This document shows positions 1-64,000 of a DNA stretch of 64,000 nucleotides, piece after piece; the stretch's first letter is position 1; each line of letters begins with the position of its first letter. The notes under the pieces were generated by a model, which saw only the letters and a program-made list of their open reading frames with translations, was not told where the DNA came from and did no database searches. The translations under genes were made by a program, and so were the position numbers. Source of the DNA: Corallium rubrum (Eukaryota > Cnidaria > Anthozoa > Scleralcyonacea > Coralliidae); assembly GCA_964035015.1 (NCBI GenBank), contig OZ036006.1, positions 11,697,316 through 11,761,315 of the forward strand. Direction: 5' to 3'.

Positions 1-239
1 CAGTTTCGTAAGTTTCCTATCTAGTTCCCCTTCCATTATCTATGATGTAGGCGTATACAATACTTATTCAAAAAGCGCCGTGATCACTGTTCAGGCAAAT
101 CAATGTGTTACCAGAGTCTAACATAGTGAAGATTATAGAACGAAAGCGATATAGTGTGACATTCTTTTAACAACGCGATTAGCGACCGCGTTTCCTGTTT
201 TTCCCAATTTATCTAAAATAGTGTCATTTTATGATTAGG

Positions 240-720
240 GATAAACTATTCACAATGCACTGAACACTAGCTACTAAACACGAAATGGCACAACAAACCA
301 TATAGACACAACACATCGTCTGATCGTATTTCTGATCGCCATTCAGTGCTCAACTCAGCGCGAACACATTCACAATACATTAAAAAACAGCATGTCGCTC
401 TGATCGGATTTTACATCATTCAGCGCGAACACTAGCAAAGCAAGTTCATTTAATTCATCAACTATGCTATAGTTTAAAATCACTTCACAAAACGACGAGG
501 ACATATTCACAACACACTACTAATTAACACAAAATGCCGCTCTGATCGCATTTTAGATCAACATTCAGCGCGAACACATACAAAACCACTATATAGACAC
601 AACAATATAGTGACACAACTTGTCGTTCTCATCGTATTTCTATTCGCCAATTCAGTGCTCAACTTAGCGCGAACTATTAGATTCGTGGCAACGACCAGGT
701 CTACAGTATTCGACTATCAC
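240..720. repeat. Degenerate tandem repeat, unit near 290 bp
   Basis: The phrases TCTGATCG, ATTCAGTGCTCAAC and CAGCGCGAACAC recur about four times. The stretch at about 296-370 reappears at 586-672 with small indels. No coding frame is supported. Positions 1-239 show nothing recognisable. Confidence 0.5.
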
Positions 721-818
721 TCGGTAAGTTGTTGTGCATTTTCATTGGCTCCGAAGGCATCATCCGCTAACATGCGGTACATTGTCGTTTAACCCTTTCA
801 ACCCTAGCGGCCTGCCAT

Positions 819-860
819 TGACGAGTAAAATCGTCTGGCGTTAGCCAGAGTAAAATACTA
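819..860 (+). repeat. Dispersed GACGAGTAAAATCGTCTGG motif, first copy
   Basis: This short motif contains GAGTAAAATCGTCTGGCG followed by GTTAGCCAGAGTAAAA. Clear relatives lie near 13504, 23890, 38768, 39745, 44470, 56511, 57757 and 60077 on the plus strand, and near 2505, 47297 and 62195 on the minus strand. It is often preceded by a phrase like AACCCTTTCAACCC. It looks like the conserved part of an old interspersed repeat rather than a gene. Confidence 0.6.
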
Positions 861-924
861 AAAGGGAATTCAGGGTTGAGAGGGTTACCTCTGCATTCTC
901 ATTGGCTCCGAAGGTTCCTATTGT

Positions 925-1143
925 GAACTGAACTGAACTGAACTGAACTAAACTAAACTAAACTAAACTGAACTGAACTGAACTGAACTGACCTGACCTG
1001 ACCTGACCTGACCTAAACTAAACTAAACTAAACTAAACTAAACTAAACTAAACTAAACTAAACTAAACTAAACTAAACTAAACTAAACTAAACTAAACTA
1101 AACCGAACCGAACCGAACTGAACCGAACCGAACTGAACTGAAA
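925..1143. repeat. Pentanucleotide microsatellite (AACTA/AACTG/AACCG)n
   Basis: About 43 five-base units run without a break. Runs of GAACT, TGACC and CTAAA variants lie in blocks, so whole sets of variant units have been duplicated together. Confidence 0.9.
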
Positions 1144-1574
1144 CTTACACGCACGACAGCAATGTATCTACTAGTGCACGCGCAGTAGATGCAAAAACTA
1201 AAAACTAGAGTCAAATAAAAGATAGTCTACTTTCCCCACAGCTAAGGTCTATGTTCGTTTCCAATGCATGTCTTGATGTGGATACTCTATAGTGACTCTT
1301 ATACATGCCACGGCTGATCTAATTAGGGCAAACGAAAGGGAACATCGCATCCATGCCAAGGTAGTGCTGCTGTATTCAGTGTTTCTCTTAGTTGCCACAG
1401 CTCGGCCATACGTTTGTAATAATTACAACAACCATCATAATAATCTTAATGATAATCCTAACAAACATAATCATAACAATATTCATAATAATCATAATAT
1501 AAATCTATCACGAACTCTCTATTGTCACTGCTTGTATTATCACTGTTACATAATATTTCATAAACGAGTAGGAG

Positions 1575-1815
1575 TGATTTTACCAGGGGTTACAAACACG
1601 ATAGGACAATGAAAATCACGAGGTCGTTAACCGAGGAATTTTCACTGTTCTCGAGTGTTTGTAAAACATGAGAGAATAATGAAAATCACGAGGCTGCAAA
1701 CTGAGTGATTTTTTATTGTTTTCGAATGTTTTACATACACGGGAGAACATTGAAAATTACGAGGTAATAGGCCGAGTGATTTTTGTTGTTCCCGAGTATT
1801 TGAAAATCCTGGTAA
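1575..1815. repeat. 70-bp tandem repeat of palindromic units
   Basis: GAAAATCACGAGG recurs at about 1611, 1681 and (as GAAAATTACGAGG) 1751. Each is followed by its imperfect complement, such as CCGAGTGATTTTT, so every 70-bp unit can fold back on itself. Parts of overlapping frames are open but no protein is recognisable. Confidence 0.65.
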
Positions 1816-1916
1816 AACACGATACACGAGTGTATGAAGTAGCTTCTCAATCATCAATTGTAGTAGAGGGACTTGGTGATATTGGTTCATATTGGATTAG
1901 ACAATTGTACCACTTT

Positions 1917-1995
1917 GAATTTATAATTAAGAAATGTGGTAACAAACGGTTCTTTGTTTGTGCCGTTTATTATCTGATTTCTTAATTATGAATTC
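1917..1995. repeat. Palindromic foldback, about 79 bp
   Basis: The left arm GAATTTATAATTAAGAAAT pairs with the right arm ATTTCTTAATTATGAATTC; an inner AAACGG/CCGTTT pair continues the stem. It is likely a small MITE remnant. Positions 1996-2460 show no feature. Confidence 0.6.
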
Positions 1996-2556
1996 AGTTT
2001 GCGAGACTTTACCGGGTTTCAAAACTCATACACATGACCAAATGTTTTCCTCTGATTGGCTAATTAGCTCATGAATTATTAATGAGTTTGAGAAATGTAT
2101 ATCAAACATATATATATTAAACATTTTATATTATGAAAAATACTTTTATTATCGTTATCATAATTTGGAATATAATTTTATAAAAAAATGAGTGCTGAGT
2201 AGAAAGTGTGCTACAATATACAGTCAAACCGGTATTCATTAAGCGATGCCGTGCAGTGTAGTGCACCAACTAACACAAGTATACGCGTGTTGCACGATCA
2301 AGCGCACGCAACATTTTGGCGGGCCATAGGCATTATTTTGGCGGGCTACATGCATAACAAATGTGGTGAATGAAAGAAGTTCGACAATTTTCTGAAGATA
2401 TTAGCATCAGGAATTATTTCTATCTTTAAAAATAGTTAAATTTCGTTTAGTATTGGCACGTTTTAACTCTTTCCAGCCCTAATTGGTCTTTAGTATTTCA
2501 TTCTGGCTAACGCCAGATGATTTTATCCACCTCGGAGGAAGCCCTCGGACAGGTAT

Positions 2557-3181
2557 ACCAAAGACTTTGTTTGCCAAAGATGAAGTCCTATTGGTCAAAT
2601 CATGGTCACGTGTTGTTCAACAAACTCAATGTTTCTTTCTGCCGAGGGAAACATTGCACTGTTTCCCTCTGACGTCAACAATGAGGAAGAAAACAGTGCA
2701 ATATTTCCCTCTGACGTCAGCTTGCATCAGATCAAGAACTTTGGACTCTTCGGAACATTTTTAAAACAAGAGCTGTTTCGAGCTTGTTTGGTACGAAATA
2801 GTCCATTTTCCAAAGGAAAGAATATCTATACATATCTTCTGAAGGTCAGAAGAAAACCTGGATAAATTTAAAGCTGTTCTTTGTACTTGTTGAGTCTGGT
2901 GTATTTGTTTAGTTGAATTGAAATTACGAAGACAAAGTCAAAATGTTTTGGTAAGTCTTTTTGCCTTTTGCAAGTTTCGAGTAAACTTGGTATTTTGTAT
3001 TTTAAAAGTCTTTGGTATGTAACAAAACGCTTGTTGACTTTTGCCTGAGAAACATTGAGTTTTACGGTCCCTCAGGCTTCAATGTCACCCTTGGGCTAAA
3101 GCCCTCGGGTGACATTGAAGCCTTCGGGTCCGTAAAACTCGATGTTTCCCTCGGCGCCAGTCAATAAGTGTATATTGTTAT
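2557..3181 (+). repeat. Two-hairpin satellite, monomer 1
   Basis: The monomer carries two separate inverted repeats. Hairpin 1 (about 2644-2711) has arms based on GAGGGAAACATTGCACTG and its complement. Hairpin 2 (3057-3140) opens with GAGTTTTACGG and closes with CCGTAAAACTC around a CCTCGGG-rich tip. The right arm of hairpin 1 is slightly damaged here by extra A residues. The monomer runs straight into the next copy at TACCAAAGACTTT. Confidence 0.75.
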
Positions 3182-3841
3182 ATACCAAAGACTTTCGTTT
3201 GCCAATAATGAAATCCTATTGGTCAAATCATGGTCACGTGTTGTTCAACAAACTCAATGTTTCTTTCTGCCGAGGGAAACATTGCACTGTTTCCCTCTGA
3301 CGTCAACAATGAAGAGGGAAACAGTGCAATGTTTCCCCCTGACGTCGCTTTAATCATGCGTTGTTCACGTGAATACACGATTATTGCATCAGATCAAGAA
3401 CTTTGGACTATTCGGGCATTTTGAAAACAAGAGCTTGTTTCGAGCTTGTTTGGTACGAAATAGTCCATTTTCTGAAAGAAAGAATTTCTATACATATCTT
3501 CAAAGGTTTGAAAAACACTTTTAAAGCTGTTCTTAGTGTTCAGTCTGGTGTATTTGTTTAGTTGAATGACTTGAATTGAAATTACGAAGACAACGTCAAA
3601 GTGTTTTGGCAAGTCTTTTCGCCGTTTGCAAGTTTCAAGGCAGTTTCGTATTTTGTATTTTAAAAGTCTTTGGTATATAACAAAACGCTTGTTGACTTTT
3701 GCCTCGAGAAACATCGAGTTTTACGGTCCCTCAGGCTTCAATGTCACCCTCGGGCTAAAGCCCTCGGGTGACATTGAAGCCTTCGGGTCCGTAAAACTCG
3801 ATGTTTCCCTCGGCGCCAGTCAACAAGTGTATATTGTTATA
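3182..3841 (+). repeat. Two-hairpin satellite, monomer 2
   Basis: Direct repeat of the preceding unit. Hairpin 1 at 3272-3339 is a near-perfect 26-bp stem with a 16-nt loop; hairpin 2 spans 3716-3799 with arms of about 40 bp. Short open frames in this unit differ between monomers by frameshifts and are not coding. Confidence 0.8.
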
Positions 3842-4497
3842 TACCAAAGACTTTCGTTTGTCAATAATGAAATCCTATTGGTCAAATCATGGTCACGTGT
3901 TGTTCAACAAACTCAATGTTCTTTCTGCCAAGGGAAACATTGCACTGTTTCCCTCTGACGTCAACAATGAAGAGGGAAACAGTGCAATATTTCCCTCTGA
4001 CGGCGCTTTAATCATGCGTTGCTCAAGTGAATACACTATTATTGCATCACACCAAGAACTTTGGACTCTTCGGGCATTTTGAAAACAAGAGCTTGTTGTT
4101 TGGTATACGAAATAGTCCTTTTTCCGAAAGACAGAATTTCTATACATATCTTCAAAGAAGGTCTGAAAAACACTTGGAGAAATTTAAAGCTGTGTGTTTA
4201 GTCTGGTGTATTTGTTTAGTTGAATGACTTGAATTGAAATTACGAAGACAAAGTCAAAGTGTTTTGGTAAGTCTTTTCGCCGTTTGCAAGTTTCAAGGCA
4301 GTTTTGTATTTTGTATTTTAAAAGTCTTTGGTATATAACAAAACGCTTGTTGACTTTTGCCTCGAGAAACGTCGAGTTTTACGGTCCCTCAGGCTTCACT
4401 GTCACCCTCGGGCTAAAGCCCTCGGGTGACATTGAAACCTTCGGGTCCGTAAAACTCGATGTTTCCCTCGGCGCCAGTCAACAAGTGTATATTGTGG
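3842..4497 (+). repeat. Two-hairpin satellite, monomer 3
   Basis: Third tandem monomer, with hairpin 1 at about 3931-3996 and hairpin 2 at 4374-4457. The array ends at about 4497, where a GGCCCGCCAAAATGATGCC phrase resembles in reverse the GGCGGGCC sequences near 2320-2345 just upstream of the array. Confidence 0.75.
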
Positions 4498-5433
4498 CCC
4501 GCCAAAATGATGCCCGCGCAACATCGTGCAACTGGCCCATAATCAACGCCAAATGCAAATCACACAAAGTCCATAAATAAATAAAAATAAAATTAACGTA
4601 ACTTAACTTCTATAATGACTTCATCTTTCCTCCATGCCTTTGCTTGAACAGCCATTGTTTCATTGATGTTTCTTTTGCTAAAACTACATGCAGCTGATTT
4701 CAAAAAGCTTGTCCATTAACAAATGCATCATAGAATTCACTAATAGTCTTCTTTGCCTTAAAGTAAGATGTATACGCTACACTGCTAATTACTCGGGCTA
4801 CCTGTGGTAGGCCGGATCTAGGTTTCGGCTCGGGATTCCCCCCCATTTTTTTATACATTTTCGCACTTTTTACTTCCGCTACTATTCATACTTCCGGTGA
4901 GTTGCTAGCCGTGTGATGAAGTGAGGCTGTGCGGCATGTTGTAAGTTCTTTGCTCCTTTTGCTTTTGGAGTTGTACAAAAAGTTGAACAGCTTTGCCTTT
5001 TGATCAAGGTGTTCTTGCACATTGCTGGTAGATATTCCGATGTAGCTAACAACTGTCTTGATCGTAAATATGTTCACCAGTGTGAAGTATGCACCACATT
5101 CAGCCTTCGATCTGATCTTCCTCGGCCCACTCCCACCTTTGCTCGCGCGGTGTAGAGCTTCTGCGGTGGAGACCTCCGCACTTTTCCAGTAGCCCAAGTG
5201 AACGTCTGACCCAGTAAAATTACTCAAAGCAAGTGCTTTCGTACCAGCAACCAGCACGAGAAAAAGAAACGAATGTATTACACTAAACTACAGCTCACAG
5301 TTACTGTGTTCACCGTGCACATGCGCGCTGTAGACCAGCTCGTTTCCCAGCGTTTCGGCTTAGCATTACGAATGTTGAATAAATGGACAGTGGTTAGATA
5401 ACATTTGACACTTCATTGATTTTACAAACACAC
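4498..5433 (-). other. Spacer with an unidentified minus-strand open stretch
   Basis: This segment interrupts the satellite. On the minus strand a frame stays open from about 5290 to 4886 (roughly 135 codons). It begins with a hydrophobic stretch (SFLFLVLVAGTKALAL) followed by a basic, Lys/Arg-rich region. There is no ATG at its start: the open frame begins after a stop, and the first plausible initiator is GTG, so it would have to be an internal exon. I recognise no family. A fragment near 4790-4850 (ATTACTCGGGCTACCTG) belongs to the repeat family also seen at 26511 and 28042. It could be a decayed gene or element. Confidence 0.3.
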
Positions 5434-6056
5434 AAAAAGTATGATAAATCCTATTGGTCAAATCATGGTCACGTGTTGTTCAACAAACTCAATGTTTCTC
5501 TCTGCCGAGGGAAACATTGCACTGTTTCCCTCTGACGTCAACAATGAAGAGGGAAACAGTGCAATGTTTCCCTCTGACGCCGCTTTAATCATGCGTTGTT
5601 CACGTGAATACACGATTATTGCATCAGTTCAAGAACTTTGGACTCTTTGGGCATTTTGATAACAAGAGCTTGTTTCGAGCTTGTTTGGGACGAAATAGTC
5701 CATTTTCCGAAAGAAAGAACTTCTATACAGTTCTGAAAACACTTGGAGGAATCTGTCCTTAGTGTTGAGTCTGGTGTATTTGTTTAGTTGAATGACTTGA
5801 ATTGAAATTACGAAGACAACGTCAAAGTGTTTTTATAAGTCTTTTCGCCGTCTGCAAGTTTCAAGGCAGTTTTGTATTTGGTATTTTAAGTCTTTGGTTT
5901 ATATAACAAAACGCTTGTTGACTTTTGCCTCGAGAAACATCGAGTTTTACGGTCCCTCAGGCTTCAATGTCACCCTCGGGCTAAAGCATTCGGGTGAGAT
6001 TGAAGCTTTCGGGTCCGTAAAACTCGATGTTTCCCTCGGCGCCAGTCAACAAGTGT
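5434..6056 (+). repeat. Two-hairpin satellite, detached monomer 4
   Basis: Same organisation as the tandem monomers, separated from them by about 0.9 kb. Hairpin 1 (5507-5574) is again a 26-bp stem; hairpin 2 (5942-6024) has a few mismatches near its tip. Confidence 0.75.
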
Positions 6057-6237
6057 ATAGTGTCCTCTGTCTGCATTATATCAACAATCTCAGCAAGAAC
6101 ACGGCAATATTTTTAACATTTCAACTAGTACACTGCAATATTTTTAATATACCTTAATTTACAAACCTTTCATTTCTCGTTTACAAGGGTCTAAAGTCAG
6201 CGTTTCTTTAATAATTTATTGATGACATTTGAGATTT

Positions 6238-6424
6238 AATAGACCGATTGCAAAACTCCCTAGAAGCGAAGCTTTTTGGTGGTTACCGTTTCTAGGGCCC
6301 AATACACGTTAGTTTATTGGCCGTTATTATTAGTGTATTATAACGGGCAATCAAATAACGTGCATCGGGCCCTAGCAACGGTAACCACAGGAAAGCCTCG
6401 CTTCCTCGTGCAATCGGTCTATTG
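6238..6424. mobile_element. Foldback MITE with ~90-bp arms
   Basis: The element opens with TAGACCGATTGCA and closes with TGCAATCGGTCTA. Inner arm matches include GGTTACCGTT, CTAGGGCCC and the CACGTTA region, so almost the whole element is one imperfect palindrome. No ORF. Positions 6057-6237 show nothing. Confidence 0.75.
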
Positions 6425-6540
6425 ATTTTACCAAACAGGTATTTTTGAATATATATATTGCGGCTACGCCCACAGCTAGCTGCAATATATTCAATAATGC
6501 CATAAAAGTAGCGTGCTGCGTAGGCAGTGTAGAAACAACA

Positions 6541-6772
6541 ATCGAAATATAGTAAGGTTAGATATACTGCCAAAAGAGAGAACGTAGGAGTCTAACGTTT
6601 CGAGCGAAGGCCCTTCGTCAGAGAGAAACGTGAAGTGTGTAAACAAACAATGAGAGAAACGTAAAGAGTGTAAACAAACAATTTCTCTCTGACGAAGGGC
6701 TTTGGCTCGAAACGTTCGACTCCTACGTTCTCTGTTTCGGCAGTATATCTAACCTTACTATATTTCGATTCA
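6541..6772. mobile_element. Foldback element with hammerhead-like cores in its arms
   Basis: The arms (6541-6628 and about 6690-6772) are inverted copies ending in ATCGAAATATAGTAAGG and its complement. The right arm on the plus strand, and the left arm on the minus strand, contain CTGACGA, a short GGGC/GCTC stem, then GAAACG. That resembles a hammerhead ribozyme core but with one extra A after the first box. A 13-bp direct repeat, ATTCAATAATGCC, lies outside the left arm (6489-6501) and overlaps the outer edge of the right arm (6768-6780). Inverted ends of a Penelope-like element are a possible origin. Confidence 0.55.
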
Positions 6773-6833
6773 ATAATGCCGTTGGCCTCAGTAATTATCT
6801 ATTAAATCTAACAAGTTAAGAAACTAATTGAGC

Positions 6834-6836
<3 letters not shown>

Positions 6837-6890
<54 letters not shown>
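6837..6890. repeat. (TA)n microsatellite
   Basis: About 27 uninterrupted TA units. Confidence 0.95.
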
Positions 6891-6891
<1 letters not shown>

Positions 6892-7025
6892 CACGTGTCT
6901 ATATTACTTCACTGTAAACTCACCAGCAAGATCTATTTGGCATAATTTCTTCTTGAGTTTACATAGCTGAAGTCTTCCATGACCTACAACAAGTAGATAA
7001 CGTCTCTCATTAATAATAAAATTAA

Positions 7026-7262
7026 ACACACACACACACACACACAAACAAACAAACAAACAAACAAACAAACAAACAAACAAACAAACAAACAAACAAA
7101 CAAACAAACAAACAAACAAACAAACAAACAAACAAACAAACAAACAAACAAACAAACAAACAAACAAACAAACAAACAAACAAACAAACAAACAAACAAA
7201 CAAACAAACAAACAAACAAGCAAGCAAGCAAGGAAGCAAGCAAGCAAACAAAGCAAGCAAAC
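7026..7262. repeat. Compound (CA)n-(CAAA)n-(CAAG)n microsatellite
   Basis: A short CA run passes into about 43 CAAA units and then CAAG units. Long open frames on the minus strand here are artefacts of the 4-bp period. Confidence 0.95.
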
Positions 7263-7360
7263 AGACTCAAAAAGCGGTTTTCCGCTAGGCGACTTTTTTC
7301 GCGCGAATGGTTAGAATTGAATAAATTTTTAAATACTTCCAGTCCAGATATAAGTACTAA

Positions 7361-7428
7361 ATTTACAAAATGAGTGGCCGTTCTGTATCGGAGTATTCCG
7401 ATACACGACGGACACGAATTTTGTAAAT
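7361..7428. repeat. Nested hairpin
   Basis: ATTTACAAAAT (7361-7371) pairs with ATTTTGTAAAT (7418-7428). Inside lies a second stem, TGTATCGGA facing TTCCGATACA. Confidence 0.65.
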
Positions 7429-7461
7429 GGCGTCTAAAACGTTTAATAAAACGTCCATGTC

Positions 7462-7867
7462 TGAGACCCGTTTACACGATGCCAGTACAATTTGAAAACG
7501 GAACAAAATCATGCCGTTTAGGCCTTGCGTTTACACGATACCGGCAAAAAAATGACATGAAAACAGCACAAAATGAAGACGGGTTCCTTGACGGCATGAA
7601 ATGAAAACGGAACACTAACCGGTATCGTGTAAACGTCGGTGCCGTAACAGTTTGATGACGGTAATCACGATATATACGACCACAGTATTCGGGTCAACAG
7701 TAATCACAAAGTTTTCTCAATTCTCATTGGAAGAGAATAGTCACATGCTAATCCATCATTATATTATACAGGCACCGTGTAAACGCAAGACTTTTTGCCT
7801 GTATTTACATACCGGCATGATTTTGTTCCGTTTTCAAATTGTACCGGCATCGTGTAAACGGGGTCTG
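7462..7867. mobile_element. TIR element with ~75-bp inverted ends
   Basis: The left end GACCCGTTTACACGATGCC matches the complement of the right end near GGCATCGTGTAAACGGGGTC. The arms continue through AATTTGAAAACGGAAC. The GTTTACACGAT phrase is repeated internally. It is non-coding and short, like a non-autonomous DNA transposon. Confidence 0.7.
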
Positions 7868-8170
7868 AAAATGTGATACAGAACTGATGTTTTATCAATG
7901 ACTTCTGTATCATGGCATACAGACCCTGATTAAACCTTAATTTCTCTTGAATTTTGCCATGAATTATTACTGAGTTTTACAAGTACTATATTTACATAAT
8001 CTGGCCGTTACATTCTGTAAAACCGTTGTCTAAGTCGAGAAAATCAAAGCTAAAGTTTATGTAAATCAAGAGGCATCTATATCACATATAATATTATATC
8101 TCAACTGTAAATTGTCCAGTCAGATTGCTTGATTTGTACCATGTGACCAGTTAATTTATCGTAGAATTAT

Positions 8171-8212
8171 CCGCCACAGCGGGGTATAACCTCGAATACC
8201 CCGCTGTGGCGG
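8171..8212. repeat. Perfect 17-bp GC-rich hairpin
   Basis: CCGCCACAGCGGGGTAT (8171-8187) and its exact complement (8196-8212) flank an 8-nt loop. A third copy of the arm phrase, TACCCCGCTGTGG, follows at about 8228. Positions 7868-8170 hold nothing else clear. Confidence 0.8.
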
Positions 8213-8547
8213 AGTATTCGAGTCTAATACCCCGCTGTGGCCGTGGTATTCGAGTTCGTGTACCACGCGTGAATGTCACGCACGATTCACGAAGCTGTCA
8301 ACAATGGCGGAGTTTGGCGAGACAAGAAAACGTTTCGCCTGAACATTGAGATGTTGACAAGAAGATTGTTAGGTTACAAGAAAATAAGGATTCAGGGAAT
8401 ACAAAGAAAGCAACAAACAATGCATCCAGAAGCCTTGAGACGACAACAGAATGGAAACAGACAATGAAAAGCGGACAAAAGTTAAGCTAAGCGAACTTTA
8501 ATATCAACATTATTTAAGCGCTTTTTGGAAATATGTTTCGATATAAT

Positions 8548-8710
8548 ATATCATTTATAGATCTTTCGTTCGGGGAATTCGATGAAATATTACCCCTCGG
8601 GATGATATACCCCTCGGGCTTCGCCCTCGGGATATATCATACCTCGGGATATATCATACCTCGGGGTAATATTTCATCGAATTCCCCGAGCGAAAGGTCT
8701 ATAAATGATA
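8548..8710. mobile_element. Foldback MITE with CCTCGGG tip
   Basis: The outer arms read ATCATTTATAGA and its complement. They continue through CGGGGAATTCGATGAAAT and its complement, then a tip of repeated CCTCGGGATATATCATA units. It is almost wholly palindromic. Confidence 0.75.
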
Positions 8711-8782
8711 ATAGACCTTCATTAAACATGCATTTTCTTTGTGTATACCTCATAAATTATTAACAAGTTTTAGAAGGCAAAT

Positions 8783-9297
8783 CATGAAATAAGGTGTCCT
8801 CTACGCACGCTCTGATCATGATTGACTGGACTACGTGTATTTACTTGCAGGACTTCTCTTTTTAGCAACCCTTTTTTTAACCGAATTGTCTTTCTCTGGA
8901 ACAATCTCTCTCCGATCATCCGTAATAGTACGTCTGTTTCCTCTTTTAAGCACCAACTTTATATGTACTACCCTTCTCAATTAGACTCTACTTTTGAAGT
9001 AAATAGAATGCGCACTTGGAAAACCTACTGTTCTAAGTGTCGTTCTTACAACTTAAGCTGTTGTTCTTAATCTGTCCTATCGTGGGTAAATAGTATATTA
9101 GTCCTTGTCTTTAATTTATGTCTACTCTGTATTTTTTTGTCAGGTTGGTCTTCACATGGGACTCATGCTCATGTCCTGTTGACCATACCTTCAACCATAA
9201 CCAAGTCTTGCACCGTTTGTTTTTTTTTAAATTGTATTAATTCTTTCGCACACTTGTATGGTTGTAAAGTTAATAAATAAATAAGTAAATAAATTTA
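8783..9297 (+). mobile_element. 5'-truncated LINE (CR1/L2-like) 3' end
   Basis: A C-terminal reverse-transcriptase fragment (8822-9070) is followed by a 3' untranslated tail that ends in TAAATAAATAAGTAAATAAA near 9280. That is the short tandem tail expected of CR1/L2-type non-LTR retrotransposons. The 5' truncation point is near 8783, typical of incomplete reverse transcription. Confidence 0.65.
8822..9070 (+). pseudogene. LINE ORF2 C-terminal fragment
   Basis: The 82-residue open stretch contains FFNRIVFLWNNLSPIIRNS then SFKHQLYMYY and a TWKTYCSKC ending. This is the usual order at the C-terminus of CR1/L2-group LINE reverse transcriptases (an N-R-I-V-x-x-W-N-x-L block, then a S-F-K-x-x-L helix, then Cys residues). 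The polymerase domain itself is absent, so it is a dead fragment. Family assignment rests on motif memory, not on a search. Confidence 0.6.
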
Positions 9298-9443
9298 TAC
9301 GAGTATAAAGATCATGAATGACGTAACGTGGCGTGGAGTGGCGCAGAATACATCAGTTGGCGGGAAAAGCTAGCGAACTTTCAAAACTATCCCACTTTTA
9401 GTTTGTTTTTTTCTTCATATTTTGTAAAGCAAATAAAACATAC

Positions 9444-9510
9444 CGCTCCTGTGCATATCTACATTTGACCTGACTTTAAGTCAGGTCAGATGTACATATG
9501 CACAAGAGCG
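9444..9510. repeat. Near-perfect palindrome with ~32-bp arms
   Basis: CGCTCCTGTGCATATCTACA faces TGTACATATGCACAAGAGCG; the arms meet at TGACCTGACTTTAAGTCAGG. It is likely a minimal MITE. Confidence 0.75.
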
Positions 9511-9715
9511 AACTTCTGTCATCTTCAAATCAGTGACGTCAAACGTGCCTTTATATAAGGATTTTATTCCTAGTCATAGAATAGTTTACTGAAAGTTTTA
9601 AATATTTATTGTAACTATTGTTATATATCTATAGACTTCTATCATAAGACATTTTAATCTTCATTTTATTCATGTAAATTAGTGTTGAAAAGCCTTATTA
9701 AGGAACACAATAAAG

Positions 9716-9739
9716 TATGTATGTATGTATGTATGTATT
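9716..9739. repeat. (GTAT)n microsatellite
   Basis: About six GTAT units. Confidence 0.85.
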
Positions 9740-9810
9740 ACATATGCATTGCACGGAGCTTTATGTTTTATTTGTCAAAGAAAAAGTCACTTTGCGCGAA
9801 AAATGTCGCC

Positions 9811-9997
9811 TATAGACCTTATTCCAAAATGGCCGCCGAATTAGAATTCTTTTATGTGCATATAAATTAGCCCTTATGACCTCGTTTTAAAGTTAAAATT
9901 CTTTTGAATTTCTCACATGAAAAACGAGTTCATAAGGGCTAATTTATATGTATATAAAAGAATTTTAATTCGGCGCCATTTTTGAATAAGGTCTATA
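9811..9997. mobile_element. Foldback MITE, TATAGACCTTATTC ends
   Basis: The left arm TATAGACCTTATTC then AAAATGGC and GCCGAATTA is matched by the complementary right arm ending GAATAAGGTCTATA. The arms are about 75 bp and carry AAATTAGCCCTTATGA. The ends start with TA, which would fit a TA target. Confidence 0.75.
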
Positions 9998-10015
9998 TAG
10001 TGGAAAACCGGTGTC

Positions 10016-10082
10016 AGCGGATAGGGGAACCCCTCGGATACTGTCCCCCGGACACTATCCGCTAGGGGAGCCCCTGCTTTAG
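10016..10082. repeat. GC-rich hairpin
   Basis: AGCGGATAGGGGAA faces ACTATCCGCT, with repeated GGGGANCCCCT segments around it. It shares the CCTCGG phrase with other foldback tips in the window. Confidence 0.55.
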
Positions 10083-10229
10083 GGGAAGATGATGCATAAT
10101 GTCAAGCAAACAAGAAACTATAATTTCAAACGTAAAACAGTGCATGTTTAAGTCCCGCACTTTCTTCTAGCAAGCAGACTTCAAAATTAAATATTTACAA
10201 TGATTAATTATAAAATACAAGTCCAGTAC

Positions 10230-10877
10230 CATTCTCGTCCCCAGAACCTCTCCGGTGCTGGCGCGGAAAAGGCTCTGAGGGAATCCAAACCGGAACACCA
10301 AGATTCTTTGGTGTTCTTTCAAAAGCGCATGCGTTTAAGTTCGCGGTTTGGGACTTGGACACGAGATCATCGACAGTTATTTGGAATATAAATTTTCCTT
10401 TCGTTTTCGATTCTGGTGGTTTGGCTGCCTCGTATTAACTCGTTTGACTTTAGAACAGTTGTGATTGTGGTATATTCCGCTTGAAGAAGGTATTTGTCAA
10501 GTGTGGCTCATCGCCGCGTTTACTCGGTGGGCAGAAGACATTAAAATTTTAATACGAGTTCGCTACAGAGCTTGGCAATAGAGCCACGTTGGAATTTCTT
10601 CGTATTTACGGCCTCTTTTAGTGAAGGTAGTTCTCTTTAATTTGTTGCACTGTTCGTTTATATTTGACTTGCATATTTCAATGAGATTCTTAATATGTAC
10701 CATGCACGAACAGCCTGCAGTGTGCGGTCAATCGTCTGTCGGTTTCAAATTGCTGTCTGTCTTCTGTGTTTGATTTAATTATACAAGGGGAAACAGAATC
10801 AGATGGCGATGCTATATGGATTCCCCCAGAGGCCTTTTCCGCGCGCCAGCACGGGAGAGGCTCTGGGGACGAGAATG
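10230..10877. mobile_element. Mutator-like MITE with 9-bp target duplication
   Basis: The 648-bp element has ~60-bp terminal inverted repeats beginning CATTCTCGTCCCCAGA on both ends. It is flanked by a perfect direct repeat GTCCAGTAC at 10221-10229 and 10878-10886. A 9-bp duplication fits the Mutator/MULE superfamily best (hAT and P make 8 bp). No transposase fragment is visible inside. Confidence 0.8.
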
Positions 10878-11190
10878 GTCCAGTACTTGTTTTATCACAT
10901 TTAAAACACTCGGCCATCGCCTCGTGTTTTAAAACGCTGATGCTCATGTTTTAAATATTACATATAGCATTGCGTGCCCTCGCAATACTTTTTGGTTTCT
11001 GACGATGTCGTAGTACGACGAAAGCTCAAACAATAGATATTTTAACAAACAGTAGCAACTAGGCTTTATTCAATTTTATTTTATTAAATACGTTTTTATA
11101 ATGATCCACACAACTGTGAGATTATCAATTATATTAGTGGAGAAAACACCAATAAAAACAATCTATTTTATCAAAGGGCATTAAAAGTTA

Positions 11191-12121
11191 GGCCGGCGCT
11201 AAACGTCGCGCAACAGACGAATTTAATTCAGAGGAATTTAATTGTTTGAATTTAATTCGACGAAACTGCGACGTACAACTCCATGAAATTCGACACACGA
11301 ATTTAATTCGTCTCGGCAATTAAATTCGTCTGAGTCAGACGGATAATGCGACGATAAAGGCGGAAACCGTAACGCGACGCAATTTTCCCGTTTTTAAAAG
11401 CGAATAAAATTACCCTAGAAGTGAACATTTGGAGGTTTTGTATACACTAGAATCAACACGTTATCCTGTCATTGTTATTTTATCAAGCTTCTCACGAGGG
11501 ACGAATTTATTCGGTTCCGAAATTACAAAAATCGGGTCGCGTTGCGGTTTCGCGTCCGGTGTGTCTCGGCCTTAATGCGTGTTCGAATACCATAGTCAAT
11601 CGAGTTATGGTCTGGAAACTCGGCAAACTTCAAAGCGCCAATAATAAGCTGTGATTTTATGTTGAACCGTACCTTACACCGTGCACATCCTTTGTTTTAG
11701 GTTTATTAATATTTAAATAGCACGGTTGAGTGATTGAACTGAAACGTTCCTATTGGACAATTCGTTCATTATACTAAAACACAATGTGTTCAATGACCGT
11801 GCACCGTGCACAAAAATGCATAAAGGCGAACAAAAAGGTAGACCAAAGACTTAGCTGAGTTTCCAAACCATATCTCAATTGACTATGGAATTACACAATG
11901 AATTATAGTTGCGTAGAATTAAATGTTTCGCTTCTGTCTGTGATAGCTCGGCACCATATTTTCAAGAAGTCATTTTCAGGCTCCACGAGTCCAAATTAAA
12001 TTCGACTGAAATTCGACGTGTAACTCGACGTCGCATTTACGTCGCATTACCGACGAAGCTAATTCGAATTAAATTCGTCTGAATTAAATTCGTCTATTGT
12101 GCGACGTTTAGCGCAAGCCTG
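11191..12121. mobile_element. TIR element with AATTTAATTCG subterminal repeats
   Basis: The ends read AGGCCGGCGCTAAACGTCGC and, inverted, AGGCTTGCGCTAAACGTCGC. Inside each end the motif GACGAATTTAATTC is repeated several times in both orientations, like binding sites for a transposase. Total about 930 bp, with no coding frame. Positions 10887-11190 and 12122-12640 show nothing recognisable. Confidence 0.7.
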
Positions 12122-12644
12122 AGAAAAAGAATGTACAGTAGTATATAATGGGTCTAGTTTTATGCCAACTTCCTCTTAAGTTACTTTTAGACACACCTAT
12201 CGTGGGATTTGCGTGGAAGCTAGTCTACACATTCTTCTTGTGAAAACAAAATGGCGGCAAAAGTCTTATGGGAGTGAAGTACATCTTGTAGAAGAACTGA
12301 AGAATTGCATTACCAAAACGTTTCATTAAAGGTTTTACTCAAGAATTGAAGACAGTTAAAGACTATACCAACAATTCTATCTTTTCTAAAACGCTTGTCG
12401 GTATACAGATATATGTACCTAATAAAAACATCTAATGCTATTTTCGACTGTTCAACAAGTTGCGACTTACGTGCGACGATTATTTAGTGAGATCTAAAAA
12501 TACTTGACGAATTAGGATGGAAACTAGACCATTACTATAAACATTCCCTCTCTTACTTTGCTGTCTTGATTTAATATAGCAAAGATACTTAATTTTCTTT
12601 AGAAAATTCTAGTACATGTTATAATTAAAACAGCAAGCCGCAGA

Positions 12645-13030
12645 AGGAAAAGATGAAGAGAGAACACGTACGTCTTTAAGTGTTAGTGCAGTTAACGAGA
12701 AAATAATGGAGTTTAAGTCGAATTCAACGTTCAGTAAATGAATGATTGAATTAGTTGATTAAAAAATTGGCGGTTGAGAAGAGAGCACATATGTTTTTAA
12801 GTGTTAGTGCATTTAACAGGAAAATAACAGAGTGCATTTAACGGGAAAATAATAGAGTTTAAGTCGAATTCAACGTTCAGTAAATGAATGATTGAATTAG
12901 TTGATTAAAAAATTGGCGGTTGAGAAGAGAGAACATATGTTTTTAAGTGTTAGTGCATTTAACGAGAAAATAATGGAGTTTAGGCCGAATCCAACGATCA
13001 GTACATGAATAATTGAATTTGTTGACTGAA
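12645..13030. repeat. Tandem repeat of ~120-145 bp (AGTGTTAGTGCA family)
   Basis: Three direct copies begin near 12656, 12776 and 12921. Each reads GAGAACATATGTTTTTAAGT, then TTAGTGCA, then GAAAATAATGGAGTTTA. The same core recurs about seventeen times between here and 60.6 kb. Confidence 0.7.
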
Positions 13031-13036
13031 AAATTG

Positions 13037-13326
13037 GTGACTGAGTGCACTGCGAACGGAGTCTTCTTTTCCTTTTTTCTTTGCTGAGAGAGCGGAAGAA
13101 GAGTAGGCTCTGCTGTATTCGTGTTTGGTTTCGCCCAAGATTTAGGACGAAGTAGCCCGTTAAGACCCGTTTAACCGGTTTCTTGTTTTGTTTTCGAGAT
13201 TGTAGCCAAGAAACTGACATGCATGCGCAATGGAAACCATGCAGTCACGAACACAGCAAGTCTCTTTTCTTGCTCTCTCTCAGCGAAGAAATAAGGAAAA
13301 GAAGGCTCTGCTCGCACGGTAGTGAG
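13037..13326. mobile_element. Foldback MITE (GCCTTCTTTTC family), copy 1
   Basis: Each end contains a smaller palindrome, CTTCTTTTCC facing GGAAAAGAAGGC or GGAAGAAGAG, so the element has four related arms. The outer ends are GTGACTGAGTGCACTGCG and its rough complement. A second copy is at 37814-38124 in the paralogous block. Confidence 0.6.
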
Positions 13327-14203
13327 AAGAGAGAACATCTGTTCATAAGTGTTAGTGCAGTTAATGATAAAATAATGGAGTTTAGCCGAATTAATCAATA
13401 ACAATATGTAAAACACATGCAGAACGCAGTTTCGTTAGATTTAGGATATAATCGAAACATAAAAGTGAAAAATATCTTGAGACGAAAAATATCTTATCGA
13501 GACGTCTCCCCCCGACGAGTAAAACCGTCTGGTGTTAGAGTAAAACTTTATGAATAATGAAAAGGTTAAGTTTATAACAAATAATCCAAAATTCAATTTC
13601 ATCAACTAAATAGACTTTTAAAGAAGGTTCGAGTGTTGCCAAGCTCTGTTGTTATTTCAGTTGTCTGACATTCAACTCAACAGCAATAGAGCAAAGATAA
13701 TTACAGAAGAAATTTAAATAATAGAAAAGAAACCACGCGCAACTGAGTGCAGTACTAAAACAGAAACCTTGCTTTAGAAATTCACATGTAAAACATAACC
13801 GTGGTTTATTTACCAGACGTTGCCCAACGAAAAAAAAAAGAGAGAAATTGCAGATAACTTTGAAAACAAATAAAAATAAGAAACAAATTGTAGAGAGAAT
13901 TCTGACATATATTTTAACTGAATTCTGAGAACATTGTTATAACTGAAATGAATTTAAACCTTATAATGACAATAGAAGTAGATGATTCAAAAGTGTTATC
14001 ATATTCTCATCAAAGTGAAACTGAGTTTATCGGATAACGTGATAAAGCGCACGATTTTACGACACTTCACAGTAAGCATTGAAAAAGTTAAAACGGAAAT
14101 ACACACGCGCTGGTCAAAAGTAAAAAATATTCAATACAAAACATCTGTAGGCCAAGTTATTTGCCGCGCCAAGTTATCTCTACATGTAGACACATTTTGA
14201 GTG

Positions 14204-15005
14204 CTCAGGCCGGCGAGTACCATGTTACACTAATATTTTCCACGATTGTTCGTTTGTTTGTTTGTTTGTTTGTTTGTTTGTTTGTTTGTTTGTTTGTTTG
14301 TTTGTTTGTTTGTTTGTTTGTTTGTTTGTTTGTTTGTTTGTTTGTTTGTTTGTTTGTTTGTTTGTTTGTTTGTTTGTTTGTTTGTTTGTTTGTTTGTTTG
14401 TTTGTTTGTTTGTTTGTTTGTTTGTTTGTTTGTTTGTTTGTTTGTTTGTTTGTTTGTTTGTTTGTTTGTTTGTTTGTTTGTTTGTTTGTTTGTTTGTTTG
14501 TTTGTTTGTTTGTTTGTTTGTTTGTTTGTTTGTTTGTTTGTTTGTTTGTTTGTTTGTTTGTTTGTTTGTTTGTTTGTTTGTTTGTTTGTTTGTTTGTTTG
14601 TTTGTTTGTTTGTTTGTTTGTTTGTTTGTTTGTTTGTTTGTTTGTTTGTCGGGTAGCGTGAATAACCGCATGAGCTGGAACACGGAAGTAAGTCGATGCA
14701 ATCAAGACATGAAATTCGAAACAAGCGTTGCCAGGTGTCACACCGCGTTCTGTTCCCTTGCTTTTCAGGTTTTGTGTGGAAAACTTTAGGGCTACAAAAA
14801 ATCGTTTAATTTTGAGACCGGAATAATGGAAACTATCGCAATGGAAATTCGATTGTTATTGAAAGAATATCTAACAGATAAATCTACACGTTCTAGAATG
14901 AGAATCTTTGACTTCAATACCAGGGTGGGCATGTTTGATTAATGAACCTTCGTTACGAAAATAAATAACAGCTGAGGCACTGCTGCCAAACCTTTGGACC
15001 CTGAG
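14204..15005 (-). other. Inverted segment relative to paralogous blocks
   Basis: The five paralogous blocks (near 42150-42600, 40560-40820, 45260-46160, 55660-55990 and 58480-58880) read this sequence in the opposite orientation. Both inversion junctions sit at a CTCAGG (14204-14209) and a CCTGAG (15000-15005), so the breakpoints lie in a 6-bp inverted repeat. Positions 13327-14203 and 15006-15118 are ordinary duplicated block sequence without genes. Confidence 0.65.
14250..14649. repeat. (TTTG)n microsatellite, about 100 units
   Basis: Roughly 400 bp of uninterrupted TTTG. At the same place, paralogous blocks have only two or three AAAC-type units (for example near 40766 and 58826). Long frames on both strands are artefacts. 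Confidence 0.95.
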
Positions 15006-15118
15006 TTAGTTCTGCGGTCCGAAATTTTCAAGACCCTCAGAATCAAAACGTTTGGCCTGAACAAACGAACAATCGTCGAATATATTTATGTCGATGCTTT
15101 TTAACTATTTTTAAAATA

Positions 15119-15300
15119 ATACCAAATAGTTTTCCGTGTTTGAATACTCTGATCCAAATACGCGGGAAATTGCGAGAATGGAGAAAAGCGTAACAAAACA
15201 CGAGCCGTAGGCGAGTGTTTTTAGCTTTTCGAAAGTCGAGCAATTTCCCAAGTGTTTGGATCAGAGTCTCCAAACACGGAAAAAACAATTTGGTATTTCT
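15119..15300. mobile_element. Foldback MITE, TTTTCCGTGTTTG ends
   Basis: ATACCAAATAGTTTTCCGTG on the left is mirrored by the right end, with CTCTGATCCAAA in both arms. Solo ends of the same family occur at about 15368-15405, 19988-20060 and 50533-50577. Confidence 0.7.
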
Positions 15301-15939
15301 TTTATAAAATAATCACAAGTGAATATGATATAATGTCGGACATTTTCAAAAAATCGTTTTGGCGGGAATTTTCCGTGTTTGGATACTCTGATCCAAACAC
15401 GGCAATTGACCAATCAGGGTTCGCGTAGTACACATGTTATTTTATAAACTACAATACTATAATGTACTTTAGAATGTAGGTGGGTGATTGTGGTCTGATA
15501 AATATACTAAAAAACCGAATCTCAATTTAAACGTAGGTTTGTTCTTGTCTCAAGATATTCTTTTTTAAAAATTCTTGTAATAAAACAGAATTCTAAGCCA
15601 AGAGGTGCCAGGAGAGGCAAGAGAACATCTTATTTCACGTGTTAGTGCAGTTAACGAGAAAATAATGGAGTTCAGGTTGAATTCAACGATCAGTAAATGA
15701 ACGATTGTATTTTGATTGCTATATTTAAAAATCTCGAAAATATTGACAGAGTTCTAGTCAAATGATACCAATATGTAAAGTACACTAGGGAAGGAGTTTC
15801 GTTGGATTTACAACCTAGTAAAAGAAGATGAAAGTCGAAGAAAACATACGTTTTTAAGTGTTAGTGCAGTTATTAATGAGAAAATAAAGTGGCTTTGCCG
15901 GCAACAAGCTGTACATGAATTATTGGAGCCAGTTTTTAG

Positions 15940-16700
15940 TTCATTTGCGTTGTTAAAATTTGATTCAGGTAAACATCTATGTCCTGACCAAATTTGTTGG
16001 TACCAATATGTCAAGCACATAAAAGGACCAGTTTCTTCTGTTACAGACAGAGTATTTATAGTCATGACTTCTCAAGTCAACTTCAAAAAGTCCGACTATC
16101 CTCCACACGATCACTTAAGTCCCTTCACTTGTAAAACAGAACCAGCTTCTTTAATTACAGATATAGAGTATTTCTAATCAATATTTTTTTACAAGTCATC
16201 CTCAAAATGTGCGACATCTTATATGTGATCTCTTAGATTCACTTGCCGATAAAGAACTAGTTTCTTTAAAGTTAACACAGTATTTCTAGACAAGACAATT
16301 ACAAGTCACCCTCAAAACGTCCGACACCGACTTTATCACTCTTCACTTGCCAACAGGGAACCAGCTTCTTTAATTACAGACGCAGAGTAGTCATAGTCAT
16401 GACTTCTTATACAAGTCACCTTCAAAAAGTCCGACATCTATGAGATCACATAAGCCCCTTCACTAGCCAATAGGGAACCAGCTTCTTTAATTAAGACGCA
16501 GACTATTCATAGTAATGAGTTTTACAAGTCACCCTCAAAACGTCCGACACCGAACATGATCACTGAAGCAGCTTCACTACTTGGCAATAGGGAACCAGCT
16601 TCTTTAATTACAGACGCCGAGTAGTAATGCATACTCACGACTTCTTATACAAGTCACCTTCAAAAAGTCCGACATCTATGTGACACTTAAGCCATTTTAG
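15940..16700 (+). repeat. Tandem repeat, ~115 bp unit, upstream of GPCR1
   Basis: CCAGCTTCTTTAATTACAGA recurs at about 16142, 16361, 16478 and 16595 with looser copies at 16029 and 16256. Each is followed by AGTCATGACTTCTTATACAA and GTCACCTTCAAAA. Equivalent arrays lie upstream of GPCR2 (47565-47985) and at 41330-41660, 46740-47110, 57220-57420. Confidence 0.75.
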
Positions 16701-17329
16701 GGATTTAAGGTCATAAATAGACACTTACTTAGAAGTATCGTCACATTTGGTACTGCACTCTGAACAGTAAGGTCGTACATGATCAATGCAAACGAAATAC
16801 AATACGTAAGAAGAAAACTGAATTACCGACTTAAGAAGAAAGTTACACAGTTGTCAAGTAAAAAAAGGTAAGGGAAATATTGCCTTAAATTTGACAGTTA
16901 TCGGGAATGACAATAATCAAGACCGATCCACTTAGATTAGGCGAGTTGAACTGGTTAGCCGAGAAAGGCAATTTTATCCGAGATCTCCGTGGCTATACGC
17001 AATACTGACTTACTGTGTTAAAGCACTTTTATAGATTACATGAAAGACACGCCAGCACGGTTAGCCAGGATCCCGGTTAGTGCTTGCCGAGTCATCTGGC
17101 ATCTCGGTTAATTGGGATGAAAATACCCACCAACTCGTTTCACTGGACAGAGCGGGCTGAAAAACTGCTAAACTCAGGCCGATACGAGTTCGTAAGGTTT
17201 ACTTGATTATCTGAATAAGGCTGAAAAGAAACTGAGCATCAAAACATTCTTTCTCGTGTTTCGTAATTGTAGCGAAGACTTCGTCTCCGTAAAGACGTTT
17301 TCGCGGGTTAGCTTTTAGAAATCTATTTT

Positions 17330-17735
17330 GTTTTGCTTGGAATCGGAATCTTTACAATAACGAGTTTCCATGCAGTCAGACTATATGTTTTCACGCGATG
17401 CCGGAGCGCCTTGAAGGATAATGATTCGCTGCGTTCACTGGAATACGTTCAAAATTTTAGACGGTTTTTCTATGACGCCAACTTGCCAACTATAGATACG
17501 TATACGTCAGCGCTCGGTGATCTTTCGTGAAATTGGTGTTGCCACTTGTCGCTCAGTGTAGCTCAACATTTTCCATTTTTGAGTATGAGGTTCTCTCGCC
17601 CGATCAGCAGTGGTCATAAATATGCTCAATAAACGGTTTCGCTTTGCAATTTTCATATTTATTTACGGATACTGGAGAAACAACAATAGGACTAAAGGTC
17701 CCTTACAAGGTTGTTCTGCTAAGATCTAGGTGTTG
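17330..17735 (+). promoter_or_regulatory. Conserved upstream block of GPCR1 (promoter / 5' UTR candidate)
   Basis: This ~400-bp block is strongly conserved at 48630-49030 and 62385-62785, each time about 280-350 bp before a GPCR start codon. It includes TTTTCTATGACGCCAACTTG and ACGTCAGCGCTCGGTGATC. The block is far better kept than neighbouring spacer, so it may hold the promoter and a 5' untranslated exon. No TATA box is certain. Confidence 0.45.
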
Positions 17736-17806
17736 ATTTTACGGGGAGAACAAAGCACAGGAGAGATCAACTACAATAACTACCTATATGAGTCCGAAGC
17801 TCAAGC

Positions 17807-17875
17807 CCGAAGTTATTCCCAAGAGGTCACCCATGAGTACTAACCCCGTCCAAACGGCAATCGGGCTTAACTTTG
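17807..17875 (-). pseudogene. 5S rRNA-derived fossil, upstream of GPCR1
   Basis: On the minus strand the sequence reads GTTAAGCCCGAT, then GGTTAGTACTCATGGGTGAC, then TCTTGGGAATAAC. This follows the 3' half of eukaryotic 5S rRNA (GGTTAGTACTTGGATGGGTG, CCTGGGAATAC). It sits at the same place before all three GPCRs. A 5S-derived SINE remnant is possible. Too short and altered to be a working 5S gene. Confidence 0.5.
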
Positions 17876-18015
17876 CATGGATCGCAGCGATTGCAACCAA
17901 CTCTTCGCCAAATGTTCGTGGTTATTTGTTATATCTTTGTGTGATCAATTGTCGACTATATTGTTTCAAGAACTAATTAAGCATTTTTCTGTTTTACGTT
18001 ACTGTAGAAATAGAT

Positions 18016-19104
18016 ATGATCACGAATATTACGAGAAATTCAACCCAATATGAAGGAAACTTCTACATTGACTCTAATGTATATATCATAATTAGAATTA
18101 CCCTGGCTGGTCTCTCTTTCGTCCTCAACGCCATGTTTCTCGTTGTCATAGCAACGAACAGGGATCTCGTAAAGCAAAGACGTATCACCTATCATGTTGG
18201 AAACTTGGCGCTAGCAGACACAGTGTACGGTTTAAGTCGCTTTTTATTCGTTTCAACATTGATAAGAAATATAGATTCATCAACACTGATTGACGTATCC
18301 AGAGGAATAAACGCGTTTGGATATTTAATGTCGTTCTCTGCAGTACTTCTCATGGCCATTGAAAGAGCTGTAGTGATGAAATATCCTTTTACGTGGCTCG
18401 ATTTATTGCCTCTTAAAAGAATTCTCTTACTCATGCTTGGGACCTGGATGATATCACTTGGCATGTTTGGTTATTACATAGCAACGTGGGACGTAAATAT
18501 ACGTCTCGTGTCCAGTATTATATTTCTAATCATTGCTTTCTCAGCAGTACTAGTTAATATTTACATATTCAAAATACTTCGGCAAGAAAAGAATACATCA
18601 GGCGCGATTTCAAGCAATCAGGAGAAGACTAAACGTCTTAAACACAAGGCTAGTGTACTCGTGTTAGTATTGACCGTAATAATGGTAGTCACGTGTCTTC
18701 CACGCTTAACGAGCCGAATCATTTCTTATGTATATGCGGAACTTCGTAGCTCCCCTCCAGTAAAATTTATCGTCGTTCACTTATATTTTGGGATACTGGA
18801 AGACTTGAACTTCCTCGTCAACCCATTTATCTACATATGGAAGGTCAGGGTATATCGAAAGGCTCTCTGCCTTACTTTAAAATTAAAAAGTGTCTGTAAA
18901 AGAGGAGAAAAGAATTACAAGCATACTATTTCTCTAAGTCGAGTGATTAACTCAAACACTCAGGGACAGGGACAGGGACAGATCCAAGTCAAAGATCAAC
19001 ACATTTCAAAAAATATAAGAAAAAAAGAACTAATTAAGATAAGAAACAAAGTATCGAGTATACTATATAAGAGAAGTCTCAGTTACAGCAAAGCGGTAGT
19101 GTGA
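18016..19104 (+). CDS. Class A (rhodopsin-like) G-protein-coupled receptor, GPCR1
   Basis: A 362-residue seven-helix receptor in one exon, placed in the plasma membrane and expected to signal through heterotrimeric G proteins; its ligand is unknown. The N-terminus has two glycosylation sequons (N4, N8). TM1 carries N38, TM2 has NLALAD (63-68), TM3 ends in ERA (116-118) where most receptors have DRY, TM4 has W144, TM6 has CLP (227-229) in place of CWLP, and TM7 has NPFIY (269-273). There is no cysteine at the top of TM3 or in loop 2, and TM5 lacks the usual proline. These traits are shared with melanocortin-type receptors. The basic, Gln-Gly-repeat C-tail is about 80 residues. The start is chosen because an intron acceptor-like TTTTACGTTACTGTAG lies just upstream and the paralogs share this ATG. 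Orphan, very likely functional. Confidence 0.9.
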   Translation: MITNITRNSTQYEGNFYIDSNVYIIIRITLAGLSFVLNAMFLVVIATNRDLVKQRRITYHVGNLALADTVYGLSRFLFVSTLIRNIDSSTLIDVSRGINAFGYLMSFSAVLLMAIERAVVMKYPFTWLDLLPLKRILLLMLGTWMISLGMFGYYIATWDVNIRLVSSIIFLIIAFSAVLVNIYIFKILRQEKNTSGAISSNQEKTKRLKHKASVLVLVLTVIMVVTCLPRLTSRIISYVYAELRSSPPVKFIVVHLYFGILEDLNFLVNPFIYIWKVRVYRKALCLTLKLKSVCKRGEKNYKHTISLSRVINSNTQGQGQGQIQVKDQHISKNIRKKELIKIRNKVSSILYKRSLSYSKAVV

Positions 19105-19125
19105 AACAACTTACCAACAAATCTA

Positions 19126-19326
19126 AGGGCTGTTTATATGAGTCGAGCTAACCCGGCTGATTTTATCAACGAAAATCTTATTACGACTATTTGAGAAATG
19201 CAAAATCACACAACGAAGCAAAATTGGGTTTGTTTTTCTGTAGGTATAGCACACGGAGTATTATAATTCCTTTTTGTAGTCAAACTGAAAGTTTTCGTGA
19301 TATTCCGCTTTATATAAACAGCCCCT
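19126..19326. mobile_element. MITE downstream of GPCR1
   Basis: The ends are AGGGCTGTTTATATGAG and its inverted partner ending TATATAAACAGCCCCT. The paralogous copy after GPCR2 (50421-50745) carries an extra internal segment. Confidence 0.65.
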
Positions 19327-19936
19327 AAGACAAGCACCATCACTGGTGATTTTTAAAGGGATGTGTCACGCTATACTTAGCAATTCTGACACAAACAAAG
19401 TTGTCCTAAAATCACACAAAACTTCACAATAACGATTTTAAAAGATATAAAAACACACAAAAGAGATGCTAGGAACCTGCACAGAAGTACGGATGGCCAA
19501 AATTAAGCGAGATTAAGAAAGGATTGCAAAATATAGACATCTTGATTTCTGATTGGCAAAACAGAAATCAAGTTTAGCTCTATTTTTGCGAGAACTTGGC
19601 CTTAAATGTTCAGAATTCCTCTACAGTTGTTAGGTAAATCATATTTCATAATTGAATCAATGTGCAGTTTTAATTTTGAAGTTTGCAGCTCAGAATTTAA
19701 ATTTAAGTCAAGTTTGGTTAAAAATTACGTGATACAGCCCATACGTTGCCACACTTTTCACAATGAATAATTTCAATTATTAAATGTAATTATTAATGCA
19801 GTATTTAGCACGGTGTCTTTGTAAAGCAGGTATTCTTTAATTTCTTATAAATTAGTTATTTACTTATTGTTATTAGTCTTGTTATTATTTAGTTATATCA
19901 TTAAGTATTTTGATCCTGAAAGACTTAACGTTGGTA

Positions 19937-19942
19937 AATAAA
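19937..19942 (+). promoter_or_regulatory. Candidate polyadenylation signal, GPCR1
   Basis: AATAAA within GGTAAATAAAGTTATCG, about 0.83 kb after the stop codon. The identical context recurs downstream of GPCR2 at 51319. Other AT-rich hexamers are nearby, so use is unproven. Confidence 0.4.
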
Positions 19943-20358
19943 GTTATCGTATCCTATCGTATTGTATTACATTGTATTTTATCTTAAAGAAATACCTAAT
20001 GGTTTTCCGTGTTTGAATACTGTAATCGAAACATGCCTGATTTTGCGAGACTTAAAGAGGTGTAACAAAAACTGTATGGTATGCAGAAGGGGAGGGGTGA
20101 GTAGGTTCATGGATTGGTAGATTTGGTACTAAAAACCAGTGTGAATTTTAGTTCTGATGAAAATTTCTGTCAGATTTGTGGATCAATTAATCCTGTGAAA
20201 GTGGCAGATTGCGGATTTTCCCAATAATTGACCTCAGATGTTCCCTTTAATGTTCTACAGAACCAGGATCTTATATATTTCTGCCTTGGATTGTCGATTT
20301 TTCATTGTCGTGGGGGAAAGAACAGTGGCGTAGCGTGACCTTTTTTCCTCCTTTTTTT

Positions 20359-20392
20359 GGGAAGGGGGAGGGGGGGGGGGTGGGGGAGGGGG
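20359..20392 (+). repeat. G-rich tract, G-quadruplex potential
   Basis: Several runs of five or more G residues follow each other with single-base breaks. Confidence 0.7.
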
Positions 20393-20600
20393 TTACAAGA
20401 TCTTGCTTTTACCAATAAATATCCCCTAATGTCCCTAATATATCTCCTTCATATCCTAATACTTGGATTTACCAATGATTAATTTCAATACTACAAAACA
20501 ACCAACAGATCAATGTTTTTCCCACAGACTTCTCGTTTTACTGACAGGTTAAACAAAAAATGGGAGGCACGGGCAACCACCCAACCTCCCCCATCAAATA

Positions 20601-20659
20601 CCCCCCCCCCCCCCCCACACACACACACACACAAACACACACACATACACACACACACC
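20601..20659. repeat. C16 run followed by (CA)n
   Basis: A poly-C run joins a CA/CACACAT tract. The paralogous region near 51590 lacks the expansion. Confidence 0.85.
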
Positions 20660-20829
20660 GCACGTTACACCCCGGGAAAAGAAATGACCATGCACGAGTA
20701 ACACAAATACAAGTAATTGTAACTGTTGAAATAAAATTTGCATGAATTATGCAAATTCAGAACGTTAAACAAAACTGATAACTGTAACTGCAGATTTGGA
20801 TTTCAACAACAAAAAAGTGCATATTCTGG

Positions 20830-21025
20830 CAATTTTTGGGTAGGGGTGTGCTGCTGTGACCTCAAAATCCTGACGCTATCCCAGACGTAAAAAGACGATT
20901 TCCTATACCCTATCCCAGTCCTAAACTTAAAAAAATCAATGCCCTATCCCAGCACTGGTGTCACCTCAGCAACCATACTCTATCTCAGACAAAAAGAACA
21001 CCCTGTTGCAGACCAAAATAGACAA
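20830..21025 (-). repeat. Fragment of the CCCTATCCCAG repeat family
   Basis: CTATACCCTATCCCAGTCCT and CAGCACTGGTGTCACCTCAG are shared with the longer copy at 51770-52055; an inverted copy lies at 26096-26360. Dispersed non-coding repeat. The preceding stretch 19943-20358 holds only a solo MITE end. Confidence 0.6.
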
Positions 21026-21246
21026 TTGGTACTTCCAATTACAATTGGTAATTCCAATTAATTAATTCAAAATAGACAGTGGTAATTCCAGGAGAGAATT
21101 GGATTTATTAGAAGTAATATTGGGTATTTCACTCGATTACATAGCATGTTCTAGGGATTTTTTGTGAAGGAAAATTCGAGTGTAGAATACATACATTTTA
21201 AGACCACCTTAATGTATACAGAACTCGCGATCAAGCTCTCGGCAAA

Positions 21247-21320
21247 GGCCTCTGTGGCTAAGTGGTCAGAGCATTGCACTAGAATCGCAAGGTCGTGGGT
21301 TCAATTCCTGCCAGAAGGCC
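21247..21320 (+). pseudogene. tRNA-like sequence, unit 1
   Basis: Box A (TGGCTAAGTGG, 21255-21265) and box B (GGTTCAATTCC, 21298-21308) fit RNA polymerase III internal promoters. GGCCTCTG can pair with CAGAAGGCC, leaving one bulged A. A D-stem, an anticodon stem with loop CTAGAAT, and a T-arm can be drawn. The loop would read AGA (Ser), but the variable loop is too short for tRNA-Ser, so this is better seen as a tRNA-derived SINE-type unit. Confidence 0.6.
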
Positions 21321-21521
21321 TGTGTAGTTGCATTTTTCGCAACTGGTCCAGGTTTGGTCTTAAAATGTATATATTCTGCACTCGAATTTTCCTTCACCCC
21401 AAATCCTTAGAACATGCTATGTAATCGAGTGAAATGCCCAATATCATTTAAAATATAACCAATTCTCTCCTGGCATTACCACCTTAATATATACAGAACT
21501 CGCGATCAAGCTCTCGGCAAC

Positions 21522-21595
21522 GCCCTCTGTGGCTCAGTGGTCATAGCATTCCACTAGACTCGCAAGGTTGTGGGTTCAATTCCTGCCGGAAGGCC
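21522..21595 (+). pseudogene. tRNA-like sequence, unit 2
   Basis: Same fold as unit 1, with box A TGGCTCAGTGG and box B GGTTCAATTCC. The acceptor stem is weaker and the anticodon stem has a mismatch. Confidence 0.55.
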
Positions 21596-21796
21596 TGTGT
21601 AGTTGCATTTTCCGCAACTGGTCCCGGTTTGGTCATAAAATGTATATATTCTACACTCGAATTTTCCTTCACCAAAAATCCTTAGAACATGTCATGCAAT
21701 CGAGTGAAATGCCCAATATCACTTATAATATACCCAATTCCCTCCTGGCATTACCACATTATATATACAGAACACGCGATCAAGCTCTCGGCAACG

Positions 21797-21870
21797 CCCA
21801 TCCGTGGCTCAGTGGTCAGAGCATTGCACTGGAATCGCAAGGTCGTGGGTTCAATTCCTGCCGGAAGGCC
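21797..21870 (+). pseudogene. tRNA-like sequence, unit 3
   Basis: Boxes A and B are intact and the loop reads CTGGAAT. The acceptor stem has changed on the 5' side, so it is probably not a working tRNA. Confidence 0.55.
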
Positions 21871-22019
21871 TGTGTAATTGCATTTTCCGCAACTGGTCCC
21901 GGTTTGGTCTTAAAATGTATATATTCTACACTCGAATTTTACTTCACCAAAAATCCCTAGAACATGCTATGTTATCGAGTGAAATGCCCAATATTACTTC
22001 GAATAAAATTTATTCATGT

Positions 22020-22340
22020 GTTGATATATTAAAGACAAAAAGATAAGCTTCCAACTATAACTATAAACTTCACAGTTTACTTTATACTTCTAAGAGAAGA
22101 CAAACTGCCTGAGTCGTTTCTTCGGCTTTCAGAAAAGGCCACAGGAATTTTGCTCGAAGCCATTTATATATTCTGTGCTCTATATTCAAGGAGTTTTATA
22201 TTTTAATTTTTACGTTTTTAGAGTACAGTGAGTCACATACCTTGCCAAACAAAACTAACAAACGGTCAGTGTTCTGTCGAACACTTAAACACTTCTCGTT
22301 ACGGCACAGTATAAACGAATTGAAAGCGAAGCAGAGAAGA
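22020..22340. other. Duplicated intergenic segment (paralog at 53660-54730)
   Basis: GATAAGCTTCCAACTATAAC and GGCCACAGGAATTTTGCTCG are shared with the region after GPCR2, where the same segment is split by a TIR element at about 53922-54605. No gene is seen. Confidence 0.65.
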
Positions 22341-22355
22341 TCAAAAGAACAGAGA

Positions 22356-22541
22356 ACGGGCAACCCACGGAAATTTGACCTCCTTGACAAGCTCGAGGGA
22401 CGGGATTTTTGACACATAAAATGATCTTAATACTATATTTTAGCACTTAGGGAGGGGTATTTTGACCAACAAGGCTATTCTACTGAGGGGAATTTGACAA
22501 TTTTTGTCTCCAAAAAGTCAATTTCCCCGTGGGTTGCCCGC
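22356..22541. mobile_element. Short TIR element
   Basis: CGGGCAACCCACGGAAATTT on the left is mirrored by a right end that finishes CCCCGTGGGTTGCCCG. Arms about 26 bp. Positions 22542-23129 hold no recognisable feature. Confidence 0.6.
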
Positions 22542-23129
22542 CCCCACCCCCGCCCTGGGGCTTAACATTGATAGGTGCATAAACACACACACGCAAAACA
22601 AAAACAAGTGAAATGTCCATATATAGCCAAAAACAAAATCAAGACAAAGAAAAAATCAATCAAAGTTATCTGATAGTTGAGATCTTTATTCACCCTCCAT
22701 AGTTGATTGGGTTTGTTTTATGTCAACTCGTCGTCAAATATACTAGTCCACGAATGATTCGAACTTTAAAATCCGTTTTAAAGGCCAATTGGGTGCACAA
22801 ATCTGCCAACAAAACAACCCGACTTCCTTTGGGAGTAGTTAACGGCCAACAAACAACAGATTTTGGTCATTTTACATGGAAGTTTACGATACTAGATCGC
22901 ACCTTATTCTTCGTCTAATTTTCCCCCCATATTTGATTTCAGCAAAATAGCAAATGCTTGATATCCTACAATATCCTTAGTATCCTCTTCAACGGATCCA
23001 TTATTTTCCTTATCTCCCTAATTTTATCGTATGAACCCACATGTACCACCAGCCTCGCTTGGTCTCGCGTGTATTGATGACGTTTACACGCAAGATATTC
23101 GTTTTACGCATGCGTAGCTAATACGGGGC

Positions 23130-25927
23130 AGCCCCAATCTCGTACCCAGACCCGCGTGTTCCCATACTCACATGTTCTGATTGGCTAATCCAATGCGCAT
23201 GCTTGACTAGAAATCGTTGCCTGATCTTGCCCATGTTTATAAATATCACTTCAGCCGAAGTTAGAATATGCCACAATGAACAAAATACTCTCAACTTGGT
23301 AGTTATTTGATGCAGGGTTGTGATGTTTTAGCCTCCAGTGCCGATAGGCTTTCATGTTGACAACTTTTGAAGGGTTCCGAGGGGGAAAGCGGCGAGTATA
23401 AAATGGCATGGCACATTGCGCGCCGCATGGAACAAAAGTACTAGTAAGTTCAGAACTACTCATCATTAAAATATATTGTATACGTATGTTATCACATGTT
23501 GAATAAGCTTTCGTCTGATGTATAATTCAAGTTTTTCCGTTTTGTAAAACTTGTTAAAATGTCCAAAATGTGCGAACCGCTGTTCGAAATAATATTACAA
23601 ATAAACAGGAAATTGACTTCTCACAAGTGTTATTAATACAGAATTTTAGATTTTTTTTAAAATATTTAACGCGCAACATTGAGATATATACCAAAGAGAA
23701 GCTATTGAAAAATGCTATTTGGGGTAGAAATTTCAAGCTTTTAGCTGAACGGAAAATATTTTAAAAATGGGAAAACGTCTGTCATTTGATTATTAAATCA
23801 CCAGAGTAACAAAATACTAAAGCCTCAGCGTTCACAGTAGGTTTTAGTTTTAAATCCTTTAACCCATGGAAGCGACCTCTCAGTGAGGGGTAGAATCGCC
23901 TGGCGTTTAAATAATGTATAGCCAGAGTAATTATAAAATACTAAAATACAGAGTAAGAGATTTTAGCGTTCAGAGGGTTTATAAAGATACCTTAGAAGTC
24001 AACAATATTAATGATTTATATAATATTTATTTAATAACACATTCACGCAAAGAATTAAATGACAGACATTTTCCCATTTTTGTATCTGCGCAACGCGCAG
24101 ATATATTGCTATCGTGTTGCTATATTGCTAAAATGATTGCGTCTGACCGTACGCCAATTAGTGATAGCATAATAATGCAATTTGATATGCGCTCATCTCA
24201 GTTCAAATAGATTTTTCTCTGTTGCTATTCTATACGATTTGTTCTAATTCACATATGTTGTACAGAATTTCACACTCTATCTAATCGTACAAGTTTCCTA
24301 AATGGCACAAACCTACAGACGATTGATTTACTTTAAATATGACCGAGTTCGACCGTACACCAAGTAAATAGTGTAATAATGCAATTTGATATTTGCGCTC
24401 ATCTCAGTTCAAATATATTTTTCTCCGTTGCTATTCTAATACGATTTGTTTTAATTCACATATGTTGTACAGAATTTAACGCTCTATCTAACCGTGCAAG
24501 TTTCCCAAATGGCACAAATCTACAGACGATTGATTTACTTTAAATATGACCGCGTTCGACAGTACGCCAAGTAAATAGCCGTATAATACAATTTCATACT
24601 TGCGCTCATCTCAGTTCAACTGATATATTTTTCTCCGTTGCTATTCTATACGATTTGTTCTAATTCACATATGTTGTACAGAATTTAACGCTCTACCTAA
24701 CCATGCAAGTTTCCCAAATGGCACAAACCTACAGACGATTGACTTACTTTAAATATGACCGCGTTTGACCGTAGGCCAAGTAAATAGCGTAAATAATGCA
24801 ATTTGGTATTTGCGCTCATCTCAGTTCAAATAGCCTTTTCTCCGCCGCGGTGGCCGTATTATTGGCCATTGGACTATATCTTCTGGCAGTTAGCCGTTAA
24901 GTTCTATATTTCCGACAAAGTTTGCACAAAAACATTTCGGAGACAGGGGATATTGCTGATAAACTGGTTAAGTATTTTTAACGTGACTTATAGTAAACTT
25001 GTGAGTGTGATCCACCACAGTTTTTGTGAGTCATGATGAGTCATGATAAAAAATTATTAAGGTCAGAGAACGTGTACTTTCTCTTTAATTATCTTATAAG
25101 ATCTCGCTAAAATCTAATAAGATCTACGTGTAAAACTCTTAAGATTTTTTATAAGATCTTACAAGATTTTCCAAGATCACACAAGATCTTGACATGATTC
25201 TCACAGTGGTGGGTTTGCGCAGATACATGTACGCAAAGCGGACCTTTTGTTAAAATATTTTCCGTTTAGCTAAAAACTTGAAATTTCTACCCCAAATAGC
25301 ATTTTTCAATAGCTTCTCTTTGGTATATATCTCAATGTTGCGCGTTAAATATTTAAAAAAATATATCTAAAATTCTGTATTAACACTTGTGAGAAGTCAA
25401 TTTCCTGTTCATTTGTAATATTATTTCGAACAGCGGTTCGCACATTTTGGATATTTTAACGACAAGTTTTACAAAACGGATAAACTTGAACTATAACATC
25501 AAATGAAAGCTTATTCAACATGTGATAACATACGTACACAGTATATTTTAATGATGAGTAGTTGTTCTGAACTTACTAGCACTTTTGTTCCATGCGGCGC
25601 GCAATGTGCCATGCCATTTGATACTCGCCGCTTTTCCCTCGGAACCGTTCAAAAGTCGTCAACATGAAAGCCTATCGGCATTGGAGGCTAAAATATCACA
25701 ACCCTGCATCAAGTAACTACCAAGTTGAGAGTATATTGTTCATTGTGGCATATTCTAACTTCGACTGAAGTGATATTTATAAACCTGGGCAAGATCAGGC
25801 AACGATTTCTAGTCAAGCATGCGCATTGAATTAGCCAATCAGAACGGGCCCTGAAATGGCTGTTACCAGAGCCTCATGTGAGTATGGGAACGTGCAGATC
25901 TGGGTACGAGATTCGGTCAGCCCGTAT
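23130..25927. repeat. Large inverted repeat, ~650-bp arms
   Basis: The left arm (23130-23763) and right arm (25248-25927) are inverted copies with scattered substitutions and one ~30-bp indel. Shared phrases include CAATGCGCATGCTTGACTAG and TATGCCACAATGAACAA. The 1.5-kb spacer holds a tandem satellite. The minus strand of the left arm and plus strand of the right arm share a short open frame starting MMSSSELTSTFVPCGAQCAM or its variant, which diverges soon after, so it is probably not a gene. Confidence 0.75.
24171..24850 (+). repeat. ~205-bp tandem satellite inside the inverted repeat
   Basis: TAATGCAATTTGAT-type starts recur at about 24173, 24377, 24583 and 24793. Units share CACATATGTTGTACAGAATT and ACAGACGATTGA phrases. 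A 9-bp hairpin (TATCTGCGC/GCGCAGATA, 24083-24103) precedes the array. Confidence 0.75.
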
Positions 25928-25965
25928 CTCGCGAGCCGCAATTTCCGATCGTGGCATGAAACCCG

Positions 25966-26095
25966 CTAGCCAGCGTATAGGCCCTTGTTGCATCCGCGCT
26001 CGAAAGTGCTACTGGGAACGAGATTGGCGGAGATGACGAATTTGGAGTACCAAGATGGCCGCCACTACATGGGTCCCTAGGGGGGGGGGGGGGGG
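25966..26095. repeat. Dispersed repeat ending in a G16 run
   Basis: AAACCCGCTAGCC, CTACTGGGAAC and TGACGAATTTGGAGTA are shared with 54835-54985. A run of sixteen G residues follows at 26080-26095. Confidence 0.6.
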
Positions 26096-26360
26096 TTGCT
26101 CTCGTATATAAGGGATACGGGTACGTATCGCCCTATAGGGTATGGTTTTCGAGCTCTGGAGTGTGGGATAGGGTATACAAATTGTCTATTTTGGTCTGGG
26201 ATAGGGTATACAAATTGTCAATTTTGGTCTGGAATAGGGTGCCTATTTTGGTCTGAGAAGGATGCCGATCACGCTGGCGCCGATCCATATAGTGTATTGA
26301 TTTTTGCCGCTTAGGTCTGGGACAGGGTATGGGAAATGGCCTTTATAGGCCTGGGATATG
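26096..26360 (+). repeat. GGGATAGGGTAT repeat family, inverted copy
   Basis: CTGGGATAGGGTATACAAAT recurs inside the copy. The complement matches 51770-52055. Non-coding. Confidence 0.6.
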
Positions 26361-26510
26361 GGCAGAAAAATATAAAAAATATAGTGATACCTTATTGAAG
26401 AATGTAAGATTTGTACTCGATAGAATCCAATGAGATTTCCTCGTCGAATTGCTTGGTTTTCTGCCATGTTTCTTCGAACGGTTTACACAGCTGGGTTGAG
26501 TACTTCATTT

Positions 26511-28053
26511 AATTACTCGGGCTACCGCAGGTAGACGAGTCTGGGTTTCGGTCGTGTTATTACTCGGGCTACCTGTGGTAGAACGAGTCTAGGTTTCGGT
26601 TCGGTTATTTTTTTGGGGTCGCGATATTGCCCCGACAGGCTTTGCGAAACTGCAGGCAGACGTCACAGCTCAAATGCTGATGTTTCATCATGGCGGATAT
26701 TTTTCATTCAGGAGTGGCGAGTTTTTTTCTCTCCTGACGCCTTTGGTTGTCTTGTTCGAAGTGAATTTGTGTTTTAATGATAAACACGCTCGCATTGTTT
26801 TTATACTATAGTAGACCTGGGTTGGTCCGCGATCTCGATAACCGTACGCTGAAAATGTGTAGTACTCGATCAAACCTTTACGAAAATTCTCGATCAATTT
26901 ACATGTGTTATTAATTAAATTGTACTGAAAACTGTTGCTCAAGTGCTGTAAATCAAAGAACAAAGAAAGTTGATAAAGCCAACTTGCAAGTGAAAGGTAA
27001 ACATGCTGTGTTTACATCTTCATCGAAGTTGTCATTTAGCTGAACTGACTTGTGTCTGTGAATGTTTAAATAAATGTATTGAGGTAACTGTATTAATATT
27101 TGTGGTTTGCTTTATATTGCTTGTATTGTTTATTATTGTACTGATATCTTGCACTAACAGTCCATGTTATTAAACAGTTTATACATTACTTTCATCAAGT
27201 GTGTATTATTGTTTTGGTACACCAATATGGCCCAACCACTTCAATGTTTTGGTACACCAGTATGGCTGGCATTTCATTGTTTTGGTACACCAATATGGCC
27301 ACCATTTCATTGTTTTGGTACACCAGTATGGCTACCATTTCAATGTTTTGGCACACCAGTATGGCCACCATTTCATTGTTTTGGTACACCAGTATGGCCA
27401 CCATTTCATTGTTTTGGTACACCAGTATGGCCGATTGGTCACTATTTCATTGTTTTGTTACACCAGTATGGCCACGATTACAATGTTTTGGTACACCAGT
27501 ATGACCACCATTTCATTGTTTTGGTTCACCAGTATAGCCACCATTTCATTGTTTTAGTACACCAATATGGCCGATTGGCCACTATTTCATTGTTTTGGTA
27601 CACCAGTATGGCCATCATTTCATTGTTTTGGTTCTATGACTACCATTTCAATGTTTTGGGGCATGTACATCAGTATAGCCACCATTTATTTGTTTTGGTA
27701 CACCAGTATGTTACTTTTGTTCTTGGCATGGTTGCCATTTAGCAACTTCTTACTTTTACTCTGTCTAATGGCACATGATTTTATTTTTCAAGTGGAGACC
27801 TCCTGGTAATCTTGCCTGGTAAAGGGTTCATAGTTGCATAATGTTTACAGGAAAGGATTGATAAATTTTTTGTGTGCCCAGAATTCCCACCTTAATAATT
27901 CTGTTGAACAAATTCAAATTTTTCTTGACAACTATCCTAATAGCATTTGTTAGCACACAGGTTAGAATCATGGTGTATTGGATTATTTGCATAGCATAAT
28001 CTTCCCATACCAGCCTGTGCCACTGCCCAGTGCCCACTATTAAGTAGCCCGAG
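26511..28053. mobile_element. Repeat with ATTACTCGGGCTACC ends
   Basis: ATTACTCGGGCTACC occurs at about 26511 and 26553 and its rough complement AGTAGCCCGAGTTAACG at 28042. A TTTGGGGTCGCGATATTGCC phrase follows the left end. It encloses a 33-bp minisatellite. Class unknown. Confidence 0.45.
27200..27710 (+). repeat. 33-bp minisatellite, ~15 copies
   Basis: The unit reads TTGTTTTGGTACACCAGTAT then GGCCACCATTTCA. Because 33 is a multiple of three, all frames stay open; one reads HCFGTPVWPPF over and over. There is no flanking gene, so coding is unlikely. Confidence 0.8.
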
Positions 28054-29145
28054 TTAACGCCTAGCGGGCGTCTTGTTGGTATTATTATTATTGTTTTTTT
28101 GGGGTCGCGATATTGCCCCAGCAGGCTTTCCGAAACCGAGATTTCAATTTCATGGCGAGTTGACTCTTGAACGAAGCTTTTCTTGACATTTTATGGATGT
28201 TTTTGAATATTTCCACGACATTTCTTGCCACACTACAAAGCAGTCGTCTCAAACAAAGATGTTAGAGTAGTCGGAATGTCAGCGAATCAAAGGTGTATTA
28301 AAAATAATTGGAAACTTTAAACTGAAGGAGTGAAGAACGTCAGAGAACAGTCATGTATAATAATTGCGAAACCGAGGTTTGGCCGAGTTGTCTCCGGAAT
28401 CCGGATGATCAGTGGTTGTCTCTTTCGAACAAAGCTTTTATTGCCATTTGTTCGATGTTTTTGAATATTTGCAAGACATTTCACTGTTTCTCGGTTGTTT
28501 ACTTGTTTGAATAGCTTTGAAAGTGACCGAGTTATAGTTGATCAGTAATGCGGCTGACAATTGGCTTCAATTCATCATACACATGCTTACAAAGCCTTTA
28601 CAATGTTTACAACTGCACGCGCCGGCGATCGCGGTAGATCTAGTACGTAAAAAATGACGAGCTATGTCAAAACAGCTTGGTCCTGGCCTTGCTATAATAA
28701 TAAGCACCGAATAGAGCAAATATACCGGTAAGATATCAATATGTTGAACATGTTCAGTGCATGTCTAGATATCGCGTGTCACATTACATTTGGAAACGTG
28801 TGTTTTAAAACATGTTTAAATATTTTCTGTTTGTCCGAATTTAGATAAATTCTATATCAAAATGATCGCTTGAATTTGCCGAATCCGACACTATAGGTTT
28901 TGTCTGCTAAATATATTAGATATCCGTTGTTTAATTTTCAGAAAAACGGCCTTGTTTACATTTATATTACATTAGCAAACCGGCGCTTCCTGCACCGCAG
29001 CAGTTCATATGAGACCATAGATTATGTTTGTGAAAATCTATGCAATTATGCATTGCCATCGTCATGTAGTGTTGCTAAAGTACGCACAGGCTACGCGAAG
29101 CTTTCAGAAATCAGTAGCCCGAGTGAACGCCTGAGCCGGTGTCTT
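28042..29145. repeat. Second GTAGCCCGAGT-bounded repeat
   Basis: AGTAGCCCGAGTTAACGCCT at the left is repeated directly as AGTAGCCCGAGTGAACGCCT near 29112. The GGGGTCGCGATATTGCCCC phrase follows the left end as in the neighbouring element. No ORF of note. Positions 29146-29600 are unremarkable apart from a TATATATAATCCC palindrome near 29541. Confidence 0.4.
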
Positions 29146-29619
29146 GTTACCTACGAATGTCATGTTTGAGGGCCCTCAAAACAAAGATGGCGGATCATGC
29201 GCAGAACGGACTGGCAGCACTTTAAATATTTACATATGACGATACGTATTTTAACAAAAAGCTTAATTCAGTGTGCACTTGTCTACACAACTGTTGTAGG
29301 ATATACATCGCTTGTAATTTTTTTTCTCACTACACAAGGTTGATCATTGTTGCGCAAGAAAAAGGCTTTAATACTTAAAACACGATCAAGTCGGTTTTCT
29401 TTGTTCTTTGCAGGTTTATATATGGCTAATAAACCTATGAAGAACAATAGAAGATTTTGAAAGCAGGCGGCTGGTTTTGAATTGTCTCGGGGGAAAATGG
29501 GGTTTATGGGCTGATTAGCTGATTTACATCTGCGGTCGGGACTATATATATAATCCCGGCGATTATATATATAATCCCTATGAATTGATAATTGCCCAAT
29601 TCATACACTAGAAAACCTG

Positions 29620-30345
29620 ACGTGTTGCAAATGTGTCGAAACAACACGCCGTTTTGTCCTCTCAGTTGACACGCTGAAAGTGTGTTGAACACACTTTTGA
29701 CGTGTTGTATTTTAGGCGTGTTGTAGTTAGACGTGTTGCAAAAAACACGCCTTTGGCGTGTTGTATATTGACTAAAACACGCCTTTGGCGTGTTGTATAA
29801 AACACGCATTTAGCGTGTTTTTCATTATCGAAACAACACGCCGTTTTGTCCTGTCAGTTGACACGCCAAAAGTGTGTTGAACACGGTTTTGGCGTGTTGT
29901 CAATGTTAGTGTGTTGTAGGAACACACCAGGCGTGTTCTTACTGGACACACATCAAGAAACAACACGTCAGGCAACAACACGTCAAGAAAACAACACGTC
30001 AAGAAAACAACACGTCAAGCAACAACACATGTTAAAAACAACACGTCAAGAAACAACACGTCAAGAAACAACACATCAAGAAACAACACGTCAAGAAACA
30101 ACACGTCAAGAAAACAACACGTCAAGAAAACAACACGTCAAGAAAACAACACGTCAAGAAAACAACACGTCAAGAAACAACACATGTTAAAAACAACACA
30201 TCAAGGAACAACACGTCAAGAAACAACACATCAAGAAACAACACGTCAAGAAAACAACACGTCAAGAAACAACACACCAAAATAAACATCACGCCAAGAA
30301 ACAACACGTCGAAATGTGTGATCTGAGAGAACAAAGTAAAGCACT
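29620..30345. repeat. Left subterminal array of the CACTA-like element
   Basis: Outer part: scattered GGCGTGTTGT and AACACGCC in both orientations. Inner part (29940-30310): direct AAGAAACAACACGTC units of 15-16 bp. Open frames here are artefacts. Positions 30346-30837 are AT-rich with nothing clear. Confidence 0.75.
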
Positions 30346-30837
30346 CAAAACACACAAATTGTGTGTTAAATTCAAAAACAAATACAAAATATAACTTAAG
30401 GTTGATAAATTTTATTTTTACACTTTAGTTGCCGAAGATGAACCGCTAAGCCTAAACGATATCAAGGGTATTACTGTAAAGGCGCGCGAATAAATAGTCT
30501 ATAATATATAATTGGTACTGATCTCGGTGAAAATTGGCAATCTATTGATTGTCTCGCATACGATAACGTCGCCAGAGAAAGTAATATACTATCTTTAACC
30601 TTCGTAATTTAATAGTTCGTTTTTGTTAATCAATTAACCTGTTCTATAGTGTAAATATAACATAAATCGTTTTAGATATCGCGTTCCTTTTTTTTTCACT
30701 TCACGCAGTTCTTTAAACCTATAATAAAATAGTAAAAGAGTAATGTAAAAGCTATACATTAAATTGCATAAGCAATTATAATACTATAACACTTTGGTAT
30801 TCTAATGTCATAATACCATATTATACAATTAGGCCTA

Positions 30838-32590
30838 GAGTATTTTGGTATTTTAATATTATACACTCTACACTCTGCACTCTCAAACTTCCACACTCTC
30901 TGCACTCCACACTCACTGCACTCTACACTCCACACTCACTGCACATTACACTCTGCACTCCACACTCACTGCACTCTGCACTCCACACTCCGCACTCCAC
31001 ACTCACTGCACTGCACACTCACTGCACTCCACACTCACTGCACTCCACACTCACTGCACTCTGCACTCCACACTCACTGCACTCCACACTCTCTGCACTC
31101 CACACTCTCTGCACTCCACACTCTCTGCACTCCACACTCTCTGCACTCCACACTCTCTGCACTCCACACTCTCTGCACTCCACACTCTCTGCACTCCACA
31201 CTCTCTGCACTCCACACTCTCTGCACTCCACACTCTCTGCACTCCACACTCTCTGCACTCCACACTCTCTGCACTCCACACTCTCTGCACTCCACACTCT
31301 CTGCACTCCACACTCTCTGCACTCCACACTCTCTGCACTCCACACTCTCTGCACTCCACACTCTCTGCACTCCACACTCTCTGCACTCCACACTCTCTGC
31401 ACTCCACACTCTCTGCACTCCACACTCTCTGCACTCCACACTCTCTGCACTCCACACTTTCTACACTCTACACTCTCTGCACTCCACACTCTATGCACTC
31501 CACACTTTCTACACTCCACGCTCTCTGCACTCTACACTCTGCCCTCTACACTCTTTGCACTCCACACTCACTACACTCTGCAATCCACTCTCTGCACTCC
31601 ACACTCTCTGCACTCAACACTCTCTGCACTCCACACTCTCTGCACTCCACACTTTCTACACTCCACACTCTCTGCACTCCACACTCTCTGCACTCCACAC
31701 TTTCTACACTCCACACTCTCTGCACTCTGCACTCTACACTCTCTGCACTCCACATGCTCTGCATTCTCTGCACTCTACACTCTCTGCACTCTACACTTTG
31801 CACTCCACACTCTCTGCACTCCACATTCTGCACTCTACACTATGTATTCTCCACCCTCCACTCTGCAGTCTTCACTCCGCAGTATACACTCTGTAGCTTG
31901 TACTCTCCACTCTGCAGTCTTCATTCTGTAGTCTACACTTTGCAACTTGTACTCTCTACTCTCCACTCTTCATTCTCCACTCTGCAGCTTGCACTCTATA
32001 CAGCTTGCACTCTACACTCTGTAGCTTACACTCTGCACTCTCCACCCCACACTACACCCTGTACTCTACACTACACGCCACACTCTGTACTTTCCACTCT
32101 CCACTAAGCACTCTGAAGTTTGAATTCTGCACTCCGAACTCTACACTCAGCAATCTGCACTCCATACTCTGCACTCTACACTCCACAACCTACACTTTGT
32201 ACTCTCCACTAAGCACTCTGCATTCTGCACTCTACGCGCTAGACTTTGCACTCTGCTCACTACACTACACCACACCACACCACACCACACCACACCACAC
32301 CACACCACACCACACCACACCACACCACACCACACCACACCACACTACACTACACTACACTACACTACACTACACTACACTACACTACACTACACTCTCA
32401 GTGCACTCTACACTCTCAGTGCACTCTACACTCTCAGTGCACTCTACACTCTCACTACACTCTCAGTACAGTACAGTACACGCTCCACTTTCAGTGCACT
32501 CTACACTCTACATTCTACATTCTGCACCAAGCACTCTGCACTCTACATTCTAAACTCTGTACTCTGCATTTTCCAATCTGAACTCTAGAC
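30838..32590. repeat. CACTCTCTGCACTCCA minisatellite complex, ~1.7 kb
   Basis: About 23 nearly perfect 16-bp units run from 31083 to 31457. They are flanked by looser CACTCTGCA variants, a (CCACA)n block at 32262-32345, a (CTACA)n block at 32346-32396 and 18-bp TCTCAGTGCACTCTACAC units after that. All six frames are partly open through the period length; none is a gene. Confidence 0.9.
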
Positions 32591-32911
32591 TCTACGTACA
32601 ATTAATTCAAATTCAGTAAAATTTTGCTGTTTAGAACCTTCACAGGAATTTTTTTTTGCATAAAACCTGCATATTTATGTAATTGATAGTGGTCAACAGA
32701 GTGTTTATTGCTGCCGAGCGTCAGCGAGGCAGCACACTATTCTTGACGTAGCCTGCGAGCAGGCTTGCCCGCAGGCTATTCTTGACGTTGCCTCGTGCCC
32801 AGTCCTTTTTCCGAGCTATGTATAGTCGACCAGATCTCGATTTGTTAAATTTTGCGTTTGTTTGTTTGTCTGTCGGCATTACGTCATCTATATATAAGCT
32901 GATGTCACTCA

Positions 32912-33163
32912 GTGCGCATGTTCCGCTACCAACGTTGCCTTCGATCTCGGATTCTCGGTGGTTCAGCTTCAGCTTCTCGAAGTTCTTCTCGACAGAAAAT
33001 TCACGGTAAGAACAAATACATCATGTCTTTACTTTCTCGTGGAAGTATTCATCAAGGCCATGAAGGTTTCAGTGGCCAGTCTCGAGGAAAGCAGTGCTCT
33101 TTCATGAGTTTATCGGCGCTGTTAACAGCACAAACTATCGCAGTCAGAAAATTGTTTCCATGA
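32912..33163 (+). pseudogene. N-terminal fragment of the element's protein
   Basis: The frame includes SIHQGHEGFSGQSRGKQCSF (about 33040-33100), a G-x-Q-C type motif. From memory it resembles the start of a cysteine-protease-like domain (OTU or herpes-tegument-like) that accompanies Pif1 helicases in some invertebrate mobile elements. A GTAAGAAC donor-like site lies at 33006. The same protein phrase is found on the minus strand at about 43700-43800. It is cut off before the domain is complete. Confidence 0.4.
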
Positions 33164-33170
33164 GAGGCAA

Positions 33171-33464
33171 CAACTGCCTCTCAGACTTGCTTGGGCTCTA
33201 ACAATTCACAAGAGCCAAGGTCTCACACTGCCAAAGGCTTGGATTGATATTGGTAAATCTGAGAGAACTGCTGGAGTCTCTTATGTTGCAATCAGTAGAG
33301 CAAAAACACTGTCCTCTTGTGTTATTGAACCGATGACTTATGAAAGATTGACAAGCTTAAAATCATCAGCGAATTTGCAGTTCAGGCTTGAAGAAGAAAA
33401 CAGGCTAGATCGTTTGGCACAGATTACATGCAGTGCATTTAACTCATCAAACCATTCAGGTTGA
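33171..33464 (+). pseudogene. Pif1-type helicase, C-terminal fragment
   Basis: The 97 residues contain [17 protein letters not shown] (helicase motif V region) and [20 protein letters not shown] (motif VI region), then a charged tail ending in TGA. These motifs place it in the Pif1/RecD-like superfamily 1 helicases that many cnidarian mobile elements encode. Walker A and B motifs and all upstream domains are missing, so it cannot work as a helicase. No ATG starts it; it is the remnant of a deleted element. Confidence 0.75.
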
Positions 33465-34860
33465 ATAATGTAAAGGATTACAATTATGGATCCCAGTTAT
33501 AATGATATACACTGTATACTGTACTGTTATGTACATATACATATATCACTCAGTGAAATGTGTTACACATTTCATTTTTTAAAATGAAATTAGGCCTACT
33601 TTAATTAATTAATTTATATTACTATCACTAGTCTGTATGTATGAAAATTCGATGGTTGGCAAGGTGAAGAATGGTAAGTCTAGATATCTCTTCTACAGCA
33701 TAAATTATTAGTCTCTTCCAAAATTCAGTCCCATGTCCCACCATTCATACCCATTTACTTTATTCGTCTGTCTTTTTTTTTTTTTAACTATGCATGCTAA
33801 CAGATCCATTTTTTTGTAGATTTTTATAATTCTGATGGAGGACAGTACGCAATGTCTGGTAGCAACAAAATAAGTAATGAACAATTATTTGTCTCAACAG
33901 AAATGGATTATGACTTCCTTCAATAAGGAAACTAAAAAAGACATGTTCTTTGTTTGCTGTGAATTAAAGCATATGGATACTCTATTCTATTTATACTTTG
34001 ATCACGTAATTATACTACCAACATCTGACTTGGATTTGAGGAAATAATCTACAGTGGTTTCTACAATGGATTTGTGCACAAAGTTGTATGTGGATACACT
34101 GTATATGTAATGAACTGTACATGGAACTGTATTCAAGAAATTATTTTCCTCAGCTTTGTGAAAATTCAGTGGACAATGGAAATTATTTGTGTGGCCATGG
34201 ATAACCATATTTGGTAGGCAATAAATACAATATTACAAGTTCTTTGGGAAAATAAAATACAGTGGTTGCAGTGGTGTATTCCCAAACGACAATTACAGTA
34301 TATGTGGAGTCGTGAACATGTGCAATGACTTAATATACATCACAATGATCTCCTTGAAAGTATTGCATTCTCAACAAGAACTCCAATAAAAGTTAGACAA
34401 TATAAACAATGGAGCAACAAATACTGTGAACATCTGTTACATACCATTTCTGGTACTTATTTAGTCAGTGCCTATTTGTTTGGTGCTTGTTTTGCCATAA
34501 CATATCAGACACCCCGGATTCCACTGACAGCTTTGTCGCAATAAGAAGCATGATTTATAGTGACAGTGATTTATCATAAATTTGTTTACCAAATCTCAAC
34601 ACATAGTCATAATGTATGTAGTATACTGTGTATGCAGTCAAATGCCTTGCCAATTATATTCAGATACATTAAGTGATAGTTACTTGTAATTTAAGTCTGC
34701 TGTATTTAAATAATATAATTAAAATAATGGAAAAAATGTGTACATACTGTACTACTACAGTATGTCTGTTACAATTTATATAATCAATCCCAGGGTTCAC
34801 TTTTGAAATTTTATAAAAAATTAGGCTTCCCATGGCTTTTGAGGCAGCACTTCCCTTGCG
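33465..34860 (+). other. AT-rich 3' part of the Pif1-type element
   Basis: No gene is supported. Short phrases such as TCTTCCAAAATTCAGTCCC occur, but frames are closed every few dozen codons. The equivalent region of the minus copy differs and carries a minisatellite. Confidence 0.5.
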
Positions 34861-34877
34861 ATAGTAACTTCTAGTAT

Positions 34878-36090
34878 AGTTTGTAATAAATAATTGCTTT
34901 AATTTTTAGATAATTTTATTCAAGCCATTTATTAAATTGCTTTTTTGTGGGTTTAATAAAGGGCATGTACAAAACTAGTGATCACTTGATATTTAGTAAT
35001 GTATTTAGAATACCTGTTCTTTGACTATCTCTTGCAAATTTTAAATTGTTTGGTTGCATTATTTCTTGTCGGACCTCATTAGGGAACTCAAGTAAACAAA
35101 ACTTCACAAGAAAGGTTGCTTGGTAGCTTCAGGAAGCATACAATACATCACTTGTATCACAAACATTCCTTCATTCAGTGCAAAAATGCTAGTTCGCTTA
35201 AACAGAGAAATGTGGTTTAAATTGCAGACCTCTGTTCCCTAGTCTTCTTTTAAAGTGTTTATATTTTATAGTCTGTTTAGATCTACCAACTATAGGTTGA
35301 TAATAGTCAATTGTAAGTTCAATTGGATTGGGACTTGAAATTTAGGACGACAGCTCATGGGTTATGGCGGCGGATGTACATTGCAAGGATTTAAAAGTTT
35401 AAAAAATCCGTAAAAAATTCGGTTTTAACTAGATGTTTAGGACAAATATGTGTTCAGTGAACAATTTACTTTAATAGTTATATGAATTCTTACCTTATAT
35501 ACAATGATATTACGGCGTTGTAGTTTTTTATGTCGAATTGTTTCATTTCACACAGTACTGTAAAACTTCATGTCAGATAACAAGCAAAAACAAAAACCCG
35601 AACCATTCAGTATTTCCACACTTGACTGGCCAGTTTGAGATGCTTTTTCTTTTACATTGCGTTCCCAAGAGTTGAACATAAAAAATAGAAACAATATTAT
35701 ATTATTCATATGATATTGAGAGGTTTTTTTAATCAACGTCGTGGCGTTCGATGCTGAAAAACACTGACTTTTATAGTAACCCGTTATAAAATTTTACTTA
35801 CTGTGTCCAAAGCTTGATATTCTTCGTAACATTTCTTTATTAAAAGCCCTCAGCTCTGCCTGGTGGTGGTATTTACAGTTGTAGTGAACTTTGTCTCTTC
35901 CAAGGATACAATTCAGACGTTATAACTGTTGTGGTTTACTGTTATTTTCTCAAAAAAACTCTTTTTCAGACAAAAAAATTATAAAACCTTCGCCCCGCAG
36001 CTCTGGACTTCGGAACTGAAAAAAGTGGCGTGATGTTTCGTCATCACTTAAATGGCGCGGTTTACCATATAAGGTCTGGTTACGTCACCA
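34878..36090. other. CACTA-like element interior, no gene seen
   Basis: AT-rich sequence without a long frame or recognisable domain. It is where a transposase gene might once have been. Confidence 0.5.
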
Positions 36091-36605
36091 GCTTGCAGCA
36101 ACAACACGTTAACGTGTTCTTTTAACACGCTGGCGTGTTCTTCACCGACAGTCATCGGCGACAACACGTTAATGTACGTTTTTCATTCTTCAGTAACAAC
36201 ACGTCGGTGTGTTCTTTTAACACGCTGGCGTGTTCTTCAGCAACAATTTTTGGCGACAACACGTTGATGTGTTCTTTTAACACGTCGACGTGTTCTACTC
36301 CAATAACACGTTGATGTGTTATTTTAACACGTCGGCGTGTTTTATAGCTTTTGCAACACACTTTTGCTGTATTGTAGCAGTTTTTTGACGTGTTGTTGGT
36401 TTTTGATGGCGTGTTGTTTAAATTTGGTGTGTTGTTACAACACGCTAGAACTTATATAGACGTGTTCTTCCAACTGCATGTTGAAAAAACAACACACTGA
36501 CGTGTTATAACTTCACAAGGCAAGGTTTTCATAACACGTCAACGTGTCGTATGAACACGTCGACGTGTTCTAACAACACGCTTACAACACGTCAAGTTTT
36601 CTAGT
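36091..36605. repeat. Right subterminal array of the CACTA-like element
   Basis: Units such as ACACGTTGATGTGTTCTTTT and AACACGTCGACGTGTT alternate in orientation, so many pairs form palindromes. The array ends in CAACACGTCAAGTTTTCTAG. Confidence 0.75.
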
Positions 36606-37070
36606 GTAGGGTGCCTGCTACAACTATCTCGTATGGTAACGCCGGTAGCGCCCACATACGAGAAAGAGAGCAAGGGTTTGCTTTTCGCTCACGTAATTTA
36701 CGAGAGGAAGGCAAACCAATCAAAATCTGCTGGTTGAGTCAGCATTTATTCGACAGCAGAACGACAGCAGAGTCGTTCATTTATTCCACTGAACGTTGAG
36801 CATAAAATTGGGATTGACACTGCATCAATACGCATGCCCAATGCTATAATGATATGAGGTACTAATTATTCATCCGACTAATTATTCAAACAAGCTTGTA
36901 GAAGTCTGTGTATGTGTTCAATAAACCATTACGTACTTCTCAAGCTTGTTTAATAAACTGCTTTGGAGTCTTATTATTTCATAAAATATCGTTAACATTC
37001 GACATAACAATGTCCTTCGACACTCGGTAAAGGCTATTTTTTTAGAAAACCTTCTTCAATTGTGTTTTAA

Positions 37071-37181
37071 GTAGGTCAAAAACCTCGAACCTCGGCTTTA
37101 AGCCAGATTAATCCCTCGGGGCCTGCGGCCCCTCGGGTTATATCTGGCTTAAAGCCTCGGTTCTCGGTTTTTAACCTATAC
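37071..37181. mobile_element. Foldback MITE with CCTCGGG tip
   Basis: TAGGTCAAAAACCTCGAACC faces the complementary end GGTTTTTAACCTA; the centre is CCTCGGGGCCTGCGGCCCC. Positions 36610-37070 show nothing. Confidence 0.7.
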
Positions 37182-37275
37182 ATAAGGCACATGTGAAGTT
37201 TGACGTCTAAATGAAATAACTACGGCAAAACGAATTAGATCAGCCAGGATTTACGTTCGAAATGTAAAGTTCCCG

Positions 37276-37277
<2 letters not shown>

Positions 37278-37330
<53 letters not shown>
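37278..37330. repeat. (TA)n microsatellite
   Basis: About 26 TA units. Confidence 0.95.
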
Positions 37331-37333
<3 letters not shown>

Positions 37334-37437
37334 GCACTTCGATTCGACTTCGCGTTCCACATATAAACCCTCCAATGACGTCGAGCGTGCTAGATTGACA
37401 ACCTAGTTTAGATCACTTAGAATTTTAAAGGTTAATT

Positions 37438-37600
37438 ATTAACCTGAGAAAACAGACATCCTTTCGCTCCTCGATTAATCTTTATTCTGCAGTTTTGCCG
37501 AGAAAAATGGCAGTTTAAGACGCATGTGTGCCAACAGTCCGTTTCTTAGGCATAGGTCAGCAACCTTTACCATTAGCAGAAGGAGCTATAAATGCCGCCA
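37438..37600 (+). pseudogene. LINE 3' fragment, degenerate copy
   Basis: ACCTGAGAAAACAGACATCC, TGTGTGCCAACA and CAGCAACCTTTACCATTAGC are shared with the better fragment at 55016-55160. Stops and indels break the frame. Confidence 0.5.
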
Positions 37601-37813
37601 TTTTGAAAACATTTTTGAATACATTTCCCACTCAAAACTAATAGGAGCAGGCAGTCCAGTTCTAAATGAATGATGGTTGATTGAAAAATTGGTGATTGAG
37701 AAGAGAAAACATATGTTTTTATGTGTTAGTGCACGGTTAGCGAGAAAATAATGGAGTTTAGGTCGAATGCATCGATCATTAAATGACTGATAGGATTGGT
37801 TGATTGACAAATT

Positions 37814-38124
37814 GGTGACTGAATACCCTGCGAGAAAAGCCTTCTTTTCCTTATTTCTTTGCTGACAAAGAGGAAGAAAAGAAGGCTCTCGTGTATTCGT
37901 GTTTAGCTTGGTCCAAGATTCAGGACGAAGTAACCCGTTTAAGACCAGTTTAACCGGTTCTGTTTCGTTTCCTGCTCTGGTTAGGACTGGGTTCGAGATT
38001 GTAGCCAAGCAACTGACATGGATGCACAACGGAAAACCAGTCACGAATAAAGCAAAGCCTTCTTTTCTTCCTCTCTCGGCGAAGAAATAAGGAAAAGAAG
38101 GCTCTGCTCGCAGGGTAGTGACTG
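37814..38124. mobile_element. Foldback MITE (GCCTTCTTTTC family), copy 2
   Basis: TACCCTGCGAG at the left matches CTCGCAGGGTA at the right. Each end carries a smaller AGCCTTCTTTTC/GAAAAGAAGGCT palindrome. Clearer than the copy at 13037-13326. Confidence 0.7.
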
Positions 38125-40023
38125 AGAAGGGAGAACATACATAGTGCAGTTAACGAGAAAATAATGAAGTCTAGCTAAATCAATTATGCCAAGATGTAAA
38201 GCACATAAAGAATGCAGTTTCGTTAGATTTAGGACCCATGTTCTCTTAACTTGCCTGTTTTGTCATCTCTTGGTTTAGATGTTTGTTTTACAACAAGAAT
38301 TTTTAAGAAATAATATATTTAGACAAGAACAAACGAGATTGAGATTGGGTTTTACTTTTGATCAGCGCGTAGTGTATTTCGAATTTAACTTTTTCAATGT
38401 TTGCTGTTAAGTGTCGTAAAATCGTGAGCCTTATAAGGTTATCTGATTAACTCACGTTCACTTTGGTGATAATATGAGAACACTTTTGAATCCTCTACTT
38501 CTATTGTCATTATAGCTGGAAATTCGTTTCAGTTATGACAATGTTCTCAACATTCAGTTATATATGTCAGAATTCCCTCTACAATTTGTCCTTATTTTAT
38601 GTGTCTTCAGATTTATCTGCAATTTGTCTCTTATTTTTTTCTTTGGGCAACGTCTGGTACCTTTGCTAGTGTCTAATAAACCATGGTTTGTTTGGAAACA
38701 AAACAACGGAAAAAATATGCTTTTAACCCGCCGGGCTTACATCAATTGGCTGCATGGTTTTCCAGGACGTCTCCCCCCGACGAGTAAAATCGTCTGGTGT
38801 TAGAGTAAAAAGATAAAGTTGTTCCAAAACAATAATGCGAATGAAAGGGTTAAGTTTTTAACAAATAATTAAAAATTCAATTTCATCAACTAAATAGACA
38901 GCTAAGGAAGGTTCGAGTGTTGGAAAGCTCTGTTGTTATTTCAAGAGTCTGACATTCACCTCAATAGCAATAGAGTAAAGATAATTAGAGAAGAAATTGA
39001 AATAATAGGAAAAGAACCACGCGCAGTACTAAAACAGACCAATTGCTTCCGAAATTCACATGTAAAACCTAACCATGGTTTATTAGACACTAGCAAAGGT
39101 ACTAGACGTTGCCCAAAGAAAAAAATAAATAAGGACGCATAAAATAAGGACGAATTGTAGAGGGAATTCTGACACATATAACTGAATGTTGAGAACATTG
39201 TTATAACTGAAATGAATTTCCAGCTATAATGACAATAGAAGTAGAGGATTCAAAAGTGTTCTCATATTATCACCAAAGTGAACCTGAGTTAATCAGATAA
39301 CCTTATAAGGCTCACGATTTCACGACACTTAACAGCAAACATTGAAAAAGTTAAAATCGAAATACACTACGCGCTGATCAAAAGTAAAACCCAATCTCAA
39401 TCTCGTTTGTTCTTGTCAAAATATATTATTTCTTAAAAATTCTTGTTGTAAAACAGACTTCTAAACCAAGAGATGACAAAACAGGCAAGTTAAGAGAACA
39501 TATATGTTTTTAAGTGTTCGTCAGTTAAGGAGAAAATGATGGGAGTTTAGATCGAATTCAACAATCTGCATGTCCATGAATGATTGTATTCTAGTTGCTA
39601 AATTTAGACATCTAACATCTTGACTATATCGATAGAGTCCTAGCCAAAATTATCAATACCAATATGCAAAGCACATAAGGGAAGCAGTTAATTCGACATT
39701 GGTTAGATTTAGAACCAAATGCAAAGCAAACTTCCAAGATGTTCCACCTTAACGAGTAAAATTGTGTGGTGTTAGAGTAAAAAGATAAAGTTGTTTTACA
39801 ACGACAACGCGAATGAAAAAGTTAACGTTAATAAATAATTAAAAACTCGATTTCATCAACTAAGTAAATCAAGAAAGGTTCGAGTGCTGCCAAGCCTTGT
39901 TATTATTTGAGTTGTCTGACATTCAACTCACAACGATAGAATAAAAATAATTAAATAAGAAACTGAAGTCTGATAGAATAGGAAAGGGTTCACGCAACTG
40001 AGTGCAGTATACTAAAACAGGAT
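38125..40023. other. Duplicated spacer of block B, no gene
   Basis: Contains copies of the AGTGTTAGTGCAGTTAACG motif (38130 and 39490) and of the GAGTAAAATCGTCTGG motif. Segments at 38240-38560 and 39170-39470 are inverted relative to each other (for example CTGACATATATAACTG-type phrases in both orientations). No coding frame is supported. Confidence 0.5.
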
Positions 40024-40526
40024 TGGGGAGATTACATGGACCGGGCCGGCCCGGTTAACCGGGATGAAAATGTCCACGTAATCGTTTTCATCCCAGCAAA
40101 GCGGGCTGAAAACTGTTGAAGTCGCTTCGATACGCGTTCGTTTGCTTGACTGTGAGAATAAATAATGCTGAAAGGAACTGAAAGATAACATCAAAACGTT
40201 GTTCGTGTGTTTCGTGATCATAGCGAAGACTTAATAAATTAATTAGTCTTCGTGAAGACGCTTTCGTGGACTATAACAATCTGTTTTTTTTAACGATGGG
40301 CTTACAAAATAAATAAGAGACTAATTACATGTATATAGTGTAAAACTGAAGTAAAACTAACGTAACTTTGCCCTTATTTACTTGATAATTGAATTTCGGT
40401 CTGAAATCATCCACGTCAATTCAAAACTCATCCTGGCTTACCGAGATAGCCCGCTCCCAGGTAATCGTTTCGTAAACTCATTCCGGTTAACCGGGCTAGC
40501 CCGGTCAATTGTAATCGCCAGCTAAA
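40024..40526. mobile_element. TIR element, GATTACATGGACCGGGCC ends, copy 1
   Basis: The left end GAGATTACATGGACCGGGCC and the right end, which reads GGCGATTACAATTGACCGGG on the minus strand, are inverted repeats; GGTTAACCGGGATGA occurs in both arms. A second copy is at 45403-45848. Confidence 0.65.
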
Positions 40527-42744
40527 ACATACAGATGGCTCATATATATTCTTTCAATGACAATCGAATTTCCAGTATGATAGTTTCCATTATTCCCGTC
40601 GAACAAAATCAAACCTAAAAAAATTAAACCTAAAGTTTACCAGACAAAATTTGAAAAACAAGGAAACAGAACGCGGTGTGACCTGGAAACGCGTGTTTCG
40701 ACTTTCATGTCTTGATTGCATCGACTTCGTCTTTCAGCTCATACGGTTATTCACGCTCCCGAACAGAGAAACAAACAATCGTGGAAAATATTAGTGTAAT
40801 TGTTATACTCGCCAGCCTCCTGAATTACCTCTGTGGACAGAAATTTTTAGCCCTTAGAATCTACACGTTAGGCCAGCTATACAGAAAACAAACAAATAAA
40901 GAATCGTCGAATTTATATATCTCAATCACTCAATGCTTTTTTACTATAATATATTGTAGAATATACTATAATGTATTGTAGAATGTAAATTGTTGCTTGC
41001 GGTTTGTGTAATTGCAAAAAAAAAGAAAAGAGCTATCTCAATTTATACGTACGTTTGTTCTGGTCAAAAAGATGTTTGTTTTTCAAAAAATCATGTTATA
41101 AAACACGATTCTAAGCCAAGTGACAGAAGAGGCAAGTTAAGAGAACATATGTTTTTAAATGTTAGTGCAGTTAACGAGAAAATAATGGGAGTTTAAGTCG
41201 AATTCAACGATCTGTACTGAATGATTGGAGACTCTTTTTTTAGTTCATTCGCGTTGCTAAAACTTTGCTCACGTAAACATCTACGTCCTGGCCAAATTTA
41301 CCGATACCAAAATGTCAAGCACATAAAGGGAACAGTTTCTCTAATTAGACAGACATGGAATATTCGAAGGCTCCCTATAGAAGTCATCTTCAAAAAATCC
41401 GACACCCACGTGTAAGCCCCTTCATTTGTCAATAGAGAACCAGTTTTTTAAATTACAGACATAAAGTATACATAGTCAACGCTTCTTATACAAGTCACCT
41501 TCAGAAAATCCAACTCCTGCTGGATTACTTAAGCCCTTACACTTGTTAACAAAGAAGCAGTTTCTGTAATTACAAACACGGAGTGTTCATAGTCAAGGTT
41601 TCTTATACAAGTCACCTTCAAAAAATCCAACACCTGCCAGATCAGTTACGCCCTTTCGCTAGAAAATTAACCAGAAAGAAAATCGATTTCGACTTGTTAG
41701 ACATTTATTATACTGTTATATACATCAATACCAAACAAAAAGTAACGCTGAATTCGAGATACATTAATTCACGAAATCATATTTTTTTCGCAAAGAGACA
41801 AATTGCAGATAAATTTGAAGACACATAAAATAAGAGACAAATTGTAGAAAGAATTCTGACATAGATATTTTTAACTGAATGCTGAGAACATTGTTATGAC
41901 TGAAATTAATTTCAAGCTATAATGACAATAGAAGTAGATGATTCAAAAGTGTTCCATATTATCACCAAAGTGAACCTGAGTTTCTCGAATAACGTGATAA
42001 GACGCACGATTTTACGACACTTAACAGCAAACATTGAAAAATTTAAAATCCAAATACACTACGCGCTGGTCAAAAGTCAAAAATGTTCAATACAAAACAT
42101 CTGTAGGCCAAGTTATTTGCCGCGCCAAGTTATCTCTACATGTAGACACATTTTGAGCGCTCAGGGTTCAAAATTTTCTCCAGCTAGATCATTTTGACAA
42201 AAAAAGGTTCGCACATTGCCTCAGCTGTTATTCATGTTCGTAACGAAGGTTCAATAATCAAAACACGCCCTAGTAATGAAGTCGAAAATTCTCATTCTAA
42301 AACATGTAGATGCATCTGTCAGATATTCTTTCAAAGACAATCGAATTTACATTGCGATAGTTCATTTCGGTTAGAAAATTAAACGATTTTGCGTGGACCT
42401 ATAATGTTTTCCAGACAAAACCTGAAAACCAAGGGAACAGAACGCGGTACCGTGACCTGGCAACGCTTGTTTCGAATTTCATCATGTCTTGATTGCATCG
42501 ACTTACTTCCGTTTTCCAGCTCATGCGGATATTCACGCTCTCAAGCAAACGCGTAAACGATCAAACATGTAACTAGTTACTCGCCGGCCTGAGTTGCCTC
42601 TGTGGACCAAAATTTTCAGCCCTCAGGATGTAAACGTTTTTCCATGGCCAGCTACAATTAAGGAACAAACAAACGAACAATTGTGGAGTGGAATATATTT
42701 ATGTCGATGCTTTTTAACTTTCATGTACTATACTACAATACTAT
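40527..42744. other. Duplicated spacer of block B, no gene
   Basis: Carries another AGTGTTAGTGCAGTTAACG motif (about 41140), a ~115-bp tandem array (41330-41660), and the segment that is inverted in block A. Near-identical sequence recurs at 45850-47250. Confidence 0.5.
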
Positions 42745-42747
42745 ATA

Positions 42748-44034
42748 CTAGAAATTACTATCGCAAGTGAAGTGCTGCCTACTCCACAAGCAACTCTTTG
42801 TAGTCTGTGGCCAATGTGACACCCCCTTGCCCACTCTACCCAAGATTGCCCACTCCACCCGAGTTTGCCCACTCCAGCCAAGATTGCCCACTCCACAAAA
42901 TTTTGCCCACTCCAGTCAAGATTGCCGTCTCCACCCGAGTTTGCCCACTCCACCCAAGTTTACCCACTCCACCCAAGTTTTTCTCACCTCTTCCCAGCAG
43001 GACACTGGAAAGTCCAACAATTTAATATTAATTACAATAGACTGAGTATTCACACATTTCTGCTATATTTTTTTAATTATAAAATTGAAAACTACAAGTT
43101 ACTATAACTTTAATATCGCTTGATATAATATGGCAAGGGTTTTGACAGGATAATACACACAATTAAATATACAAATATTAAATAATCATGCCTCTTGCTC
43201 TAATGCTGTGGCAAAGCTGTCAATGCAATTCCAAGTGCTTAATTATGTTTTGACAAATCTAGAGCTTTAATAAAATTATACAGTATAGCAAATTATGTAC
43301 CATTGTATCAGTCCACATACACACACGCAGTCAAAATGTTGATCAAACACAATGAACCCACACCAATATACATTGTACACCTAAAAATAGAAGAAAACAA
43401 CCGTGAAATTTCCTACCAAGGAACAGTCGTCAGTTGTAGAAACTGATGTCTTACCTCGACAAGATAAACTCTCCTCACCGAGATTGTAAGACAGTTCACA
43501 ATTTAGTGTGTCGTGGCATTGCCATTTGCCAATTTAGAAAATCCATCGCCGTCGTGGTGTTGACAACTTCTGATCGACATGTATCAATGGACGAGTTCTT
43601 TGGTTTGTCTACTAACCAACGGCAACGAACAACAGTCTGTTCAGCGACAGAAATCTCTCACGAGGAATGAGATCATAGTTGTCGAGTGTCACTCGATAGT
43701 TTGTGCTGTTAACAGCGCTGATAAACTCACGAAAGAGCACTGCTTTCCTCGAGACTGGCCACTGAAACCTTCATGGCCTTGATGAATACTTCAACGGGAA
43801 AGTAAAGACATGATGTATTTGTCCTTATCGTGAATTTTCTGTCGAGGAAGAAGCTGAATCGGTAGCGGAACGTGCACTGAGTCACATCAGCTCATATATA
43901 GATGACGTAATGCCGACAAACAAACGCAAAATTCAACAAATCGAGATCTTGGTCGACTATACATAGCTCGGGAAAAGGACTGGGCACGAGGCAACGTCAA
44001 TAATAGTGTGCTGCCTCGCTGACGCTCGGCAGCA
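42748..44034 (-). mobile_element. Pif1-helicase-bearing element, minus copy
   Basis: Same two ends as the plus copy: GGCAGCA at 44028-44034 and CTAG at 42748-42751, read on the minus strand. ATA flanks it on both sides (42745-42747, 44035-44037). Paralogous host DNA near 46290 reads AATACTATAATGTATTG without the insert, which confirms both boundaries. The 5' protein region is kept with stops; the helicase part is deleted. Confidence 0.7.
42826..42985. repeat. ~24-bp minisatellite in the minus Pif1-type element
   Basis: Seven to eight units of TTGCCCACTCCACCCGAGT-type sequence. Specific to this copy of the element. Confidence 0.75.
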
Positions 44035-44039
44035 ATAAT

Positions 44040-45402
44040 GTATTGTAGAGTGTAGATGGGTGATTTAGGTCTGTGTGAGTACAATAAATATACTTAAACA
44101 ACCCCCAATCTCAATCTAAACAAACGTTTGTTCTTGTCTAAATATATTATTTCTCCTTGTAAAACAGAATTCTAAACCAAGAGATGACAAAACAGGCAAG
44201 CTAAGAGAATTAACATATATGTTGTTAAGTGTTCGAGCAGTTCACGAGAAAATGATGGGAATTTAGATCGAATTCAACAATCTGCATGTACATGAATGAT
44301 TGTATTCTAGCTGCTAAATTTAGACATCTAACATCTTGACTATATCGACAGAGTCCTAGCCAAAATTATCAATACCAATATGTAAAGCACATAAGGGAAG
44401 TAGTTAGCCTAATTTGATCGTTAGATTTAGAACCTAATGCAAACCAAACTTCCGAGATGTCCCACCTTAACGAGTAAAATTGTGTGGTGTTAGAGTAAAA
44501 AGATGAAGTTGTTTTACAACGACAACGCGAATGAAAAAGTTAACGTTAATAAATAATTAAAAATTCAATTTCATCAACTAAGTAAATCAAGAAAGGTTCG
44601 AGTGCTGCCAAGCCTTGTTATTATTTGAGTTGTCTGACATTCAACTCACAACGATAGAGTAAAAATAATTAAATAAGAAACTGAAGTCTGATAGAATAGG
44701 AAAGGGACCACGCAACTGAGTGCAGTACTAAAACACGATTGGAACCTTGCATCAGAAACTCCCAAGCCGTGATACCGAACCTTTATTTATTAGACACTAA
44801 CAAAGGTACGAGGCGTTGCTCAAAGAAAAAAATAAGAGACAAGTTGGAGACAAATTTGAAAACAAATAAAATAAGAGACAATTCTAAAAAGAATTCTGAC
44901 ATATATTTTTAACTTAATTCCGAAAACAGAGTTCTAACATGAGTGAAAACAAAAATGAGAACAGTTCTAAGAAAAATCAGGAGAGAGTTCTAACAAAGAT
45001 GAATTTAAAGCTATAACGACAATAGAAGTAGATGATTGAAAAGTGTCCTCATATCATCACGAAAGTGAAGCTGAGTTGATTGGAACATATGATAAGGCGC
45101 ACGATTTTACGACACTTAACATGCAGTAAACATTGAAAATGTTAAAACGGGAATAAACTATACGCGTTCGCCAAAAGGTTAAGAATCTTCAATATAAAAC
45201 ATCTGTAAGCCAAGTTATTCCCCTGACCAAGTTATCTCTACACGCATGTGGACAAATTTTGAGAGCTCAGGTTTCAAAGGTTTGGCCAGCATGCAAATGT
45301 TCGTGCATGCATTGCCTCAGTTGTTATTTGTGTTCATAACGAAGGTCAGTTAACCAAAACACGCCCTAGTACTAAAGTTGAAATTTCTCACTCTAAGGGG
45401 GC
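44040..45402. other. Duplicated spacer of block B, no gene
   Basis: Closely follows 39380-40020 and then 57640-58560. Contains the AGTGTTCGAGCAGTTCACG motif variant and the GAGTAAAATTGTGTGGTG motif. No coding frame. Confidence 0.5.
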
Positions 45403-45848
45403 GATTACATGGACCGGGCCGGCCCGGTTAACCGGGATGAAAATGTCCACGTAATCGTTATCTTCCCGGCAAACCGACCTGAAAACTGTTGAACTCGCTT
45501 CGATACGCGTTCGTTTGCTTGACTGTGAGAATACATAGTGCTGAAAGGAACTGAGATGGAACATCAAAACGTTGTTCGTGTGTTTCGTGATTATAGCGAA
45601 GACTTAATAAATTAATTAGTTTTCGTGAAGACGCTTTCGTGGACTATAACAATCTGTTTTTTTTTAACGACGGGCTTACAAAATAAATAAGAGACTAATT
45701 ACATGTATATAGTGTAAAACTGAAGTTAAACTAACGTAACTCTGCCCTTATTTATACTTGATAATTGCGAATTTCGGCCTGAAATAATCCACGTCAATTC
45801 AAAACTCATCCCGGCTTACCAGGCTAGCCCGGTCAATGTAATCGCCAG
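45403..45848. mobile_element. TIR element, GATTACATGGACCGGGCC ends, copy 2
   Basis: The left end GCGATTACATGGACCGGGCC is mirrored by a right end closing CCCGGTCAATGTAATCGCC. The pair of ends is cleaner than in copy 1. Confidence 0.7.
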
Positions 45849-47560
45849 CTAAAACATTCAAATGGCTCATATATTGTTTCAATGACAATCGAATTTCCAG
45901 TACGATAGTTTCAATTATTCCCGTCGAACAAAATTAAACCTAAAAAAATTAAACCTAAATTTTCCAGACAAAACTTGAAAAACAAGGAAACAAAACGTGG
46001 TGTGACCTGGAAACACGTGTTTCGAATTTCATGTCTTGATTGCATCGACTTACTTTCGTGTTGCAGCTCATGCGGTTAGTAACGCTCCCGAACAAACAGA
46101 GAAACAAACAATCGTGGGAAATATTAGTGTAACTTGTTATACTCGCCAGCCTGAATTACCTCGATGGACAGAAATTTTTAGCCCTTAGAATCTACACGTT
46201 AGGCCAGCTATACAGAGAACAAACAAATAAAGAATCGTCGAATTTATATATTTCAATCACTCAATGCTTTTTTACTTACTACACTTTAATACTATAATGT
46301 ATTGTAGAATGTAAATTGTTGCTTGCGCTTTGTGTAAGTGCAAAAAAAGAAAAGAGCTATCTCGATTTATACGTTTGTTCTGGTCAAAAAGATGTTTGTT
46401 TTTCAAAAATTCATGTTATAAAACACGATTCTAAGCCAAGTGACAGAAGAGGCATGTTAAGAGAACATATGTTTTTAAATGTTAGCGCAGTTAACGAGAA
46501 AGTAATGGGAGTTTAGGCCGAATTCAACGATCTGTACCGAATGATTGGAGACTCTTTTTTTAGTTCATTCGCGTTGCTAAAACTTTGCTCAGGTAAACAT
46601 CTACGTCCTGGCCAAATTTACCGATACCAATATGTCAAGCACATAAAGGGAACAGTTTCTTTAATTAGACAGATATGGAATATTCGACGGCTCCCTAAAG
46701 AAGTCATCTTCAAAAAATCCGACACCCACGTGTAAGTCCCTTTATTTGTCAATAGAGTACCAGTTTTTTTAATTACAAACATGAAGTATACATAGTCAAA
46801 TATAAGCTAACCTTCTTATACACGTGTATACACCCATGTCCTGATCACTTAAGCCTCTTATTTGTCAATAGAGAACCAGTTTTTTTAATTATAGACATGA
46901 AGTATACATCATAATCAACGCTTCTTATACAAGTCACCTTCAGAAAATCTAACACCTACTGGATCACTTAAGCCCTTACACTTGTCAACAGAGACCACGC
47001 AGTTTCTGTAATTAATAACACGGAGTGTTCATAGTCAAGGTTTCTTATACAAGTCACCTTCAAAAAATCCAACATTTTCCGGATCATTTATAAGCCCTTT
47101 CACTAGAAAATTGACCAGCATCAGTAATCTTATGAAAGAAAATCGATTTCGACTTAGACATAATATGTTACTGTTATATACATCAATATCAAGCAAAAAG
47201 TAACACGCTGAATTCGAGATACATTAATTCACGAAATCTTTTTTTTCGCCCCAGAATTAGAGAGAAGAATAAAATGAATTTACAGCAGATGGACGCGTAT
47301 TTTACTCAGGTTAACGCCAGACGATTTACATCTTTTCTGCTGTATATTTACATTACGCAAAATTGATCACTTTTTCAATAATAGCTTCTATTTTCCCGCA
47401 TCTGCATAACCAAAAAAATCAATAAAATTGCATATGAAACATTCATTTGATGACTATAGTGTTTACTTTATATATTGTCAGTGACGAAAGACAAAGGTTG
47501 AAGTTGAGGAGGCGCAGTCTTATTAGCGCACAAGAAGGAGATGTTTTGCAAAAGGGAAGC
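45849..47560. other. Duplicated spacer of block B, no gene
   Basis: Near-identical to 40560-41760. At 47260-47560 sequence without paralog in the window appears, including a reverse copy of the GTCTGGCG motif at 47297. Confidence 0.5.
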
Positions 47561-47564
47561 AGCT

Positions 47565-47985
47565 AGCTCCTTTCATTACAGATATAGAGTATTTCTAGTC
47601 ACAAGACACCCTCAAGACGTCCGACATCTTATATGTGATCTCTTATATAAGCCCCTTCACTTGCCGATAGAGAACTAGTTTCTTTAAATATAACAGACAG
47701 TATTTACAAGTCACCCTCAAAACGTCGGACACCGATATGATCACTTAAGCCTCTTCACTTACCTATAGGGAACCAGCTTCTTTAATTACAGACACAGAGT
47801 AGTCATAGTCATGACTTCTTATACAAGTCACCTTCAAAAAGCCCGACATCTATGTGATCACATAAGCCCCTTCACTTGCCACTAGGGAACCAAGCTTCTT
47901 TAATTACAGACACAGAGTAGTCATAGTCGTGACTTCTTTTACAAGTCACCTTCAAAACGTCCGACGTCTATGTGATCACTTAAGC
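47565..47985 (+). repeat. Tandem repeat, ~115 bp unit, upstream of GPCR2
   Basis: Four units with CCAGCTTCTTTAATTACAGA, equivalent to the array upstream of GPCR1. Confidence 0.7.
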
Positions 47986-48629
47986 CACTTTTAGGGATTT
48001 AAGGTCATAAATAGACACTTACTTAGGAGTATCGTCACATTTGGTACTGCACTCTGCAAAGTAAGGTCGTACATGATTAATGCAAACGAAATACAATACG
48101 TAAGAAGAAAACTGAATTACCGACTTAAGAAGAAAGTTACACAGTTGTCAAGTAAAAAAAGGTAAGGGAAATATTGCCTTAAATTTGACAGTTATCGGGA
48201 ATGACAATAATCAAGACCGATCCACTTAGATTACGCGAGTTGACCTGGCTAGCCGAGAACGGCAATTTTATCCGAGACCTCCGTGGCTATATTAAATACT
48301 GACTTACTGCGTTAAAGCACTTTTATAGATCACATGAAAAACACGCCAGCACGGTTAGGCAGGATCCCGGTTACTGCTTGCCGAGTCATCTGGCATCTCG
48401 GTTAATTAGGATGAAAATGCCCACCAACTCGTTTCACTGGACAGAGCGGGCTGAAAAACTGCTAAACTCATGCCGATACGAGTTCGTAACGTTTACTTGA
48501 TTATCTGAATAAAGCTGAAAAGAAACTCAGCTGCAAAACATTGTTTCTCGTGTTTCGTAATTGTAGCGAAGACTTCGTCTCCGTAAGGACGTTTTCGCGG
48601 GTTAGCTTTTAGAAATCTAGTTATTTTGT

Positions 48630-49030
48630 TTTGCTTGGAATCGGCGGAATCTTTACAATAATGAGTTTCCATGCAGTCAGACAATATGTTTTCACGCGAT
48701 GCCGGTGCACCTTGAAGGATGATTCGCTGCGTTCCCTGGAATACGTTCCAAATTTTAGACGGTTTTTCTATGACGCCAACTTGCCAACTATAGATACGTA
48801 TACGTCAGCGCTCGGTGATCTTTCGTGAAATTTCTGTTGCCACTTGTCGCTCAGTGTAGCTCAACATTTTCCATTTCAGAGTATGAGGTTCTCTCGCCGA
48901 TCAGCAGTGGTCATAAATATGCTCAATAAACGGTTTCACTTCGCAATTTTCATATTTATTTACGGATACTGGAGAAACAACAATGGGACTAAAGGTCCCT
49001 TACAAGGTTGTTCTCCTAAGATCTAGGTGC
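48630..49030 (+). promoter_or_regulatory. Conserved upstream block of GPCR2
   Basis: Matches 17330-17735 closely, differing by in-length indels such as GGAATCGGCGGAATC versus GGAATCGGAATC. The spacing to the start codon is preserved. Confidence 0.45.
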
Positions 49031-49136
49031 TGATATTAAGGAGGAGGGGGAACCGAAGAACCCGGAAGAAAAACCCTCGAAGTACAGGAGAGATCAACTA
49101 CAACAACTCAATACTGATCTGCGTCCGAAGCTCAAG

Positions 49137-49195
49137 CCCAAGGTTATTCTAAGTAGCTACTAACTCCGTCCAATCGGCAATCGGGCTTAACTTTG
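49137..49195 (-). pseudogene. 5S rRNA-derived fossil, upstream of GPCR2
   Basis: Same position as the copy before GPCR1 but more decayed: the GGTTAGTACT region now reads GTTAGTAGCTACTTAG on the minus strand. Confidence 0.4.
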
Positions 49196-49369
49196 CATGG
49201 ATCGCAGCGATTGCAGGCAACTCTTTGCCAAATGTTCGTGGTTATTTGGTATATCTTTGGGTGATCAATTGTCGACTATATTGTTTCAAGGACTAATTAA
49301 GCATTTTTCTGTTTTACGTTACTGTAGAAATAGATATGATCACAAATATTACGAGAAATTCAACCCAAT

Positions 49370-50209
49370 ATGAAGGAAAACATTGATGTATATATCACAA
49401 TTAGGATTACCCTGGCTGGTCTCTCTTTCGTCCTCAACGCCATGTTTCTCGTCGTCCTAGCGACAAACAGGGATCTCGTAAAGCAAAGACGGGTCACCTA
49501 TCATGTTGGAAACCTGGCGCTAGCAGACACATTGTTCGCTTTAGGTCGCTTTTTATTCTTTTTAACATTTATTACAAATAGATATCCATCAACACTGCTT
49601 GAAGTTTCCGACGAAATAGTCTCGTTTGGATATGTAATATCGTTCTCTGCAGTACTTCTCATGGCCATTGAAAGAGCTGTAGTGATAAAATATCCTTTTA
49701 CATGGTTCGACATATTGCCTCTTAAAAGAATTCTCTTACTCATACTTGGGACCTGGATGATATCACTTGGCGTGTTGGGTTATTACATCGCAACTTGGGA
49801 CGTAAATATATATCTCGTGCGCAGTATTCTATTCCTAATCATTGCCTTCTCAGCAGTACTAGTTAATATTTACATCTTCAAAATACTTCGGCAAGAAAAG
49901 AATACATCAGGCGCGATTTCAAGCAATCAGGAGAAGACTAAACGTCTTAAACACAAGGCTAGTGTACTTGTGTTAGTATTGACCGTAATAATGGTAGTCA
50001 CGTGCCTTCCAACCTTAACGTGCAGAGTCATATTTTGGGTATATCGGGAACTTCGTAGCTATCCTCCAGTAGAATTCTTCTACGTTTTCATGCATCTTAT
50101 TATACTGGAAGACTTGAACTTCCTCGTCAACCCATTTATCTACATATGGAAGGTCAGGGTATATCGAAAGGCTCTTTGCCTTACTTTTAAAATTAAAAAG
50201 TGTCTGTAG
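49370..50209 (+). CDS. Class A G-protein-coupled receptor, GPCR2 (shortened at both ends)
   Basis: A 279-residue paralog of GPCR1 in one exon. All seven helices remain: NLALAD in TM2, MAIERAV at the end of TM3, TCLP in TM6 and NPFIY in TM7. The ATG that matches GPCR1's start (49336) leads into TGA at 49384 because 11 bp are missing; translation can restart in frame at 49370, but the two N-glycosylation sequons are lost. A TAG after KIKKCL removes the ~70-residue C-tail; sequence resembling the tail continues downstream. The third cytoplasmic loop is identical to GPCR1, while extracellular loops differ (FITNRYPSTLLEVSDEI versus LIRNIDSSTLIDVSRGI). It may be a working short receptor or an early pseudogene. 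The intron acceptor-like TTTTACGTTACTGTAG is kept. Confidence 0.8.
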   Translation: MKENIDVYITIRITLAGLSFVLNAMFLVVLATNRDLVKQRRVTYHVGNLALADTLFALGRFLFFLTFITNRYPSTLLEVSDEIVSFGYVISFSAVLLMAIERAVVIKYPFTWFDILPLKRILLLILGTWMISLGVLGYYIATWDVNIYLVRSILFLIIAFSAVLVNIYIFKILRQEKNTSGAISSNQEKTKRLKHKASVLVLVLTVIMVVTCLPTLTCRVIFWVYRELRSYPPVEFFYVFMHLIILEDLNFLVNPFIYIWKVRVYRKALCLTFKIKKCL

Positions 50210-50420
50210 AAGGGGAGAAAAGAATTACAACCATACTATTTCTTAAGCCGAGTGATTAAATCAAACACTCAGGGACAGATCCAAGTCAAAGATCAACACA
50301 TTTGAAAAAATATAAGAAAAAAACAACTAACTAAGATAAGAAACAAGGTACCGAGGATACTATATAAAAGAAGTTTCAGTTACAGCAAAGCGGTAGTGTG
50401 AACAGCTTACCAACAAACCT

Positions 50421-50745
50421 AAGGGCTGTTTATATGAGCCGAGCTAACCCGGCTGATTTTATTTAGTTATATCATTATAAATAAAGTTATCATATCCTAT
50501 CGTATTGTATTATATTGTATTATATCTTAAAGAAATACTTAAAGGTTTTCTGTGTTTGGATACTGATGCCTGATTTTATGTCACGAAAATCTTATTACGA
50601 CTATTTGAGAAATGAAAAATCACATAACGAACCAAAATTGGGTTTGTTTCTCTGTAGGTATAGCACACGGAGTATTATAATTCTTTTTTGTAATCAAAGA
50701 AAATTTTCTTGGTATTCCGCCTTATATAGGAACAGCCCCTAAGAC
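50421..50745. mobile_element. MITE downstream of GPCR2, with internal insertion
   Basis: Same ends as 19126-19326. Between GGCTGATTTTAT and GTCACGAAAATC lies an extra ~120 bp that matches the sequence found about 0.7 kb further downstream in block A (19893-20043), including an AATAAA at 50480. Confidence 0.6.
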
Positions 50746-51318
50746 AAGCACCATCAACTGGTGATTTTTAAAGGGCGGTGTCACGCTATTTTTAGCATTT
50801 CTGGCACAAACAAAATTTTCCTAAAATCACAAAAAACTTCACAATAACGATTTTAAAATATATAAAAACACACAAAAAAGATGCTAGGAACCTGCACAGA
50901 AGTACGGATGGCCAAAATTAAGCGAGATTAAGAGAGGATTGCAAAATATAGACATCTTGATTTCTGTTTGGCAAAATAGAAATCAAGTTTAGCTCAATTT
51001 CTGCGAGAACTTGGCCTTAAATGTTCAGAATTCCTCTACAGTTGTTAGGTAAATCATATTTCATAATTGAATCAATGTACTGTTTTAATTTTGAAGTTTG
51101 CAGCTCAGAATTTAAATATAAGTCAATTTTGGTTAAAAATTGCGTGATACAGCCCCTACGTTGCCACACTTTTCACAATGAATTCAATTATTAAATGCAA
51201 TTAACAATGCCGGTGTCTTTGTAAAGCAGGTATTCTTTAATTTCTTAAATTAGTTATTTACTTTATCGTTATTAGTCTTATATTATGTATTTTGAACCTG
51301 AAAGACTTACCATTGGTA

Positions 51319-51324
51319 AATAAA
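51319..51324 (+). promoter_or_regulatory. Candidate polyadenylation signal, GPCR2
   Basis: AATAAA in the context GGTAAATAAAGTTATCG, as after GPCR1, about 1.1 kb past the stop. A nearer AATAAA lies at 50480. Confidence 0.35.
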
Positions 51325-51769
51325 GTTATCGTATCCTATCGTATTGTATTATCATAATATCGCATTGTAATTTGATCTTACCGATAAATATCCCCTAATG
51401 TCCCCAGTATCCCTAACATATCTTCAAATATCCACTTCATATCCTAATACTTGGATTTACCAATGATTAACTTCAATACTACTAAACAACCAACAGATCA
51501 ATGTTTTTCCCACAGACTTCTCGTTTTACTGACAGGTTAAACAAAACATGGGAGACCCGGGCAACCACCCACCCTCCCCCATCAAATACACCAACCGCAC
51601 GTTACACCCCCGGAAAATAAATGACCATGCACGAGTAATACAAATGCAAGTAATTGTAACTGTTGAAATAAAATTTGCATGAATTATGCAAATTCAGAAA
51701 TTTGAACCAAACTGATAACTGTAACTGCAGATTTGGATTTCAACAACAAAAAAGGGCATATTCTGGAAA

Positions 51770-52055
51770 TTTTTGGGTAGGAGTGTGCTGCTGTGACCTC
51801 AAAATCCTGACCTGGTCTATCCCAGACCTAAAAAGACGATTTCCTATACCCTATCCCAGTCCTAAACTTAAAAAAAATCAATGCCCTATCCCAGCACTGG
51901 TGTCACCTCAGCATCCATACTCTACCTCAGACCAAAATAAGCATACCAGTGCAGAGCAAAATAGAATTTGTATACCCTATCCCAGACCATGGAGCTCAAA
52001 AACCATACCCAATAGGGCAGAACCTACCCGTATACTTTATATATGAGAGTACCCC
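51770..52055 (-). repeat. CCCTATCCCAG repeat family, long copy
   Basis: CTATCCCAGACC, CCTATACCCTATCCCAGTCC and ACCCGTATACTTTATATATG are matched in reverse by 26096-26360. A 123-codon open stretch spans it but follows the repeat, not a gene. Confidence 0.6.
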
Positions 52056-52074
52056 TAAATGCCATGTGTAAAGC

Positions 52075-53520
52075 TTATAGTCAAAGAGAGCAAATTTCTT
52101 TGCAGTTTGACTTTGAGCCTTTATTTTTCCGTATGGCCTTTCCATCTCCCTTTCCCCGCATACCCCCCTACATCCAAGACACTACTGACATTCTCATAAG
52201 TGAGTTGTTTTGAGGGAAAATGTTCGTACTGACTTAATACTTATTACTGTCAATAGCTTGTATACAAACATATCAAATGACTTAGGCACATTTAAGCATG
52301 CATTGATATGCTTAAGATACACAAGATAGCTGACATGCATTAACACAAAATACATTACTTTTATACCTCTACCTTTACCTACATCCAATAGTTAATACTA
52401 ATATCCCTACATAATCCCACAACTATACCCCTAAGGACAATGACTATCCCCTTAATTCCTACAACACTTACGCACTTCTCACTGTGACCTGGAAACGAAT
52501 ACCCTACCCAACAAATATACCAACAAAATAACTCTAGTTACACCTATAGAAAAATTATACCAACTGTTCAATGACATGACATACAATTTCCTTTTGGCCA
52601 CAAACTAATACAAACACACTGACATACATACTTCCCAAAATACACAACCCAACATACCCATACTTTTTTCTATTAAAGTCAATAGCTTGTACACAGACAT
52701 ATCAAATGATGAAGGCGTTAAAACCTCCGTTGATATGCTTAAGGTACCCAAAAGTGTTGACATCTATACAGACCACAATACCAATTTATACACTTCCACT
52801 TATACATACATCAAACAATTTACTATTTATATCTTGACATTATCCCACAATTACCCCTAAAGACAATGACTACCCCCGTTGTCGGCACTACGCACGCTTC
52901 ACTGTGACCTGGAAACGAATGGCGCAACACTACTTAACCCTTCTCTTAACGGACACCCTCATTACATATCTGAAGACTGACAAAGACAAGTGATTTCTCC
53001 TACTAAACTGCTACGAGAACTCTACACACTGCTACCTTCCTACTCTACTCCAAGATTTTCAAATGCGTTGACCTAAAACACACAACAAGTTTGGTAAGCA
53101 CTCACTTGTATTCTCCTCTAATATTATTGTGTTGATAGCGATTATTATTTATCTTCCAACAATTAACTTAATATTTACATTGACTCCCAACCCCAAATCC
53201 CTGCTGATGAGACCACCAGAAGGTCGAAACGCGTCCAGGGTTGTGTCCTAAGATCTTGATTGCACTATACTACACGTTACAAGTCCTTAATTCTTTTTCT
53301 GATGTTTTTTCATGATTCTTAAACAGTATTTTTACACTGCATGTCCAACAGCGTGTTCCGTGTCGCCTTTCATACGCAACATAGCCGGAGGCTAATTGCG
53401 CTTTTTGTTCAAATTCCCTTCGAATCTCTCCCTCATTCTTCAACATTACACGACTAAAACTCCTTTGTGGTTCCCATTAACTACACTCAAATTTAAAAAA
53501 AAAATTGTGATAACCCCGTA
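52075..53520 (+). mobile_element. Penelope-like element remnant
   Basis: Frameshifted reverse-transcriptase motifs lie on the plus strand: YIQDTTDIL (52169-52195), SLYTNISND (52254-52280), LPKIHNP (52631-52651) and SLYTDISNDEGVKTSVDML (from 52684). These match the conserved LPKIHK, YIKDTTDFL and SLYTNIPHDEG blocks of Penelope-like reverse transcriptases. A ~430-bp stretch is present twice (52250-52500 and 52680-52920), so two truncated copies lie in tandem. A hammerhead ribozyme follows at 53199, where such elements carry one in their terminal repeats. No endonuclease domain is seen. Confidence 0.65.
53199..53240 (+). ncRNA. Hammerhead ribozyme, minimal type I form
   Basis: Stem I is CCCTG (53199-53203) with CAGGG (53236-53240). 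The core CTGATGA is at 53204-53210. Stem II is GACC (53211-53214) with GGTC (53222-53225) around the loop ACCAGAA. The core GAAA is at 53226-53229. A very short stem III and the cleavage triplet GTC (53233-53235) complete it. All conserved core bases and the first stem II pair (G-C) are present. Short stem III is usual in Penelope-like elements. Predicted cut after C53235. Confidence 0.8.
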
Positions 53521-53723
53521 GCGAAAGGAGAGAGCTTATTCAAGCTCGCCACATTGTGTAGTTTTACTGTGACTGACAGCGACATTCCTAAACGCCAAAA
53601 TAAAATAGCCATTTATTCAGGTGTTCGGTCACTTAATTCAAAGTTGAAACTAGAAATATTGAAGACAAAAAGATAAGCTTCCAACTATAACTATATATAA
53701 ACCTCACAGTTTACTTTACTTCT

Positions 53724-53795
53724 AAGACAAGACAAGACAAGACAAGACAAGACAAGACAAGACAAGACAAGACAAGACAAGACAAGACAAGACAA
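53724..53795. repeat. (GACAA)n microsatellite
   Basis: About 14 five-base units. The paralogous site near 22094 has only AAGAGAAGACAAAC, so it expanded after duplication. Confidence 0.9.
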
Positions 53796-53921
53796 ACTGT
53801 TTGACTCGTTTCTTCAGCTTTCAGAAAAGGCCACAGGAATTTTGCTCGAAGCCATTTATATATACTGTGCTCGATACTCAAGGAGTTTTATATCTTAATT
53901 TTTTACGTTTTTAGAGTACAA

Positions 53922-54605
53922 TAAAGCCCCGTTCACACTAGCGGCCTAGGCCTGGCCTGGGCCCAGATTTTTGATGGTGTGAATGGGTTTTACCTGGCCT
54001 GGACCTGGCCTGGGCCCGGAAAACTAGGTCGACGAAGGGCCTCGTTTATGCTGATGTGAACGGGTTTTACCTGGGTCCTGCCTAGGTCAGGCCGCATTGC
54101 CATGGTAATAAGCGCCCACGATACAAATTGGTCAGATGCATGATTCAAGAATCGGAGGGAAAACGATTATAATAAGTTGCGACTCGTGCGTTTCAAGACA
54201 TTTTAATTCTAATCATTTTCATTTGTATTCATGGCAAACACTTGGTCGGATATCGAAACCAAGCTTCTTGTTACGCTTTAATTTGGAGTGATGCAAACGT
54301 GCAAGGACAACTAGAAAACCACAGCAAATGGCGGTATTCGAGAAACTTGCCGAAGGCATGGCGGATAGTGGATTTAAGCGAAATGCTAAACAATGCCAGT
54401 CAAAAATCAAACATCTCAGAGAAAAATATTACAATTATAAAGATAAGGATGCTAGATCTGGTGCTTGTAGTGCAATGCCGCAAAAATTGTATACATATAC
54501 GAGCCTGTTTACTTTGGCCGCCAAACCTTGGCCACGCAAGTGTGAACGGGTCACACTTGGCCCAGGCCAGGCCTAGGTACAGTAGCTAGTGGAAACGCGA
54601 CTTTA
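53922..54605 (+). mobile_element. TIR element with Myb/SANT-like fragment (Harbinger-like)
   Basis: The left end TAAAGCCCCGTTCACACTAG and the inverted right end TAAAGTCGCGTTTCCACTAG are partial inverted repeats; GGCCTAGGCCTGGCCTGGG recurs inside both. The insertion splits a segment that is whole at 22020-22340, so its boundaries are good to a few bases. A Myb/SANT-like domain inside suggests PIF/Harbinger, whose elements encode such a partner protein. Confidence 0.6.
54231..54500 (+). pseudogene. Myb/SANT-like (trihelix) DNA-binding domain, frameshifted
   Basis: Three frames carry successive parts: MANTWSDIETKLLVTL from the ATG at 54231, then IWSDANVQGQLENHSK, then VFEKLAEGMADSGFKRNAKQ and CQSKIKHLREKYYNYKDKD. 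Together they follow a Myb/SANT-like domain of the type common in cnidarian transposon-derived proteins: paired Trp residues, then a K-x-C-x-x-K-I-K-x-L helix. At least two frameshifts make it non-functional. Codons past 54500 run into the terminal repeat. Confidence 0.65.
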
Positions 54606-54834
54606 GTCACATATCTTGTCAAACAAAACTAACAAAAAGTCAGTGTATTGTCGAACAGATAAATACTTCTCGCTATGGCACAGTATAAACGAAACGTAAC
54701 GAAGTGAAAGCGAATTTATTGAAAGGAAGCAGAGAAGGTCAAAAGCACACGAAAAAACAAAAAAGACAACCACACGGCCTTCGGCCACTCCCGTTTACTT
54801 TCCGGAAGCGTTCGGTAAAACTTGGGTATGTACA

Positions 54835-54985
54835 AAACCCGCTAGCCTGCGTACAGGCCCTTGTGGCATTTCAAAGTACTACTGGGAACCAGATTGGCTC
54901 ACTCTCTGGTGGCTTCACTTTTTGGAGCCTATCCATGACGAATTTGGAGTAGCAACATGGCCGCCACAACGGGTCGGGGGCACTG
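54835..54985. repeat. Dispersed repeat shared with 25966-26080
   Basis: CCCGCTAGCCTGCGTACAGG, CTACTGGGAACCAGATTGGC and ATGACGAATTTGGAGTA are shared. Non-coding. Confidence 0.6.
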
Positions 54986-55007
54986 ACTTGCATATACTGG
55001 AGTACTG

Positions 55008-55320
55008 GATTGCGGAATAACCTGAGAAAACAGACATCCTTTCGCTGCTCAATTAATCTTTATTCTGGCAGTTTTACCGAGAAAACACACTCATATGTGT
55101 GCCAACAATGCGGTTTAGGCATCGGTCAGCAACCTTTACCATTAGCAGAAGGACCTATACATGGTGCACCAAAAGAACATGTAACCCACTATTCAATGTT
55201 TTGTCCTCGATTTGTTGCTCTACGCACTTCAATGCCTGCCTTTGTCAATCATCTAGCCGGTAATAGGTGGTCTTTTAATACATCTGATCAAGTGAATATA
55301 TTATAACACGGTTCAACAGA
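55008..55320 (+). pseudogene. LINE ORF2 C-terminal fragment
   Basis: The open stretch contains CQQCG, then HVTHYSMFCPRF about 30 residues later. This is a Cys-x-x-Cys...His-x-x-x-x-Cys pattern like the zinc-finger end of several LINE reverse transcriptases. It ends with a TAA shortly after. No polymerase motif or ATG is present, so it is a truncated copy. A shorter relative lies at 37438-37600. Confidence 0.5.
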
Positions 55321-55334
55321 CCTTAACTTTTATT

Positions 55335-55580
55335 CTAAGGACCTGTTCACATGAGACCGGGTTATCTCAGGGGTATAGAGATAACTCGGGGGCTAGGTTT
55401 AAAGTTGTCCCTGTTTTACACGATCAAACGCAACTATCGAATTGTCCCTGGACCGCTGAGATAATCCTAGCTTTCGCGTGAACAAAAGAATAGGCCAATA
55501 ACGGCAGTTATACAAAAGTTGTCCCAAACCCCCGAGATAACTTGGGTGAAAGTGTTCACATGGAGGTATAGGGCCGTTAA
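55335..55580. mobile_element. Probable MITE, imperfect inverted ends
   Basis: CCTGTTCACATGAGA at the left and GTGTTCACATGGAGG at the right are loosely inverted; GAGATAACTCGGGGG and CCCCCGAGATAACTT occur inside. Confidence 0.4.
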
Positions 55581-55659
55581 CTCTGGCCCTAGGGTTACCC
55601 TATTGCTCAGAACGAGATATCCCTATCCCCCTTCTCTTTATTCCCTAATTTTCTGTCCT

Positions 55660-58600
55660 TTCTGTCCTAGTAATAAAGTCGAAGATTCTCACTCTAAAAC
55701 ATGTAGATATATCAGTCAGATATTCTTCCAATGAAAATCGAATTTCCATTGCAATAGTTTGCATTATTCCCGTCTCAAAATTAAATGATTTTGCGTCGCC
55801 CTAAAGTTGTCCACACAAAACCTGAACATGAGAACAGAACACGGTGTGACCTTATATAGCAACGCGTGTTTCGAATTTCATGTTCATTGCACCGACTTAC
55901 TGCCGTGTTCCAGCTCATGCGGTTATTCACGCTCACGAACAAATAAACAATTGTAAAAGATATTAGTGTAACCTGTTACTCGCCGGCCTGAGTTAGTTCT
56001 GTGGACCGAAATTTTCAAGACCCTCAGAATTAAAACGTTTGGCCTGCTACAAAGAATAAACATACGAATTTCTTCTTAATTTATTATACTATACAACACT
56101 ATACAATGTACTGTAGAGTGTAGATGGGTGATTGTGGTCTGTATGAGTGTAACAAATATACTGAAAAAAATAAATCTCAATTTAGACGTACGTTTGTTCT
56201 TGTCTGAAGATACTCAAGAAGGGGCAGAAGAGGAAAGTTAAGAGAACAGATGTTTTTAAGTGTTAGTGCAGTTAACGAGAAAATAATGGAGTTTAGATCG
56301 AATTCAACGATCTGTAAATGAATGATTATATTTTGATCGCTAAATCTAAACATCTCGACATTATCGGCACAGTCCTAGTCAAATGATACCAATATGTAAA
56401 GAACATAAGGAAAGCAGTTTCCTTGGATTTACAACCTAATCCAAACAAAAAAAAAACAAAGAAAAAAAGCTTTTAACCTTTCAAGCACGGCTTTCCGAAC
56501 CGTTTTCCCTTGACGAGTAAAATCGTCTGGTGTTAAACAGAGTAAAAAGATAAAGTTGTTCCACAAGTCAATGTGAATCAAAGAAGTCAACGCCAAAATA
56601 AATAATTAAAAATCCAATTTCATCAACTAAATAAAGTAAGAATGGTTAGAGTGTTACCAAGCTTTGTTATTGTTTGAGCAAAGTAAAAATGTGGTTGTCT
56701 GGCATTCAACTAAACAGCAATAGAGTAAAGAAAAAAATGCTTTAATACTATAATGTATTGTAGAGTGTAGATGGTTGGAAGCGGTCTGTGCGAGTGCAAT
56801 AAATATACTGAAAAAAGCAATCTCAATTACTGTACGTTTGTCCTGGTCTGAAGACGTACGTTTGTCCTGGTCTGAAGACTATTTTTTAAAAAAAATTCTT
56901 ACTGTACTTAAGCAAGTTAAGAAAACATATGTTCTTGAGTGTTAGTGCAGTTGACAAGAAAGTGATGTGTGAGTGCAATAAATATACTGAAAAAAGCAAT
57001 CTCAATTTAAACGTACGTTTGTCCTTGTCTGAAGACTATTTTTATAAAAAATTCTTGCGGTACTGAAACAGTATTCTAATTCAATAGGTAACAGAACATG
57101 CAAGTTAAGAAAACATATGTTCTTGAGTGTTAGTGCAGTTGACAATAAAGTGATGGGACAAGAAAGTGATAGGTCAAATTCAACAATCTGTACATGAATG
57201 AACAAAGATTATTTTAGTTCATTCCCGTTGCTAAAACCTTCCCCAGGTAAACATCTGTCCTGGCCAAATTTACCGATACTAATATGTCAAACACATAAAG
57301 GGACCAGTTTCTTTAATGAGTAGAATATGACAGCTATACGTGATCGTTTAGGGCTCTTCGTTTGACAATACGGAACCAGCTTCTTTAATTACATAATTCA
57401 TAAAAAGGCACTTCGGAGTACTGCACTCTGCACATGCAGTAAGGTCGTATATGATTACTGATGCAAACGAAATACAAACGCAAGAAGAAAACCGAATTGC
57501 CGAATAAAGAAGAAAGTTAAATTAAGGGAAAAAAGGTAAGCGAAATACTGCCTTAAATTTGACAGTTATCGGGGATGAAAAAAATAAATAAGACTGATCG
57601 AGTTGACCTGGTTAGTCGAGATAGGTGACTTTATGCGTGATATACCGAGTCCTAGCCAAATTTATCAATACCAATATGTAAAGCACATAAGGAAAGCAGT
57701 TTCGATCGTTAGATTTAAAACCTAATGCAAACCAAACTTCCGAGATGTCCCTCCTTGACGAGTAAAATTGTGTGGTGTTAGAGTAAGAAGATAAAGTTGT
57801 TTTACAACGACAACGCGAATGAAAGAGTTAACGTTGCAACAAACAATTAAAAACTGAATTTCATCAACTAGGTAAATCAAGAAAGGTTCGAATGTAGCCA
57901 AGCCCTGTTATTATTTGAGTTGTCTGACATTCAACTCAACAACGATAGAGTGAAAAATAATTAAATAAGAAACTGAAGTCTGATAGAATAGGAAAGGGAA
58001 CACGCAACTGAGTGCAGTACTAAAACACAATTGGAACCTTGCATCAGAAATTCCCATGCCGTGATACCGAACCTTTATTTATTAGACACTAACAAAGGTA
58101 CCAGGCGTTGCTCAAAGAAAAAAATAACAGACAAATTTTAAAATGTATTCTGACATATATTTTTAACTTAATTCCGAAAACAGAGTTCGAACATGAATGA
58201 AACAGAGTTCTAACAAAAATTAGAACAGATTTCTAACAAAGATGAATTATATTTAAGCCTATATTGACAATAGAAGTAGGTGATTCTAAAGTGTCCTCAT
58301 ATCATCACCAAAGTGAAGCTGAGTTGATTGGAATATATAATAAGGCGTACGATTTTACGACACTTGACATGCAGTAAACATTGAAAATGTTAAAACCGGA
58401 AAACTAAAGAATTTTCAATAAAAGACATCTTTAGGCCAAGTTATTGCCCTGGCCAAATTATCTCTACATGTGGCCAAATTTCGAGCCCTCGAGTTCCAAA
58501 GGTTTGGCCAGCAAAGGTTCGTGCATTGCCTCAGCTGTTATTCGTGTTCATAACGAAGGTCAATTAACCAAAACACGCCCTACTAATAAAGTCGAAGATT

Positions 58601-59150
58601 CTCACTCTAAAACATGCAGTGGCTCATATATTTTTTCAGTGACAATCGAATTTCCAGTACGATACTAAAATTAAACGATTTTGCGTAGCCCTAAAGTTTT
58701 CCAGACAAAACTCGAAAAACAAGGAAACAGAAGGCGATGTGACCTTAGCAACGCGTGTTTTGAATTTCATATGTTCATTGCACCGACTTACTGCCATGTT
58801 CCAGCTGATGCGGTTATTCACGCTCACGAACAAACAAACAATGGTAGAAGATATTAGTGTAACCTACTACTCGCCGGCCTGAGTTACTTCTGTGGCCCAA
58901 AATTTTCAAGACCCTCAGAATTAAAACGTTTGGCCTGCGACAATGAACAAACATACGAATAATCGTCGAATATATTTTTGTCGATTCTTTTTAACTTATT
59001 TATACTATACAATACCACGATGTATTTTAGGATGTAGATGGGTGATTGTGGTCTGCGTGAGTGTAATGAATATACTGAAAAAAAATATCTCAATTTAGAC
59101 GTAGGTTTGTTCTTGTCTAAAGATACTCTTTTTAAAAAATTCTTGTCCAT
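55660..59150. other. Duplicated spacer of block C, no gene
   Basis: Follows the spacer sequences of blocks A and B, with several copies of the AGTGTTAGTGCAGTTAACG motif (about 56255, 56938, 57128). A ~175-bp tandem duplication lies at about 56790-57160, sharing CGTACGTTTGTCCTGGTCTG. No coding frame is supported. Confidence 0.5.
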
Positions 59151-59152
59151 AA

Positions 59153-59769
59153 AACATGGCAAGAAATGGTGGACATAGAGAGGCGGAGCTAAAGCCCTAT
59201 TAAACTAGTACCTATGTTGCGCGGTCGTCACAGTTCCGCGGTTCAGAAGAAAAGAGAGCAACTAAATTATGCAATGTTGGGTGAAATCTTCATTCGATGA
59301 TCAGAAAATACTGAAGCTTTGAGATTGAAAACCGCAACAACGACAAATACAGGCTAGAAATGAAGAATATCATCGAAAAGACGGTTCTTTATAGTAGACG
59401 AATCAGATCGAAACTTGTACGAAAATAGTATACCTCTGTTTGATTTTCGATAACTTGAGCAGCAAGGTTGGTACAATTTGTATATTCGCCATACTGGCTT
59501 ATGTTAGACTTGTTCTCAAAATAGTATATCAAAAACCGCAACGGATTTAATATCTGTGGCATATCGCTCATGATATTTACATCACAGATGTGTTGCACTA
59601 TACGATTCAGATTGAAACATCTGAAATAATTTAAAAATTGACACTGCTAAGACGATTGTTTCACTCATCCTCTATGTAAGTCCTATTAATCTTGCAGAAC
59701 TTTTCTAGTCAAAATTTTTGTAAGTGGGCATGCATTACGCGCATGCGTGACCATTATTTTTCGCCATGC
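59153..59769. mobile_element. Insertion of ~617 bp with short inverted ends
   Basis: CATGGCAAGAAATGG at the left resembles the complement of the right end CCATTATTTTTCGCCATG. The paralogous blocks run straight from TTCTTGTNATAAAACA to CTAAACCAAGAGATG, so the segment is an insert. Short frames inside are not recognisable. Confidence 0.5.
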
Positions 59770-60715
59770 AGAGATCTAAACCAAGAAGTGATAGAAGAGG
59801 CAAGTTAAGAGAACATATGTTTTTAAGCGTTCGTTCAGTTAACGGGAAAATAATGGAGTTTAGATCGAATTCAACGATCCGTAAATGAAAGATTGTATTT
59901 GGATTGCTAAATTTATACATCTCGACATTATCGACACAGTTCTAGTCAAATGATAACAATATGTAAAGCACATAAGGAAAGCAGTTTCGTTGGATTTACA
60001 ACCTAATCCAAACCAAAAACACCCCAAAAAATAAGCTTTTAACCTTTCATGCACGGCTTTCCGAACCGTTTTCCCTTGACGAGTAAAATCGTCTGGCGTT
60101 AAACAGAGTAAAAAGGTAAAGTTGTGCACAACAATGCGAATGAAAGAGTTAACGCCAAAACAAATAATTAAAAATTCAATATCATCTACTAAACTAAGAA
60201 CAATTCGAGTGTTGCCAGGCTTTGTTATTATTAGCAAAGTAAAAATGTGGTTGACTGGCATTCAACTCAACAGCAGTAGAGTAAAGAAAAAATGCTTTAA
60301 TACTATATAATATGTTGTAGAGTGTAGATGGGTGAAAGCGGTCTGTGTGAGTGCAATAAATATACTGAAAAAAGTAATTTAAACCTACGTTTGCTCTGGT
60401 CTGAAGACAATTTCTTAAAAAAATTATTGTTATATTGAAATAGTATTCAAAGCCAACAGATAACAAAAAAATGTAAATTAAGAAAACACATGTTTTGAAG
60501 TGTTAGTGCAGTTAACAGGAAAGTGATGGGAGTTTAGGTCGAATTCAACAATATATGAATGATCAAAGGTTATTTTAGTTCATTCGCGTTGCTGAAACTT
60601 TCCCCAGGTAAACATCTCCTGACCAAATCTACCGATATTAATATGACAAGCACATAAAGGGACCAGTTTCTTTAATTAGACAAACATAGAATATGACAGC
60701 TACGTGAGCGCTTAA

Positions 60716-61660
60716 AGTGTCACTAACACGAAAAAATCGTGAATCTACTATTGACACGAATAAACTATAATTTCCAAATGAGGAATACCGTGCGTCTACA
60801 AGTATTCATGTCAATGTATTGCAGTAAAAGTTGTTTTATGGAGAAAAAATAAACATTTTTGTTTTACAAAAGAAGGCGCCTATTGGCAAACGGCATCCAT
60901 GGAAACAACATAACGTGAACGTTGGAGGGTATTTTCACTAACACGGAAAAATCGTGAATCTACTATTGATAGCAATAAACTATAATTTCCAAATGGGGAA
61001 TACCGGCGTTTTCAGTTTCTCAAAATACTGTCTCGTTCTCGAGATATTTAAGTTTCTGAAACATGTAAATTAGGTGCCTCGTGAAGTCATTTACTCAGAC
61101 AGGCAAAAATAAGATTTACAAAATGAGTAATATACCTGAAACTATGAAGTGGAAATAATCCAAACTTTGCACAAGTATTGTTATCATAAAAGTACGCTCC
61201 ACTGTGCGCATCATGTTGTTGCTACGGATATTTTCAAAAGAATATGATGATTGAAACATTCAAAATACAATATCTGTGTGTCTACAAATATTCATGTCAA
61301 TGTATTGCAGTAAAAGTTGTTTTATGGAGAAAAAATAAACATTTTTGTTTTACAAATGAAGGCGCCTACGTGCAAACGGTATCCATGGAAACAATCTAAT
61401 GTGAAACTATTCTTGTGCAAAGTTTGAATTATTTTTACCTCTTAGTTTCAGAGATATTAGTCATTTTGTAACTCTTATTTTTGCCTGCGTGAGTAAATGA
61501 CGTCACGAGGCACCTAATTTACATGTTTCAGAAACTTAAATATCTGGAGTACGAGACAATATTTTGAAAAACTGAAAACACCGGCATTCCTCATTTGGAA
61601 ATTATATATAGTTTACTATTATCAATACTAGATTCACGATTTTTCCGTCTTAGTGCCACT
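60716..61660. mobile_element. piggyBac-like MITE flanked by TTAA
   Basis: TTAA lies on both sides (60712-60715 and 61661-61664). The ends AGTGTCACTAACACG and, inverted, AGTGGCACTAAGACGG match, and long inner arms (about 60950-61190 with 61425-61640) extend the inverted repeat to ~250 bp. A paralogous uninterrupted site reads CACTTAAGCCTCTTCACTT at about 47741. A ~120-bp stretch with CTACAAGTATTCATGTCAAT is present twice inside. No transposase. Confidence 0.75.
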
Positions 61661-62384
61661 TTAAGCCTCTTCACTTGCCAATATGGACGCAGCTTCTATA
61701 ATTACATAATTCATATCATAAAAAAGGCACTTAGGAGTACTGTACTCTGCACAGTAAGGTCGTATATGATCAATGCAAACGAAATACAATAGGCAAGAAG
61801 AAAATCGAATTTCCGGCTGGAGAAGAAAGTTACATTAAGTAAAAAAAGGTAAGCGAAATATTGCCTTAAATTTGACAGTTATCGGGGATGACAAAATAAT
61901 TAAGACGGATCCAGCTGACCTGGTTAGTCGAAATAGGTAATTCTATACGAGATCCCAGTGGCTATATTAAATACTGACTTACTGTGTTAAAGCACTTTTA
62001 GATTACATGGAAGACGGGCCAAGCACGGTTAGCCAGAATCTCAGTTACTGCTTGCAGAGTCATCTGGTATCTCTGTTAAGTGGCATGAAAATGCCCACCA
62101 TGCAACTCGTTTCACCGGACAGAGCGGGCTAAAGAACTGCTTAACTTTTTCATGCGCATCGTTGTTGTCGAACAACTTTCTCTTTTTACTCTGTCTGACG
62201 CCAGACGATTTTACTCGTCAAGGGGAGAAGTCTCGGAAAGCCATGCGTGAATTAAAGGCTTAACTCGTGCCCATACGAGTTGGCAACGTTTACTTGATTA
62301 TCTGAACAAGGCTGAAAAGAAACTGAATATATAGAGCATCAAAACGTTGTTCGGCGTGTTTCGTAATTAGCTATTAGAAATCTA

Positions 62385-62785
62385 TTTTGTTTTGCTTGGA
62401 ATCGGAATCTTTATAATAACGAGTCTCCAGTCAGGCTATATGTTTTCACGTGATGCACAATAATAATGATTCGCTGCGTTCACGGGAATACATTCAAAAT
62501 TTTAGGCGGCTTTTCTATGACGCCAACTTGCCAACTATAGATATACGCACGTCAGCGTTCGGTGATCTTTCGTGAAATTGCTCTGTCGCCATTTGTCTCT
62601 CAGTGTAGCTCAACATTTTCCATTTCTGAGTACGAGGTTCTCTCGCCCGATCAGCAGTGGTCATAAATATGCTCAATAAACGGTTTCACTTTCTAATTTT
62701 CATGTTTATTTACGGATACCAGCTGGAGAAACAACAATATGACTAAAAGTCCTTTAGAAGGTTGTTATCCTAAGATCTGGGTGCA
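62385..62785 (+). promoter_or_regulatory. Conserved upstream block of GPCR3
   Basis: Same block as before GPCR1 and GPCR2, with 4-bp and ~10-bp deletions in its first third. GCCAACTTGCCAACTATAGA and GCTCAATAAACGGTTTCACT are kept. Confidence 0.4.
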
Positions 62786-62876
62786 GCTGGGAAACTGAAG
62801 AACCCGGAGAAAAACCCTCGAAGCACAGGAGAGATCAACTACAATAACTCTACTCATATGAGTCCAATGAGGTCAA

Positions 62877-62935
62877 GCCAAAGGTTATTCCCGAGCGGTC
62901 ACCCAAGTACTAAACCAATCGGCAATTGGGCTTCA
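62877..62935 (-). pseudogene. 5S rRNA-derived fossil, upstream of GPCR3
   Basis: On the minus strand: TTTAGTACTTGGGTGACCGC then TCGGGAATAACC. This is the closest of the three copies to the 5S consensus GGTTAGTACTTGGATGGGTG around the polymerase III C box. Confidence 0.5.
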
Positions 62936-63134
62936 CTTTGCATGGATTGCAGCGGTTGCAAGCAACTCTTTGCAAATGTTCGTGCTTCTTTGTTACATCT
63001 TTGCGTACTAACTCCACCCAATAGGCAATCGGGCTTAACTTTGAATATCTTTTATGATGATGTCTTTGTATAATAAATTGTGGACTATTGTTTTAACTAA
63101 TTGTATGAACACTTTCATTTATTTTACGTTAGAA

Positions 63135-64000
63135 ATGGATATGGTTACAAACGTTACGGGAAATTTTGCACCATATAAACAATACGACTATAAGTTATTT
63201 GACATAACTAGGATTATCGTGGTTGGTCTCTCTTTCGTCCTCAACGCCATGTTCCTCGTCATTCTAGCAACAAACAGGGATCTCGTAAAACAAAGACGGA
63301 TCACCTATCATGTTGGAAATCTGGCGCTAGCGGACACAGTGTACGCCATAGGTCGAGTTATATATCTTTTGAGATTTATAACTACATGTCCATCAACAGC
63401 ACAGCTCATGCTTGACGTTTCCACCGGGATAAGCAGGCTTGCCATTATAATATCGTTTTCCTCAGTACTCCTCATGGCCATTGAAAGAGCTGTAGTGATA
63501 AAATATCCTTTTTCATGGTTCGACATATTGCCTCACAAAAGAATCATCTCACTCATGCTTGGGAGTTGGATCATAGCACTTCCATTTGCCGTATTGCATA
63601 ATTTCTTTCCACGATCGAGTGGAGCACAAATTAACATAACTCTAGTGTGGATTATTCTAGTTCTAGCCATTGTCCTCTCAGCAGTAATAATTAATATCTA
63701 CATCTTCAAGATACTTCGACAAGAAAAGAATACATCAGACGCAATTTCAAGCAATCAGGAGAAGACTAAATGTCTTAAACACAAGGCTAGTGTACTCGTG
63801 TTAGTGTTGACCGCAATAATGGTGGTCACGTGTTTTCCAACCATAACGTGCTTTGTCATAATTCTTGTATACATAAAACTTGGTATACGAAGCCGCATAC
63901 CAGTAAAATTGTGGGTAATATTCTTTTATTATTTAGGAATAGTAGAAGACTTGAACTTCCTCGTCAACCCAATTATCTACATATGGAAGGTCAGGGCATA
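63135..64000 (+). CDS. Class A G-protein-coupled receptor, GPCR3 (partial, runs off window)
   Basis: An uninterrupted frame of 288 codons reaches the window edge with no stop. Two ATGs are in frame (63135 and 63141); the second matches the GPCR1 start. Landmarks: N-glycosylation sequon N6, NLALAD (62-67), ERA (117-119) in place of DRY, CFP (233-235), NPIIY (279-283). It keeps KILRQEKNTS and ISSNQEKTK in the third cytoplasmic loop almost unchanged from GPCR1. Its second extracellular loop is entirely different (HNFFPRSSGAQINITLV), with a new sequon at N167, and its first loop has a cysteine (C85) that GPCR1 lacks. The C-tail lies beyond the window. Likely a functional orphan receptor in the same array. 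Confidence 0.88.
   Translation, partial: MDMVTNVTGNFAPYKQYDYKLFDITRIIVVGLSFVLNAMFLVILATNRDLVKQRRITYHVGNLALADTVYAIGRVIYLLRFITTCPSTAQLMLDVSTGISRLAIIISFSSVLLMAIERAVVIKYPFSWFDILPHKRIISLMLGSWIIALPFAVLHNFFPRSSGAQINITLVWIILVLAIVLSAVIINIYIFKILRQEKNTSDAISSNQEKTKCLKHKASVLVLVLTAIMVVTCFPTITCFVIILVYIKLGIRSRIPVKLWVIFFYYLGIVEDLNFLVNPIIYIWKVRA

Follow-up and report, generated by a model that had tools for sequence, protein, structure and literature searches.

The locus and its features

The window, i.e., the whole stretch of 64,000 nucleotides of Corallium rubrum DNA that was analyzed, contains a motif that is best read as a type I minimal hammerhead ribozyme in a Penelope-like element (PLE). The coordinates of the motif, of its carrier element and of the other features of the window are collected in Table 1. 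Pieces of the region 53653-54693, which holds a Myb/SANT-like frame, repeat at 22023-22319, while the hairpin-like repeats at 3072-6063 are perhaps inverted-repeat transposons.

Table 1. Features of the window, with the basis of each assignment
Feature	Position	Strand	Basis or remark
Type I hammerhead ribozyme, minimal form	53199..53240	+	Direct reading; Rfam RF00163, 28.1 bits
Stem III, self-complementary ACGCGT, suited to two-copy pairing	53229..53234	+	Direct reading; dimer fold energy
Non-autonomous Penelope-derived element, one monomer, ~1.5 kb	52054..53598	+	Whole-length alignment to tandem monomers elsewhere in the genome
Reverse-transcriptase fragment, frame differs from next piece	52151..52195	+	tblastn, L073 ORF2 residues 302-316, sum E 0.001
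Reverse-transcriptase fragment around SLYTN	52210..52287	+	tblastn, L073 ORF2 residues 322-349, sum E 0.001
Weak reverse-transcriptase fragment	52598..52660	+	tblastn, L073 ORF2 residues 254-275, E 0.20
Same reverse-transcriptase region, second copy	52639..52785	+	tblastn, residues 324-373, E 1.1e-5
pLTR-like module, ribozyme cut to A-rich 3' end	53236..53502	+	Shared 3' stop of dispersed copies; 5' limits at cut
Beginning of another monomer (CCTAAACGCCA), closely repeating the left end	53587..53598	+	Alignment to array monomers
Three tandem 275-bp units, tRNA-like gene in each	21203-21999		Rfam tRNA, 31-51 bits
Open rhodopsin-type GPCR frame	49340-50206		Within duplicated block
Duplicated block	16301-19166 / 47601-50462		88% identical
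Myb/SANT-like DNA-binding frame	54292-54573 (within 53653-54693)		Just downstream of element, outside it
Hairpin-like repeats	3072-6063		miRNA models MIR477 and mir-8517, below gathering score
16-bp tandem array, ~58 copies	30890-31841		Region in which C strongly outweighs G on this strand

A minimal type I hammerhead with a palindromic stem III

Direct reading of the bases bore out the coordinates and the complete core given in the preliminary description of this DNA, i.e., CTGATGA (53204-53210), GAAA (53226-53229) and GTC (53233-53235), with the predicted cut between 53235 and 53236. Pairing was likewise confirmed base by base for the two stems held to be perfect, namely stem I (5 bp; CCCTG 53199-53203 with CAGGG 53236-53240) and stem II (4 bp; GACC 53211-53214 with GGTC 53222-53225), the loop of which is ACCAGAA. 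Stem III, which had been called minimal, is indeed short and can be specified further as a 6-nt palindrome. The absence of an Rfam covariance hit above threshold had been named as grounds for refutation, and taken to the letter this is what was found: the gathering-threshold scan of the window did not return a hammerhead, the score of RF00163 (Hammerhead_1) lying under the required 34 bits, while the model nonetheless aligned over its full length (E = 0.01 for the 64 kb against all 4227 Rfam families; E = 7.8e-5 when 501 bases were searched). The gathering score is a curation threshold, and the motif is a minimal form without a closed stem III; the near absence of a stem III loop would account for the lower score.

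The loose core pattern has an expectation of 0.36 per window and was found in 32 of 100 shuffles, and being so frequent by chance it leaves the case to rest on the stems and on the relatives. A chance match to the hammerhead consensus, as this expectation and the sub-gathering score might be taken to indicate, is scarcely credible and was ruled out by genome-wide counts: across 474 Mb in 312 contigs the loose pattern has 7761 matches versus 2145 in a reversed control, and the family pattern, which includes the paired stem II of the window ribozyme, has 109 versus none. Among 15 distinct close copies, variation is seen at one of 42 ribozyme sites and at 37 of the 339 sites in the flanks (Fisher P = 0.058), which weakly suggests protection of the ribozyme bases relative to their flanks. 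Copies within the family came from a pattern that fixes stem II, and a cross-family comparison was used instead in assessing compensatory change; stem II differs in sequence across the hammerhead families of the genome yet still pairs. Furthermore, an even palindrome of at least 6 nt is present at stem III in 15 of 22 distinct motifs with a stem II of at least 3 bp, versus six of 59 others (Fisher 6e-7, based on 100 listed of the 7761 loose-pattern places). For the symmetrical ribozyme dimer a fold energy of -29.7 kcal/mol was obtained, and the best dimer fold is only slightly more stable (-30.2). A single copy reaches -11.0 kcal/mol in the ribozyme fold without stem III and prefers another fold (-12.2). 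The monomer fold was discarded as evidence: the lowest-energy structure predicted for 46 nt differs from that of the ribozyme, and it does not improve on shuffled sequences (z -0.64). Judged by its sequence and its relatives, the hammerhead at this site is real, and its self-cleavage is predicted.

Other hammerhead families of the genome (L158-L161, L165, a 278-bp tandem, and L166-L167) look like true retrozymes. Several of these retrozyme-like copies adjoin or lie inside (TA)n microsatellites, and L161 is barely longer than the ribozyme.

A reduced carrier element and its coding relative

The window element aligns to four monomers of a tandem array on contig C13 with 94.5-94.7% identity over 1555 columns. 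Array monomers measure 1919 bp on C13 and alternate between 1578 and 1919 bp on C39, with one ribozyme per monomer in the parts read, and the nine complete ribozyme motifs read in these arrays are identical to one another and to that of the window. A 381-nt search of the genome gave 397 first-look candidates, 40 of which were scored, the long matches being 95-98% identical. Alignments end at element position 1447-1450, ~266 nt past the cut, in 24 of 37 loci (window copy excluded), while the left limits of dispersed copies vary. Inspection of 20 short copies by eye showed 14 that end in an A-rich stretch such as TATAAAAAA and then pass into other DNA; of the remaining six, two continue beyond the A-rich end and the rest are altered or shortened. 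Target-site duplications were sought in the same 20 copies and none was convincing, with matches of 6-7 nt at most. The window copy itself extends beyond this usual 3' end. The 5' limit of the pLTR-like module coincides with the cut in some copies and, in one insertion (L072), lies one base beyond it.

The reverse-transcriptase (RT) frames next to the ribozyme had been described as ruined, and a tblastn search of the whole window (E up to 10) agreed: queried with the RT frame of L073, a coding relative, it returned nothing beyond the four plus-strand pieces of Table 1, all within the element. The second copy of the RT region belongs to an internal repeat of the element (73.6%), element positions 453-605 are 67% like positions 4738-4892 of the coding relative L072, and the start of ORF1 gives a weak match at 52117-52164 (E 0.10). 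An intact RT gene adjoining the ribozyme was considered and rejected, as Pfam searches of nine of the 40 window frames and of the GPCR frame showed none and the L073 RT found only these pieces in the window. The preliminary picture of an intact core beside dead coding sequence thus holds as to the intact core and the dead RT, and needs correction as to place: the ribozyme lies inside one non-autonomous element. That element aligns end to end with array monomers elsewhere, so that the ribozyme outlived the coding sequence in a unit that was still being copied.

The coding relative was found on C47 (L073) and C1 (L072), and possesses a 522-aa frame followed by a 654-aa frame with an RVT_1 match. 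In L073 the 654-aa open frame matches RVT_1 with E 9.7e-8, while frames of 589 aa and 545 aa both reach 1.7e-8; the 522-aa frame gave no credible Pfam match. The relative is arranged in tandem at C47, with a spacing of 4982 bp; at C1 it is bounded by a direct terminal repeat of 258 bp. The same type of ribozyme sits downstream of the RT frames, directly at the 5' edge of the terminal repeat. Six alignments, which span 363-525 columns, put the identity between its 3' module and the window element at 85-87%. Compared with the PDB, the RT had no relative at E 0.01 and weak matches to other RTs only, up to E 10; on its motifs we tentatively place it in the PLE clade. With a threshold of E 0.1, neither ORF of the relatives (ORF1, ORF2) yielded a GIY-YIG endonuclease, and one downstream frame showed none either. 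On its architecture and these RT motifs the coding relative is called Penelope-like, and PLEs without endonuclease are known (PMC3846280). The segment L073:5127-8608 may be recorded in its own right as a Penelope-like tandem element with two open frames, in which GIY-YIG is not recognisable. The RT pieces, together with a coding relative carrying the same ribozyme type, support the original assignment of the locus to a Penelope-like remnant. What the window element has kept is the 3' part, i.e., the hammerhead and ~266 nt up to the A-rich 3' end.

Genomic 5' ends of related copies at the predicted cut

In L072, an insertion with a coding copy, the terminal repeat begins one base past the predicted cut and the insertion extends as far as the A-rich 3' end; genomic 5' ends were therefore tested for clustering. 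Positions below are relative to the cut, with negative values upstream, and break positions carry an error of one or two bases. A first sample was drawn from 191 places that match the 19-mer following the cut (up to two mismatches), of which 100 were listed, all of them exact. Sixty-two adjoin a strict ribozyme, i.e., a match to the family pattern with paired stem II (11 of these in one C13 cluster), and all 38 others were fetched, the lists being matched by hand. Breaks were placed by anchored alignment to 31 reference arms. Homology was lost 0-1 nt upstream of the cut in six of the 38 copies (L079, L081, L093, L095, L104 and L109); seven further breaks lie 12, 13, 21, 21, 32, 34 and 65 nt upstream, and the other 25 copies run on. 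Of the 12 breaks within -34 to 0, six therefore occupy just two of 36 positions (P 2e-5; sample drawn from the 100 listed of 191).

Not all of these starts are simple insertion ends, since some adjoin pieces of elements or repeats. For example, the element 3' end (TATAAAAAA) is joined directly to the cut in L104, inverted element sequence reaches to within 8 nt of the cut in L081, a 31-nt inverted piece lies 44 nt from the cut in L079, and the starts of L095 and L109 adjoin sequence found also in L074. The upstream flanks of L093, L132 and L136 showed nothing recognisable among the loci compared. Another cut-adjacent copy, L146 with L186, has one and the same host sequence on its two sides in inverted orientation, by eye as if from copy-back on the other strand.

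The second sample used an anchor 98 nt downstream of the cut, which removes the bias of requiring bases at the cut itself. This anchor has 213 matches (up to one mismatch; none in the control), of which 100 were listed: 39 with strict ribozyme, 16 shared with the first 38 and 45 newly fetched, again matched by hand. Two cut starts, L093 and L109, are common to both samples. Start positions were determined twice, initially from local alignments to four references and later, in a recount, from anchored alignments to 26 reference arms. Copies with shared flanks were merged as duplicates (L116/L122/L143, L129/L130, L121/L153/L154 and L128/L139). Four copies (L088, L101, L140 and L156) that share a within-ribozyme deletion were excluded from the cut-start counts; they form a subfamily that lacks the 5' half of the ribozyme and retains element sequence on both sides.

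In the recount, 16 of the 100 copies listed of 213 (14 independent) start at -1 to +10 and 22 (18 independent) at +11 to +97, while seven (L098, L101, L133, L140, L147, L152 and L156) have breaks or deletions at -62 to -2 and the rest run on; as strict-ribozyme copies were not fetched in this sample, breaks beyond -35 are under-counted. Fourteen of 39 independent breaks thus lie at -1 to +10, versus three expected if evenly spread (P 5e-7), the 12-base range having been picked post hoc and position 0 predicted beforehand. At the predicted point itself (-1/0) there are four of 39 (P 0.0015, among the same 100 listed of 213), and the near-cut starts of this sample lie mostly at +5 to +8, at the foot of stem I, whose 3' strand occupies +1 to +5. 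The first count had given 15 of 36 (P 2e-8), with L116/L122/L143 included as near-cut; these start at +6 (L143 at +15) by local alignment and at +15 in the recount, and are not among the near-cut copies in the 14 of 39. Placement also changed for L144 (-49 by local alignment, running on in the recount) and for L147 and L152 (running on by local alignment, breaking at -51 in the recount). The recount slightly lowers the odds in favor of the cut.

In the genome 41 copies belong to a subfamily with the marker GATTGCACTTTACTTATACG, and 26 of them reach the ribozyme (25 with its 3' half, plus L144); L089, in which the 3' half is present, breaks at -21. Ten of the 41 (nine independent) start at -1 to +10 and L118 starts at +15, while four lie outside the fetched set, among them C15:7982098, with a probable break between -11 and +7.

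Lineages with mutated cores

Twenty copies in the genome carry the signature TGTCCTAAGATKATTGYA, and all 20 were read. The core is altered by C3 to A in nine, by C3 to T in six and at G12 in one; two more have partly lost the ribozyme, L200 is broken ~7 nt upstream of the cut, and one copy retains the core with a mismatch in stem II. None of the 20 starts at the cut, versus 15 of 75 second-sample copies with starts at -1 to +8 (Fisher P 0.021, two signature copies excluded) or 13 of 73 after merging of duplicates (P 0.033). Signature copies and comparison samples were found with different anchors, so that the contrast is suggestive only, and the absence of cut starts from these mostly core-mutated lineages is offered as a suggestive natural control. 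Sister copies with mutated cores are useful natural mutants, those with C3 to A being L076, L078, L096, L102, L103, L105, L110, L196, L198 and L199, and those with C3 to T being L086, L106, L108, L192, L194 and L195; lineages of both kinds have multiplied. Because core-mutated and partly ribozyme-less lineages multiplied, cleavage is not obligatory.

Proposed role of the ribozyme and alternative explanations

The clustering of starts at the cut suggests that ribozyme cleavage helps to make new copies. Taken jointly with the reading of the window element as a non-autonomous Penelope-like retroelement that kept its cis-acting 3' part and lost its proteins, we regard this as fairly probable. In the mechanism that we propose, tandem or paired transcripts would bring two ribozymes together through the palindromic stem III, and the RNA would be cut after GTC. 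The RT of the coding relative, from which the proteins for the window element must come, would then initiate at the A-rich site on the 3' product or on the whole tandem RNA. Running off at the cut, it would yield copies that start at 0; the loss of a few more bases at the junction, or a stop at the base of stem I, would give starts at +5 to +8, and reading through an uncut ribozyme would give longer copies. The window copy has one ribozyme only, and alone it should therefore cut poorly. The stronger form of the proposal is that the hammerhead cuts in living cells and that the cut end becomes the 5' end of the retrotransposition template. The pLTR would then be the stretch between the ribozyme cut and the RT start, solo pLTRs would be reverse-transcribed 3' cleavage products, and ribozyme-dead lineages would keep the read-through route only; to this fuller account, on the genomic patterns described, we give a little better than an even chance.

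Cleavage of the template and an RT stop at the folded ribozyme would each explain the starts, and the exact starts favor cleavage. That the ribozyme folds and need not cut, with the RT stopping at the base of stem I and copies ending just downstream, is an unlikely alternative: it accommodates the second-sample starts at the stem I foot, and insertion in vitro by an Anolis element does not need cleavage (PMC11167929). Such a stop would, however, not put six of 12 upstream breaks, and L132, at the cut, nor does it fit the start of L072 one base past it; moreover, in copies with C3 to A four of the five pairs of stem I are mostly intact, and still no signature copy starts there. Less probable still, we consider, is that the ribozyme is a passenger relic, intact through recent amplification, and that the breaks are hot spots of recombination or end-joining. 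The identity of close copies (95-98%) leaves little time for decay, the variable-site contrast is weak (P 0.058) and mutated lineages multiplied, all as a relic would have it, but the position of the cut was predicted from the ribozyme before the breaks were mapped, and the clustering there is seen in several subfamilies, among breaks whose flanks differ. A metazoan retrozyme, i.e., a circular-RNA element that is small (~170-400 nt) and has no tie to coding elements, would likewise be non-coding, tandem and AT-rich with a type I ribozyme, and the 278-bp tandem unit of L165 resembles a true one in this genome. This identity is nevertheless very improbable for the window element and was rejected on the monomer size of 1578-1919 bp and the RT remnants, and the 3' module common to the window element and the coding element also speaks against it.

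Comparison with known systems

Hammerheads in Penelope elements are already known, and Cervera and de la Pena reportedly described, in 2014, minimal type I hammerheads in the pLTRs of Penelope-like elements. Such motifs are also described in PMC6155905 and PMC7761336, the latter of which calls their role in vivo 'still a mystery'. Like the ribozyme of the present family, they are of type I, lack a proper stem III, lie in the terminal repeat of an RT-coding element and are expected to act as dimers. In contrast to them, the ribozyme here occurs in a reduced carrier of 1.5-1.9 kb in arrays, and genomic 5' ends were mapped to its cut. A mapping of genomic 5' ends to the cut of a PLE hammerhead was not found in the open-licence papers searched, and the frequent stopping of homology of relatives at the predicted cut appears to be a new finding. 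Break points at the cut, absent in 20 mostly core-mutated relatives, turn the matter into a countable question that can be repeated in other genomes.

Another comparison is with the Anolis PLE PAc (PMC11167929), which shares the tandem arrangement, the pLTR, the hammerhead and a fixed RT start zone. There, ribozyme mutants were without effect on insertion in vitro and RNA-seq reads neither begin nor end at the cut, so that PAc shows no sign of ribozyme use in insertion or in RNA reads, whereas genomic breaks in the present family suggest such use. PAc furthermore has a GIY-YIG endonuclease, and none was found in the coding relative here. For the coral Acropora millepora, PMC7229834 reports over 6000 motifs of type I, of which at most 1508 are canonical; the remaining majority are minimal and set apart as PLE/Terminon-like. 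The excess of the loose hammerhead pattern in the present genome (7761 versus 2145) is similar in size to that count. The retrozymes of that coral are, like the window element, non-autonomous and tandem with a type I hammerhead, but their repeats measure 220-240 bp, compared with 1578-1919 bp and RT remnants here.

Rotifer Terminons (PMC6431247) resemble the family in being PLE-related, in carrying hammerheads and in forming long arrays; their ribozyme is 3'-terminal, by telomeric repeats, whereas that of the window element lies ~266 nt upstream of the A-rich 3' end. From the reduced element one can see what portion of a PLE relative was retained during continued copying. The HDV-like ribozyme of R2 (PMC3774820) is a different ribozyme in a different class of element, but self-cleavage of RNA at the 5' junction of the element is what is proposed here as well; if the proposal is true, PLEs would gain a 5'-end mechanism parallel to that of the R2 ribozyme.
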